This document shows positions 1-64,000 of a DNA stretch of 64,000 bases, piece after piece. How positions within the stretch are numbered: position 1 is the stretch's first letter; each line of letters begins with the position of its first letter. Made by a program: the position numbers and the translations under genes. The notes beneath the pieces were generated by a model, which saw only the letters and a program-made list of their open reading frames with translations, did not search any database and was not told where the DNA came from. The stretch comes from Planoprotostelium fungivorum (taxonomy: Eukaryota; Evosea; Variosea; Cavosteliida; Cavosteliaceae). The stretch spans positions 186,001-250,000 of the forward strand of contig MDYQ01000004.1 of the NCBI GenBank assembly GCA_003024175.1, read 5' to 3'.

Positions 1-99
1 TCAACAGAAAGCTCAAGGTAAGAGAGAGGAAAGGAATGGCCACACTCAGAAAAAATTATACTGCACTATTATATATATATAACAATAGCTTGGATTTGT

Positions 100-105
100 A
101 AAAAA
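100..105 (-). terminator. Pol III terminator of tRNA-Val
   Basis: A run of six T on the minus strand starts four bases past the 3' end of the tRNA gene. This is the normal RNA polymerase III stop signal. Confidence 0.75.
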
Positions 106-109
106 TGAT

Positions 110-182
110 GGTTCCGCCCGGGATCGAACCGGGGACCTCATGCGTGTGAAGCATGCGTGATAACCAACTACACCACGAAACC
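110..182 (-). tRNA. tRNA-Val (anticodon CAC)
   Basis: The minus strand folds into a standard 73-nt cloverleaf without an intron. The acceptor arms GGTTTCG and CGGAACC pair with one G-T pair. The D arm lies around TGGTGTAGTTGG (A box). The anticodon stem CATGC/GCATG encloses the loop TTCACAC, which gives anticodon CAC for valine GTG codons. The T arm carries GGTTCGATCCC (B box). No CCA is encoded, as usual in eukaryotes. It delivers valine to cytosolic ribosomes. Confidence 0.96.
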
Positions 183-294
183 TTGGTGCCTGATCGATGC
201 ACTTTCTCATAGAATTATCTAAAAACCACCTCATATTATCTTATCCGAATCCCTTCTTCGATCAGTAGTAAAACAGGACGCTGCCTTCGTTTCT

Positions 295-1970
295 TTATCG
301 ATCCTCTTGTAAAACTGCGTAAATCGTCTTCTCTTTCTTCTCCTTCAGATACAAGTACAGCGGATAACCCAGCGTCAGTATCTGTGTCACCAGTTGAAAC
401 GTGTTGAGTGGAAGCCAATTGCCTTCAAAGACAGTGACGGTGAGAGAGACGAACAACGACTGTGATATCCCCACGAGACCGACAATGAATTGTAGCAACC
501 CGAATAACTTTCCAAACGATTCGAAGCCGAATCTGCACACAAAGAGTCAGATGCGTGTCGATGATGTTGATGAACGATGATAATGAAGAGTGAAGACTCA
601 CTTTTCGATCGTAAAGTCTGCGATGAGAGCGTAGTAATAAGCCCTCAGGATGGCAAACAGACAGAAATTGAACACTTGGACTCCCAAGTGTGGAATGAAT
701 TGGATGATAGCGTTGATGGTGAGCAGGAGAGTCAGTGCGAAGAATCCACGGTAGGAGGGCAGGTATTTGAGTGTGACGCCGACGACAGGGCCGACTAGGA
801 AACCCAATGGAAGGATGAACCCGAAGACTTCAGCGAGGCGGAGTCCTGCGATCACGATCAGATGAGGTTCGATGATGATCAGGTACGATGATGACGATGG
901 ATTACCTTCTTCTTCTCCCAATTTACCGACCCATTGTACTTCCGTCGTTCCCAGGTAAGTGTTCAGCCACGTCATGTTCACACAGTTGTACAGCACCAGA
1001 CCGATGTACACGGGAGATTTCATCTGAAAACAGTCAGACGTGGAGTTACCCTCGCGGTCACCTGTTTCCACGCGGCAGCCCACGAGCCTTTCACCAACAT
1101 CTCTTGTGACTTTCTGATGTTCTTCATCTCCTCCTCTTCCTTCTCTTGCACCTTGTTGGGCCAGAAGGGAATGCTGATGGCGATGACGAGTGGCACGATA
1201 TTATAGATGAGAAACAGAGTCCCCAATTTGACGCTCGTGTGATCGACCACCACCTGATTCGAAATCAGCTGAGTGATGATGTGAATGTCTTCACCTTGAA
1301 TAATGCGAAGACAAGGATACTGGCGTCGAACGCAGAATTGTAGAGGGCCACGAGGATGTGACCTGCAGATGCGGGAAAGAATCTGCATGGTGTCAGACGA
1401 TGTTGCATTATCTCCAGAGATCACCTGGTAGAGCGGATGAGAGAGAGGAAGATGCAGGGAACGGCCAATCCCATGAGTATATAAGCCACGAACAATAACA
1501 ACCCGATCTCTACATCACGTGAGCGACTCGTCTGATGTAGAGATCTCACTCGAGAAATAAGCGCCAGCGAAAGTAGTGCAACCCAGAGCGAGAATGACAC
1601 ACCCAGTCAAGGACGTCTTCTTCTCGTCCCAGTAATCTAATAACATGCCCATGGGCAGCCCTGCCACGGTGGTTGTCGTCACTCCGACCGTGAAGACGAG
1701 ATTCAACAGTGATACCTGTTGATGTCAGGGTAAAATGGAAGGTGGCGCACCTGCTCTGGGCATAATCGATGTTCCTCATTTCTGTCACTATCAGGCGGAC
1801 ACCTCTCTGAGAAGAAGCCCTCTTCTTCTATCAAAACTTGAAGGGGTGTCCATCCTGCATACGAATCATCTCGCTATCCGTCTAGCCGACCTACCGTACA
1901 GAATGCCAGTTGACAGGAAACATATCAGGACGAGGAAAATACTCCAAAGCCACAACTCGATCTTCTTCAT
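295..1970 (-). CDS. SLC43-like major facilitator transporter
   Basis: This multi-exon gene encodes a polytopic membrane protein resembling the SLC43 branch of the major facilitator superfamily (large neutral amino acid or related transport). The N-terminus MKKIELWLWSIFLVLICFLS is the first membrane segment. It is followed by GWTPLQVLIEEEGFF, with the G-W...L..EG pattern of SLC43, then VFTVGVTTTTVAGLPMGML and DYWDEKKTS, the usual loop after helix 2. The C-terminal exons give more helices, including FGFESFGKLFGLLQFIVGLV. The start is the ATG at 1970, followed by a GTAGG donor near 1892. About six short introns are inferred. The stop TAA lies in CGATAAAG. It is divergent from the kinase gene at 2725. 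The substrate cannot be read from the sequence. Confidence 0.75.
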
Positions 1971-2724
1971 CTGTCTTTGGCAGATCTGCGATGATGTCCC
2001 GAATCACTAACCACAAACAGGACTTCCAAGAACAGAAATTCACCCTTGTCTGTTTGTAGAGTTGATGCATTTTTCAATTCAAACTCTATTTCGCATCGTC
2101 ATCATCTGTCTATCGAAGCAAGCGACGTGCTCGTGCTGCACATCTCTCTACTGTTATCATCGCATTCACTTCTGCACACGAGCCTTCTTTTCTCTCCTTC
2201 CACGACGGAATCTGTGATGAGAGACAAACAATTTAATGCTTTTATTCCCGTGGAAATCCCTCGTGTGTTTGACCATTACTTGCCAGATATATAAGTCGAT
2301 TTCCCAATATGACGATACGATCACAGGAAAGCACAGGCACAGATATACCAAGTAAAATGCGAAGGTTGACTACCCCGTTGCTGTTCGTAGAAGTCTCCGG
2401 GTCTCCGTAACCCCCCTGCTGTACAGAATAAATGCTCCATCTCCCAACTCTTCTCTTCCTATTCGTATATCGTTCCGTAACAGTCGTATATCGTGCTCGA
2501 TCCAATGACATAACTGTCCCATTCTTAATGCTTCTCCTTCACGTGAGATAGAGAATTCCGATCTGATAGGCTGTACGTCCAGATCCTTCGCGTCATTGAG
2601 CGTGATTTTCGTCGAATTATCGGGCTTGGGACCGTTGCGCTGGCCTGTTACCTTCCTCCTTCCTACCCGCCGAGAGAGCATTTTATTGGGCCCGACTTCG
2701 GGTCAGCACGATCAGACCGACACC
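1971..2724. other. Divergent intergenic region between transporter and kinase
   Basis: About 750 bases separate two start codons that point away from each other, so the stretch must hold both promoters. Short ORFs occur on both strands but none shows a recognisable domain, and I see no RNA gene. The kinase reading frame stays open upstream to about 2596 with no clear reason to prefer an earlier start. Confidence 0.4.
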
Positions 2725-3621
2725 ATGCACGCACAAGAGAGCCACATTCTACTGACCCCCCTCGGGGATGGATCCTTCTCAGTCGTCTACGAGGCTTACG
2801 ACGTTCAGAAACAGAGGCGGGTGGCCGTCAAAAAAGTGGCTCATCGCAATGATGGACCCAGTGTCTATAATGAGATCAAGGCGAATGAGGTGGTGAAGGG
2901 TATCCGCGGCATCGCACCGCTGTTGGGGCATTACACCACGAAAGACGCGACAGTGAGTGCGGAAGAGATACAATGAGAGCTGATGGATGGCAGTGTCTCA
3001 TCTTTGAGAAGGTCCAAGGCGTCGATCTGTTCGGAATGATGGAAGGTCGTGACTTCTGCCCCCTTCCAGAGTCTGTGGTCCTGTCCATCATGTCCTCTGT
3101 GGCTAGCATCCTCTCCTCATGTCACAGTAGAGGAGTCGCCCATAGAGATGTAAAATTAGAGAACGTGAGGTGTTGCATTTTGAGAAGTCAGGCTGATCGT
3201 TCAATCAGATTATGATCGATCGGAATGGTCGTGTGTACTTGATAGACTTTGGTCTGGCCTCTTTCTTTCGTCTGAGCAATGGAAGAGAGACTTCCAGCAC
3301 TGACTTTTGTGGATCAGTGGAGGTGATGCAATCGAGAAAGACTATCTTCTGATGTCTGCTCAGTATATGCCTCCCGAGTGTGTCTACGAGATGAACGTCA
3401 AAGCCACAGCGACAGACGCGTGGGCTTTGGGAATCACCCTCTATGCACTCCTCTTTGGTTGCTTCCCTTATTCTAAAGAAGAGATGCCGGAGGTGTTCTC
3501 GACTCAACATCACGTGCCGTTACCCGATCACGCGAAGGTATCAGAGGACATGAGGTTCCGCCTGGAGAGTCTTCTCTGCATCAATCCAAAGAATCGAGCA
3601 TCGATCGACATCATGCTGTAG
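2725..3621 (+). CDS. Serine/threonine protein kinase, minimal single domain
   Basis: This encodes little more than a protein kinase domain (about 255 residues, three introns). The glycine loop is LGDGSFSVVYEA, the ATP-anchoring lysine is in VAVKKV, the catalytic loop is HRDVKLEN, the metal-binding motif is DFGLA, and the APE equivalent is MPPECVYE. The D in DAWALGITLYALLFG of subdomain IX is present, so the enzyme should be active. The sequence ends just after the subdomain XI arginine region (NPKNRASIDIML), which suggests a kinase without regulatory tail. The start is placed at the ATG at 2725, just before the glycine loop. The catalytic loop is of the KL-N type seen in CAMK/SNF1-like kinases, but a subfamily is not assigned. 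AATAAA follows two bases after the TAG stop. Confidence 0.88.
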
Positions 3622-3689
3622 TAATAAATAATGTGTCGTCCTTTCCTCTTTATTTCATCCGATCGGATGATGCGATCTATACTACAAAC

Positions 3690-6600
3690 TCATGCCGTCA
3701 CTTTCAACTTTTGTTGTTCCATCATCTGTGCCTTCTCATCCGCCTTCGCTGCGTTCTCTAAAGCTATCTTGGCTTGTTTCGGGTCACTCGGTTCCACTCC
3801 TTTAGCATAACATCGGTATGCTTCTGCTCTGATCCTCTCTAGGTACGACTTGTCTCCCAGCACTGTCTTAAGTCAATCTACAACGTTGTAGATGGGTGAA
3901 ATCACCGTCTACACCGGTGTTGATCATCTCGTTGATGCGTTTGATTTCGCATTGGTCGTAGCTGCCTTTGGCATTATTCAGACGGATCATCGTGTAAGCC
4001 CAGGACAAATTGATGAGAGGACAAGTGGGAGAGAGTGAGTAGGCATTGGACAGGTATTCTTCTGCGGCAGTCAATTGTCGGATCAACTCTCTCGGTTTCT
4101 GTGTCGAGTCAGATCATCTGATGTGATCGTGTGATGATGATTGTCTAACGATGCTCGTGTGATGATGTTCGTGTGATGGTGTTCGTGCGATGACGATTGT
4201 CTCATGATGATCGTGTGATGAGAGATGATGTGATCTCCTCACAATCTTCTTCTTGTCTTCCATATTGACCGTGCTCTGCAACAGACTGAGCGAGCCCCAC
4301 AGATACACTTGAGATTGGAACTTGATGACTGGGTCCATCCTCATGATGTCTGCCTCCACGAAACGGAAGTCTTCGTTCGAAGACAGAGCCTCTAAACCGG
4401 CAGGTGTTAAGACAATACCAGTGCACTTGATGATGACCAGATACACCATACGTAAGTCCAAGTGGTTACGTAAATCGAAATTCTCTTGTTCCTGGAACGG
4501 TCAGGATTTTCTTGTAAATTTCTCTTCTCACTTCGGGGGTGAGGCAGCCGTCGAATTTATCTTGGATTCTTCTGATGAGAGTGTTCCAGTATTTCTTCGA
4601 CCCTTTCGAATGCCCGTGTAGTTGATTGAAGAACTTGATGATCACCTTTCTGTAGGCTGATGCGCGTCATCAGACATGATCATCATGCGCATCGCGATGA
4701 GAGAAACTCACGATGATGAGAAGGTGCAGAGATCTCGAACGTCTTCAGTTTGAAGAGTTCACGGATGTCATCCTTGGCTACACGTGCGGCGCAGACAGAT
4801 AGGATCAACTTTCTCATGAGAGGTGATTTGCATAGACTTCGAATCCGCCCGAGGTGTCTCACATTACAGCTGTGCTTGTGAAGCTGTCGACGTTATTTCC
4901 CGCCCAAATGAAAAATTTGAAATTCGAAATGTCACCTCGATGGGAGAGATGACGCTCAGCATGTATCCCAGCTCCTCGATCTGTCCTCTACCTTTTCGAA
5001 ATTTCAGGAGAATTTCGTTGAAATCTCTCCACCTTCCAGTACATCGACCGCCCACTGTTCATCCATGTCACAAAATTTTGCGACCATGGAGTCCAAATTC
5101 TCTGCCATCTTAGGAATACACTCCTCGTACAATCTCTTCGTCGCCCGGGTGACCTGTTCCATTCGAATGAGACCGATGACGTCATCACACGTCATCACCT
5201 GATCTTCGATCTCCTTCCTCTCCTCCAGATCTTCCGTGGAATTCCACTTTGTGAAGGCGTCGCTGCACAGCGGCTCCGGATTCGATCTGACGAGGTGGGC
5301 CGGCAGTAAGTTGTAGAAGATAGATCGTTTGTTCTTGGATGTGCTGTAGATCGGAGCCTCGGGTGGCATCATACGCCCGAAATCGATGACGTACAAGTTG
5401 CCGTCCTGGAGACGTCAGGGAGATGATGTGGAGGGAACGCACCAGACCGACGTGACCTTCCATGTCTCCGGGACCATAGACAACCTGTCACATCATGAGA
5501 TGATGTGATCGTGATGAGACGATCTTGATGTGATGATGTGATGATGAAGCTCACCTTTTTATCTTCTCTCAGTCCGCTCGTGTGAGCTCTCAGGTTCAAT
5601 CTCCTGCAAGCCTCCTCGATCTTCTCGTTCAACACTTCATCATCGGCGTGAATGGTGGCTCCTGCATCGTTGCTTCCGTATTTGAGCGTCGTCTTATCGA
5701 TGGGTAGAACTGGCATGGCCAACAGACGGAATCCCTGGGAGATGTCACTACGACAAACGGATGTCATCGCGACATCATGTCATGACGATGATCACTCTCA
5801 TCGTCATGACAGAGTGAGTGATATCGTGACTCACCTTGTAGTCGATCATGGTCATCATTGGAAAGGATAGACCTGATACGTAAGTGTTGGACATAGCCTC
5901 TAATCCCTGCATCTCGTTCTTCGCTGCCTTCGCAGCTGCCACGTGATCTGGCTCCTCCCTCGCACCCCCGTACATCCAGATCTATGCGAAATTTCAATCA
6001 AATCTCTCTATCATCTCCTCACCTTTGGGTTTTCACACAATAGAGTGTCCCCAGCCATTTTGAACAAGATGTTCTTCACGATGAATTTTCTACCTGCGAC
6101 GTGTGAGACGTCTCGTACGTACCGTACGTTACGTCTCACCCCCGGCGACACCCCCCACATCAGCCGTGGGAAAAGTCCTCTTGTCCGGATGGAGAAACAG
6201 CTCCGAGATGATGATCCGAGCGTAAAGTGCCGCCGTCTCGGCAAATTCCCAAGCTAGAGACGAGCCTGCGCTCCAATTCGTGTGGTTCAGAAGATCTTTC
6301 ATCCTTCCGTTACTCTGTCCGAGGAAGAAGCAAACGTTGCCCTTCACTTTACGGTAGTCTTCGTTCCAATCTCTCAATTCCTGAAGAGAGAGAATAAATA
6401 TCGCGGAATGTCATTTTTTTCTTTTTTAGAGGGAGCATTCGTTCTCACTTGTTTCGCTTGGACGAGGTTGTCGATCTGGCTCATGCGACGGACGATGCTG
6501 GCGGATACTTTATCGCCTTTGACTTCTGCCGAGTGAATGAGGCTTTCGATCAGACGGGAGCCATCGGTGGGGGACGCCGGTGAGTTGTACTGGGACATGG

Positions 6601-7295
6601 AGGACACGGGAGGAGGAGTGGGTGAGGTGAGCGACGCCCAATCGCGACGACGATTACCATGAGGAGGTGATTGAGTCCGGGCGGCCTCCGAATAAGAGTC
6701 GTCTTCTTCCTCTTCTTCTTCATCGTCGGAAGACTCTGATGATTTGAGTGAGAAAATGGTGATGCTAGATGGGTGAGTAGAGCTCACCGATGAAATTTCC
6801 AATATAGGAATCTTCGGTGATGTCACCGCTGAGGTCTTTGGCTGGATAAAATGAGAAGGTGTGTGAGAGAAAAGATGGAAATCACGTGATGTGACGGTTC
6901 TATCCTTGATCTGATCGTCATATGTATACGCAGTGGGTGGAGTGGCAGTTGAATCGAAACTCGTGGTGAGATAAGGAGTGGGAGACGGAGATGCTTGTGA
7001 TGATGTTCCAGAAATCTACAGCAATTCATTCAATACTCTTCTAGAGACTTCAGCTACTCACACCCGATGAAGATAAGTCGGAAACAGATGCATAACCCGT
7101 TCCACGATTCACATTACCGTAGGAGCTGGACAACCAATATGCAGCTGGGATTCTATCCGTTATACTCTTAAAGTTACTGTCGTCAGGGGTGGCGGCGAAA
7201 TCTTCATCCACATGGTATGCACCCAATCTCTGTGCTTGTTTCGGCATCGAACCATGACTTAAGATGTTCTTGGGAATGAGGTCCTTGAACTTCAT
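3690..7295 (-). CDS. CLU-domain protein (clustered mitochondria family)
   Basis: This large multi-exon gene encodes a protein of roughly 1,000 residues. The middle matches the CLU domain: a stretch from VLPIDKTTLKYGSNDAGATI through EKIEEACRRLNLRAH, then DMEGHVGLVRSLHI, then YVIDFGRMMPPEAP and LVRSNPEPLCSDAFTKWN. CLU proteins act in the cytosol in mitochondrial distribution and in binding mRNAs for mitochondrial proteins. The N-terminal third is acidic and serine-rich. The C-terminus has helical TPR-like segments (EEYLSNAYSLSPTCPLINLS). The start is the first in-frame ATG at 7295, so an upstream exon is possible. Introns at 4105-4250, 5487-5552 and 5764-5835 are built of GATGATGTGATC-like words, and one at 3863-3905 holds an 18-bp perfect palindrome. 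It converges with the kinase 68 bases away. Confidence 0.75.
3876..3893. repeat. 18-bp perfect palindrome inside a 43-nt intron
   Basis: ATCTACAACGTTGTAGAT is its own reverse complement. It sits in the CLU-gene intron 3863-3905 and belongs to the intron-palindrome set described in the findings. Confidence 0.9.
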
Positions 7296-8009
7296 CGTCT
7301 CAGGTTTTTGGATGCTTCTCAATAATTCGTCATCCCTACTCGGAACATCGGGACAACAACTCCCGAAGGTTCGGAATCTTCTCCGCTCACACCGTGTATG
7401 GACAATGTGGCCTCTAAAGATGTATCTGTAGCTACGAGAAGATGGTCAGAAGGTGGTTGCTTCTTTATAGGCAGGTGTCATGAGCGGCGTTCGTGGAACA
7501 GAGACACGAAATGAATCTATCAGCAATTACACTATGTAGAAGTTGGTCTCTCCTCGTCACTAGAAGAGTGCTCTTCAGACAACTGCTCCGAGATGATCTG
7601 GATACCTTTTATCTTTCCGTCACGATCACAAACCTTCAGGATGTTCCTCTTTCAATTACTCTCCAGGCAAGCATTCACAATCGTCTTTCACTGTGATGTG
7701 ACCTAAAGGATCAACAGAAACAAGATGGTGCTCAGGCACACCGATCTGTTTGCAGGACTCGAACCTCGACAGACGGCGCTAAAGAGGGATGTCACGGATG
7801 ATATATGTGTTATAGCAGAGAGAACACAACAAGAATCAGTCACGAACGATCAGCTGCCTACGGAGCGTTCAGATGATCGCTCGATACCTACTGCCTCCTT
7901 CCTCTGTTAATAAGCAGCCGCATCTGACCCAGTCTCTGTCCAGCTTTGTGAGATTCTTTCTCTTGCTCGCTCGGAAGACTCTTTAGCTGCGGACTAATCG
8001 AGCTCTGTA
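7296..8009. other. Unassigned stretch upstream of the decayed dehydrogenase
   Basis: It lies upstream of the CLU start and probably includes its promoter or a missing 5' exon. Plus-strand ORFs at about 7493-7696 and 7725-7910 have no recognisable domain or convincing splice structure. I see no RNA gene or repeat here. Confidence 0.3.
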
Positions 8010-8742
8010 CGGGATGGCATTTCCAGGCACGGATTTGAAGGAGTACACCACCCTCGTCATGAATTATCAGAATTAAAGAGGCACCGACAGATGACCATGT
8101 TCTTCTCGATCCGAATGGTCTGCAGAATATCTCTCATTAATATGAACCGGAGACGGTTGGGGTGCTGGTGATTGATGGCGAAGATGGAACTGAGCTTCCG
8201 TCATCGATAACGTCATCAAAAGGGACGATCACAGAGGACGCAAATTATCACATCATATCTTCTTCTGATGAGAAGTTGGCCAAGTGCAAGGAACTGGGAG
8301 CCAACGACACGATCAACCACCAGAAGACGAAGAACTGGGGAGAGGTGACCAACGGACGTGGTGTAGATCACATCATTGAGCTAGGAGGATTCGCCACGTT
8401 GCAGCAGAGTCTGGCCGCTCTCAAAATCCAAGGACAGGTGATGATGCCATCTGTGCATTCGACATCACCTGAATGTGATGACAGGTTCACATCATTGGAT
8501 TCATCGCAGGTTCTCAAGTCGAGCCATACGATGTGTCCTTTGAGATCTACAAGAATGCCGCACATGTGAGATCTTACCTGGTCGGACACAAGAAGGGACT
8601 CGAGAGATTCGTCGCGGCCATCGAGAACAAAAAGATAAAGCCAGTCATCGACAGAGTCTTCACCTTCGACCAAACCAAGGACGCTTACGAATATCTCCTG
8701 AGTCAAAAGCACGTAGGAAAGATCGTCATCAAGGTCGAATAA
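8010..8742 (+). pseudogene. Zinc-type alcohol dehydrogenase/quinone reductase, decayed 5' half
   Basis: The 3' half is a good match to the NAD(P)-binding and C-terminal part of zinc-type medium-chain dehydrogenases: SSSDEKLAKCKELGANDTIN, then GRGVDHIIELGGFATLQQSL, then VHIIGFIAG after a 47-nt intron, and finally FDQTKDAYEYLLSQKHVGKI. The catalytic N-terminal half is missing. Upstream sequence gives only scraps (GTDLKEYTTL, then a stop, then a piece resembling PGETV) in shifting frames. The glycine-rich Rossmann strand GTGGVS is replaced by VIDGEDGTELPSS. No in-frame ATG precedes the good part. I infer a gene losing its 5' end, not a functional oxidoreductase. Its stop TAA still lies inside AATAAA, so the 3' end is preserved. 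Confidence 0.6.
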
Positions 8743-8904
8743 ATACCGCTCCAATTTATTTCGTTTTATTCTTGCCTCTCAACACGAGTGGATCGAACGC
8801 TATCAGAAGACTTTCCTCCCGGAGCGAGAGGTGTGCACACCACATATCTCTGATACCAATGACGACGCGACAGACCTGATGCACCGTTGAACGGTTTGAC
8901 CTTC

Positions 8905-9270
8905 ATGGCTGATGTCGATGCTCTATATGAACAACATCTACGATATCTGTCAGAGAAAACCGGAAGAGACCTTCGTTGTTGAAAAGCTTGGCCAATGCAG
9001 TCTTCTGACCAAGATTCACCTTCCTCACTGCATGCAAAAGGGTGCGATGCGTCAGACGTGAGTATCATTTTTGCTTCTCTCGTCTCTACGCTTGGGTATA
9101 CCAGTGGCTGCATGCCATTCCCACACTCGATCGAGTCAGAATATCTGCAGGCTCCCAGCCATCAAGCACTGTGGAAGAAGTGAAGGTACACCTGAAAGAG
9201 GGGAGAGTGGTAGTGATAGAGGGTCTGACCACGAGAACATTTCGATGGAGAGTCCACGAGAATATTTGAA
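8905..9270 (+). CDS. Possible small hypothetical gene, frame uncertain
   Basis: Codon use looks protein-like. An ATG at 8905 opens MADVDALYEQHLRYLSEKTG but stops after 25 codons. A second frame runs through a plausible 47-nt intron (GTGAGT at about 9059 to CAG at about 9105) into WLHAIPTLDRVRISAGSQ and a valine-rich end that stops at about 9270. The two parts do not join without a frame change, so this is either a misread splice structure or a broken gene. No family is recognised. Confidence 0.25.
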
Positions 9271-9285
9271 TGAAAGCTCTACAAC

Positions 9286-9511
9286 GAGGTCGAGACATTC
9301 TCTGTGTGACTTGTGATGAATGACACAAGAGAAATGGATTGTATCGATTTCGAGGTCACACAGATACAAATCTCCATCGAAACACACCCTACAACGGAGT
9401 TCGAGACATTCTCTGTGTGACTTGTGATGAACGGATGAGACACATTCCTTTGTATCGATTTCGAGGTCACACAAGTACACAGATCTCCACATCGAGACAC
9501 ACGGTGAGAAG
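9286..9511. repeat. Two-copy tandem repeat, period 111 bp
   Basis: A unit of about 111 bp occurs twice in a row. CGAGACATTCTCTGTGTGAC begins at 9291 and again at 9402, and both copies continue with TTGTGATGAA and, later, TGTATCGATTTCGAGGTCAC. The copies differ by a few substitutions and small indels. It lies just past the 3' end of the Pol I gene and encodes nothing convincing. Confidence 0.8.
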
Positions 9512-9533
9512 AGAGAGACGATCGACGAGCCAT

Positions 9534-12500
9534 TTATGAAGCGTAAGACAGGATGGGCTGGTAACACTCGAACGTTCCCGTCCCCACTTCGACCACCTTA
9601 CCCAAGACAATGCCTGCCGAAGGACTCCTGATCATCTCCGAGTCGCCCGACATCGTGCCCTTGGCAATGAACATCAGAGTCGATTCGAAAGAAGCTTTCT
9701 GATACATCGAAGGGTTCGACAACAGGGCAGAACGGTTCATCGCCTTGTAGCTGCCACTCTTCGTCTGAGTCCGAGTCAGAAGGTGATGGAGGATAGAGAG
9801 TACTGCAGGGATGGAGAGGATGAAGAGGAGCTCACCATGTAGTCTGCGATGAGAGAGAGGTGACGGAAGTCGACGGCGATGCCATAGACACCGAACACGT
9901 TGGATATCTCGTTGGCGATGGTGTGTCTGCCCGATTCGATGCCGTACGTATCGTTCATCGCGTGAGGCTGATGACGTCAGTCTACGTCATGATGACGTCA
10001 TTCACCTGATTGCACGTGACCCTGGTGACGTCAAAGTACTCTTGCAGGAGGTGAGTGGCGGGAAAGTTGATTCCCTCGGTTGCCACGGAGAACTGGTTGT
10101 TTTTTCCCTTGACAACCACCGCCTTCTGAATACCTTCTACTAGATGCACAGGTGTCACGTTCAGTTGCTGTGGATGTCAGGGACGTGTCACGGAGAAATA
10201 CGGAAGAATGGACGTACCTCCTCGACTAGGGTGAGCATGAGACTCTTCTTCTGACTGGCCGGAATGGAGAATTTTACGTGGAAAATTCCCTTGGAGGCAT
10301 CGAACGATGAGGTCTGTACATAGTGCAGCTTCTCCTCCACCGCCAGCTTCTCTTTTCCCTGAAAAATCTCAGAAATGGTCGAGAAATTTCAATCTCACTT
10401 CTTCTTCTTCCTCCTTTTCTTCCTTCTCTTCCGCTTCTTCCTGCGAAATGTCAACATCATTTCCCCGAAATTTCCGCGATCATTCTATAAACTTTCTCCG
10501 AAATTTCACCTCCTCCTCCCTCTCTTCATCGTCTTCGTCATACGTTGCCATGTCTTTCTTCTTACTGTCTTTCTTTCGATCTGAAAGGTCGTCATTCTTT
10601 CCTCTACCCTTCTTCGACTTCTCGTCCAAATCCTCGGCCTGTCCCTCGTGAGTACGTACGTTACGTCTCGCACTTACGTCTTCCGCTAACACGGCCGCGG
10701 CATCGTGGTCGGCTCGTTTTGACATGGCCGTGCTGACTGTGGTGACAATCGAATTGCTGTCCACGCTGGACATTTTCTTCACGGCCTCGTGCAGTGACCT
10801 CAAGAATACCCTGCCGGTGACGGCCTCTGTTGGTACGTAAGTCGAAATTCCGCGGAGAAGTCGTGGGAACTCACTGATCTGCTTGTACGATACGTCGTGC
10901 TTCGATAGAGTCTCGTTTTCGGATTTGAATTGAACGGTGACGTCGTACGTTCTCTGTGGCATGGTGTTGTCCATCTCAAACTTCTCCACGACAATGATGT
11001 CCAACACCACCTCTGACAACTGCACTCGCGCCAATTTCTTGCACAAGCTGACCGTACGTAAGCACTCGAAATCTCGTCGAAATCTCCCTCACTTTTCCGC
11101 GTCTTTCTCGGTGGCGCCGTTGTGGAGGGGTAAGTTCATACCGGGTGTGGAGATGTCTCTTGATCCAGTCATGAGCAGTTCACGCAGCCTGGGAATGCCG
11201 AGCGTAACGTTCACGTCTCCTCTTCCCGCCAAATGGAAAGTGTTCAAGGTCATCTGTGTGCTGGGCTCTCCGATGGACTGGGCGGCGACGAGACCTGGAT
11301 ACTTTTAGACCGCGAAATTTCGATGAAATTTCGACGCACCGACGGCCTCCCCGGCGTGAGCTAGCGAGTGGTAGTACTTCATGAGAGACATGGTCTTGAA
11401 GCTCTTCGCTCTGACTCCCTTCTTATTTTCGTCGCTCTACAACGAGTCAACCCCTTCCACGTCATCTCCCCACCTTGATCAATTTATCTGGGTTCCTCTC
11501 GCAGTAGTCGGCCAATTGTGCGAAGAATTTCTCTGAAGTCGAACCGATGTTGTACTGTGGGCTGATCTGAGACATGATGGGGTCCATCAAGTGCTCCTTC
11601 TGCTTCTTCTGTTTGTCTAATCTCTTCTGTAGCTTCTTCGCGTGTTCGTCGGTCAGGGGGGAGACGGTGCTGTTACCCTCCTCCTCGGCCGCTGTCTTCT
11701 GCGGCCAGTGCAATTCCTGCGAATCTTGAATCTGCGATTGCGATCTATAGATAGATCACCTTGAGTGCGTTGTAGTTCTGAGCCTGGAAGGTGAATTTCT
11801 CCAAGAAGGCTGTGTTCATGACGTCGATTCCGTCTTCACCGTAGAAGAATTGGATGATGGAGCCGTCGGCGTCTCTCACGGTATTGTCGTAGCAGACCTG
11901 TCAGACGTGTCAATTTTCCCACAGATTCTCCACGGATGCTCCACCTTGAGGCCTTCCATGTGTTTGATGAGACATCTCTGCAGGTAACCCGAACGAGATG
12001 TCTTCACGGCAGTGTCGACGAGACCCTCTCTACCGGCCATACAGTGGAAGAAGTACTGTACGCATGAGAAATTTCCGTCGAATTTCCGCGAAATGTCACA
12101 CCTCCTGAGGCTTGATACCGGTCAAGAAACGATCGGCGATATAGCCACCGGCACGAGACGAAGTGTCGAATGCATCGAAAGAGGGCAGAGTCTTACCACT
12201 CTGCATGACGGGCACTCTCCTACCCTCCAGTTCTTGTTGTCCCAAGAGACAAGAGATCTGACTGTGATTGACCGACGCACCCTTCGCACCCGAAACAGTC
12301 ATCATGGACAAGTAATTGTGGGGGAATCTACAACGATGAGATGCGAATCCTGAAACGTGCGACTGCGACGGTCTCACCTCTTCAGTTGGCCGTCCGGGAG
12401 ACAGTGGTCGACGATTTGTGTGGAGAACGGGTGGGTCTTAGACTTCATCATGTTGTCCAGCGCCGCTCTTCCCTTGTCGTTTCTCAGCAGATGCTTTAGG

Positions 12501-15500
12501 GAATCGGGGTCGTTCAGTCCTTCTTCTCCCTTCTCTTTCTTCACGTAGGCTTGAGCGACCTGGGGTGGAATGAGAAGATTCGCGGGAATCTCGACGAAAT
12601 TTCACCTCGACTCCGATGCTGTTGGCCTCCAAGAGGAGCTCGGCGCGTTTCTGTGAAATTTCAGCGTCGCAAAAGATTGTGACGATCTACAATACCTCTT
12701 CGGCAGTGATGGCGAGCAGCAGATCGTCCATTCCACAAGAAAATCCAACGTCTTGCAGGTAGATCGTGAATAATCTCGACAGACAAGATAATAACTGAGG
12801 ACAAATCAATCCGTTGTCGACAGGTGGGCGTCGACGAATATTACCTGCCCGGCGATGACTCCACCGTAGATCTCGTAACAAGCGTGAACGAGACCGTAGC
12901 CGGAAGCTCCGAAGGCCGACTTGTCCAGAACTCCGGTCAAGAGGTCTTGAGATTTCGATGAGTTTTCGTCAATTCGTCGAAATCTCACCGTTATCGCGGA
13001 AGATAACGTCACCCTCTCCACTGTCAGGTCCCCACATACGATCGGGTACCTTCGCCTTTGCGTTCAGATTGAGACCCTTCTTACCTACGACGATCTGCTT
13101 GAGAACGGTAGACACGACCTAAAGTCTTCAGTCCCAAATTCGATTCTCCACGGCGTTCCCACCTGTTTCCCGGTCCACAGTCTCTTGGGTCTCAAAACGG
13201 CCGGCGTGGGAATGACGACTGGCTCGTGGTAGTTCAGCTCCAATACGGCGCTGTATACGATTTGGGTGAAGTGAGGTAATTCCAAGAAGGTGTCTCTCAT
13301 AGTCAACAGTACACCAGTGACCACGTGGTCTTGAATGAGACCTCGGAGGGGTCCACCGTTCCTCGCGGTGATGTACTGGTAATCAGCCTGTGACGTGTTA
13401 TGACGTGTGATGACGTGTGATGACGTCACCATGGCGATGGTCTGTGCTTCCGCGCGGGCCAGAGGATCTTGAGGTAAGTGAACGTTCATCTCGTCTCCGT
13501 CGAAATCGGCGTTGAACGTGTTGCAGTTGGCATAGTGCATCCGGAGCGTCTTTTCGGACTGAAATTTCGATGAGAATCCGGAGAAATACTGGAGAATTGT
13601 ACCTTGAGGACTTTGACAAAGTGAGCCATGATAGAAGGTTTGTGTAGTGTGGGTTGTCTGTTGGTCAACACTACGTCTCCGTCTCTGACGTGGCGGTACA
13701 CCTTCTTGATGGAGTGGGGGTCTGAATCTTCGTGGAAAGTTCTCAGCAGCATCGATTGAGCTCTCCTCTCGTCTTCACTCATGAACTGCAAGTTGATGAC
13801 TCTTCCCTTCTCATCCTCTATCGCAAGGGCTCCGGGGTGCTTGTGTGGCCCGTTGACTACCGCCGCAGCCATCTCCTTGTAATTTCTGCGAGATTTCAGG
13901 TGATGACGTCATCACACGTCACCTCTCCGTGACGGGCTCGGGGTAAGTCAATCTCTCGGCGAAGTAGGGTGGGATACCCATCTGGTTCGTCTGCAAGTAA
14001 GGGTCGGGTGAAATGACAGTACGGCAAGCAAAGTTGACACGCTTGCCCATCATATTCTTACGGAAGAGACCTGCTGTGTCAGACGCGAAATTTCGATGGA
14101 ATTTCACCTTCTTTCTTTTCCAGGATCTGGGAGATACCGGGAGCGGCCTTCTTGTCGTGCGAGCGACGATTGTCGTAGAGGGTATTTAAGGCGCTCTGTG
14201 CCAACACCAGCTTCATGTTCACGTGATCGTTGAACCCGTCCAAGCTGAAAATAGCCTCAGCTCGACCATCTACAACGAGACGATCGGACTCACTCTGGGT
14301 TGAGGTTGATGATGTCCGCGTAGTAAGAGTTCTGTGCGTAAGGCAACAGACCTCTCTCTCCAATGTTCGACGGTCTGTACTTGTTGGGTGGTACCGGAAC
14401 GTATTCGACGAAGAATCGATCGGGGTTGGAAATTCTCGTGGGCACTCCATCTTGTCTATCGATGACGCCAAAGACGTAGCTGAAGAGGTCGGCGTGGTTG
14501 GCCCACAGCTCTCTCAGGTGATACATGAGGTGCTGGGGGGTCACGAGGACCTGCATCGCGTCAGACTACAACGAGCCACTCCGGACCTCTCACCGACTCC
14601 ATTCCAGCAGCCGCGTTCTTCTTCTCCTGGAAGAAAGGCTCTTTCCTCTTCATGTCTGGGTACCTCTCGCCGATCCATTTTTCATACTTTTCGTCTCTGA
14701 GAAATTGGTTCAACTTGTTCGTGTTCATCGCTCGAACGGTCAAGAAGACTTTGACTCTCTCTTGGTCGCTTCGGTACTTGTTGATGGGCCTGAAGGCTGT
14801 GAGGTGAAGAATAAAATCGATTCAAATCTCACTGGTTGCATTTTGAATTGGGGCAGTTCTTTGGAAACGTGACCGAGTAGAGTTGACTGACGGCCTTCTG
14901 TCTCAATTCGTGGGCGGCGGAGGTGCTCATTCTCTCGATGGGTGGGGGTGGGAGGGTATCATCTTCATCACCATCTTCTTCCTTCTTCGACTTCTTTGAT
15001 TTCTTGGCATCCTTACCGTCCTTATCTTCCTTGTTCAACAGAGTGGAGTCTTTGTCGACCTGATGGAGGTGAGATGAAAGAGGGAAGATGTGATAACCTC
15101 GTGGAAGATACTGAATGACTCGGCCTCTTTCGTCTTTCCTTGATGGATCAATCTGACTTTCTCTCTCAGATTTCTCGCTGTGGCTCGAAGAGAGACATCT
15201 CCTGTGGATGGTGGATATGAGAATCAAAATGGATGATGAGAGGAAGCGAAATGCGAGGGGTATTTACCTAAGGTAGACTCCAAGAGGTACTTGGCGTCTT
15301 CATCGAGTCCGTAATCGATGGCGGCTAAGACAGTCTCGAGGCAATAGAGGGTGTTACGGTTCTGGATGAGCTTGTGGCAAAAGATGCAACTGATCTTAAC
15401 TAATCTCATCATATCCAAGAACGTCAGGGGGTTAAATAGGGGTGCCAGCATTTTAATGTGGCCATAGTGCCCAGGGCACTTCTTGGCGTGAAGATCACAA

Positions 15501-15749
15501 GAGATGCAGCTGATGAGAGTGAGAAGATATCACACGAGAATCACCGCGTAAAAAAATGAGAACTCACTAGCTCTGACTCCTTCCATCAGGTCCCATTCTC
15601 AGATCGTATAGACCATTCTTGATGGGTTCTCCTGTGATTCTGCTGTATGATTCTGGGGCAGTGATTTCCACGACAGACATCTTCTTGATGTCCTCTGCAG
15701 TGAGGAAAGAGAAAGAGACGTGCTCTATCTCATGTCGAGCTGCTGACAT
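9534..15749 (-). CDS. RPA1: DNA-directed RNA polymerase I largest subunit (A190/RPA1)
   Basis: The gene has about 25 short introns and encodes roughly 1,600 residues. It is the catalytic largest subunit of RNA polymerase I, which transcribes pre-rRNA in the nucleolus. The N-terminus resembles A190 ([20 protein letters not shown]), followed by the zinc-binding region with [20 protein letters not shown], where Pol II would have the hydrophilic PGHFGHI..A.PV pattern. The active-site loop [15 protein letters not shown] has the three metal-binding aspartates. Next come the trigger-loop and bridge region ([21 protein letters not shown]) and the Pol I-type C-terminus ([19 protein letters not shown]) ending at 9534. 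A lysine/acid-rich insert ([16 protein letters not shown]) lies in the clamp area and an acidic stretch lies in the jaw. Introns are rich in GAAATTTC, TGACGTCA and CGTTGTAG words. Confidence 0.95.
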
Positions 15750-15892
15750 GGTGGTGCAGCTGTGTGTGATAAAGGAGGGTTTGCCGAAGATGTGATGGCT
15801 TCTGAAAATGTTCCCGAAAACAGAGAGGTCACGTGACTACATCAGTCGAGAAGGCCATTCGCATTTACGGCCGAGCATGTACAGACGGAGTT

Positions 15893-17576
15893 ATGAAGGC
15901 TTTCTTAAATCAATTCTATAAGTTATTGTTGTTCGTTGGCATCCTCTTAGCCATTTCAATCGCGTATGTCTATGCTTACATTCCTCTCTCCGGTCTACCT
16001 CTCGTACTCTCTGGAGGTGAAGATGATTGCACTATGTCGTTTTTATCACCTTCTAAACGAATCATTAGAGCCGTCCATCAGGTTATTGCTCGTGGCCGAT
16101 CCTCAGATGGAAGGCGATAGTCGCATAAATCGTGAAGGACCTCTTCTCGGTCAGTCCGCCCTTCTTTCGATCCATCACTCAATCTCAATCAGGTCAACTC
16201 AATCTGAACATCAACGATTATTTCGGACGTCATGTCTTTCTGTCCGCCATGTCGTCTCTCCAACCGACTCACGTGGCCGTCTTGGGAGATCTCTTCTCAA
16301 ATCAGTACCTGTCCGACGCCGAATTTGCATCTCGATTGGCACGTTACAATTGGATGTTCGAACACCCTCTCGTGAGTCACTGTCTATCTCGTCGTCTATC
16401 CCACACGATGTCATCTGCAACATCATGATTCTCGTGGCGCAGACTGAAATTTCTCGCAGATTTCCTCGGGTAAGACTCAGGTGCGAGTTTTATCTCTTCC
16501 TGTCGCGTTGTAGACTGAAATAGATTTGAATAGTTGATCAACATCACTGGTAACCACGACATCGGATATGCTTCAGAGGTGAGCCACGTGATCACCAGAA
16601 GATTCACGGAAGGGTAGATCAACTCGTATCAAATTTCGAAATTTGAAAAAGCGTTCGGGGCTGTAAACGATCGTTACGAAGCGTCGGGACACATACTCGG
16701 CATATTCAATTCGATGAACGTCGACACATCATCTGATCAGGTGCGTTCTGTTATACATCTCATTCGCGGCGATCACTCATCTTCTCATCTCGATCATCAT
16801 CTCGATCATCACGCCACACATCGCGATCACCATCGATGCATGCAATATCACGCTCATCATCACGATACATCACGAGATGCAACATCATGCACCATCATCA
16901 CACATCATCGCACAGTGTTCATCTCCTCCACGATATATTCTAAACCCAACAGCGCTTGTCCGAATCCACCTGGAACCACATGAAAGAACTGGCCGAAGAG
17001 AGAAAGAAGGGAAAGCCTCTCATCTTACTCACCCACGTCCCTCTCTACAAACCTCGCGGCTCTTGCGTGGACGGCCCAGACATCCACAGGAACAACCGGT
17101 GAGTTCTCCGCGAAATCTACACCCATCCATCTACAACGAGTCACTCACTGATTCTTCGGTGTAGAGGAGCCGTGACGGAGCAGAACGTTATCTCTGAAGA
17201 GTCTAGCCGTTGGATTTTAGATGAGATGAAGCCCGCCATCATTCTGAACGGACACGACCACTACGGGTGTAAATACACGCACGAGGGAGGCATCCGAGAG
17301 TGAGCCGCCGGGCGTCACCATCACCATCTGATGTCCATCAGGTACACCGTCCGCTCGGTCATGGGAGACTTCAGCGGCTACACGGCCGTTGTAGACGTAG
17401 TCGAGACGGGAGGACAATACGAATACGTCTACCACGACGTTCCATTCGTTTCCGTCTACTCCATCATCGCCCTCGCCATCACCCTCCTCATCTGGTTCTC
17501 ATCGCTGTTCCTCTACCTCCTCTTACGACACCTCTCCAAGGAGGGAGAGAGGAGGAAGGAAGGTAAAACTCAATAA
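15893..17576 (+). CDS. Membrane metallophosphodiesterase, PGAP5/MPPE1/Cdc1 family
   Basis: This family removes an ethanolamine phosphate from GPI-anchor glycans in the early secretory pathway, using a two-metal phosphoesterase fold. All metal-binding blocks are visible: VADPQMEGDSRIN (block I), LGDLFSN (II), TGNHDIGYASE (III, split by an intron near its end), LLTHVPLYKPRGSC (IV) and LNGHDHYGC (V). One N-terminal helix (FYKLLLFVGILLAISIAYVY) and one C-terminal pair (SVYSIIALAITLLIWF) fit the family's membrane topology, and a KxK-type basic tail follows. The start is the ATG at 15893 directly before the first helix. An unusually long intron of about 210 nt (16741-16950) is packed with ATCATC/GATGATG words. 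The stop TAA lies inside AATAAA, so the 3' UTR must be very short. Confidence 0.87.
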
Positions 17577-18677
17577 AGAAGTTGTCTCGTTCGTGTTTCT
17601 CTTGATTGACACGCGCGGTGACGTGGAAAGCTTCCGTGGTCGCTCCTGGGCCATTCGGTCGCTTACATCTGTTATATCGAAGAAAGATTACGCTCCCCTG
17701 GAACAACCCAAACGCAGGGAGCGATCGTGAATGAGAGGAAGATCCAGAGGCAGGAGGCCCTCTTTACGCTTCTCAGATACCTTCACAAGACCTCCACCGC
17801 CAGGAATTGGAGGATGTGGAGGTAGCCTCCCTATGAAGCTGGATAGACCTACGGTTGGAAAAGGTTTCGTACGCCTGCGGTGAGTGAAAGGGGCGCACCT
17901 TAAGGATAGAGATACCGACAAACATAACGGCTCTGGAACACGCCTACTTCTTTGGAGAGTTACAAACCACAACCAGAGACACAGAACAGGTCACACGAGG
18001 AAATGCCTTCTAGCATCACGATACGATCTACGGCCAATTGCAGCCCAACGATGAAAAAGATGGACACCATCACGAGGATGACAAAGAGACCTACAATGAA
18101 GAGGCCTGTCGCTCGGAGGTTGTTTGACGTTGAGATAGACGGTGAGAAGAAACAGGGGGAGAGAGACTGAAGAGATGCAGGCGAAGCTTTGCTGGCGTCA
18201 CTACGAAGGGAAAATGAAGCGGTCGAGAGGAAGTTTTTCGAGAGGTACCAGATAGAGGTGCGGTCCTCTCAGAGAGAGCGAAGACACCTTCGGTGCTAAC
18301 CTGTTCATAGGACTCGATCGGGCTAGCATGATGTCTCAATGCTCATTTTTCCAATGGGTCGATTGGATCCACCCAAATGTTGTTTTATAAATGTATAGAG
18401 TGTTTTGACCCTTCCCTCCGTGTTGAAGAAGGAGCGATTCCATTAACACGATAGACCGGAAATCTCTGCAGTTAGCAAGAATATCTAGATAGTTCTCAGA
18501 GGTTTTCAGTTCTCCGTCGAGCTGCGGTTTAGAAGTCGGTTGGCAATTGATGGTGTCCCTTCAGGAGAGGGATTTAAATTCTGAAAATAGTTGAAATTTA
18601 TTCCCCTCCCCAGTTTTTTGATATCGCATCCCTCCATCCTTCATCATCAGCTTCTGTATAATGTCCAGATAGCGAAT
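17577..18677 (-). CDS. Probable small multi-exon gene with one membrane helix
   Basis: The interval between two plus-strand genes contains a minus-strand reading frame (about 17960-18265) with a clear hydrophobic segment, LFIVGLFVILVMVSIFFIVG, preceded by basic and serine-rich sequence and followed by a cysteine-bearing tail ending at a TAA at 17960-17962. The frame is closed upstream by a stop without an ATG, so at least one more exon must lie towards 18330. A proline/glycine-rich piece (PPHPPIPGGGG at about 17790-17830) could be a downstream exon if the tail is spliced. The limits given are those of the interval, not of a defined gene. No family is recognised. Confidence 0.3.
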
Positions 18678-21600
18678 ATGGACATGCAGTATAGTAGCTC
18701 GATGGAGCTGTCCTCGCAGGGGGTCATTGTTGTGGGCCGAGCATTTCAGTGAGATAGATTAGATGATGGTAGTATCATCAATCGATGCTCATTGATCGAT
18801 AGAAAATGTCAAGAGTATGAGAAAGAGATGAAAAGCTTAAAACAGAAGAAGAATTCACTCGATCCGCAGATCAACAACCTACGTCTACTGTAAGTCTTCG
18901 TCGTTCTCTTCTTTCTCATTTTTGGGCAGCATCAAGAATATATACAAACAGATCATTATCACCGACCTCGATTTCGCAATGGAAAAAGACATTGAAGTCG
19001 GCTTGTGGAGAACCGCTTTCTATCAAGTCATAGAAGAATACCGCCGACGAATCAGAAAGGTGATTTTAGACAGTTCCCGATCATCTGGAATGACACAACC
19101 AGTTGACCCAACCTCGAACAAGTGAATTGAATGGTCAGTTGGCGAAATACTGCGAGAGGTTCAACAGTTTCATCGATCAGTCGGTATCATTCTACCATGA
19201 ACTGATGAATGAATTACAACAAAAGCACAATCTCATCTTGGACGGAACAGTCGATTATAGAGCGAATGGCTCGAACAACAAGAGTTACATCTCATGTCAC
19301 CGATGTCTCGTCTTCTTGGGAGACCTACACCGATACAAGAGGGACCTCATTGATCTGCCTCAACAACAGGAGTGGACTCTGGCCGCTACCTTCTATCAGA
19401 GGGTATGTCCTTCTCATTTCAAAAATTCATCATCTCATTCGAAAATTTATTTTCACATCATCATCATCATCCATCTCACTCCATCTTCCATTCTTTCGAT
19501 GTCCCTCCTCCTCTTTTCTCTTCCGTTCGTCTCCTCCGCTCATCCTCCTCTCATATCTCATGCACATCAGGCCCTCTATCTCATCCCCGATTTCGGTAAT
19601 CCACACAACCAACTGGCTGTCCTCGCGACACACGCCGAAGAGAATTTCGCGGCTATCTACCAGTACTTCAGAAGCATCACCATATTGAATCCCTTTCCAA
19701 CGGCAAAGGACAACCTCCACCTCTTATTCGAGATGAACAAGACGAGAGAGGAACAAGCAAAGAACTTGGAATCATTAGACAGACACATGTTGTGCAAATT
19801 CACTTATCTCCACGGTGAATTGAACTCTAAATTCCATCTACAACGGTGTAGATTGACTCGAATAGGAATCTTATACGAGAAGACCGGCTTCGAGAGATTC
19901 TCTAGCCTGTGTGGTGAGACGTCCCAATTGTTGTCCCAATGGTGCACCAGTACCCTGTCTGTCGTGACGTCATCCAATCAGATGGATGTCAATCCGTTCG
20001 CCGAATGCACTTTACGTATGGTAGCCATCAACATCTCCTCCACACACAATGTCCTCCAAGGTGAGATTTCCGGACCATTTCTCGTTTATTTCCCAGAAAT
20101 TTTTGAAGGGGTTGTACAGCCAGTGGTAACAGCTATTCGGAAATGTCACAGAAATCTGCCCAGCTGACGTACAGTCTATTGGTGTCTCTGTTGACGTTCG
20201 AGAGGCTGATGTCTTTCATCTCCTCTCTATTCGATCGCATTGTAGATGGTCGAACTTCCTCACAAATTTTGGCGGGAATCACGGTCTTCATGGATTACCT
20301 CGTGACGAAGCCCGAGCTGGTGATCATCTACACCGTTGTAGATGGATGATATTCATTTTATTTCAGACGCGTCACGTCGCTTCGCAGAGGGATACCCCGT
20401 CTGAGCACAGGTGGGGGAGAAATTTTTCGGAATATTCACAGCGGACAGTTCACTGCTACCCCTGTTCAGGGACATCGTACAACACACCCTACGCATGACA
20501 AATTCCGCGAAAATTCACGCGAAATCTCCCGTACATTTCGAAGAAATTTCATTGAAGGAGGAGGTGGAGCTGAGGGGTTTCCTCCCCCTGGAAAAGTACA
20601 GGAATTTAATTTTCCGTGATTTCTCCGCTCGCAGCCTTTCTGCTGAAGAAGAACAATCTCACACACTCAAAAGACTTGACAAGATCAAACACTTCGCCTC
20701 CTTTCTTTGCAATGACGTGGGAGAGGTGAGTCCATCTACAATGGTGTAGATGACTGATTTATTCAGGGAAATAAACCCTTCTTGTATTACGATGAAGAGA
20801 GCAGGACGTACAACGACAAGCCAACCAGGAGGGAGACGTTCATATTACAGATGCGCTCGAAATCTACACCGGAAAATTCTCAGAATAAGGTGATGAAATT
20901 TCAAGGAAATTTCGAGCTCACGGTGGACAGCCTGACGTAGAGAGACCGTCAGAAATATCAGAGAAATTTACAAACACTCCGACGAAAGTGAATGTGGATA
21001 CAATGGTGAAAGAACCCGATCTACAACCAGCCAAGACGGGCTCCAACTTCGAAGAGGAAGAAGGTGATCTATTATTAGACACTCTCAACTCCCTACAACC
21101 TCTGGAAGAGAATTCGACTTACGTACGAACAAACAATCAGGCCGTTGTAGATGAGAGTGACGATTTAGAGGACGAGATCATCGTCTATCAGCCCAGAGAA
21201 GGTGAGATATATCTACAGATGTCCTGGAGACATCGCACGTCGACGATGAGATGTCGTGACGAGTTGTAGTGAGCCAGAGGGTGATCCATCATAATACTCT
21301 ACCTCCACCCAAGAGCATCGCCTCACCCACGAAAATTCCCCCACCCACTCATTCGATGAACGCCATAGGTAACCATCCCATGATATCTCGTATGATATCA
21401 TGACATGTAACATGTGACAGGTTCAGAGAGGACATCTTCACCTCCCTTCCCTGTTCCAGATCTCCATTCTATTTTGAGTCACCAGCCTATGAATCACTCT
21501 TTCCTCTTCGGTGAATTTTCATGGAATGTTCTGGTTCTGAAGAACGACAGGATCGAGCCACTACAACGGTCAACCTTCACCCAAGGATCATCCGTACACG

Positions 21601-21969
21601 AATTCGAACGGAAATCCCAACGAATTTTCTCATCACAATCAGTACGGTCCGATGGCTCCTGCCCTCTTCCCCGCCCCACCCCCACCGGGTTCGGCCATCT
21701 ACAACCAGCCGACCTCTTGGTCTCCCATCGGTGGAAATATCTCACCGCGGTACCAGCAGCAAGAGCACACTTCGTTCTTTGGCTCACAAGGTCCTCTCTC
21801 TTGGCTACCCCAAGGCCACTCTGGAAACATGCCACGGGGCTCAGTCCATACTTACGCTCCGTTGCCACAGTTACCATTTCCTTACCCGGGTGGTAGTTCA
21901 CCTGCAGAAGTTTCACCCAGGAACGGAGGGGTGCAGAATCATCGAAACAACAATTCCTTCGTCTCTTGA
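18678..21969 (+). CDS. SMG7/EST1-like 14-3-3/TPR protein
   Basis: It resembles SMG5/6/7-EST1, adaptors that bind phosphorylated UPF1 in nonsense-mediated decay or act at telomerase. The EST1 signature is clear: KDIEVGLWRTAFYQVIEEYR, YISCHRCLVFLGDLHRYK, then ALYLIPDFGNPHNQLAVLAT and YYFRS-like QYFRSITILNPFPTAKDNL, followed after an intron by KFTYLHGILYEKTGFERF. No PIN domain is visible and the C-terminus is proline- and glycine-rich (LFPAPPPPGSA...), which favours SMG7 over SMG5/6. The start ATG at 18678 gives MDMQYSSSMELSS, then a 50-nt intron. About twelve introns are present. Three of them (19815-19865, 20320-20366 and 20726-20766) contain CATCTACA...TGTAGAT hairpins. Length is about 850 residues. 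Confidence 0.82.
19836..19853. repeat. Hairpin ATCTACA...TGTAGAT in intron
   Basis: Inverted repeat ATCTACAACGGTGTAGAT inside the 51-nt SMG7-like intron 19815-19865. The intron call is supported by the family motif LHGILY restored across it. Confidence 0.85.
20325..20344. repeat. Hairpin CATCTACA...TGTAGATG in intron
   Basis: Eight-base arms with a CCGT loop, inside the 47-nt intron 20320-20366 of the SMG7-like gene. Confidence 0.85.
20733..20752. repeat. Hairpin CATCTACA...TGTAGATG in intron
   Basis: Eight-base perfect arms with an ATGG loop, inside the 41-nt intron 20726-20766 of the SMG7-like gene. Confidence 0.9.
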
Positions 21970-22121
21970 GAAGAACAAGATGTGAAGAGAGTGAGTGTGG
22001 TGATGATGAACCCTCGACTTAGATACGAGTGCAGGACGTTTCGATTAGAGGATGAGGACGACACGGAGGAGGAAGCGCTGAGACATTGGTCGACACGATG
22101 AGAAATAAACACACCGTGGTA

Positions 22122-22691
22122 CTATTTACTCTTCATTTCTCGTCGGTGGAAGGAGAGGCCCGAAGTAGAGGTCACCCAATTTGGCCGAGAGAGAGCTACA
22201 GGCAGAACCCTCTCCCTCAACTTCTTGTCGAATTTCTGACAGTGAGAGGCTACCACCGTCCTCTTGATATGGGATGGAGCTCCCAGCCGAACCATCTCGG
22301 TCATGATCAGCGTGGCGGACGGTCTCTTGTGTGGTTCTTTTCGGGTGCATTCATCGAAGGCAGATAAGAATATGGCGTGGAGGTCCTCCGTCCAGACCCA
22401 CTTTTGAGCGGACTCTCTCCTTCGTTTCTTCGGTATCGTCTCTTCTATCGGTAGAACCAAGGAGATGTGGTGGTGACAATAATGGCAGTGTCCTTGAATT
22501 GTATCTGTGAGCTGATCAGCACGATGTCGGGGTGATGAGTGAATGACCTCCAATCAGCTGACCCATCGATATAGTGGGTGCATCGGCCCCAACAGAAGGT
22601 ATGACTTCAGACAGCCAGTCTCCTTGTAACTGTGGAATTATCAGAAGAGAAGAGAGAGCTTCCGAACCTCTTCGAAGCTGAGGTCCCTCAT
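22122..22691 (-). CDS. GARP/Myb-like DNA-binding protein
   Basis: This short nuclear-type protein has about 155 residues in three exons. The start ATG at 22691 gives MRDLSFEE, and two small introns are then removed. A CHYCHHH cluster is followed by the basic stretch PKKRRRESAQ and a helix-turn-helix of the GARP type: KWVWTEDLHAIFLSAF, then MVRLGAPSHIKRTVVASH, then CQKFDKKLRE. The W-T-LH-F-A, V-SHCQK and KLR positions correspond to the plant GARP signature (WTPELH, SHLQKYR). A role as sequence-specific transcription regulator is inferred from the domain. The three-helix core is intact. I do not see a receiver domain. It converges with the SMG7-like gene. Confidence 0.7.
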
Positions 22692-22984
22692 GAGGTGTTC
22701 TGACGGCTGTTTGTGAGCTTCCCGCGTTGAAAATGAGTAAAAGGGGAATGCGTACGGAGGGGTATCTTCCTTTTACGCAGGGAGAGCGCCCAGAAACAAC
22801 TCGATTTGACAGGTCGTTCCTGTTCCCCACGTAAGATTTGTCTTCTGTTCTCTTCTCCCTGCAAAAATAGAACCGTATATTACATATTAAATCTGACAAT
22901 AAGACTGACGAGGCTTCCACAACAGGGCACGTCACCGTCTAAAGAAAGAGTAAACAATTCGTCTTCTGAATAAATATCGGGTAT
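22692..22984. other. Intergenic, nothing recognised
   Basis: It lies between the start of the GARP-like gene and the end of the LRR gene, both on the minus strand. It probably carries the GARP promoter. No ORF with a domain and no RNA gene is seen. Confidence 0.3.
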
Positions 22985-24751
22985 TTATTTCGCTCCAGGA
23001 TCCTGCTGAATTCCCAAACCGGATACCTTTCCTTTCCTTCCCTGGGCCCTCTTCAGTCCATCATCATCATCGTCATCATCATCACCTCTTTCTCGTTCTT
23101 CGCCAACCACTTGATCATCTCTTGAGCTCCCTTCGCAACGATGGGTCTGGGTGGAATCACGAGCGGGTTGTGGGACACATCCAAGTTGCTCAGATTCTTG
23201 TCCAATTTTCCCATTTCCCACGGCAGCTCCGTGAGCATGTTGTGGGACAGATCTATCCTCGTGCAGGCCTCCAGCTTGCCCATGTCTGCAGGGAGAGTGG
23301 AGATCTCGTTCGTCTTCAGATCCAAATTGGTGAGGAGAGTGAGGTTTCCGATCGAGCCGGGCATCGTGGTCAACTTGTTGCCCGATAAGGCCAATTTATT
23401 CAGGGAGCGTAAATTGCCGATCTACAACGAGTCGGCACAAACGTTCGTGCCCTACCTCACCTCTTCGGGCAGGGTGGTGATGCTGTTGTTGTTGACGTCT
23501 AGCTCTTGCAGGGAAGTGAGTGTCTTAATTTCGGGGGGAAGAGTGGACAGTGCGTTGTCACTGAGGAACAACTTTTTCAAGTTGGTCAACCTGCCGATTT
23601 CTCTTGGAATGGACTCTGTGGTGAGAAGGTTCGATCTCAAGTCCAAGATGTTGAGGTTGGACAAGTTACCGAGCTCGCCCGGGAGCTGTTTGAGCTTGCA
23701 TCCGAAGAGGTCGAGTCTCTTTAGACCTTGCAATTGACCGATCTCTCTGGATGGCGTCAGATGACGACGGATGGTGATGTGATGAGATGGAGATGCATGC
23801 ACCTTCTGATCTCCTTCAATTGGGAGTTTTCACGGAGGTCGAGTTCGGTGAGAGCGGGGAGCTTGTGAATGTCGGCGGGGATCTACAGACTCGATCAGAT
23901 CTCTCATCCATCGTGGAAATCACGAATCACCTGAGGGATCTGCAAGTTTCTGAGGTTGAGAGCCGTGAGGTTCTTCATGCCTTCGAGAGGTGGCAACTGC
24001 TGAAGTCCCGGGTTGTCTCTCAGATCGAGGGTGATGAGACCCGTAAGTCCTCCAAACTCGAATGGCAGCTCAGACAACTTGTTGTAAGAGAGGGTGATGG
24101 TGGTGAGGGCCTTGAGGGCACCGATCTCGGCGGGGAGCTTGGTCAATTGGTTGTTGGACAAGTCTAATACGCGAAGCCCGGTGGCTCTGCATAACTCGGC
24201 GGGGAAGACTTTGATGTTGTTGTTGTTCAACATAAGGGTGTTCAACCTTCTCATCTTGCCTGGCGACGTCGTGATTAGACATCGGATGAAAATGTATTAT
24301 TCTCACCGAGTTCGGGGGGTAAGAACTTGATGGCATTATGCGATAGAATGAATGTCTCCAGATTCTCGAGGTTACCGATCTCCACGGGCAGCTCTTCGAT
24401 CTGATTGTGAGAAAGATCCAACTTGTTCAGAGCGCTGAGGCGTCCGAGGTCGGGGGTGAGTGGAGAGAAGAAGAGCTTGTTGTTGTGGATGATGAGCTCT
24501 CTCAACAACTTCAAATCTCCAATTTCGGGTGGAATAGAGTTGATGCGATTGTTGCTAAAGTCCAAGATCTCGAGGTTGGGGAGCTTACCGATCTCGTCCG
24601 GAATGGTGACCACATCGTTCTCAGCCAGAATGAGTTCTTTGCATCGCAAGAGGCCGATGGTGGTGGGGAGCTCGGTCAATGCTCTCTTGCGAAGGTCGAC
24701 GACCTCCTTCTTCTTCAACTTCTCAAAGTCTTTGGCCAGGGCGTTACCCAT
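22985..24751 (-). CDS. Leucine-rich-repeat protein with N-myristoylation-type start
   Basis: The N-terminus MGNALAKDFEKLKKKEV has Gly2 and a small residue near position 6, the pattern for N-myristoylation, so membrane anchoring is likely. The rest is about 18 typical 23-residue LRRs of the plant intracellular Ras-group/Rsu type (for example LPTTIGLLRCKELILAEND, IPPEIGDLKLLRELIIHNN, LPEEVR). It ends with a capping segment (PPRPIVAKGAQEMIKWLAKN) and a short basic tail. Four or five introns are placed by LRR periodicity. The one at 23422-23460 holds an 18-nt inverted repeat and ends in CTCGTTGTAG. It is a scaffold or Ras-pathway binding protein by family. The stop TAA lies inside AATAAA. Confidence 0.85.
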
Positions 24752-24842
24752 GCTTGCGGTTGCTCTTTCGGAAGAAGAAAAAGAAAGAAAAGAAAGAAAA
24801 AATAAGCAACCGTTTTTTGATCTCAGAACAGGGCATCATCGC

Positions 24843-25794
24843 ATGTCGAAAGATCTGAAGCCAGCACGTGGGTCATCTCTATGACTCGTGGACATTCGAA
24901 TATCATTCCTTCTTTCCGCAGCATAAATGATAGCAGTACAGTAGCATGAACAAAGATCGCCAAGATCGACTGTGCGATGTTCATTCTGAATTCCATTAGT
25001 GTTGGAGAAGTATGCGGGCACTCCTATCTCTGATGAGTACATCGCGAAATTGTTGATGCAAGATGCGGCCAAATTCAACAGCAACTTCTCTCGATTCGGC
25101 TCAGGTTCAGCTCTTTTCAGTGAAAGGAAGAAGCCAGACACTCAATTCATGAAGAACGTCTTACAACATACTGTCGGTCACAACAAGAGCTTGTTACAAC
25201 AAGAGGAGAGTCGAAAAGAAGAGGAAGAAAGACAAAGGAGAAGAGAGAAGCGTAGAAGGTGAGATCACTTCCTCTCACACCAATTCATCCATATCAGGTA
25301 TGATCACCACGACGATCGATATGACGATAGAAGCGACAATCGCTCCCATCATCGTGAATACACGCGTGGACGCGAAGAGAGAAGGAGTCCAGAGAGGGAA
25401 AATAGAGTTATTGAAGACACACCACCATCCCATCGCGAGCTCATAGAGGATGAAGACGATGGGATCATCGGCCCACACCCGGCAGGAAAGAGGGTGCCTG
25501 CCCCTCCGAATCGAAAGAAGAAGAGAGGAAGAGGGAACATCGGCAGCAACGCCTTGGACCAATATTTTGGGACCTCTGTGGACCCTCAAGATGCATCTGA
25601 TGATGAGGGAGAGCGTTGGACTCAGAGAGAGGTGACAGAGAAGGAGGATGTGAGAGACAAGGACTGAAGTGAATGAACAGGTCCAAAGGAGTCCAGACAT
25701 GAAGAGGAAGAGGGAGAAGAAGGAAAAGAAGGACAAGAAGGAAAAGAAGAAGAAGGACAAGAAGGAAAAGAGGGAGAAGAAAGAGAAGAGATAA
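24843..25794 (+). CDS. Conserved-looking charged protein, probably nuclear
   Basis: The predicted protein starts MSKDLKPA and joins, across a roughly 130-nt intron ending at 24996, to LLEKYAGTPISDEYIAKLLM. The conserved-looking part continues with KKPDTQFMKNVLQHTVGHNK and then becomes a basic coiled coil. Later exons carry an Arg/Ser/Asp-rich region and a bipartite-type basic run (PAPPNRKKKRGRGN). The last exon, after the donor at about 25630, is almost pure Lys/Glu (KRKREKKEKKDKKEKK) and stops at 25792-25794. Such tails are common in nucleolar and splicing-associated proteins. I do not recognise the family by name. The C-terminal lysine run uses a purine-only tract of about 100 bases. Confidence 0.55.
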
Positions 25795-26178
25795 AGTGTA
25801 CAGAGATCGTATTTGTTCGTTGGTTCCTCGCTCGGGAACTGCCTGGGGCAAGGGTTCAGGCGGTGGTGATGGATAGATAGGTAATATTTTGTGGAAAGGG
25901 TCGAGGCCTTATGAGATACCCTTTCACTTCGTCCGACGTCTGTTCGTACGAGAGAAATGGCATCTTCACCTGTCGGACAATCAGCAGCAGATCACGCGCA
26001 GCACCTCTTCACACGCACTGTATGGTGCCCAACGAAGAGACGAGAGGGAAGAGAGAGCTGCGAGACGACGTCGCCTTTTATTGCTGCCGACGCATTTTCG
26101 ATCGGCAAAAAAGGAAAAAAAAATTGAGCTGCACATTTCTGTCATCATCTCCTTCTCTATCCAAACAAGAGGCGAGAC
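25795..26178. other. Intergenic / cyclin Y promoter region
   Basis: No domain-bearing ORF is seen. A plus-strand A-tract is present around 26110-26125. It probably holds the promoter and leader of the cyclin Y gene. Confidence 0.3.
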
Positions 26179-27346
26179 ATGTCTACAGATAAGGAGCCAG
26201 AGCCGCAAGGTGCATATTTTCATTCCCCGAGAAGAGAGATCACAATGACTAACACAAACATTCAAGTATCGAGCGAGCCGATCGGAAGACCTTCACAGCA
26301 GGCAACGCCAACGAAAGTGAAGGGACCCCTTGCCGTTCATCTTCGACCAGCCAAGTTTAACTCCACCTCTACCCTCTTCCTGGATTCTACCATATCGAAG
26401 CCCAAGAATCATGAGTTGATTCGAGTGTGAGTTTGGATCTAGATGAGAGCTATTGGAATGATTTTGATTCAGTATCTCTGAGCAATTCAAGCACATTCTG
26501 GATCAAAACGAACCTCTCAGATTTTCTGACGATTGGAGGGCAAAATATGCTATCTTCGATGAGACAGTCCATCCTCTCTCGGTGAGTCAACCCTCTTCTT
26601 TGCGCACGTAATCGATCATATGATATCCAAAGCTCATTCGTCACCAGAACGCACAGTATACTGGAAAACTGCCCACACAGGAGGCCATCGAGAAACACGT
26701 CAAGAACATCTTCAAGATCGGTCAATTGGCTCACGAATCACTGATCATGGCGATAGTGAGTATCCCATCCTCCATCCTCCCCTCTCAAACTTCTCCTCCA
26801 GGCCTACCTCGACCGAATCCAGTCCAACACGGATTTCAAGATGAACGTCTTCAATTGGAAGAGAACGACGTTATCGTGCCTCATCCTGGCCTCTAAAGTG
26901 TGGGAAGACCAAGCCGTCTGGAATGTCGATTTTCTCGATCTATTCCCCCTCACAACTCCCCACGATCTCGGTGAGTCACATCATCCTCCATCTCGTCTCC
27001 ACCTCTGACGTGGCATCGCAGGACAATTGGAGAAGAAGTGCCTCGCCCTCTTAACCTTCGACGTATCTCTCTCCGCCTCCCAGTACGCCACCATCTACTT
27101 CAATCTGAAGGCCCAGCACTCGACCACCGTGGAGCACTTTATGGAGCTCAAACCTTTGGACAAGGATGGAGAGGCCAAGTTGGAGGTGAGGGCGGTCGTT
27201 GCAGGAGGTTTTAATCTGTTTTATAGTTCACCACGAGCTCATGGACGACAAAGCACAACCTGTCGAGAGAGAAGGTCTTACCGAGATCGACTGGAAGTGT
27301 AGACGACCTCAGCCTATTCAAATCCCCTCGATCCGTGTTGAATTGA
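26179..27346 (+). CDS. Cyclin Y-like protein
   Basis: It has about 290 residues in six exons. The cyclin box is of the CCNY type: NWKRTTLSCLILASKVWEDQ followed by AVWNVDFLDLFPLTTPHDL, then LEKKCLALLTFDVSLSASQY. Cyclin Y binds CDK14/16-type (PFTAIRE/PCTAIRE) kinases and is usually tethered to the plasma membrane by N-myristoylation. Here the N-terminus is MSTDKEPEPQ, so the Gly2 anchor is absent. The region before the box is rich in Ser/Pro/Thr and could carry phosphorylation sites. The intron at 26424-26468 is needed to join IRV to ISEQF. The C-terminal exon (LPRSTGSVDDLSLFKSPRSV) resembles the short tail of CCNY proteins. Confidence 0.85.
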
Positions 27347-27774
27347 GATCTCTTTCGTCCAAAAAAGGCGACGAGATGAAAGATGGAAGTTCAATGTGTG
27401 TTGGGTGGACGACAAACTCAGCCTGAAATAAATTGAAAACGTGTAACTTGTCAATTCTCGTATCCCTCGACGTCGCGAAGGACATCTGAACCTCTCATGT
27501 GAACATGAAGAAAAGAAGAGGATCTGCTCTTCTGTGAAACGGGCACAATGTTTTGAATCTCCGATTCACGGAAAATTCTCCGTATTACAACCGATTTCGG
27601 GAATGACGAATTCAATCTTTTGAAAGAGGTCGAGCAGAAACACACAGCATCTTCCAAGTTCAGCCCAAAGAACAACTGCACAGCTCCCTCTATATTTTAT
27701 ACCACCACTTTCACGCAACTACCGAACGTTACATACGTTATTCTTTTCTGTGATTTGTCACACCACGCCTGAAC
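27347..27774. other. Intergenic, upstream of Akirin
   Basis: It contains a minus-strand open stretch (27451-27681) without an ATG and without a domain, which I do not accept as a gene. It probably contains the Akirin promoter. Nothing else is recognised. Confidence 0.3.
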
Positions 27775-28233
27775 ATGCTTAAACTCGCCGCGAAGAGACC
27801 AAGAGACTGGACCACCGAGGGTCCCATCGAAGTAGATCACTGCAATCGAATGGGCTCTTTTCCAATCACCATGAAGAAACAGAGAGGAGTCGATTCCATG
27901 GACTCCGAATCCACTTCCCCCAATTCTTCAGCCTCCATCCGCCAACACGATTCCCATTTCAATCATGTGACCGCACCAGCCCAGCCGGAAGTCGATCCCC
28001 TCGTCTATGTCAACCGACCCAAGAAGGTCAACAAGGAGGAGAGGCTCTTCACCGAGCAGCAAGTCCGAGAGATTGTAGCACGAGTTACGGCAGAGAGGGA
28101 GACACAGCTACGCGCCGAGTATGATCGCATACTCCAAGAGAAGCTATCCGAACAGTACAGCAACTTTGCCAAGTATAACGAGGACTACATATCGAGACAG
28201 TACAAAAACAGTGACTTCAGTTATTTATCATGA
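27775..28233 (+). CDS. Akirin-like nuclear protein
   Basis: This intronless gene encodes 152 residues. The arrangement matches Akirin: an N-terminal nuclear-localisation-type segment (LKLAAKRPRDW), a disordered middle, and a C-terminal helical part RLFTEQQVREIVARVTAERE, then EEYEEIL-like AEYDRILQEKLSEQYSNFAK. It ends with YISRQYKNSDFSYLS, close to the Akirin C-terminal YVS. Akirins are small nuclear cofactors that link transcription factors to chromatin remodellers and aid nuclear import of proteasomes. The lack of introns is notable beside its neighbours. AATAAA follows about 20 bases after the stop. It converges with GMF, with 92 bases between the stop codons. Confidence 0.82.
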   Translation: MLKLAAKRPRDWTTEGPIEVDHCNRMGSFPITMKKQRGVDSMDSESTSPNSSASIRQHDSHFNHVTAPAQPEVDPLVYVNRPKKVNKEERLFTEQQVREIVARVTAERETQLRAEYDRILQEKLSEQYSNFAKYNEDYISRQYKNSDFSYLS

Positions 28234-28325
28234 ACGGTGGAGAGAAGAGAATAAATGGAACGTGTACAGAAGATTATTCTTGGTTTATAGAGGTCGTCTA
28301 CTTGTTCGTAGGTCGATGAGATCGA

Positions 28326-28973
28326 TTAGTCGAAAAACTTGAGCTTGTCCTTCAACCACTGAGTGGTCATGGCTTCTGATTCTTGGATGTCGAAGGTCTG
28401 AATGGGATCAGATCTGGTTCGATGGAAGACACACCTTCATGATCTGGAGCTTAGTCTGCAACTTGGTCTTCGTGGAGGAGTACAACATGTTCAAGACGGG
28501 GGAGATGTCTCTGGGGCAGTAGTAAATGAAGACGAGGGGGAGAGACATTCTTCCATCGGCGTGAGTGTGCTTGTAGCTGTAGGCGATGAATCTGTCAGTG
28601 GTCAGAAACAATCTCGCCTTTCGAGTTGACGTGGTAAGAATGCATTCTAGAGTGAATGCATTACAGAATGAGATTCAGGCCCCACCTTGGGGAGATCTCA
28701 GGCATGTATTCTGCGATCTCTTCCATGGTCACATTGTCTAAAGTCTCCTCCTGTTCGACGGAGAGGGTATCCTTGTTGACTTTGACTGGAAGGGTGTGAG
28801 GATTCGCGAGATGAAAGGTGACTCACAGATAATGGCGGTGTTCTGCTTGTTGGAAGACTTGAACTTCTTAAAGTCGTCGATTATCTCTTGAGGAACATCG
28901 GTAGTATCGGCCTACCTTCGGTGTCAGTGTGTCTGAAGTATAGATGCAGGTGAGACGAAAGGATATTCACCAT
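28326..28973 (-). CDS. Glia maturation factor-like ADF-H protein
   Basis: This is a single actin-depolymerising-factor homology domain of about 140 residues. GMF binds the Arp2/3 complex and promotes debranching of actin filaments. Key stretches are TTDVPQEIIDDFKKFKSSNK, the core strand RFIAYSYKHTHADGRMSLPL, the Arp2/3-facing helix PVLNMLYSSTKTKLQTKLQI, and the C-terminal EAMTTQWLKDKLKFFD. The Y-x-Y-K-H-DGR-S-PL pattern distinguishes GMF from cofilin. The first exon is only the ATG codon at 28971-28973, and the 53-nt intron ends in GGTAG directly before GCC. Four introns are inferred. It is one of several cytoskeletal genes in the window. Confidence 0.87.
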
Positions 28974-30097
28974 GTCGAAAGGATCGGATGTAAAGAATGA
29001 GCTGATCTGGTCCCTCGTTGGGATCACGTGACCAACCGTTTTTGTATACCATCTGATTTTCGCGGTGGGTTCGAAGGTGAATTGCCTACGTCTATAAAAG
29101 CTGCTCCATTTTGTGTTCTATTCTTCTTCCTCTCATCCGATTTCCTCTCGGTTACACTCATTATCGAACAGCCATCTGAAATAGGGCAGAGCACAGTGGA
29201 TAAAAGCGTCATCGATGATATTCCTGAAGATCTTCGCAGCGTTTTGTACAATTGCAATACGAACACAGGATGATCGTTCGGTCACATCACAAGTCGATCG
29301 ATGCTGTTTATACTATGAAGAGGTGCCTATGCTCACCTTCACATTCACTTGGAAACGCCGACACGATGATGCAGCACGACAGACACACCGCATCGCCTAC
29401 AGGAGTGGAAGTCAGAGGATTTTCTCGAATCTGTGGTCACCAGACAACAGATTGGGCTGACGTTCCTGGCAACTGTACTGATATACGGAAGGGAAGAAGG
29501 CAAGATCCCGTTGAACATAGGAAGGATAAGGACAAGCCCGATGGTCTCACCTTCTCTATCGCCTATTTTTAACGTGCGGTATGATAACTTAATTCACAGA
29601 ACTCGACCGATGAGTATCCCGAGGTAGCCGCTCGAATGCTCCGCTGCGGCTATGTATCGTGAGGTTCTCAGCGATCGCAACGACACCAAATGATCGCCTC
29701 GTAGATGAACTCGTACGTTCATCTTCCTTCATTTCATCCTGCTATCGTCATCCCCCACCGCATTAAGATATCGCAGCGGTGATGGTTCCTGCATCCATAA
29801 GCGGGCGGTGTATTCGGAACGCGTTCTCATCGCACTCTGCGATCCAACCACGTTACCAACCGTTTTGCTCTATTCCAATAACGAATTGACAGATAAACAC
29901 GTTGTACCATGCTGTTCTCGCTGGAATGTCACGAGATAGATCGAAATAGACCCGAAGTACTCTCTTTACTCACGATAGAGGCCGAAATGTGTAATGAACC
30001 CCACCTTAACGTCAAAATAACCGGAGGCGGAGAAATTCATTCCACATAGTATTGTTCGGCACTAGCAAGAAACACGAACGAAACCCACCACGAGAGG
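28974..30097. other. Long unassigned stretch upstream of GMF and homeobox gene
   Basis: Over 1.1 kb lie between divergently read genes. There is a TATAAAA sequence at about 29095. A plus-strand ORF from an ATG at about 29267 to 29572 (about 100 codons, cysteine- and histidine-rich) has no recognisable domain. TAGCCGC/GCGGCTA (about 29620-29650) and CACCGC/GCGGTG (about 29755-29785) form small inverted repeats. I cannot assign a gene. Confidence 0.3.
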
Positions 30098-30945
30098 ATG
30101 GAAGGGTTCAGAGACATTGGAATCAAGACGACCACTCACTGGATGAACACTGATCCTTACTTTCAGAAGGTGAATTGTGAGGAGCTGCAGGAGGAGCTGA
30201 AGCGTTGCAGGCGTTCGAAACTATCTCACGTGCGGCGGGAAACATCGCTTACGTCGAGCACGAAGGACTGAAACGAGCCATCATGCAGTCGGTACCTTCA
30301 TCACTCATCTCTAAACGCTGACGTTCATCAGATGGCAGACTTGCACCTTCTCTTGGACGGTTTGAGAACTCAATTGGAGTACCACCCCTCCGCTTTTCAA
30401 GAAGAACTCAGTTACCGCCGAGGCATGCTCCACCCACAGCAGCTACCCCCGCTCGTCTCCGTGATAGAGGAGCCGAACATCAGATGGGTCGGCTCAGAAG
30501 TCTTTCCCACCGTGTCGGACGCTGGAAGTAGAGCAGCACCCCTTTCACCCTCTTCACCTGTTGAGATCCACAGCATTCCATACAGTCCCACAGGTGACGA
30601 CCACTTGACCTTTCATCTCATCCGTCGCTCATCCACCATCAGACAACACACGAAAACTGACGATCGATATTCCGGTTTCCAACGGCGTTCTAAAGAAGCG
30701 TCAGAGCATTCCGAAACTACAGAGAGATAGTCTAGAGGTCATCTTTCAGTCGTGTCCATATCCATCGATGAAGACCAGGAGACAGATCGCAGATACGCTG
30801 CAGACGACTCCACGGAAGGTGAGTGCGAATGAGAACACCGAAGATGACAGAATCGAAGGTTCAGATCTGGTTTCAGAATCGCAGAGCAAAATGGAAGGGC
30901 TATGGGGATAAGGTGGAAGGTCATGGGACGTGGCGACGATGTTGA
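30098..30945 (+). CDS. Homeobox protein, C-terminal homeodomain
   Basis: It has about 225 residues in five exons. The start ATG at 30098 gives MEGFRDIGIKTTTHWMNTDP, and short introns then lead into a helical region (HLLLDGLRTQLEYHPSAFQE). The homeodomain is at the C-terminus: KKRQSIPKLQRDSLEVIFQS, then YPSMKTRRQIADTLQTTPRK, then VQIWFQNRRAKWK. The recognition helix has the invariant W48, F49, N51 and R53. An intron sits exactly before VQIWFQNRR, a position also used in many homeobox genes of other eukaryotes. It is a probable sequence-specific transcription factor. It ends about 20 residues after the recognition helix at a TGA at 30943-30945. Confidence 0.9.
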
Positions 30946-31066
30946 CACGTCTTCAGGAAAAGTCGGAGCAGTCAATCGATACAGAATTGGAGGCTGGGTG
31001 TAATGAGCTGTGAATAAAGCGTATAGATGATTTTGGAAGTCTCGTATCTTCTGAGTATGTAGAAGG

Positions 31067-31447
31067 ATGTCCATACACCTGCTCTCTAAACGATCGAAAG
31101 CATTCGAAATGCATAATCTGACTGTAATAACACCATCACGGACACGTACTGAATCGCAAAAGAATCACTTTCGCAGCGTATCTATGCTATCAACGTATCG
31201 TACATCAACTCTACCCAATCGTATGTCTGGCCTATTTAAGTACCACGCGGCTCAAACTTATGCGAGAAGTCTCTACGTCGACGATTCTGACGCGATCTCG
31301 CCGTTTGAGAATGCTGACCCTTTTCTTCATGACGTTGACGACAATTCTACCATCCTCGTGCTGGAAGATCCGATGAAATCTCTTCATGATGCCGTTGTCC
31401 ACGCAGTATTCGAACGATGTATACGTGATAATGATCGTGCGACATAG
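31067..31447 (+). CDS. Hypothetical ORF
   Basis: An uninterrupted ATG-started ORF of 126 codons lies between the homeobox gene and the U2 locus. The second half is acidic and looks protein-like (DDNSTILVLEDPMKSLHDAV). No domain, signal or splice pattern is recognised and its length could be chance. It may instead be untranslated sequence. Confidence 0.25.
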   Translation: MSIHLLSKRSKAFEMHNLTVITPSRTRTESQKNHFRSVSMLSTYRTSTLPNRMSGLFKYHAAQTYARSLYVDDSDAISPFENADPFLHDVDDNSTILVLEDPMKSLHDAVVHAVFERCIRDNDRAT

Positions 31448-31759
31448 GTGATGATGTCGAGATGACTCGATGGTGTTCGTCGATGATGTCATGCTTAGAT
31501 GATGAAGATTGATCGTGGCGTGAACGACGAGACATTGACGTGGCTCCATTTTCGACAGGTTACCGAAGTATCATCAATCGAACTTATGCATGAACAGTAT
31601 CCCGTGCCTTCGAGCTGTGGGTCACTTTTTGCACTACGAGTGATTTTTCCTCGTTGTTTGTATATAATCGTTTCTAGACGACTATCTTACATTTTCGGGT
31701 CTTTTGATCATTTGAACGGTGGACGAAAGTCAGCTTCAGTGCAATGCTGAATTCATCCG

Positions 31760-31983
31760 TGTAAGAGGCACCTTCGCAAGCTCCGGTGTTGACCCTCTCA
31801 CCCGAGAGAAAAATTAATTTAGTCGGATGCCCTGGAGTACCCAGGGCTATCAGTCGACTAAACTGATAAGAACAGATACTACACTGTTTTCGAGTCAGAA
31901 ATCCTGATGAGTGATGATGATGTGTTATGGTGAAGAGAAATCGCAACCGTACCTTGATCTAAGCTTTAAAAAGCCGAGAAGAT
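31760..31983 (-). ncRNA. U2 spliceosomal snRNA gene, split by an intron
   Basis: On the minus strand, exon 1 (31983-31953) is the U2 5' end: ATCTTCTCGG, a stem-loop I built on GGCTTTTTAAAGC, and TAGATCAAG. Exon 2 (31883 downwards) starts TGTAGTATCTGTTCTTATC and continues AGTTTA, identical to the near-universal U2 branch-point-pairing region. Stem IIa follows (TATCAGT...ACTGATA), then stem IIb (GCCCTGG...CCAGGGC), a U-rich Sm-type site (AATTAATTTTTC), and two 3' hairpins (CTCTC...GAGAG; CACC...GGTG around about 31770-31790). The 3' end is estimated at about 31760. The exons lie 69 bases apart (31884-31952). Joined, they give a normal U2 of about 155 nt. U2 pairs with intron branch points in the spliceosome. 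It is probably a Pol II transcript, but no promoter element is assigned. Confidence 0.88.
31884..31952 (-). other. 69-nt spliceosomal-type intron inside U2 snRNA
   Basis: The insert begins GTACGG after AAG and ends AAAACAG before TGTAG, so it follows the GT-AG rule with an AAG donor context. A branch-point-like TTTCTGACTCG lies about 12-15 bases before the acceptor, as in many protein-gene introns here (for example TTGACTCGTTGTAG at 11437-11473). Its position is between the bases equivalent to human U2 G31 and U32, immediately 5' of the GUAGUA branch-pairing element. Confidence 0.85.
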
Positions 31984-32712
31984 GCTTCCTGGGGTGCCCG
32001 CATAATCAGGTCACCGTGAAGTTGACCGCAAAAAATTGTGGGTTTCCCTCCGCCTTCCGAACGGTCCGGGGACACCTGCAACAGCGTTAGAAAGAGTTAT
32101 AGACACTCTGAAAGGTCAGTGTGAGTACATGGTAATGCATATAATCGAAATGTTAAATGGATGTGGATCGAGGAAAAGAATGGATGGATAGGAGTCAGTG
32201 GATCTACTAGTCGATTGGTAGAGGTTGAGAGTCTCGAGAGGGAGGATCGATGGAAAATGGAAGAGCTGAAGGTAGGAAGATATGCAGACATACTCATACC
32301 CTATTGCTCTTGCCTTGGTCTAAGACAAGTCGAGGCGGAAGGAGGTCCCTTTTTGAAAAATGAAAATTTTTCGCGCGCGCATCTCTTTTACAACACTTCT
32401 AAATCGATAAGAGCAGACCTTTTTGACTATTTATTACCTCGAACTGAACCAACCTCAGTAAGACCGTCAACCACTCTCGATATGTTCATCATTTAGGAGG
32501 TGGCAACCTGATCAATACGTTGCAGCACTGGTGGTGTACACCGTGAATCCGATCATGCCTACTTATCGATAGTATTCCAACACTATTCACAATACATATA
32601 CAGAGTAGATGAAGGTCAAAATCCTCCGTGATCACAGTTTGCTGGAAAATTAAATTCAATCACCGAAATCAATTTCTCATCTCATCACATCGGCAGCATC
32701 GCATCTTCATTG
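31984..32712. other. Upstream of U2; unassigned
   Basis: The stretch adjoining 31983 should contain the U2 promoter, but I cannot name an element. Plus-strand open stretches (for example 32161-32496) have no domain. An A/T-rich patch with GCGCGCGC follows at about 32360-32380. Confidence 0.3.
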
Positions 32713-34056
32713 ATGATGGAAGAGGAACTGAAGATCGAAACAACAGAAGCACTCGCTTCTACTGTCACTCTATCAGGCAATACTCGTGATGAGAGTACAT
32801 TTCCAAGAGAGAAGAGAGATCACAGAGTGCCTCTGCCAAAATGTTCATGGACAGACAAGCGACGGAAGAGAAGACAACAATTGATCGATCATCCCGAATT
32901 GAAAGAGGAGATCGAGAAGAGGAGACAAAATGACAAGCAACGAGAGGCGAAGAAACAACATGATAAGGTAATTCCATCTCTTTGTGATGTGATCTCGCAA
33001 CATTCAGCTCTGACTTGACTTCTCAGATCCAGAGAGAAACAAAAGAGGTCGATGTGACCACGAAGAGAGTTTTCGATTTTGTGATGGAGAGAGGCATAGA
33101 AGGAGAGCATGTCTATCTCAGGAAATGGCTCTCTCAACCATTCGTTCCTCAGATTCGAGCAGACCCAAATTTTTATTCTCTCCTCAACCATAAGGCTCTC
33201 AAAGTGATAACTCTCACCTCCTCACCCATCCTCACCATTCGATGCATCACATCATCTGATTGAAAACCAGAAAGAGATGACAGAATCCTACTCGGTATAC
33301 CGACAAGTCAAAAAGATGATCGAACAGATCAAACATCGACACGAGGGAACAGAGTGCCCCACCATCGTCCTCCTTGACGTCTGCTCTGGAAAAGGTTTCG
33401 CTTCCGTCTTGCTCACTTTCAAATTTCCAGACTTGAAGATCAAGATGATCGACAATGATCGCTTCATGAACGTAAAGTGGGTTCCATCATCTCGTGTCGA
33501 TGGAAAATTAAATCCTCGCACAGACATCTGAAGAGCTTGCCAAACATCGAGATGGTATATATGGACGTTCACAAGGAACAATTTCAAGATTGGATGGTGG
33601 AGACACTTCGAGGCAAGATCGGCATCATGCTGGGAACTCATCTGTGTGGTCAACTGTCGATCGATTTCGTTGACGCTTACAACAACCATCCTGAGGTGCA
33701 TCATCCATCGACATCATCATCGTACTCCACGTCTACACATCATCATCTCTCGTCTTCTTCCTCTTCTATGGCGTAAAAGTAGACATCACTGTTGACTCTC
33801 TCAGGTCGCAGCGATGATTTTGGCCCCGTGCTGTCTCAACAAAAAACTGTGGGAGTTGAATGAGAAGGCGAAAGAGCTAAACATCGACAACTACGAGTAT
33901 TGGTCCATGCATCTGTTCGAGCTCGTCCAATCGACGCAGAAAGAATTGAAGAGTGACGATCAGGTGATGTTGCATCCGCTGAGGCTCGACGGTGTCGATT
34001 GACCCACGCAGGTGTTGTCCCAAAAGAACAACTTTATATCTGCAATAAAGACGTAG
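32713..34056 (+). CDS. SAM-dependent methyltransferase, METTL25/TRMT13-like fold
   Basis: It has about 330 residues in six exons. The N-terminus is very basic and helical (TDKRRKRRQQLIDHPELKEE). The Rossmann SAM-binding motif I is VLLDVCSGKGFASVLLTFKF, followed by an acidic motif II end (KMIDNDR), LGTHLCGQLSIDF and MILAPCCLNKKLW. The combination D-CSGKG, GTHLCG and PCC is typical of the Methyltransf_32-type family that includes METTL25 and TRMT13, so an RNA or protein substrate is possible but not shown. The stop is the TAG at 34054-34056 in KNNFISAIKT. A different frame stays open from 34005 to 34229, which leaves some doubt about the last splice. The start is the second ATG of an ATG-ATG pair. 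Confidence 0.7.
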
Positions 34057-34273
34057 ATGATGATGATCTCTGGCACTTGCAAATGTTCCGCGTTGGTTTT
34101 GAGATGATCAGTACGAGACATGGCACGTTCATTAACGTGAAGCGCTTCGGTGGCTTAAGGTCGATCGCCTCGAGAGTTGTCATAATCGACAAAGATGTCA
34201 GTCAGAATTGTCCTTCGCTTCATCCGTGACATGGCATAGAGACAAGCTGCACAACAAAATCAAACAAACAACC

Positions 34274-37200
34274 ATGAAGAAGCTGTGTCTACTCCTCTTC
34301 GCATCATGGTTGGTGTCCGCCTTTGAATTGGGTCAAATCAATCCCAACACCGAATTGTGGGGAAACGATCTCAGAGCCACGACCGCATCCAATGTAAATG
34401 ATTGCCAGTCTCAGTGCGCGAACGATCAAGGATGTTCTGCTTGGTCCTTCGACACAGGAGGTCATGATTGTTGGTTGAAGAATGGGGTGTCTGTCGTCAA
34501 TGCAAATCCCAATCGAGCCAGTGGAGTCATCAGTGGAAGAGCCACCTGCAACAACTGTGGAGATCTCGTTCAGAGCAAGGACCATTGGGGAGGTAAGGGA
34601 TCCAATATCTTATGGATGTCTCATATCCACAGGTGAACTCCCAAACATGCCCATCGCAGCCACTTCTCCTCAGGACTGCCAAGTCAAGTGTCTCGTGAAT
34701 ACTCGATGCAATGCCTTCACATACAGCTCGAACCAATGTTACTTGAAATCGAGGGTCTTTGGTTTGATGGACGCCGACAATCACGTCACTGGAGTCATCA
34801 ACGGTAGAGGAGACACCCAGGCGGGAAGTCAACTGTATGGTGAAGATTACTTTGGAGAGGGTTACGTGAGCCGCCGATGTAAATGAGAGATGAATTTATT
34901 CTTTTCAGTCGATGGGAGTCGTGGATCCATTCACATGCCAGAAGATGTGCGCAGAGAATCCCAGCTGCCTCGCTTGGTCCATGAGTAACTGTGACAAGGT
35001 GACTCATCGATCCACACGTCATCTACTGCCCTCGTCCATCGTGCTTCTCTCCATCTTCCCGCATGATTCCCATCATCTCACACGACGTACAGAAGTGTTG
35101 GTTGAAACAAGATACCCCCACCATCCGTGAGCCAAACGTTCAGAAGATAGACAAGGACTCATTTCTTCAGGTATCAATGACACCTGCAGCAGCAGCGGTT
35201 TCATCTATGGAAGAAATGCCGCCCGCAGCGGCACCCGCTACGATGCCGAGTCCATCAACCAGAACGACCACGGCTACGACGGCACCCTGACCGTTTCAAA
35301 TGTTTGCGACGATCTACAATCATTACGCTGACGCTCGGCAGGGTGTGGCCCAGTTTGGAGATGACATCAGACGAGTTCACTTCGAGCTGACGTTCGAGAA
35401 GGGTAAAGACATTCACTGACCGATCTGATGAACATCAGCCGATCGATTACGCTTCAGCTTCAGGGACGCTGGCAAGAGTCGTTGGGAGCCCCCTTCTTTC
35501 CTCTTGACCGACAAGGTGAATTTCATCGAGATGTCATCCCAGTGTAAGACAGTACAGTCTCCCTTCACCAGTGAGAACGACTCGAAATTCAGCGTGAAAT
35601 TCAACAAGTCCCCCTTCACTCTGAAAATTACGAGAAAATCGGACAACCAAGTCTTGTTCGACACCAACGTCTCCCCCCTCGGCCTCAGCAACTTGGTCGT
35701 ACGTAACCCGAAATTTCATCGGAATTTCACTGACTCTCAGACAGTTCAAAGACCAGTACCTGCAGCTGGCCACGCGCCTACCGAAGAATTCTGCCCTCTT
35801 TGGTTTGGGAGAGTCTATTCGTGATATCAAATTGGGCTACACCACGTACACAATGTGGAACAACGACAACGCCGACCCAGAGAATCAGAACCTGTGAGGC
35901 TGCCGTTTCATTCGAATGCGACACCGTGTCATGTGACGTCACCATGGTGACACTCGTCAGGTACGGATCTTACGCTGCGTACTTGGACGTACGTAAGGGT
36001 GGTGCGACACACGGCGTGTACTTGCACAACAGCAATGCCATGGACGTGTCGCTGTCGCAGATTTCAGATGCGGACGTGCTGATGTACCGAGTGACGGGTG
36101 GTATCCTGGACCTCTACATATTCGACGGACCGAGACCTGAAGACGTTATGACCAACTACAACGAGCTCGTGGGAAGACCCTACCAGCAACCCTATTGGGT
36201 GAGCCACTTCCCAAAAATTTCACCAAAACTTCCACGAAATTTCGTCTGATGACGTCACAGTCTTTGGGTTACCATCAATGTAGATGGGGATATTCTGACA
36301 CGAACAATTTGAAGGAGGTCGTGAAGAAATACAGAGACGTAAATATTCCACTGGAGACCATCTGGTCTGACATTGATTACATGGACCACTACAAGTGCTG
36401 GACGTACGACCCACAGAAATACAACCCCGCCCAAATGGGTCCATTTGTAGATGAACTCCACCGCAACGGGCAGCACTACGTCAACATCATCGGTGAGTCG
36501 GTGTGGGTGTCGATCTGACTGGTTGTAGATCCCGGAATCAAGATCGAGAAGGGGTACGGCGTGTACGATGAAGCCGATCGTCTGGGACTCTGGACCCAAA
36601 ATGCCAACGGTCAACCTTTCTTGGGAAAAGTCTGGCCGGGAGAAGTTCACTTCCCAGGTGACAGACGTACGTTACGTGGCGGGAATTGACCGGAAGTACA
36701 GATTGGTTCCACCCCAGCTCAGCCGATTGGTGGTACCGCTCCGCAGCCGGGGCCCACAATCAAGTCGGTTTTGACGGTGTCTGGATCGATATGAACGAAG
36801 TGAGTGATACGTACCTTACGTACGTACTCACACGTACCTTCCCAGCTGTCCAACCAGTGCAACGGAGAATGCAAGAAGCGTGACGTGAACAATCCTCCTT
36901 ACAGCGTGAACAACAGAGGAAACCGACAGCCACTGAAGACGGTGACGATGTCTCTGGACGCCAAGCACTACGGAGGCGTATTAGAATACGACGCTCACAA
37001 TCTCCACGGTTACATGGAGATGATGGCCACCACATCTGCCATGGAGAAGATCAGAGGAAAGAGAGCTTTCATTCTCTCCCGCTCTTCATTCGCTGGAGCT
37101 GGATCCCGCGGTGCTCACTGGACCGGTGACGGACGCAGAGTGTAGACGTACTTACGTTTCCCAGGGGACAATTTCTCCTCTTACGTATCCATGCGTAACT

Positions 37201-38295
37201 CCATCCGTCAGATCTTGACCTTGTCCATGGGTGGCATGGAGATGGTGGGTGCTGATATCTGTGGCTTCTTCTGGGATACAACAGAAGAACTGTGCAGCCG
37301 CTGGATTGAATTGGGAGCTTTCTACCCTTTCACGAGAAACCACAACATCATCGGTACGAAGGGTCAAGAGTTGTACCAGTGGGACAGCGTGGCGAAGATT
37401 GGAAGGAACGTCATCAACATCAAGTACTGGTTGTTGCCTTATTACTACACTTTGCAGTGGATGAGTCACGTTGGAAGAGGTGAGATCGTGATGATGCGTG
37501 ATCGTGATGATCTTTGATGATCGATGATGCGATCGTGACGATGATGTTGATCGTCTGTCAGGTTCTACCGTCATGAGAGCTCTTTTCTTCGAATTTCCAT
37601 CCGACACCACCACCTACGGCATCAACAACCAGTTCCTCATCGGTCCAGGGTAAACTTCCTTTCCCTCCTCCATTCTAATTCTTCTCAGTTTCCTCGTATC
37701 TCCCGTTCTAGAGCAAGGAAAGACCAACGTGAGAGCCTACCTACCCCCCGCCTCCATCTGGTACGACTACTACACGAGAAAAGTCGTCGGAAAATCCAAC
37801 GACGGCTGGTACACCTTCGACGCACCCATCGACAAGATCAACCTCCACTTACGCGGCGGTGTCGTCATTCCACAGCAGAGGCCTTCTTACTCTACGAGAG
37901 ATTCGAGAAAGAATCCGTTCACTCTACTGGTCCCTCTCAGTCAGAACAAGACGGCACAGGGTCTCCTCTACTTGGACGGTGAGATCGTAGTATGAAAGAG
38001 GAACTGAAGCGTTGTAGATGGAGAGTCTATCAACGTCGGAGGACAGTACAGCGAGATCGACTTCACGGCCACGAGCAACAGCTTCACGTATCGTGTCGTG
38101 AAGAACGGCTACGGAGATGCGAACAACTTGGTGGTGGAGAAGGTGGTCATCATGGGTGTGGATTCTGTTGGAACCGTGTCCGTGAATCCTCAGAAGGGAA
38201 ACATCAGCCACGATTGGAACCAGAACGATCACATCTTGACTGTCAACTTGCCTAGGGACTACACCGTTCACACCAATTTCGAAATACGATTCTAA
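34274..38295 (+). CDS. Secreted GH31 alpha-glucosidase with N-terminal PAN domains
   Basis: The protein has about 1,000 residues and many introns. The signal peptide is MKKLCLLLFASWLVSAF. Three cysteine-rich PAN/Apple-like repeats follow (NDCQSQCANDQGCSAWSFDT; PQDCQVKCLVNTRCNAFTYS; FTCQKMCAENPSCLAWSMSN), a carbohydrate- or protein-binding module. The GH31 part then has the N-terminal beta-sandwich (FGLGESIRD) and the barrel with SLGYHQCRWGYSD, LETIWSDIDYM, the nucleophile aspartate in DGVWIDMNEVS, and SRSSFAGAG. The acid/base aspartate is in HWTGDN, split by a 39-nt intron. Two beta-domains end at EIRF. Both catalytic aspartates are present. It is predicted to release glucose from alpha-glucans in a digestive vacuole or outside the cell. 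Confidence 0.9.
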
Positions 38296-38490
38296 AGGAG
38301 AACGAATACAAGTTGTGATGCACCAAGTGATGATGTCTCATCGTGTCTGAACATCTGTGACTATACACCACATCCATCTGTTGTGACTTCGCGTCCTATC
38401 AGATCGAATCAATCTACAACGAGGCGAGAAAAAAAGTTAAAATTTTGCTTTGAAGTGGATATCGCATAAACAGAGGAAGAAGAGCAGCAG
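38296..38490. other. Intergenic before 5S rRNA
   Basis: It contains the end of the GH31 transcript and the 5' flank of the 5S gene, with one ATCTACAACGAG word at 38411-38422. A CATAAA sequence lies about 25 bases before the 5S start. Nothing else is seen. Confidence 0.3.
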
Positions 38491-38605
38491 GTAGGATCAT
38501 ACCTATCAGACAACCTTCGATCCCATGCCGAACTCGAAATGTAAGCTGATGTGGGCGAGGCCAGTACTAATGTGGGAGACCAATTGGGAAGCCCCCGTGT
38601 CCTAC
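38491..38605 (+). rRNA. 5S ribosomal RNA
   Basis: This 115-nt RNA has the closing stem GTAGGA/TCCTAC, the loop B/C region CGATCCCATGCCGAACTCG, the internal A box around TAAGCTGATGTGGGCGAGGC, the C box TGTGGGAGACC, and a run of five T directly after the gene. The arrangement and length are normal for a cytosolic 5S rRNA transcribed by RNA polymerase III. It stands alone and not in an rDNA unit. Confidence 0.93.
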
Positions 38606-38610
38606 TTTTT
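38606..38610 (+). terminator. Pol III terminator of 5S rRNA
   Basis: Five T residues directly follow the closing stem of the 5S gene. Confidence 0.85.
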
Positions 38611-38766
38611 ACTCTCGCACCGATGTGATCACCCAAGCATCATACCGCTTCTATATTATCAACTTTTATGTCGATTGACCCAAAAAATCATGTCTAGCTT
38701 CATGAAAAGCCGTCACCAGAACTACAACTAGAACATCAGGGTGCACGAGACGCAACACAAGATGAC

Positions 38767-39713
38767 ATGACGCATGATAATCACCAAGAGATCAAACTGG
38801 TCTGCACTAGTGACACTCACTTTCACCACGGGCTATTGAAAATTCCTGATGGTCACATCTTCATACACTGCGGTGATTTCGGTCAGAAGCTCAAGAGAAT
38901 AGAGGATTTGCAAGAATTCAATCATTGGCTTGGGAGTCTACCTCATCCGTATAAGATCGTTGTGGCAGGGTGAATGTATGTGATGAAATCATCAACGAAC
39001 GTTCGAGCAGGAATCACGACATCTTACTGCAACAAATGCCAATTCAAGACGTTCGATCCACTCTAACGAACGCCATCTATCTACAGGACTCTGGTGTCGA
39101 AGTATTGGGCATCAAGGTACGTCACATCATCTTCACCTGGCTATCTTCATCCATCCTCTTCATTTCCTGTGAAATCGATCAAGATGCAAAACAAATGTGT
39201 CTCAATATTTCGACAAACAGATCATGAGTTCTGATGTTCTGATAGATGTGGGGAAGCCCCTGGAACAACTCTCGAAACATGGGATTTGGACTTTCAAGAG
39301 AAGCGAGGGGTTTGAAATGGAACATGATTCCGCCAGATGTAGACGTGAGAGGAACATCATGACGTTCTGCCGATCATCGGCAGATATTGATCACACATAT
39401 ACCACCAGCAAACATCCTGGACTTGACGAGAAAGAACATAAATTGGGGATGTCAAGAGCTGAGGTGCCGATCGTACATCATCACCTCTTCTCTCATTCAC
39501 CACAGAAAGAGGACAATGGAGATCAAACCTAAGATTCATCTGTTCGGCCACGTCCACGAAGGTTACGGCTTCATGCATGCCGACGATGTTCTATACATCA
39601 ACTGCGCATCCGAAAAGGAGAGGATCGAGTTCAGACAACCTCTCACGGTGGACTACACCTCCAAAGTCGTGCACCTCTCTTCAGAGACAGCCATCTGTGA
39701 TGTGTCGCACTGA
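38767..39713 (+). CDS. Calcineurin-like metallophosphoesterase, MPPED1/2 type
   Basis: It has about 240 residues in five exons. The metal-binding blocks are LVCTSDTHFHHG (D-x-H), HCGDFG, VVAGNHD (G-N-H-D, rebuilt across the intron 38969-39010), VLITHIPPAN and LFGHVHEGYG. Between them lies MWGSPWNNSRNMGFGL, similar to the GSPW substrate loop of the MPPED (239FB) group. These small enzymes hydrolyse cyclic nucleotides or phosphodiesters in vitro. The physiological substrate is unknown. All expected histidines and aspartates are present. The start is the ATG at 38767. An earlier ATG at 38762 opens only one codon. Confidence 0.83.
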
Positions 39714-39852
39714 AATGAACGTACATAGAGCCTCCTTCCTTCTCGTGAAATATGCACGTGTCTTCTTTAAATGATATTTTCCTCCAGCGGACCAACTGGG
39801 AACCATTAAGTTGACAACGGTTACTAATGCTCAGATTCACATCAGACAGCCG

Positions 39853-40285
39853 ATGGAGATCGCTCAACTCTTGTGCATCCCTCATTTCAATCATCATCGC
39901 GTCGAGCGACGAGAGTTCTTACTTCAAAGGCCACACGTCTTCTACTTCGACCCGACGGAAGCGGTGCGGCCACAATCCAAGCATCCAGACTGTAGAGGTG
40001 ATCCGACCATCGTGGACGATCATCCATCGTCTGATGATTTTGATAGAGAGGAAATTCTTCTCCAAAGGGCAACAGGAGGAGCTGCAGCTGGAGTACAAGA
40101 AGAACCCTTACCCTGCCCTGAATCGCAGGCAAGAGCTGGCCACAAGGTACAACACCACACAGAGAAAGATACAGATTTGGTTTCAGAATCGAAGACAGAG
40201 ACAACACGATGAGCCAAAGATGAGAGAGAAGAGCTGCATCACATCACCGAAGACGGAATCATCACCAGAAGAGACGAGGTCATAG
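39853..40285 (+). CDS. Homeobox protein
   Basis: This short protein has about 125 residues in two exons and one intron of about 52 nt. The start ATG at 39853 gives MEIAQLLCIPHFNHHRVERR. The homeodomain follows the intron: ERKFFSKGQQEELQLEYKKN, then YPALNRRQELATRYNTTQRK, then IQIWFQNRRQRQ. W48, F49, N51 and R53 are intact. The N-terminal arm of the homeodomain is short and the protein ends after a Ser/Thr/Lys tail. Unlike the gene at 30098 it has no intron before IQIWF, so the two homeobox genes are not a recent duplicate pair. AATAAA follows directly after the stop. Confidence 0.87.
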
Positions 40286-40484
40286 AATAAAAGAGAGAGG
40301 ACGACTCTCTATGTATGTGCATTATAATTCATTTCTGTTCCCGTGCTGTCATCATCAGCCTCCTCTAAATGGAAGGTTCTCTCCTTCTTGAGAAATGTTT
40401 CTACGGACCATTCTGTTACCACGATACACCAGCGACAGCTCCATGAGAAATATAATTTATAGACACATTCAGATCCAACTCTCT

Positions 40485-41287
40485 TTAGATCTTCTTCAGT
40501 CCTCTGGCGGTTAAGAGGACGACTGGTGGAGCGGCTTGGAGAGGTACTTGTTGGCCGATGGGCTGGATGGGTACCTCCTTAACAGCGGGGAGGACATCGA
40601 CGAGAGGGGCAGATGGTGCGACGATGGGTGTCTCTGTCTCTACGATGACGATCTTCTCCTCTACGATGGGAGCCGTGTGAGATGCAGAGCGGGTGCCCAG
40701 CTCTTGGACTTCACGGACCTCGCGGGTGACGATGGGTGCCTCGATGATCTGTTGAGAATGAGACAAAGGTGACATTTCGATCGTGATGGAATTCACCTTC
40801 TCGTAGATAGGTTGTGTCTCTTGGATGATGGTGGGGGCGATGATGTCCTTCTCGAGGACGGGTTGGATCTCTTCGATGACTGTCTTCTTAACGATCTCGT
40901 TGACGATGGGCTGGTGAACGACTTGTGTTCTAAGGGTGGCGTCCACGTCTCTCGATGGGAGAATTACATTCTCGGGTAATGGGGCGGCCTTCTCGATGAC
41001 AGCCTCTCTGTACTCGGCGGGTAGTTGTCCCTTCTCGATGAGCGTGGGCTCGATGGTCGTCTCGTGAAGCTTTTGGGTGACTTGCTTGACCTCTAATTGT
41101 TCGCGTTCGCGGTGGATGACTACGCATATGATGTCAGGGAACATGAGATGCACTCGTTCAGAGGTTCACCTGGTTGGATCTCCTCCTTCTCTACGGGGTG
41201 GATGTGCTCGCGGACGACGGTGTCTTTGACGATGACCTCGCTCTTAACGGGCATGTTCGTGGTGTTGTTTAAGTTCTGCGTGTTCAT
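40485..41287 (-). CDS. Extended Val/Glu/Pro-rich protein, fungal 'allergen'-like
   Basis: It has about 250 residues in two or three exons. The N-terminus is MNTQNLNNTTNMPVKSEVIV, preceded by a few Asn/Thr codons. The rest is a regular low-complexity chain of short V/I-x-E/K-P segments: VVREHIHPVEKEEIQP, VIHREREQLEVKQVTQKLHE, VVHQPIVNEIVKKTVIEEIQ, EAPIVTREVREVQEL. There is no signal peptide, membrane helix or catalytic motif. The HIHPVEKEEIQPVIHRERE wording resembles uncharacterised fungal proteins sometimes labelled allergens, which are stress-related, hydrophilic and probably disordered. The molecular role is unknown. Confidence 0.6.
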
Positions 41288-42292
41288 GTTGTTCGTGTTA
41301 GTTGAATTATGAAGTGGTGAGCTTCACCACTTCCTTTCTCATGTGATGCGTCAGCGAAAAGTCGCTGAGACATATTTCATCTTCCTTTCTTTGAGCGAAA
41401 TTGAATGTGGCACGTGACTTTCATCTTGAAATTTCAATGCAAATAAATGGCAATGAGCTTTAGAGGATGATCTGAGATACAATTGCCTGGATAGTTACGA
41501 ATAGAGCCCGGATCTTCAACCTAGTTTGGATCTGTTTGACGAGCGTGTGAGGTCTAGAAGAGCCAGAATTTAGAGAAGACAATGAGTCACGAAAGACAGC
41601 AACAAGCGTGAGATGCTGAGCGACAGATTCATAGACCTTCGAGACGATAGAGATTTGTCGTGTAGGTATATGACAACATCACCTCGGCTTCGATCGAACA
41701 TACATCATTCACTGCCGCGACGTCGGTGGAAGAGATAATCGATCGGGACATCTGAGGCAGTGGACGATACAATTCCCCTCTCTATTGCTGCTGCTCAGAC
41801 GTGAACATCGGGTGCATCCTTTATCTCTGTAGATACCAGACGCAAGTACTTGCGAAACTCCCCGATCTCGAGTACTCGTTACCACTCTGATTCTCTTCCG
41901 TTCCTTCATTCCGCGACCAACCTGTTATGCACCTGCCCCTTACGCACCCATTTAGCTGCTTCTTTCAGCATTGAACCTCTTCTGATGCCGCTTAGACAGC
42001 CACTCACCCTCTTCGCTGAGTCGTTTCTTCTTCGCGTACAGCAGAACCGTTGTAGAGATAATACCCGGTCTCAAAGGACGGCCAGATTTCCGGGAAATGT
42101 CTATCGGTTCAGCAGCACGTGTGGAGTTCCCAGGTCGAGTTGAGCTGGATGTGAGATAAAGAGGGGCCTTTGGATTGTCGTGGTGAAGTTTCAGCTGTTT
42201 TCCCCTCCCCTCATGGGACCTGGTTGGAAGGAAGCATAGCCACGAACACGAAACAAACGCTACCACTACGCTCACGAACACGAATCAACAAC
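41288..42292. other. Intergenic, about 1 kb, upstream of GH17 and repeat-protein genes
   Basis: It lies between two divergent start codons and so holds both promoters. Several open stretches exist on both strands without ATG-supported domains. No RNA gene is seen. Confidence 0.3.
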
Positions 42293-43974
42293 ATGCAATC
42301 AACGACGAAAATCATCTTATCTATACTCCTTGCCATCACGTGCCTCTCTTCTGTGTCTGAGGCAGTCAAGTTGAAGGGAATCAACTACGGTATCTACCTG
42401 CCCAGCGGCAAGTGCTCTCAGTACTCTGATGTCCTCGCCGACATCCAACTCATCTCTACCTTTTCAGAGGTCGTCAAGATCTACAACCTCATCGAGTGCG
42501 ATGGAGGTCACAACGTTATGAGGGCCGCCGCCGCCACCGGTATCAAGGTCATGCTGGGCCTGCAGGTGAAGCATCCATTTACGTCTTCGTCCTCTAAACC
42601 GATCTCAAGGCCGGACCCGAGGATCGCTTCATCGCCGAGAAGCAAGAACTCGTCGAGATCGTTCAAGCTTACGGCTGGAACAACATCTTTGGTATCACCG
42701 TAGGATCAGAAGATCTCTACCGTTACGGAGTCAACAAGACCACCGGTCTCAACTCTACCGTCATCGTCCAGGCCGTGAAGGATGTCCAGAAGATCAGAAC
42801 CGATCTTGGAGGTAACAAGATCCCAGTCAGCCACGTCGATATTCTCACCCCTCCCGAACTCCTCGCCGTCGTCGATGTCGTCATGTGAGTCTACATCTAC
42901 ATCATACACCATCTCACATTCCACAGGGTCAATGTCTTCCCCTTCTGGGTTGGAGACACCATCGATGCCGCCACCAACCGTTTCGCCGCCGACATCGCAT
43001 GGGTCCAACAGCAGGCACCCAACAAAGAGATCTGGTTGGGAGAGATCGGCTGGCCCTCCGGAGGTTTCAACAAGGGAAACTCTGTCCCAAGCATGGCCAA
43101 CGCTCAGACTTACTTCCAGAAGGCAGTCTGCTGGTGCAACCAGAACGACGTCCGTTACTTCTACTTCGAGGCCTTCGACGGTAAATGATTTTATTCCATT
43201 TTATTCTCTCATCTGACTCGTCATGCAGAGGGCAACAAGGGTGCCGATGATGCCGGAGCCGTCGAGTCTACTTTCGGTATCATCTACCAAGATCACAAGA
43301 CGTTCAAGTATGGAAACCCCCTCGCCCTCACATGTGATGGTGCCTTCACTCCCAAGAGTCACTTCACCGGCTCTACTGCCTCCAGCACCTACCAACCTCA
43401 GGGAACCATCGCCTCTGACGTCTGCCACACCATGTACCAAGGTTTAGACTGTCGTACCTCCTCAGAAGATCCTGCCAACTTCAACTTGACCGTCCTCGGT
43501 CAGATTCAAGATTTCCTGTGCACGCAGAGTCCACAGTGGTGCCAGACTATCTCTACCGGAGCTTATACCTACTGCAACCCCGCACAGAAGGCTTCTTATC
43601 TGATGAACCAGTACTTCTCTCAACACTGGACCACTCCGGGCGCCTGCTACTTTGAAGGTTACGGTGTGGCCAAACCAATCACTTCCACCACCAGCTCCAC
43701 CTTCACGACATCATCGACGACATCGACGACATCATCGACGACATCGACGACGTCTTCCACTTCATCGACGAGCTCTACCTCTTCCACGTCTTCTTCCACC
43801 AGCACTCCGGCGACATCATCGGTTGCCGTCACATCGTCATCGGTGGTGCCCAGCACTTCGCAAGAGACGACAGAAAACACACCACAGAACACCCAAAACA
43901 GAGGACAGACTGGCTCTGCCACAGCTCTGTCTGTCAGTTTTGTCGCGATGATCGCCATCGCCCTTGTGTTTTAA
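42293..43974 (+). CDS. GPI-anchored GH17 beta-1,3-glucanase with X8-like domain
   Basis: The signal peptide is MQSTTKIILSILLAITCLSS followed by VSEA. The GH17 barrel begins LKGINYGIYLPSGKC and has the acid/base glutamate in GITVGSEDLYR and the nucleophile glutamate in WLGEIGWPSGG. A cysteine-rich module of the X8/CBM43 kind follows (CHTMYQGLDCRTSS ... FLCTQSPQWC ... CNPAQKASYLMNQYFSQH). Then comes a Ser/Thr stretch coded by CATCGACGA-type microsatellites (43680-43850) and a hydrophobic end (ALSVSFVAMIAIALVF), the signal for GPI attachment. The domain plan is that of fungal wall-remodelling enzymes and plant X8 glucanases. It is predicted to cut or reshape beta-1,3-glucan at the cell surface. 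Three short introns are present. The stop overlaps AATAAA. Confidence 0.88.
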
Positions 43975-44162
43975 ATAAATCATTTCGGACTTGACTTTCT
44001 CGTTCTTTTCGCACCAGATGAGATTGATGATGTGACATCGAGCGTCGATCGTTCGGGAAAAAGTGTCCAATGATGTTGATTATCAAAGATGATTCGAATC
44101 ACTACTTGGAAAATTACATGGTGTCTAGAGGCTAAATTGATATGGACTCCAAAATGGAGCAT

Positions 44163-44294
44163 ATGATTCGGTTTTTCCGGTTGGTAGTCAAATGGTGCAT
44201 TGAGAATGGATCACTTCTCCCGACTACTGGAATATGCACGACAAAAAAATTAGTGATCCAAATGCATGGACACCAACCAGAAAAACCAAATCAT
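44163..44294. repeat. Foldback (MITE-like) inverted repeat, 132 bp
   Basis: Left end ATGATTCGGTTTTTCCGG and TTGGT pair with the reverse complement of the right end, ATGATTTGGTTTTTCTGG and TTGGT: 23-bp arms with two mismatches. Inside, AATGGATCACTT and TTGGATCACTAA are also related in mirrored order. No ORF lies between. A non-autonomous DNA-transposon remnant is possible, but no clear target duplication is visible. Confidence 0.6.
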
Positions 44295-44320
44295 AGGACA
44301 CGCTGAGTAATTTTTCTGTT

Positions 44321-44361
44321 GGGTGTCACGACAAACCCGCTGTCAGGGGCCCCTGACACCC
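44321..44361. repeat. Perfect 18-bp palindrome in a longer inverted repeat
   Basis: TGTCAGGGGCCCCTGACA (44341-44358) is its own reverse complement. GGGTGTCA (44321-44328) also pairs with TGACACCC (44354-44361), so two alternative hairpins are possible. It lies about 70 bases before the ATG of the next ORF. Confidence 0.8.
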
Positions 44362-44428
44362 GATACATAACGACGAACGCTCTCTCGAATACCATCCAAA
44401 ATTGAAAGAGGTTGAATCTCAGGAACCC

Positions 44429-45063
44429 ATGCGTACCGATTCCCCACATCATGGAGGTAGAAGAGATGCGAGATCTCATCTTTGGGTGCATACGACGTCG
44501 AATACACGATTGCTCATTGAAATAGGTTCGTCTTCAGGGGTCATGCGAAGTCTGATTCCTTCACCAGACAACAATGCAGCTGCAGGGTGACATCTGCCGG
44601 TATCACGTGGAGCACAAGTCAGATAGACCATACACTCAGGAAGACTGTCGAGCGAATTCAAACGCACAAGTGCAAGTCATTGGACCACCTGAGAGTGTGG
44701 AAGAACATCCGACAATGCTCGTCCTGTTTCAGACAGACGGCCGACCGTCTGTATGCCTTTGATTCCTTTCACTATTTAGCTGCCGTCTTTCGATCCGATC
44801 AAGCAGCCATATCATTCTTCTTATCTCGATTGGAGATCGACGTAAACCTACCCATTGCTCTTCTTTACCCATGCTGGAAGGGAGACGAAGCAACGGTGCG
44901 ACTTCTCTTGTCCAGCAAGAGGATCACGATGTGGAGGAGCAGTATCATCCGATTTGACCCTTGGATCGTCACGACGTCGAGACGAGTGAAGGAGATATTG
45001 GATCACCACGTGCCACACGCGAAGAAGGGTGTATGTCAAGAGTGTTACTGTGAAGAGAGGTGA
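44429..45063 (+). CDS. Hypothetical protein, possibly ankyrin-like
   Basis: The ATG at 44429 opens a frame that, after removal of a 54-nt intron (about 44588-44641), continues without break to the TGA at 45061-45063, about 190 residues. The middle part (FDSFHYLAAVFRSDQAAISF, then GDEATVRLLLSSKRI) has the spacing of degenerate ankyrin repeats, as in the many F-box/ankyrin-type proteins of amoebae, but the consensus is weak. It ends with a Cys-rich tail (CQECYCEER). No function is assigned. An alternative first exon starting MEVEEMRDLIFGCIRRRI overlaps in another frame. AATAAA follows the stop closely. Confidence 0.45.
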
Positions 45064-45614
45064 TGATGTGTAAAGGCAATAAATATGTATCAAATCAGTT
45101 TCTTCTCTGTTTATATTTTAGTACCCACGAGGTGTATGCCGTTTAGTGATGAGTGGGGCTTGAACACGCCAGATTGGTCCATTCTTCAGCCTCAGCAGAT
45201 ACATTATCCGAAGTAAAGGAGGGTCACCTTGACACCATCTACTCACTAGCGACCGAACGAGTTCGCATAGTCCAGCCCTCCACCCTTAAGATAAACTTGA
45301 ATTGACGGTTTCACTACGAGAGAGTGTCTATCACATCATGGAGACTGATACTGAGATGAAGTGAAGAGCGTGTCGACGGAGCCCTCCATGTGAAAGTGGA
45401 GAAGCTGTGGGATGTTGGGCCCCTGAATGGAGCAGATTGCGGAGCATTGTGGGAAGAGTTCCCACGAGATTGGATAGCTTAGAGAATTCGATGAGATGTC
45501 GCATTTCCTCAATCACAAGACAGATCCGAATTCACCTTCTCTCCCATCCATATCATTGATTCTCACCTCTCCATCTAAATACTAATAAAGAAGACGAATT
45601 GAACAAGTTCATGT
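45064..45614. other. Intergenic, nothing recognised
   Basis: It lies between convergent genes. Short ORFs show no domain and there is no RNA gene or repeat that I can see. Confidence 0.3.
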
Positions 45615-48600
45615 CTATTCCTTTGTGATGCAGTTCTTGCAGAGAGCAGCTCCGTGCTTCTCAAAGAAACCAGAGGCGAAACTTCCCTTGCAGTTCTTAC
45701 ACACGAAGCAGGCTTGATGCCACTCCTGAGGTTCATTAGAACTTGTGCGATCGTGCGTCTCCTTTCACCTTGTTCATTGCCTTTAAGAATGGACCTGCGA
45801 TAGGCTGCCCACAGCCACCGCACGTCTTTGCATTCAATTTGGCATAATCTTCTCTACAGTACAATTTTCCATCCTGTTCATCATCAGATCTTCCATCACC
45901 AAGATGACATGTCGTGTGGTATCACCTTCGTGTTGAACTCTCCCTGTAAGGCTTTGCCACACTGAGAACAAGCGAAACACTCCTCGTGCCAGTTGTTGTT
46001 GGCAGCTCTGATGCCTCCATCTTCGATCTTCTTCTTACAACCAGCACACTCGGGTGCATCATCATCGTCCGACTCTTCTTTCTCTTGCGCTTTCCTTTTC
46101 TACATTCAGATCCGAATTCTATTTATCCTCTTCTCGCCACGACATGATGATGTCGATGATGGAAGATGAAGAGTCCTCACTTTTTCGCTGCGTTTTCTCT
46201 CTCTGCTCGAAGTCTGGCCTGCTCTTCTTCCAACATCTTCTTGATCTCAGCGTCAGCTATAGCCTTCTTCTCCGCCGCGATCCTCCTCCTCTCTTCTTCG
46301 TCCCTTCTCTCCTTCTCCAACTGGGCCACCTTCGCTCTCTCCTCCTCCAGCTGTTTGTGATTCTCGGCCAACATCTTGTCTCTCTCGATCTCCCTCTCCC
46401 TCATGATCCTCTGATTCTTCTCGTTCTCTTCTTTCAATTCGATCTTCTCTTTCTCTCTGTGGAGGGTGAGCAGAGGTGATGTCAACACAAACTCACTCTC
46501 TCTGTTTCGTGATCTCTGCATTGGACATCTTCTCCTTGTCTTCTCTCTCTTTCCTCTCCTTGTCTTCCTTCTGCTGTCTCACTTGTTCTTCTTGTTTCTT
46601 CTTCACTTCGATCATCTGAATGGTATGAGATATAAGTCGATGGAGAATGAAACTCACGCTCTGTCTGTCCCTCTCTCTGTCGCTCGTCTCTTGTTCCTTC
46701 TTCTCCTGCATTTCTTTCTGTTGCTGATCTTCGTAATTCCTCTTCTCTTCTTCCACCTTCTATCGTCTCCGTCAGATCATGATGACACGCGTGATGATGG
46801 ATGAGACGATGATGACGATCGTGTCTCACCTGGAAGAGTCCCTCACAGTCCAGCATGAACATCTGCACGATGGTGTAGACGTACTTGTAATCGGAAGTAT
46901 CAAACGGATCTGCGTTCTTCTTCCCCATCAGTCCTGGACCAAAGATGATACTGCACTCTTCAATTTCCATGAAAAGATAGACGAACGATTTCACCTCAGA
47001 TTCGAAGGTTGCATCTTGTTCTTATCTGCATTCTTCGAGACTAACACCAACATGCGAACGATCATGTCCAAATGAAATCGATTGAACATGGGCAACCTGG
47101 GCAGCAGCTCCCTCGCCGATCGAAGTGCCTCCAACTTGTCCTCCTTCTCTGTGACGTCATCAGTTTCGTATGACGTCATCGTGACGTGTAGTGACGTCAT
47201 CACACTCACTTGCCACTTGAATCCAATCGTCATAGTGCTGGAAGGTGAGGAGTGGCTCGGGTAATTCTCTCAGCCACAATTTGAGCAGACCTGCCACCGC
47301 ATTGATGTCTACCCCCTTCCATTCTGGGTCTTTTCCTCGGTCGATCTGAGATGTCGTCAGTGGAAGTTGAGATGTCATGATGTCCCACCAGGTTTTTCGT
47401 TTCTTCCATGTAGGTTGCGCTGCCGGATAAACGGAACAATCCCTCGTTGTTGATACCTGATCTACAATCAGCCAACATCGTGAGATTTCAGTGAAGTCAC
47501 CGTTGTTCAGTATGTACGTAACCATCTTTTCGATGACAGGTAACACGGCGTGTCCCTTGTTACCAGGCTGACTCATCACCGTATCCAACGCCACCCCGTA
47601 CACTGTCACACTTCATTACACTTCCTCGTTGTAGATGCACCCACCCTTCTTGGCCTGAGAATCCACGATGGCTGATTGTAGAGCCTTCATCCACTCCATC
47701 TTATCGAAATTCGTCAACGCCCCCACATTCATCGACAATTTATCGTTGGCCACGATGTGAAATGCATTCTTCATGCCTGGCAACGTCAGCGACACGTAAA
47801 GAGGTGACAGACACTCCACCTTGTATCTCGATGTCCGTGTTGACGACTTGCATGTTGTTCGTGTAGAAGTGACCCTTGTAGATGTACGTGTCGTTTCCCA
47901 GGGCAACGTCCATGCGAGAGGATCTCATGGCGGCCATTCGATCGGTGATGGTGGCCTGGATGATGTCACGTGACGAATCGTGACGTCATCACACCTTGGA
48001 TGCGTAGATGAACAAATCGTTAAAGAGGAAGACGTAGTAGTTGGTGACCTTCTGTCCCTCTCTTCCCTTGTCTTCCAGTATCATCAAAGGACCCTCTCGT
48101 ATGTACTTTCGATCCGTGTCCAGCAGCTCGTCCTGGTCGAGTCAGGTACGTAAATACGTACGGTACGTACCTGGAATCCGGACAACCGCTTCTGTACGTT
48201 CATGACGTCCGTGAGAGATCCGGCCTTGCCTCCCGTCTCCTTTAACTTGTCGTTCAGTTCGGTCAGTTTGTGTAAGACTTCGTCCAATTGAGAAAATTCT
48301 GCATCCGTGGTCGGTGTAGACACCAACATCTCCTGCTCGGCCGTCAACATCGCGCGAATTTGGCCCGGACCGTGTCGACGTACCTCTAACCAGATCTCGT
48401 ACTGCTGCAGCCGAGTGCTGATGGATTCATAGAAGGCATCGAGTGGCTTCTCGTTCTTCTCTGTTGATTTGAGTGCTGTTGAGACGGTCTTGTTCTGTCT
48501 CTTGAGCTGATCGTAACGATCTAGAGAGATGGCGTAGTTGTTCATAAACTGTAAATACACTTGGAAGGCACTCTCCTTTTTGACGTTAGTTCGTTGGCGG

Positions 48601-50199
48601 GTTGTAGACGGTCACCTTGGCTCGGAATATGCTCGCGACGGAAATGGCGGGAAAAGCGTCGGAGGCCTTGTCCAATTCGGTGAAAAGTTTGTTGTGAAGG
48701 TTGTACAGTTCATCGATGTGGGCAAAGATGACGTTGACATCCTGCGGAAATTCAATCGAAATTTCATCATTCTCCCACCTCCTCGGCCACTTTGTTCTTC
48801 GGGTCTTTTGACAATTTCGTCAGGGTGGCGTGGTACTCCTGATGACGTCATCACACGTCATCGCATTTCGTTACCTCTTTGATGACTTTGAGGCCGTTCA
48901 GATAGCCCCTCTCTGTTCTGACGATAGTCTGCAGTGTCCTCTGCTTCTTCTGAAAGTCTAATTTTGGATCGTTCTCGATCGGTTGTTCTTCTTCACTGAC
49001 GACGGCCCTCTCTGCACTCTTTGACATCTCGAGGTTTTTTCCCACTGAAATCTCCGTCACATTTCGGACGTACAGATCGGGTACGGCCCACCCTTCTTCG
49101 CTCTCGGCTGTAAGACTCTCTCGAGGGCCACGCCAGGGTGTTCCCGCTCGAATTCTGACATCTTGTCGTCGATGTACTCCCTGTACTCTTGCAATTCGGG
49201 TAAGAGGGCGGACAATTTGGTTGCCATGGAATCGTAATACTCCTGCTGGGCTTCGAGGTAATAGACCAGACGAGCCAAGATCTACGACGAGTGAGTGTGA
49301 CGTGGCGTGACGTCATCGCACCTCGAAATTGATCTTGCTGTTTGCGCTGGTGAGTGCTTCGATGGTTTCCTTCTCTGTGGCCTGGAAATTCTGCTTGGCC
49401 GCATCTCTCTCGCTTTCGGCCTGTCGATTCGTCAGATGTGATGATGAGACGGATGATCGTGATGGAGGCACAGATGACATCGCTCACCTCGGAGACTTTG
49501 GCGGTGTTGACTTTGGATTTTTCACCCATCTTCTTCAGTTTGTCCTCTAATTCCTCCAGAGTAACTTTGGTCTTCTCGTATTTCGGTTCGAGAGCCTGCA
49601 GTTGGATGAGATAGATTTGTGAATGACATGCTCACCAGCGCATCTTTGATCTCTCCCCCGACCATCTTTTTGATGGGGTTTGTGACTGCCGTGTTGATGC
49701 TGTTGATCTGTGATCGCATGAGAAGGGTTAGAGACGAAGAATTACCATGTCCATACGAGCATCCTCGATCGTTCTCTGAGATTCAAACATCCTCACGACA
49801 CAGTGAGCTGACTGCGATCAACTTCAAAGGGGCGTATAGAGTCTCACCCAATGGTGAGTTGGCGTTCATCTCTGACATGTTTTGAGAGTATCTTCTGAGG
49901 GTGTCGGCGAGATTTCTCCCGACCTCGGTCAGGGAGTTGGACGCCTGAGTCGTAATCAATCGAGAGGGTCGATGTGATAACATGACGGACACACCTTGCC
50001 CTGCTCCTCTAATTGTTGTTGGAGGTCTCTCAATTGAACCTTGCTGAGGTTGAGCTCCTGTATGGGTGAGACGAATCGTGACGACGTCACTCACTGCCGC
50101 CTGTTGTTTGACTCCATCCGATCCACTCATCTTTTCGTGTAACTTCTGTTGCTGTGATGAACTAGAATCGGCCTTCCAGGCCGCCGTCAACTTCTTCAT
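45615..50199 (-). CDS. BAR-RhoGEF-PH-RhoGAP-coiled coil-LIM multidomain protein
   Basis: One continuous spliced frame of roughly 1,150 residues and about 20 introns. The order is: a BAR-type helical domain (SLTEVGRNLADTLRRYSQN; LARLVYYLEAQQEYYDSMAT); a Dbl-homology RhoGEF domain (LQTIVRTERGYLNGLKVIKE; VYLQFMNNYAISLDRYDQL); a PH domain (GREGQKVTNYYVFLFNDLF; KNAFHIVANDK...FDKMEWMKAL); a RhoGAP domain with arginine finger (NNEGLFRLSGSATYME; LKLWLRELPEPLLTF; NLSIIFGPGLM); a charged coiled coil; and two LIM zinc fingers (CAGCKKKIEDGG...CFACSQCG; CGGCGQPIAGPF...CFVCKNCKGSF) ending CKNCITKE. BAR senses curved membrane, DH-PH loads Rho GTPases, RhoGAP turns them off, and LIM binds cytoskeletal partners. 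It starts 75 bases from the next divergent gene. Confidence 0.88.
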
Positions 50200-50273
50200 G
50201 TTGTTGTCCTTGTGAAATATTGGAAGCGCAAATCTTGGTCATTGCATTGTAGATTCGAATATAGAAAGATATT

Positions 50274-53205
50274 TTGGGTTTGCTGAATCGAATCGATCAC
50301 CTCTATGCTTGTTATGCGGACACTGAGAGAGATCCACACAGACACAGAGATCACTGTCTGCTTGGTACAGTATTTCATCCCCTCTACAACCTACCGAGAG
50401 ACAAAAATCCGCTATTTATAGCAAGCCTCTGTGATGAAAGGTTGCTGTCAGTGATGATCGCCGCAGAGTACATCACAGACATATTCATCGCCCAATGCAA
50501 GGATACGGGCGACCGACCGAAGAAAGATGATGCGGCAGCTTTCAAAAAACTGGTCCAACAGCGATGCCGCGATGGTGTCTTCGAGCTGAGAGAGAATCGG
50601 TGAGAACCCGTCGTTAGCGTCTTCCATTCACGGTATCTCGAGTGGCTGATTGTCCACAGATTGGGACCCATCGCAGCCGCAGCGATTAGTAAGGTGCTGA
50701 AGAATAACAATCAAGTACGCACTTTGAACCTGCAGGCGAATAGTGAGATCTCATGTGACGGACGGACGCTCACAGAGGATAGTGATCAAAGATAACGGTG
50801 CCATGGCCATCGTGGAACTATTATTGTCTCCTCAGTGTTTCATATCTGAGCTGAACTTGGCATGCAATGACATCTGGGATGATGGAGGAAAATCCATCGG
50901 GGATGCTTTGAAGATGAATAAGACGGTGAGTATCCACATATTTCATCAAGATCGCAAAAATTGAAACATCCCAGCTTCAAGTACTAGAATTAGGTACATC
51001 GAAACCTCAGACACTTTGGCACGACAACAAACTGGGATACGAAGCAGCGATCGCCATTTCTGAGGTCGGTCCCCTTCTTTACATCCATCTCAGCATCATC
51101 ATTAGGGTCTGGAGAAGAACGAGTCTCTCACATATCTCGGTCTGAATCGTAACGTGGTGGGTCAGACGACCACGAGAGGATCGGATGCCATCGCCAGAAT
51201 GCTCCGAATGAACAAATCTCTGTCGACATTACTCCTGTCCGACAACCATCTGTCGACGCGAGGTGGTATCACCATCGTGGAGTCGATGAACTACAACGAT
51301 CAGCTCAAACACGTCGACTTGTCCAACAATAATATGGGGCCCGAAGTGGGTATGGCTGTGGCACAAGTGATCAACAGCCGCGGCAACATCTCCTTCCTCA
51401 ATCTATCCCACAACAAATTGGGCTCGAGAGGAGTCAGTGCCATTGGAGAGGCTCTCAAACTCAACCAAGGCATCGTGACCATCAATCTATCTCACAACAA
51501 CATGGGTGATTGGGGAGCCACGTCGATCGCAGAGGCCTTGTCGATCAATTCGACGATTTCGACCATCAACATCAGTGGAAACAACATAGGAGTGAGTCGA
51601 TTGAAGAGATGAAATCATCTCATCTGATTCAGCCCAATGGTGGTCTCGCCGTGGTGCACAGCCTGGTGGAGCATCCGATGCTGGTGAATCTCAGTATGGG
51701 AGTCAACAACTTGGGAAATGACGTCATCATCGAGTTAGCAAAGAGATTCAGCCAGTGAGAAGAATGGATGTAAAATTTCGTCGTTGATTATAACAGATCT
51801 GCGATGTCAATACAGACTTTGGATCTCAGTTCGTCAAAGATCAGCGAAGACGGAGGTGACGGTGTTGTCACCGTTAAAATGAATTCACTCTCTCAGGTAT
51901 CGCCCTCGCTCGTTCATTAGAGAAGAATGATGTGATGATCAACCTGAAATTAGACGACAACTTTTTATCAGAAAGCGCAGGGAGGTCCATGTGCGAGCAT
52001 TTCATGGAAAACCAAAAGTTGATCTCCATTCACCTGAGAGGGAATCAATTGAACCATTCCACCTTACAGAAGATCAAGTCCCTGTGCAATCGAAATCGGT
52101 TGCTGAAGAAGGTGAGGGTGATGGGGTACCGAGACTGACGCAGCGCAGAATCAACAAGTCGCACCTCTGAAAGAGGAGATCCTCCGGCTGAAAGAAGAGA
52201 AGGTGAAGACGATAGAGGGTGGTTGTATCTGACGAAGTGCAGACGAGGCTGCCTGCAAAGGAGGCAGAACTAGAGGCTCAGTCCGAGGCAGTGATCAGCG
52301 CACAAAGAGTCATCAAGACTACAGGTGAACATCTTCGAGTCACGATCATTCTAATACGGCATAGAGCAGCAGATATCTCAGGTCAAAGAGGATACGCAGT
52401 CAGAAGTGAAGCAGCTGTTGAAGAAATTGGCCGAAGTTCAGACGCAACTGAAAGACGAGAGGGCGAAACTGAAAGATAGAGAGGAAGACATGGAGAAGAT
52501 GCAGGAAGATTACGACGGCAAGATCAAAGAACTACAAGCCACGCTGGCCACGGAACAGACTCTGAAGGCACAATTGGAAGCACAGCTGGAAGAACAGAAC
52601 ACATTGAGCAATGATTGGAGTAAGAATCACGAACATAAGATAGAGTGAGTCCACATGAAGGTGTGCGATGAGATGACTGACACTTGTCCAGGGAGATACG
52701 TAGGGGCATCGAGAAGGCCAGAGAAGAGACGGCCGAACTGAGAGAGAAGGAGAAGAACGTTCTCGAAGAACTAGAGATCTTGAGGGAAGAAGAGAGACAG
52801 CTCCAACAGAAGAGAAAGAAGACAGCCTTACCCTCCAAGAAGAACAACAAGGACAAGTCACCTTCGAACGATATTCGAAAGAACCTCTCTACGGTCTCCC
52901 AATTCTCAGCGAAACCAAAGACACCTGCGGCTCCTGCAAAGGTTCCAACACCGAAGCAGTTGAAACCTCTTCCCATCAAATTAGAGGTGCCAGGGGCAAC
53001 GAAGAAGACAAAGAAGAAAAAGTCAAGCGAGAAGGACAAGGCGAAGGAGGACAAGGAAGAAGATCATCCCACCCTGTCCATCGAGCAGGTGGCCGCAGAG
53101 ATGGACACGGCCGAGCTCTTGAAGCCACCGACCATCGAAGTCAACGATGAGGAAGAAGAAGATGATGATGTCTTTGGGGAACTGAATCAGTTCGTCCCCA
53201 CATAA
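50274..53205 (+). CDS. RI-type leucine-rich-repeat protein with C-terminal coiled coil
   Basis: It has about 700 residues in about twelve exons. The N-terminal part is helical and basic. It is followed by some ten ribonuclease-inhibitor-like LRRs of 28 residues (IARMLRMNKSLSTLLLSDNH; VAQVINSRGNISFLNLSHNK; IAEALSINSTISTINISGNN). Next is a long coiled coil (VKQLLKKLAEVQTQLKDERA; EKEKNVLEELEILREEERQL), a Lys/Pro-rich linker and an acidic end (EEEEDDDVFGELNQFVPT). This plan suits a scaffold that binds a GTPase-cycle or cytoskeletal partner. The family is not named. No in-frame ATG is found at the 5' edge of the first exon, so 50274 is approximate and a 5' exon or a later ATG (about 50452) is possible. 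Its stop is only 24 bases from the stop of the opposite gene. Confidence 0.72.
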
Positions 53206-53229
53206 AGGATTGTAGAACGAGAACATTTT

Positions 53230-54561
53230 TTATCCGATGGGAAGTTGGTTGAATATCTTCTCTTTTCTGTTCTTCGCGTCTTTGTATGCCTTCATGACTT
53301 TGCCTCTCAACAGTTCCATCCTCTGTTGCTCTGCGACGAGTCTGGGGTCTAACTCTTGCTCTCTCTTCCGTTTTGTCTTCTCTCTCTGCTTCTCCGCCTT
53401 CTCAACTGCTCATCGTCATCACACGTGAAGAGGGTGGATCTCACCCTCGTCGGCATTCTTCCATTTGAACCCCGATCCTTGCAGTCTGTTCTCTTCTTCT
53501 TCGACAACTTCTTGCTTCTTCTGTGTGTTCTGTTCACTCGTCAGGAGGTGAAGTTGCATCGAATGGTTTCACCTTCTTTCTCTTTGGTAACACGGACAGT
53601 ATGGGAGGCTTCTGTGCCACTTCACCGAATTCCACTTGGTCTCTTCTCAATTCGAACGATTTCATCCTCTCCTCTTTCGTCTCTCTTCTCATCTGACATG
53701 CAATGAGTCATCGTGATGAGGTAAGAACGGACCTCATCTTCGTTGTCTTCGTCCGAATCGCTGCTGTCTCCTCCTCCTTGTTGTTGGTTCAGCTTGCCGT
53801 ACTTCTTTTCGATTCTCTGTTTCTTCCTCTTGTCGTAGAAGGCCAATTTTTTCTTCTTCTTGTTGGTCAGTTCTGTCTCTTCGGGGGCATTTTGCATCAC
53901 TGTCTGTCATCAGTCTCATCGGCAGCGTGGATGATCGTCTATATCTGATGGATGATGAGTTCACCTCTTCTGGCGTCTTTCGTGGCGTACTTGATTCTCT
54001 TTTCAAATCTCTCCATAGATTCACCCGTGTAGGGCTTCATGTTGGCAATCTGGAGTTGAATGACTCGATGTCATCACTGATGAAGGCAAAGAAAAACTCA
54101 CTTTAGCAATTTGTTTGCCCGCGACACTATATCTTCCCTGTACATAGTTGGTGATGAAGAATTACGGGTGAGGACTCACATCAGAATGAGCGTATACACC
54201 TTCTTCGGGTACTACTTTCTCCTTCTTTTTCTTCGGTTTCGGCCCAGCTGTATCTATGAGATCGATGGTATCGATCAAACAAGACAATCACCTTCGACAC
54301 GTTTCGTAAGCTTGATCATCTCTGTGAATTTTCGAGGTAGCTAGTGCTGTGCTTTAGCACAGTAATGCATCTCATAAAATCTCGCACCTTCTCATCATCT
54401 CCTTTTGAAATGGTGGGGTCTTTGTCCGCCTCTAGAAACGATCAGATGATCAATAGATGATGGGAAAGTTACGAACCGGAAGCAGCTCTCGCTTTAGCGC
54501 TGAACGGATCGACTGACTTCAACTTGGGTCGTCCCTTACTCTTACTCTTGAGCCTGGCCAT
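53230..54561 (-). CDS. CCDC137-like basic nucleolar-type protein
   Basis: It has about 280 residues in seven or more exons. The start ATG at 54561 gives MARLKSKSKGRPKLKSVDPF. The conserved features are KPYTGESMERFEKRIKYATK, the basic stretch KKKKLAFYDKRKKQRIEKKY, an acidic run (DSDEDNEDE), RRDQVEFGEVAQKPPILSVL and the C-terminal helix VAEQQRMELLRGKVMKAYKD. The F-GEV-x-x-PP motif and the terminal R-x-x-V-x-x-AYK helix are those of CCDC137-type proteins, which associate with nucleoli and chromosome surfaces in animals. No enzymatic motif is present. The 3' end is tail to tail with the LRR gene. Confidence 0.65.
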
Positions 54562-55040
54562 GTTTTTGCGATGTGATGTGATGTGATCTCTCAGAAAAAA
54601 GAAAATTGAGAAATTTCTGGAATGTCAAGCTGACATCTCAAATTTGGTACAATTCAGCTCTGAGATGTTCACACCGATATATGCAACACCTTCTCGACCA
54701 GGTCGAGCGACCACCACCACACTTGCACAGTGTTTCCACTGAGATCGAACAACATGGACTTCAACAGATCTTTGACATCCTGGGACGGCATCACCATCAC
54801 TACCCTTTTGTGTCTCATTTAATTCTTCGGAAGCATCCAACTCAGCCCCTGACCCTGTCAGCCTCTGAGGCCCCAGCTCATCCATTATCGGATAGGGACA
54901 AACGGAGGCATCGGATTTCGGCCCGCGAGATCTCGCCGATCAAAGTCCTTCGAGGAACTTTCTTCCGCGGAGCAACAGTCGCAGTCTTCGAGCAAAGTTC
55001 GCAAATCAAGACATCGACCACCAGGTGCGAGAGTGACACC
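54562..55040. other. Region between CCDC137-like and Sec14 genes
   Basis: It holds both promoters. A plus-strand frame stays open from about 54606 into the Sec14 start but has no ATG-supported domain, so it is more likely leader sequence or an unspliced 5' exon. Confidence 0.3.
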
Positions 55041-56281
55041 ATGCACGAGAATATCAATCAGCTGTCTATATCTGCCTCAGACTCCACACTGAAGGCAACG
55101 CAACATGCAGAAGATGTTGCGGCACAACATGTGAGTTCGTAAGATGAGTTCGACAGGACTGATTGCATATAGAATGCAACTGTGGAGCGACAGACCTCGT
55201 TTTGTCACAGAGCCAATCTCACAGCCAAACAGATCGCAGTCCTAGAACAATTTCACAAAGACTTACAGCCCCATTTGAAAGAGGATTGGGAGGCGAAATG
55301 GACGAACGATGGCTGTCTTCTGAGGTAATCGATCACATATAATTCTGCATTTTCTTCGCACAGAACCCGAATTATCACGAATCAATGTACTAATAAGACA
55401 GCAGATATCTTCGTGCCAGAGATTATGACCTAAAGAAATCGATGTCTATGATTCTCAATACATTGGAGTGGAGAAGAGCAGTTAGACCAGACTCCATAAC
55501 GGCACAAGAAGTGGACTGTGAGATGAAGGTCAGTCATGACTCCTTTTTCCTCTTCACTCACCTTTTAATGCAGAATGGAGGCAAGCTTTACCGCTCAGGG
55601 AGGGATAAGACGGGAAGACCCATCATGTATCTGAAACCCGGTTACGATAACACGGGTGCTGAGGTGAAGACGATCATCATTCAACCCAATCGACGTCCAA
55701 GACTGACGACGAGCAGGTGAAGGAGATCAAGATCAAATACTTTATTTATATGATGGAGAAAGCGAGCATGGCTGCAGAGAAGATACCAGGTGAGAACCGA
55801 AGCATCCATCTTTCACAGTCGATCTCATTCGCATGAAGGTGTCGAGAAGGTCGTGTGGGTCGTCGATTATCAAGACCACAAGATCAAAGGAGGTCCAACA
55901 GGTGTCCCCGCCATCAAGGTGACTCATCATCCCTCTTAAGAGTCACATCGTCTGATGGAATCGCAGATCGCAAAGGAAGTCATCGGAATCGTTCAGAACC
56001 ATTATCCAGAGAGGCTGGGAGCCGCCTTCCTCTTCAACGCACCGTGGTACTGGCATGCCTTCTGGGGTGCCATCAGCCCGTTCGTGGATGAGACGACAAA
56101 GAGCAAGATCCACATGATGAAGGATCTGAAGAAGAGCAACCCACTGGCCGAGGTAGCAGACGGCATGCAATACGAGAAGGTATACGGAGGAGAGAGCGAC
56201 TACCAATGGAACTACGAGAGAGACCATCTGAAAGAGGATACAGAGTTTCCTCCATGCTCTCGTCCAAATGGTTCGCAATAA
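55041..56281 (+). CDS. CRAL-TRIO (Sec14-like) lipid-transfer protein
   Basis: It has about 290 residues in seven exons. After a short N-terminus (MHENINQLSISASDSTLKAT) come the CRAL-TRIO N helices (KQIAVLEQFHKDLQPHLKED; LLRYLRARDYDLKKSMSMIL; TLEWRRAVRPDSI) and the lipid-binding lobe (YRSGRDKTGRPIMYLKPGYD; EKVVWVVDYQDHKIKG; EVIGIVQNHYPERLGAAFLF; NAPWYWHAFWGAISPFVDET). Dispensing of phosphatidylinositol or other lipids between membranes is the family role. The ligand is not evident. It is a cytosolic protein without a signal peptide. The start ATG at 55041 is the first after a stop-free leader. The stop TAA is inside AATAAA, with 63 bases to the opposite gene's stop. Confidence 0.87.
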
Positions 56282-56344
56282 ATGTTTAGAGTTCGAGCGC
56301 TGAGTGGAAATGAGTGGCGTTCTGATGTCTCATGTCGATGTCAT

Positions 56345-56806
56345 TTATTCTTGTCCTGGTTGTTCTTTCTTCACAAAGAGGCTCTCGGGTCCCTCGAACT
56401 TGACGAGCTCGATAGTTTTGGCCTCGTTGATCATCGCCTCCACCTTCAAGGGTCCATCTGGTAATGATATCTCACTGACGACGGTATTTCTCTCTCCTTG
56501 TGAAGAAGTGAACTGAGAATTGCGATCGTAATGGCTCTGTAATGCCAAGAGAACTGCCTTCAATCCATCGTGATCCACCTGTGACATGTTCAGCAATCGA
56601 AGAGAATGAAATGGTGAAGTTGTACTGACCTCCGTTCCATTGACCATGCCAACAGTTCCACGAAAGTTATTGTTGAATCTCGTGCTGAAGAGGTCGACCG
56701 GTCCATGTCCAAGATGTAATCCTGGTGGTGGCTTTGGAAAGTGAATGTAAGGCGATTCTAATAATTGCTTGAGTGTCTCTTCGAACCAAGTGTGTGTGTT
56801 GCTCAT
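56345..56806 (-). CDS. Hypothetical protein, possibly NTF2-like
   Basis: An ATG at 56806 opens 153 codons to a TAA lying inside AATAAA. A 51-base segment (about 56578-56628) begins GTCAGT and ends ACAG, so it may be an intron. Either choice keeps the frame because its length divides by three. The protein begins MSNTHTWFEETLKQLLESPY and contains FNNNFRGTVGMVNGTE, VDHDGLKAVLLALQSHYDRN and a strand-rich end. Helices followed by strands with an early F-N-F-G pattern recall NTF2/SnoaL-like folds, but I cannot confirm this. It has no signal or membrane segment. Confidence 0.5.
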   Translation of the reverse strand: MSNTHTWFEETLKQLLESPYIHFPKPPPGLHLGHGPVDLFSTRFNNNFRGTVGMVNGTEVSTTSPFHSLRLLNMSQVDHDGLKAVLLALQSHYDRNSQFTSSQGERNTVVSEISLPDGPLKVEAMINEAKTIELVKFEGPESLFVKKEQPGQE

Positions 56807-57446
56807 CGTTGAACTTGCGTTTGTTGTTGGGTGTCTGGTTGTTCCACCGAGGATTCCGGAATCGGGTTTTCCTTGGTTTTTTCATTGAACAAAAACAACG
56901 GACCAGCGTCATGATGACTTGATTAGAGGTTCGTGAATGGGGCGATCTTGCCAGAGATCAATTGCAATTCGGTCCAGGACGGGCTATCGCCTTCAGTGTT
57001 GCTGATCGGTGTGCTGTTTTGGAAAATGGTCGAGAATGCGGGCGACACGTGTGTGGACTTGGCAAATACAGCGAGAGAATGCAAAGCTTCGCCAATACTG
57101 CGAGCCGCTAAGCTTATGAACGTATGACTAAATTGAAATAAAAGGAGAACGGAAAGAGCGGAGAGAATATTGAACAAATTTGAACCGACGAAGTATTATG
57201 AGGCGTCACATAGGGAAGAGTTACATCCTGTTCACAAACAAATGATCGATGATGACCGATGACGCTGATCAATAGTCTATAATAGGAGCACGTTTTACGG
57301 TCATCATTTTATCTCCTTCATTACCGCAATTTGGATGGACTCGTCATCGAGAGCTACCTCACGCGTCGAGCCGCTCGTTGTGACAACTCTCATCCTCTCA
57401 TTTCATCGTTTTTCTCCCGTCAAAATTTTGTAGTGTGTACAGCGCA
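56807..57446. other. Intergenic, nothing firmly recognised
   Basis: A minus-strand stretch (56923-57177) would encode a signal-peptide-like N-terminus but has no ATG. No RNA gene is seen. It includes the promoter of the gene starting at 56806. Confidence 0.3.
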
Positions 57447-58430
57447 CTAAGCTTGAATGGGCTTTCGTAACGGTGTGGATAGTCTCCCCAACCCTACGAA
57501 GGAACCGTCACGTGTCGTGAGCATGTTGCATGAAGAGCAGTTCCGCACGAGACTCTCTAGTGAGGAATAATGGTATCTCTTCTCGGCCAAGACTAGGATA
57601 TAGACAGGATCCACAGAGTTCTTGTCTTTTCTGTAGTTGACCCGGTAATGTCCTGCCACACATCAGTAAGAGAAGAACGTGATGGAGGACACTCACTAAC
57701 TTTTCTTCCTATGACAACAGAGATCGCATAATCTCCTGGCACAGTACCACTACATCTGATGACATAAGTCCCCTCGTCTTGACGCCTGAGAAGACGATTG
57801 GCCGTTGACGAAGACATGTCTCCAAAGAACCAGCTGAGGAGTTGGTCAAATCGAAACCTAACCAAGATCTCTCACCTGTGTTGCATCTCTCGAATGATCT
57901 CTCCACTATACCAATCACTCGATGTGAATTCGTGCGACTGTGGTGTCTGCATCACGTCTGGCATCTTCTCCGAGCGAATGAACTGTCTGTATGCTTCTGT
58001 GCGGGGCGTCTTTTCAGTCAACGTGGGAGTTGTTGCGATTCTCAAGAACTCCTCACAGAGCCATCAGATCGGATAACCGATGAAATTTCATGAAATACGT
58101 GTTCCCCCCATCATTTCAATCAAACTCGATGGGAGGTGATAGAGGTCAGCGTCGAAAGGGCTTCACCTTTTCCTGATATGCACTTCCAGCTTTAAGAGGA
58201 AATGGCTGCTGTGTCTGTGAGACCTCAAATGAGAAATTCATCAATCCGCGCGCGTTGTGTGAGGTCTCACGAGAAGGGCAGTTCGTGTCTTTGTCTACAA
58301 GGTCCTTCTCTGATTCTGGTATGAGATTTTTGTTTCTTCTACCAGTGGTCACGGATGAACCGCGACTCTCCGTCCTCAACATAGAATCGATGAGGGTTGA
58401 GTGTCTATCACTGAATGATGAACCGAACAT
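57447..58430 (-). CDS. SH2-domain protein
   Basis: It has about 250 residues in at least four exons. The start ATG at 58430 gives MFGSSFSDRHSTLIDSMLRT and a Ser/Thr-rich N-terminal part. After two introns comes SSDWYSGEIIREMQHSWFFG and then an SH2 domain: DMSSSTANRLLRRQDEGTYV, IRCSG (the FLVRES strand, with the phosphotyrosine-binding arginine), DYAISVVIGRKV, RHYRVNYRKDKN and KRYHYSSLESLVRNCS. All core SH2 strands and the arginine are present, so it should bind phosphotyrosine peptides. No kinase, SOCS or STAT module accompanies it. The intron inside the domain (about 57660-57703) fuses GRKV to HYRVNYR. It is divergent from the GH81 gene, 284 bases away. Confidence 0.8.
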
Positions 58431-58714
58431 AATGTAGAAAGTACCAGTGCTGAATACGACGATGAGGACGATCGAACCGTCTGAAGAACTTCTGTGACAC
58501 TGTTCTTATTCGTGACGAACACACAGTCTGTGTGCAAATGGTCTTGTCTGTTTGACTGGCTACTGACGACGGCCTGAACGCCACGGTCGGATCATACGTC
58601 GTCCACTCGTCAACAGAATCTGCCGTCAATATTGCTGCCACAGGGGTTGCGGTAGTTAACGAGCTCTGAATATTACTGCGAGACAGGTGCAGGAGCCATT
58701 ATAACCCATCACCC
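58431..58714. other. Divergent promoter region between SH2 and GH81 genes
   Basis: A TATAA sequence sits at 58700-58704, only about 11 bases before the GH81 start codon, so it can serve as a TATA box only if the leader is extremely short or transcription starts further up. No other feature is seen. Confidence 0.35.
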
Positions 58715-61700
58715 ATGAAGTCAACAGGCCTCCTTCTGTTGGCCCTCGTAGGTGAGACTGATTACGACTCGTACTTCGACATCGATTGAACATCTTAGGT
58801 CTTTCTGCGGCTGTAGACGTTCCGCCCATCTCGACTGACAAGCCAAGCTTTCCCACTGTGAGACGCAGCACCACATCGTCATGTATTGAAGAGTTTATAG
58901 GTGGAATGTGGAGCCGCACCTGGTCCCCTATTTCGAAATTTGAAGGGTCCTTTCCCCACTGTAAGCATGTCTTTCGAATCATCCACACATTAACTCTTTG
59001 TAGAATGCCTGGTGGAATGGTCTCGGTGTTGGAGATCAGAAATCGTGGGTCCATCCGAATCTTTTACCCATCCTAACTCCAATCTCTCAGATACATCGCC
59101 GGTCCATTTCCATTCCAAGCTCAGGCCGCTCCTTCAGGTATTCCATCCCATATCCATTCGGATCCATCTGATGTTCTTCAGGTGTGACCTTCGGCCTCCC
59201 TCAGAACAGAGATTTCGATGGTACCTCCGTTCACATGCCTTACAAGCCGGAGCTCTCTGTCGGACCTGCTGAGCTGTTCACTTCGACTGACCTCAACACC
59301 TACACTGCCACAGCTTTCGATGAGCTGTCAGTGACACTGCAATGGACATCGAACGGCAACACGTTCACTTCTTACTTGGTGCAGGGCAGTCCTTATCTAA
59401 CCTTCGAGGTACGTAACGGTCTCCACGATTCATGTTCTCATCATCTCTCACATTCATCTCTCCATCATCGGGCGTTCTGTCCATCTCTTCATCATCACCA
59501 TGTTGATCTGTTCGCAGTTCGCAGGTCTCAAACCTCAGATCACGGCGCAGAACAAAGACGCCTTCGTCTCGGTCAACGGACAGACTGTCGGTAACACGAC
59601 CACCGCCTCCAAATTCAAGGTACGTCACCCCCCCTCTTCCATCTACAACGCGACAGGTGGTGACGCAGAACGGACTCACTTGGCTCGTCTATGTCCTCTC
59701 TGGCCCTGTCAGCCTCACTACCTCAGCTCAGTCTCTGACAGTCAGCTCAGCGTACAAGGGAGCAGTGCGAGTGGCCAAGCTGAAGGAGGCAGCTGACGAG
59801 TCAGTGCTGGACAAGTACATGTCAGTGTATGCAAAGAGCGCGCAGGTGACATACCAAGTGAGCAACGATGTGGCCACAGTGCAGTACAAGTTCAACACCA
59901 ACGGTACCGGAAGCCTCTTAGTGCTGACGTGGCCTCACCACAGAGATCAATTGTCCGGCTCGACCAAGTATCAGCCTCTGCAATACCTGACGATCAAGGG
60001 ATACATGAAAGGTGAGAATGTGATGATCCACTGGATTAACGTATCGTAGCTGTGGAGGCCAATCCTCTTGTCTTGACTCTTCCCTTGACGAGCATCAAGT
60101 GGACACCCAACAAGCCCATCGATCCTTCTTGCAGTCAAGAGCTGCAGAAGAGCTTAGAGTACGAAGTCAACCACGCCACTTCGAGCTTTCCCAACGTAAG
60201 TTCCTCGGATCTTCCACGGCTCCTCCGTACCATCTATCAGCTACTGACTCCGACAGGACATGTACTTCTGGGGTGGCTCTTTCGGTCGACTGGCCAGACT
60301 CGCTGCCATCGCCGATCAAGTTGGGCGTCAGGATCTATTGAACACCATCTTGAACGTTCTTCGTGATTCCTTCGAGCCTTGGTTGAACGGAAAGGCGGGA
60401 AGTCCGGCAGCATACGAGACGAGATGGGGTGGTATCGTGTCCAGCCAAGCCGCAACGAACCCCGGTCAGGATTTCGGCAACGGCTACTACAACGATCACC
60501 GTGAGAACAGAATGCAGACATCGAGCCGTGAAGAATGACGAGAGACAGACTTCCACTATGGCTACTTCTTGTATGGCGGGTCAGTGCTGGGCAAGTATGA
60601 CTCTGCATGGCTGGCGAGAGCGAAGCCATTCCTGCAGTCGCTGGCACGTGACATCGGAAATCCGTCACCAAAGGACCCTTTCTTCACTGTCACCAGGTGA
60701 TCAAATTTCCATTGACTTTTCGACTGACATGTTGTACAGACACAAGGACTGGTACGCAGGTCATTCGTGGGCATCTGGTGTTGCGAACAACGCTGGTAAC
60801 AGAGATGAAGAATCTACCACGGAGGCCGTTAACGGCTACTACGGTCTCTACACTTTCGGTCTCGTCACAAACGATCAGAACCTCATCGACTTTGCTCGTC
60901 TCTTGCTGGCCACAGAGATCCATTCGAACAGAAGATACTGGCATCTGAAGGATGACACAAACGATCCAGCTTACCCCGAAAAGGGATACAGAGATCTTGC
61001 TACCGCGGGTAATCTCATGAGTGATTCTTCTGGACAGTGGCTGTGAGTACGAGTCGTGGAGATATCATACGTGTGACGTCATCGCGTGGATACTGATTGT
61101 CGTATAGATGGTGGGGCAACCAGAGACTAGAGATCGCTGCCATCCAGATCTTGCCTCTCACTCCCATCACTGAAGAAGTGGTCGATGCTGTGTGGGGTCC
61201 AGCCATGTATGCATACAGTGCAAAGGAGTTCAACGATCCTAGCGTGGCTGACGACTGGAGGAGTGTCATCTATGCAGCTCATGCCACATGGGACCCTGTT
61301 GCAGCTTACAAGGTCAGCGACGTATGTTGACAGTTCTGGCTGAAGCATCGCAGGAAGCAGCCACGCTGTCAGCTTGGGGCTCTGGCAACTCAAACACGAA
61401 CACACTGCACTTCATTGCCACACGTGGTACAAACGGCATCTGCAGCTCAGCAGGCGTTCCCACACCTCCAACAGACGTTTTCGTCACTCTTCTCAGCAAG
61501 TCCACCGGCCAATACCTAGATGGTGGTTCTACCCCCAAAGCCAAGGGTAAGATGTCGTACGAAGACATCACATCTGATGACGTCATCAGTCGCGGCGGCC
61601 CAGGCTGGCAAGTACAAGATCCAGTGGATGCCCGGAGGCTTCACCGTGGTCTCCCAGACAACCGGTAAGTACGTATCCGGTGGCAACGGAGGTACCGTCA

Positions 61701-62446
61701 CCGCTGGTTCAGCCGAAGCAAAGGGATGGGAATCCTTCCAGGTGAAATGTCACATCCGATATCGTGACGTCTGACGCGTTGTATAGTTCAAGCAAGTGGG
61801 ACAGTACTGGGCCATCGTTGCCAACAGCAACAAGATGTACGCTGAGGTACAAGCTGATGGAACGCTCAAGACCACCGCTGGCTCGGCCACTGACGCCACT
61901 CTGTTCACCATCAGCTCCGATGGATCTGTTCCCACCACCACTGCCGCTCCCACTTCAAAGTCCACCACTGCCATTCCCACCTCCTCCAAGCAGAGCACAA
62001 CGACCAAGTTGAGCACGACCACGGCCGCCCCTGCACCCACAAGTGGAAATCTGACCGGCAGCAACTACTTCTACATCTCTTCCAAGTCCGCCGGTCTCTA
62101 CCTCACTTCCAGCGCTACCGATCAGTACGTCAGAGTCAACGGAACGAGACAGCAGGCGACTCGATATCTGGTAGCGGCCATACAAGGAAAGGACAACTTG
62201 TTCTCTGTTCAAGACGTCAAAACCTCTCAGTACGTCTGCGCTGACAGCAACGGAGATCAGCCTCTCATCGCCAACCGAGGAAGCCCTTCTGGCTGGGAGT
62301 CTTTCTCTTTCGAGAAGCAGGGACAGTACTGGGCCATTCGTGCGGACGATAACAAGAAGTACGTGGCTGTCCAGAGTGACAAGAGAACGCAGGCTACTTC
62401 AGACAAGGTGCAGGACTCTGCCTTGTGGACTCTTACCTCCGCTTAA
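58715..62446 (+). CDS. Secreted GH81 endo-1,3-beta-glucanase with C-terminal beta-trefoil repeats
   Basis: It has about 950 residues and some 16 introns. The signal peptide is MKSTGLLLLALV and GLSAA. The GH81 catalytic core follows: NAWWNGLGVGD, VTFGLPQNRDFDGTSVHMPY, DMYFWGGSFGRLARLAAIAD, and the catalytic glutamate region EESTTEAVNGYYGLYTFGLV, with HKDWYAGHSWASG just before. Two repeats of a beta-trefoil-like module (VTLLSKSTGQYLDGGSTPKA; YFYISSKSAGLYLTSSATDQ; GWESFSFEKQGQYWAIRADD) are separated by a Thr/Ser/Pro linker. They resemble fascin/CBM13-type glycan-binding folds. GH81 enzymes cut beta-1,3-glucan of fungal walls or (1,3)-glucan cyst walls. All recognisable catalytic blocks are present. 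The next gene copy is a broken duplicate. Confidence 0.9.
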
Positions 62447-62689
62447 TTCGTAGTGCACGACACGATTATCACGTTGGGAGACCAACAATAAACCATTTGA
62501 AATGGAAGACCGTGGATTGAAATCTCTTTTATCTTCCATTGCCGGAAGTTTTCGTGGTTTTCTGTGGAGACCCCACGGCGCCAACAAGGGAGGCCATACG
62601 TTCTTGTGACGCCTTACGAAATACTGGGGAGTCTTAATGACCACGAGGATCGTAATGGGTCAGACGGTCAACAATCTCACCACCCATGA
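62447..62689. other. Spacer between GH81 and its broken copy
   Basis: It contains the poly(A) signal AATAAA at about 62487 of the GH81 gene, about 40 bases past the stop. No gene is seen. Confidence 0.4.
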
Positions 62690-64000
62690 GGTTAGTTCGC
62701 AGGCCTCAAACCTCAGATCACGGCAAGATCTGTCAATGGTGAGGCCATCGGTAACACCAAAACTGCCTCCAAGTTCAAGGTGCATTACCCTCCCTCTTCC
62801 ATCTATAACGCGACAGGTGGTGACGCAGAACGGACTCACTTGGCTCGTCTATGTCCTCTCTGGCCCTGTCAGCCTCACTACCTCAGCTCAGTCTCTGACA
62901 GTCAGCTCAGCGTACAAGGGAGCAGTGCGAGTGGCCAAACTGAAGGAGGCAGCTGACGAGTCAGTGCTGGACAAGTACATGTCAGTGTATGCAAAGAGCG
63001 CGCAGGTGACATACCAAGTGAGCAACGATATGGCCACAGTGCAGTACAAGTTCAACACCAACGGCACCGGAGACCTTCTCGTAATGACGTGGCCTCACCA
63101 CAGAGACCAGCTGTCACGTACAACCAAGTATGTTGCTTTACAATACTTGACGATTAAGGGATACATGAAAGGTGAGAATGTGTGATGATCCACTACTGGA
63201 TTAACGTATTGCAGCTGTGGAGGCCAATCCTCTTGTCTTGACTCTTCCCTTGACGAGCATCAAGTGGACACCCAACAAGCCCATCGATCCTTCTTGCAGT
63301 CAAGATGACATCGGTAATCCGTCTCCACAGGATCCCTTCTTCACCGTTGCTAGGTGATCGAATTTCCATCGACTTTTCGACTGACAGGCTGTACAGACAC
63401 AAGGACTGGTACGCAGGTCTCTCCTGGGCATCTGGCGTACCATATAACGGTGCTTTCAGAAACGAGGAGTCCACATCGGAGGCCGTCAATGGATACTACG
63501 GTCTCTACACTTTCGGTCTCGTCACAAACGATCAGAACCTCATCGACTTTGCTCGTCTCTTGCTGGCCACAGAGATCCATTCGAACAGAAGATACTGGCA
63601 TCTCAAGGACGACACGAATGATCCAGCTTACCCGAGAAGGCTTACAGAGATATGGCTACAGCTGGTAATCTCCTGACCGATTCTTCTGGACAGTGGCTGT
63701 GAGTGAAAGATATCGAGATCAAATGGATCCATGAACTTCTTATGAAATAGATGGTGGGGCAACCAGAGACTAGAGATCGCTGCCATCCAGATCTTGCCTC
63801 TCACTCCCATCACTGAAGAAGTGGTCGATGCTGTGTGGGGTCCAGCCATGTATGCATACAGTGCAAAGGAGTTCAACGACCCTAGTGTGGCTGACGACTG
63901 GAGGAGTGTCATCTATGCAGCTCATGCCACATGGGACCCTGTTGCAGCTTACAAGGTCAGCGACGTATGTTGACACTTCTGGCTGAAACATGGCAGGAAG
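62690..64000 (+). pseudogene. Partial tandem copy of the GH81 gene, runs off the window
   Basis: From about 62690 the sequence repeats the GH81 gene from about 59520 onwards and is almost identical over 62815-63060 (versus 59655-59900), introns included. The signal peptide and first exons are absent. At about 63303 the segment equivalent to 60135-60652 is missing (TTGCAGTCAAGA joins TGACATCGG), which removes the DMYFWGG helix region. The glutamate block is kept (EESTSEAVNGYYGL), but a one-base loss near 63635 (ACCCGAGAAGG versus ACCCCGAAAAGG) breaks the frame soon after. The copy continues to the window end. It is a recent local duplication, non-functional as it stands. Confidence 0.85.

What the first reader, a model, noticed from the sequence alone, without database searches (positions are those of the whole stretch)
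31760..31983. U2 snRNA gene interrupted by a spliceosomal-type intron beside its branch-pairing element
Seen: the minus strand carries two clear halves of U2 snRNA separated by exactly 69 bases that start GTACGG, end AAAACAG, and contain a CTGAC branch-like word 12-15 bases before the end. Removing them restores GATCAAG next to TGTAGTATCTG, the nearly universal U2 order. Established: mRNA-type introns in snRNA genes are rare (U6 in fission yeast and some other fungi; U1, U2, U5 and U6 in the yeast Rhodotorula hasegawae). Inference: U2 from this locus would need a working spliceosome, hence U2, to mature, a self-dependent loop. The position, next to the bases that touch the branch point, suits insertion by reverse splicing of a lariat intron into U2 RNA while it sat in the spliceosome, followed by reverse transcription.
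Basis: partly seen in the sequence, partly recalled or inferred. Interest (0 to 1): 0.95.

Follow-up and report, generated by a model that had tools for sequence, protein, structure and literature searches.

The report
Intron inside a U2 snRNA gene
A gene for U2, one of the RNAs that cut introns out of other RNAs, is itself split by what looks like a 69-base intron next to its working site, so making U2 here may need U2 that already exists; one yeast is known to do this, but this organism looks more like an amoeba than a fungus.

Summary
On the minus strand two halves of U2 snRNA (31983-31953 and 31883-~31714) are separated by exactly 69 bases (31952-31884). Removing them restores the order seen in both uninterrupted U2 genes I could fetch. 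The insert looks like this genome's predicted introns: GTACGG 5' site, CTGAC branch word 11 bases before a CAG end, ordinary length. Of 127,840 69-mers in the window it alone carries the full set of signals. U2 helices are kept, some by compensatory changes, and an Sm-type site is present, so this is probably not a decayed copy. Rfam's call misses the interruption and sets the 5' end inside the insert. Best reading: a spliceosomal intron in a working U2 gene. The kind is already in print: a U2 intron in the yeast Rhodotorula hasegawae (seen only as a citation). The host may be new: gene content and a DUSE-like word 60 bases upstream suggest an amoebozoan rather than a fungus (inference). Splicing, U2 copy number and the reverse-splicing origin could not be tested, for want of genome and RNA reads.

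The parts
31953..31983 (-). U2 exon 1: 5' domain with stem I (UCU-GGCU...AGCU-AGA) and the GAUCAAG segment that in other species pairs with U6 (recalled); the exact 5' end is predicted, not mapped
   Evidence: (7 stem I pairs kept in 3 of 3 sequences, one by a C-G to U-A change)
31884..31952 (-). 69-base insert, predicted spliceosomal intron: GTACGG 5' site, CTGAC branch word, CAG 3' site
31894..31898 (-). CTGAC branch-like word; 11 bases follow its A up to the 3' end of the insert
31714..31883 (-). U2 exon 2: UGUAGUAUCUG with the branch-pairing GUAGUA, stem II region, Sm-type AAUUUUU, stems III and IV; the exact 3' end is not known
32036..32043 (-). ACCCACAA, DUSE-like word; its first base lies 60 bases before the predicted U2 5' end

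Best explanation
This is a working U2 snRNA gene interrupted by one ordinary major-class (GT-AG) spliceosomal intron of 69 bases between U2 positions 31 and 32 (numbered on the uninterrupted L001 U2), one base before GUAGUA. Shown from sequence: both halves, exact restoration, intron signals like those predicted elsewhere in the window, and U2 helices kept. Inferred: transcription from a DUSE-like promoter, removal of the 69 bases by the existing spliceosome, and therefore U2 production that depends on U2 made earlier unless an intact copy lies elsewhere. The host is most likely an amoebozoan (inference).
For: Exact removal restores GATCAAG|TGTAGTATCTG, unbroken in the two other U2 genes fetched (L001; L002/L003, contig ends joined). 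The 5' site scores above 53 of 185 predicted window introns; 159 of 185 are shorter. CTRAY with its A 8-14 bases before the end occurs in 53 of 148 introns of 14 Pfam-matched models but at 4 of 461 exonic YAG sites, last exons left out. Of 127,840 window 69-mers one carries the combined signals, and it is the insert. Consensus folding of the joined exons with two other U2s gives 54 pairs, 20 of them with a double-sided change in at least one row. The stem II part (31883-31795) folds better than 200 of 200 shuffles. U2 lies between two gene models that are on the other strand.
Against: No transcript, junction read or second genome was available. GTACGG is weaker than the local GTGAGT consensus: most of the 185 predicted introns score higher. 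The intron set comes from my own gene finder, seeded with general splice preferences, so the comparison is partly circular. Rfam's own alignment treats the insert tail as the 5' domain. Only two outgroup U2s were found, both in contigs binned as bacteria. Of the 54 consensus pairs several are broken in one row, partly through misalignment. Exon 1 with 7 upstream bases and the 3' part fold no better or only modestly better than shuffles (z -0.29 and -1.65), and the best fold of the stem II part shows IIb with a IIc-like helix, not IIa.
Confidence: 0.88

Rival explanations
1. A dead or minor copy: intact U2 genes elsewhere make all the U2, and this interrupted copy is a relic.
For: snRNA genes tend to be multicopy (PMC5832005 says so in passing). 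No genome was held to count copies.
Against: Some helices are kept by compensatory changes, an Sm-type site is present, a DUSE-like word lies at -60, and the 21-base conserved core is undamaged.
Confidence: 0.12
2. U2 begins at 31915 as Rfam draws it; the upstream half is a stray duplicate and there is no intron.
For: Rfam aligns model positions 1-192 to 31915-31714.
Against: That 5' domain lacks GATCAAG and has non-standard stem I pairs. Similarity of the insert tail to the window's own exon 1 is at chance: 51 of 161 introns and 774 of 2000 shuffles do as well. The upstream half has the conserved 5' words in order.
Confidence: 0.03
3. The insert is an assembly or sequencing artefact.
For: Reads were not available.
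Against: It carries correctly spaced intron signals at the exact restoring register.
Confidence: 0.02
4. The host is a fungus (for example a basidiomycete yeast), so this repeats the published fungal cases.
For: All snRNA introns I know of are fungal (recalled). A GH17-X8 protein and a GH81 protein would suit a fungus (the link to fungi is recalled).
Against: A BAR-RhoGEF-RhoGAP-LIM protein, PAN-GH31, GH81 with fascin domain, long leucine-rich-repeat proteins (read by eye), a DUSE-like word at -60 and a 5S rRNA unlike the fungal ones I recall point to an amoebozoan; none of these is a sequence match to a named organism.
Confidence: 0.25

Closest known systems
mRNA-type intron in the Rhodotorula hasegawae U2 snRNA gene (Takahashi et al. 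1993, MCB 13:5613; title seen in the reference list of PMC2586383; paper not held)
   Same: A spliceosomal-type intron in a U2 snRNA gene.
   Different: Host there is a basidiomycete yeast; here probably an amoebozoan. Positions could not be compared because the paper was not readable.
mRNA-type introns in fungal U6 genes (Tani and Ohshima 1989, 1991; Canzler 2016; citations, one passage of PMC10484740)
   Same: mRNA-type intron in a spliceosomal RNA, near its catalytic bases in fission yeast; a reverse-splicing origin was proposed.
   Different: U2, not U6; presumably a Pol II rather than a Pol III transcript.
Introns in fungal U3 snoRNA genes (PMC5832005, passages read)
   Same: Spliceosomal intron in the functional 5' part of a small structured RNA, mostly GT-AG, average branch-to-end distance 15.
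   Different: U3 is not part of the spliceosome, so there is no self-dependence.

Membership tests
U2 snRNA (RF00004) | Score above the Rfam gathering score | tested here: met
   85.9 bits against 46, with a misplaced 5' end; the joined exons could not be scored by Rfam here
U2 snRNA (RF00004) | Branch-pairing GUAGUA in UGUAGUAUCUG, stem I, stems II-IV, Sm-type site | tested here: met
   one search gives mixed support for the single parts
U2 snRNA (RF00004) | Continuous GAUCAAG-UGUAGUA | tested here: not met
   interrupted by 69 bases in the DNA; continuous once they are removed
Major-class spliceosomal intron | GT-AG ends, 5' site, branch word and spacing like the host's other introns | tested here: met
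   the comparison introns are predictions
Major-class spliceosomal intron | Removed from the RNA by the spliceosome | not testable with these tools
   no RNA data
Minor (U12-type) intron | RTATCCTT 5' site and TTCCTTRAC branch word (motifs recalled) | tested here: not met
   insert has GTACGG and CTGAC; none of the motif hits lies in it
Group I or II self-splicing intron | Ribozyme core of hundreds of bases (recalled) | tested here: not met
   69 bases; no such family among the cmscan matches in the window
Fungal snRNA introns | Fungal host | tested here: inconclusive
   gene content and the upstream word point to an amoebozoan, without a match to a named genome

The most novel reading that the evidence does not exclude
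An amoebozoan whose only functional U2 gene carries a spliceosomal intron beside the branch-pairing bases: U2 made there needs inherited U2, and snRNA introns arose independently outside fungi at the part of U2 that faces the intron.
Probability: 0.35. Interest if true: 0.82.

Novelty: new member of a known kind. Interest (0 to 1): 0.62.

Why it matters
An intron in U2 makes the splicing machinery a product of itself and marks a site where introns can enter spliceosomal RNA. A case outside fungi would show that this is not a fungal oddity and would give an independent test of the reverse-splicing model of intron gain. It also shows that an Rfam search can hide such an intron, so more may be overlooked.

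Tried and rejected
Insert tail as a degenerate duplicate of the U2 5' domain (suggested by the Rfam fit and by alignment A2): at chance against window introns and shuffles. A parent intron in the window: best score 55 against 185 introns, which 0 of 50 shuffles reached (highest 54); but against the whole window the insert scores 55 and 56 on the two strands and shuffles (5 per strand) reach 55 and 58, so there is no clear source. A special pairing between the branch word and GUAGUA in the unspliced RNA: the local fold does not show it and is no better than shuffles (z 0.05). Interrupted U2 in viral contigs: pattern scans gave 0, 1 and 1 matches, and the unbroken 18-mer gave 1; no Rfam family reached its gathering score in these three loci, so I take them as chance and did not follow them further. 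A longer U2 core gave 0 in viral contigs. The first gene-finding run overcalled introns (535) and was replaced (185).

Full report
What is there. The minus strand carries a U2 5' domain (31983-31953), 69 bases (31952-31884), and the rest of a U2 (31883 to about 31714). The conserved words of both halves are unique in the window. Rfam finds U2 at 31915-31714 with 85.9 bits but draws its 5' end inside the insert; that fit lacks GATCAAG and has non-standard stem I pairs, and the insert tail resembles a U2 5' domain no more than other introns do.

The outgroups. One scan of genome contigs for a 24-base U2 core gave three loci on two contigs: L001, and L002/L003, two stretches of one contig whose outer ends overlap in 55 identical bases. 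Both contigs sit in bacterial bins but hold U1 beside U2, so I take them as eukaryotic contaminants. In both, GATCAAG runs straight into TGTAGTATCTG. Removing the 69 bases gives the window the same order. On L001 numbering the insert lies between positions 31 and 32, one base before GUAGUA.

Is the insert an intron of this genome? A simple gene finder, seeded with general GT-AG and branch preferences (so not wholly independent), gave 25 models, 20 of them above its score cut with 185 introns. I scanned 17 models against Pfam, two of them in part: 14 matched a family and 3 did not. The 14 matched models (two of them below the gene finder's cut) hold 148 introns: median 46, range 35-129, 22 of 148 at 69 or longer, 120 of 148 ending CAG, 9 of 148 starting GTACG. 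CTRAY with its A 8-14 bases before the end is in 53 of 148 introns but at 4 of 461 exonic YAG sites (last exons were left out of that control); the U2 insert has CTGAC at 11. So two thirds of the introns lack that strict word, and the insert is among the better ones. Its 5' site scores above 53 of 185 introns, below most of the rest. In 127,840 window 69-mers, 505 have GT-AG ends, 65 also R at +3 and G at +5, and 1 also YAG and a spaced branch word; that one is the insert.

Is the U2 alive? Folding the joined exons with the two outgroups gave 54 consensus pairs, 20 with a change on both sides in at least one sequence; some pairs are broken, partly because the three rows align poorly in stems II and III. 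Seven stem I pairs are kept in 3 of 3 rows, one through C-G to U-A. The stem II part folds better than 200 of 200 shuffles (z -3.98), as IIb with a IIc-like helix rather than IIa; exon 1 with 7 upstream bases (z -0.29) and the 3' part (z -1.65, 12 of 200 shuffles as good) do not stand out. An Sm-type AAUUUUU follows stem II. The unspliced RNA would keep 69 bases between GAUCAAG (pairs with U6, recalled) and GUAGUA, which I expect to be incompatible with function (inference).

Promoter. ACCCACAA starts 60 bases before the predicted 5' end. Dictyostelid ncRNA genes carry DUSE about 60-63 bases upstream, written [AT]CCCA[AT]AA in PMC3188802 (passages; also PMC7919456, passages). The window word matches 7 of 8 of that form, and 8 of 8 of the form (A/T)CCCA(C/T)AA that I recall. 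The recalled form occurs 6 times in the window, chance 6.5; the published form with up to one mismatch occurs 131 times, chance 136. The word is thus common; only its place is notable, and that the element exists outside dictyostelids was not tested.

Host. No genome is held. Pfam shows BAR-RhoGEF-RhoGAP-LIM, PAN-GH31, GH81 with fascin domain, CLU, cofilin-type (best solved chains: glia maturation factors), homeodomain and CRAL-TRIO. I did not match the window to any named genome, and a fungus is not excluded.

Known work. [quoted passage not shown] The literature searches on this point listed no paper whose title or shown abstract start describes a snRNA intron outside fungi; one search listed 15 of 39 papers, and the library holds open-licence papers only, so this is weak. 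Verdict: a new member of a known kind, with an unusual host if confirmed.

Noticed in passing
31714-31915: Rfam's search hides the intron by fitting its tail as the U2 5' domain; interrupted snRNA genes may be missed this way elsewhere.
   Followed up: partly
58715-63973: A GH81 glucanase model followed by a model with a partial near-repeat of it on the same strand (read by eye), as in a recent tandem duplication.
   Followed up: no
38489-38608: A 5S rRNA gene (86.5 bits) standing alone between protein gene models, in sequence unlike the fungal 5S that I recall.
   Followed up: no
28966: RTATCCTT on the minus strand close to the start of a glia-maturation-factor-like gene model, like a U12-type 5' splice site; TTCCTTRAC occurs nowhere in the window.
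   Followed up: no
L001 1-5648: Contig in a bacterial MAG that holds U2, U1, 5S and three histone 3' stem-loops, presumably an animal contaminant.
   Followed up: no
L002 and L003 (contig CAKZGI010000061.1): Contig in a Trichormus MAG with U1 and a U2 split over its two ends, which overlap by 55 bases: perhaps a eukaryotic tandem unit.
   Followed up: no
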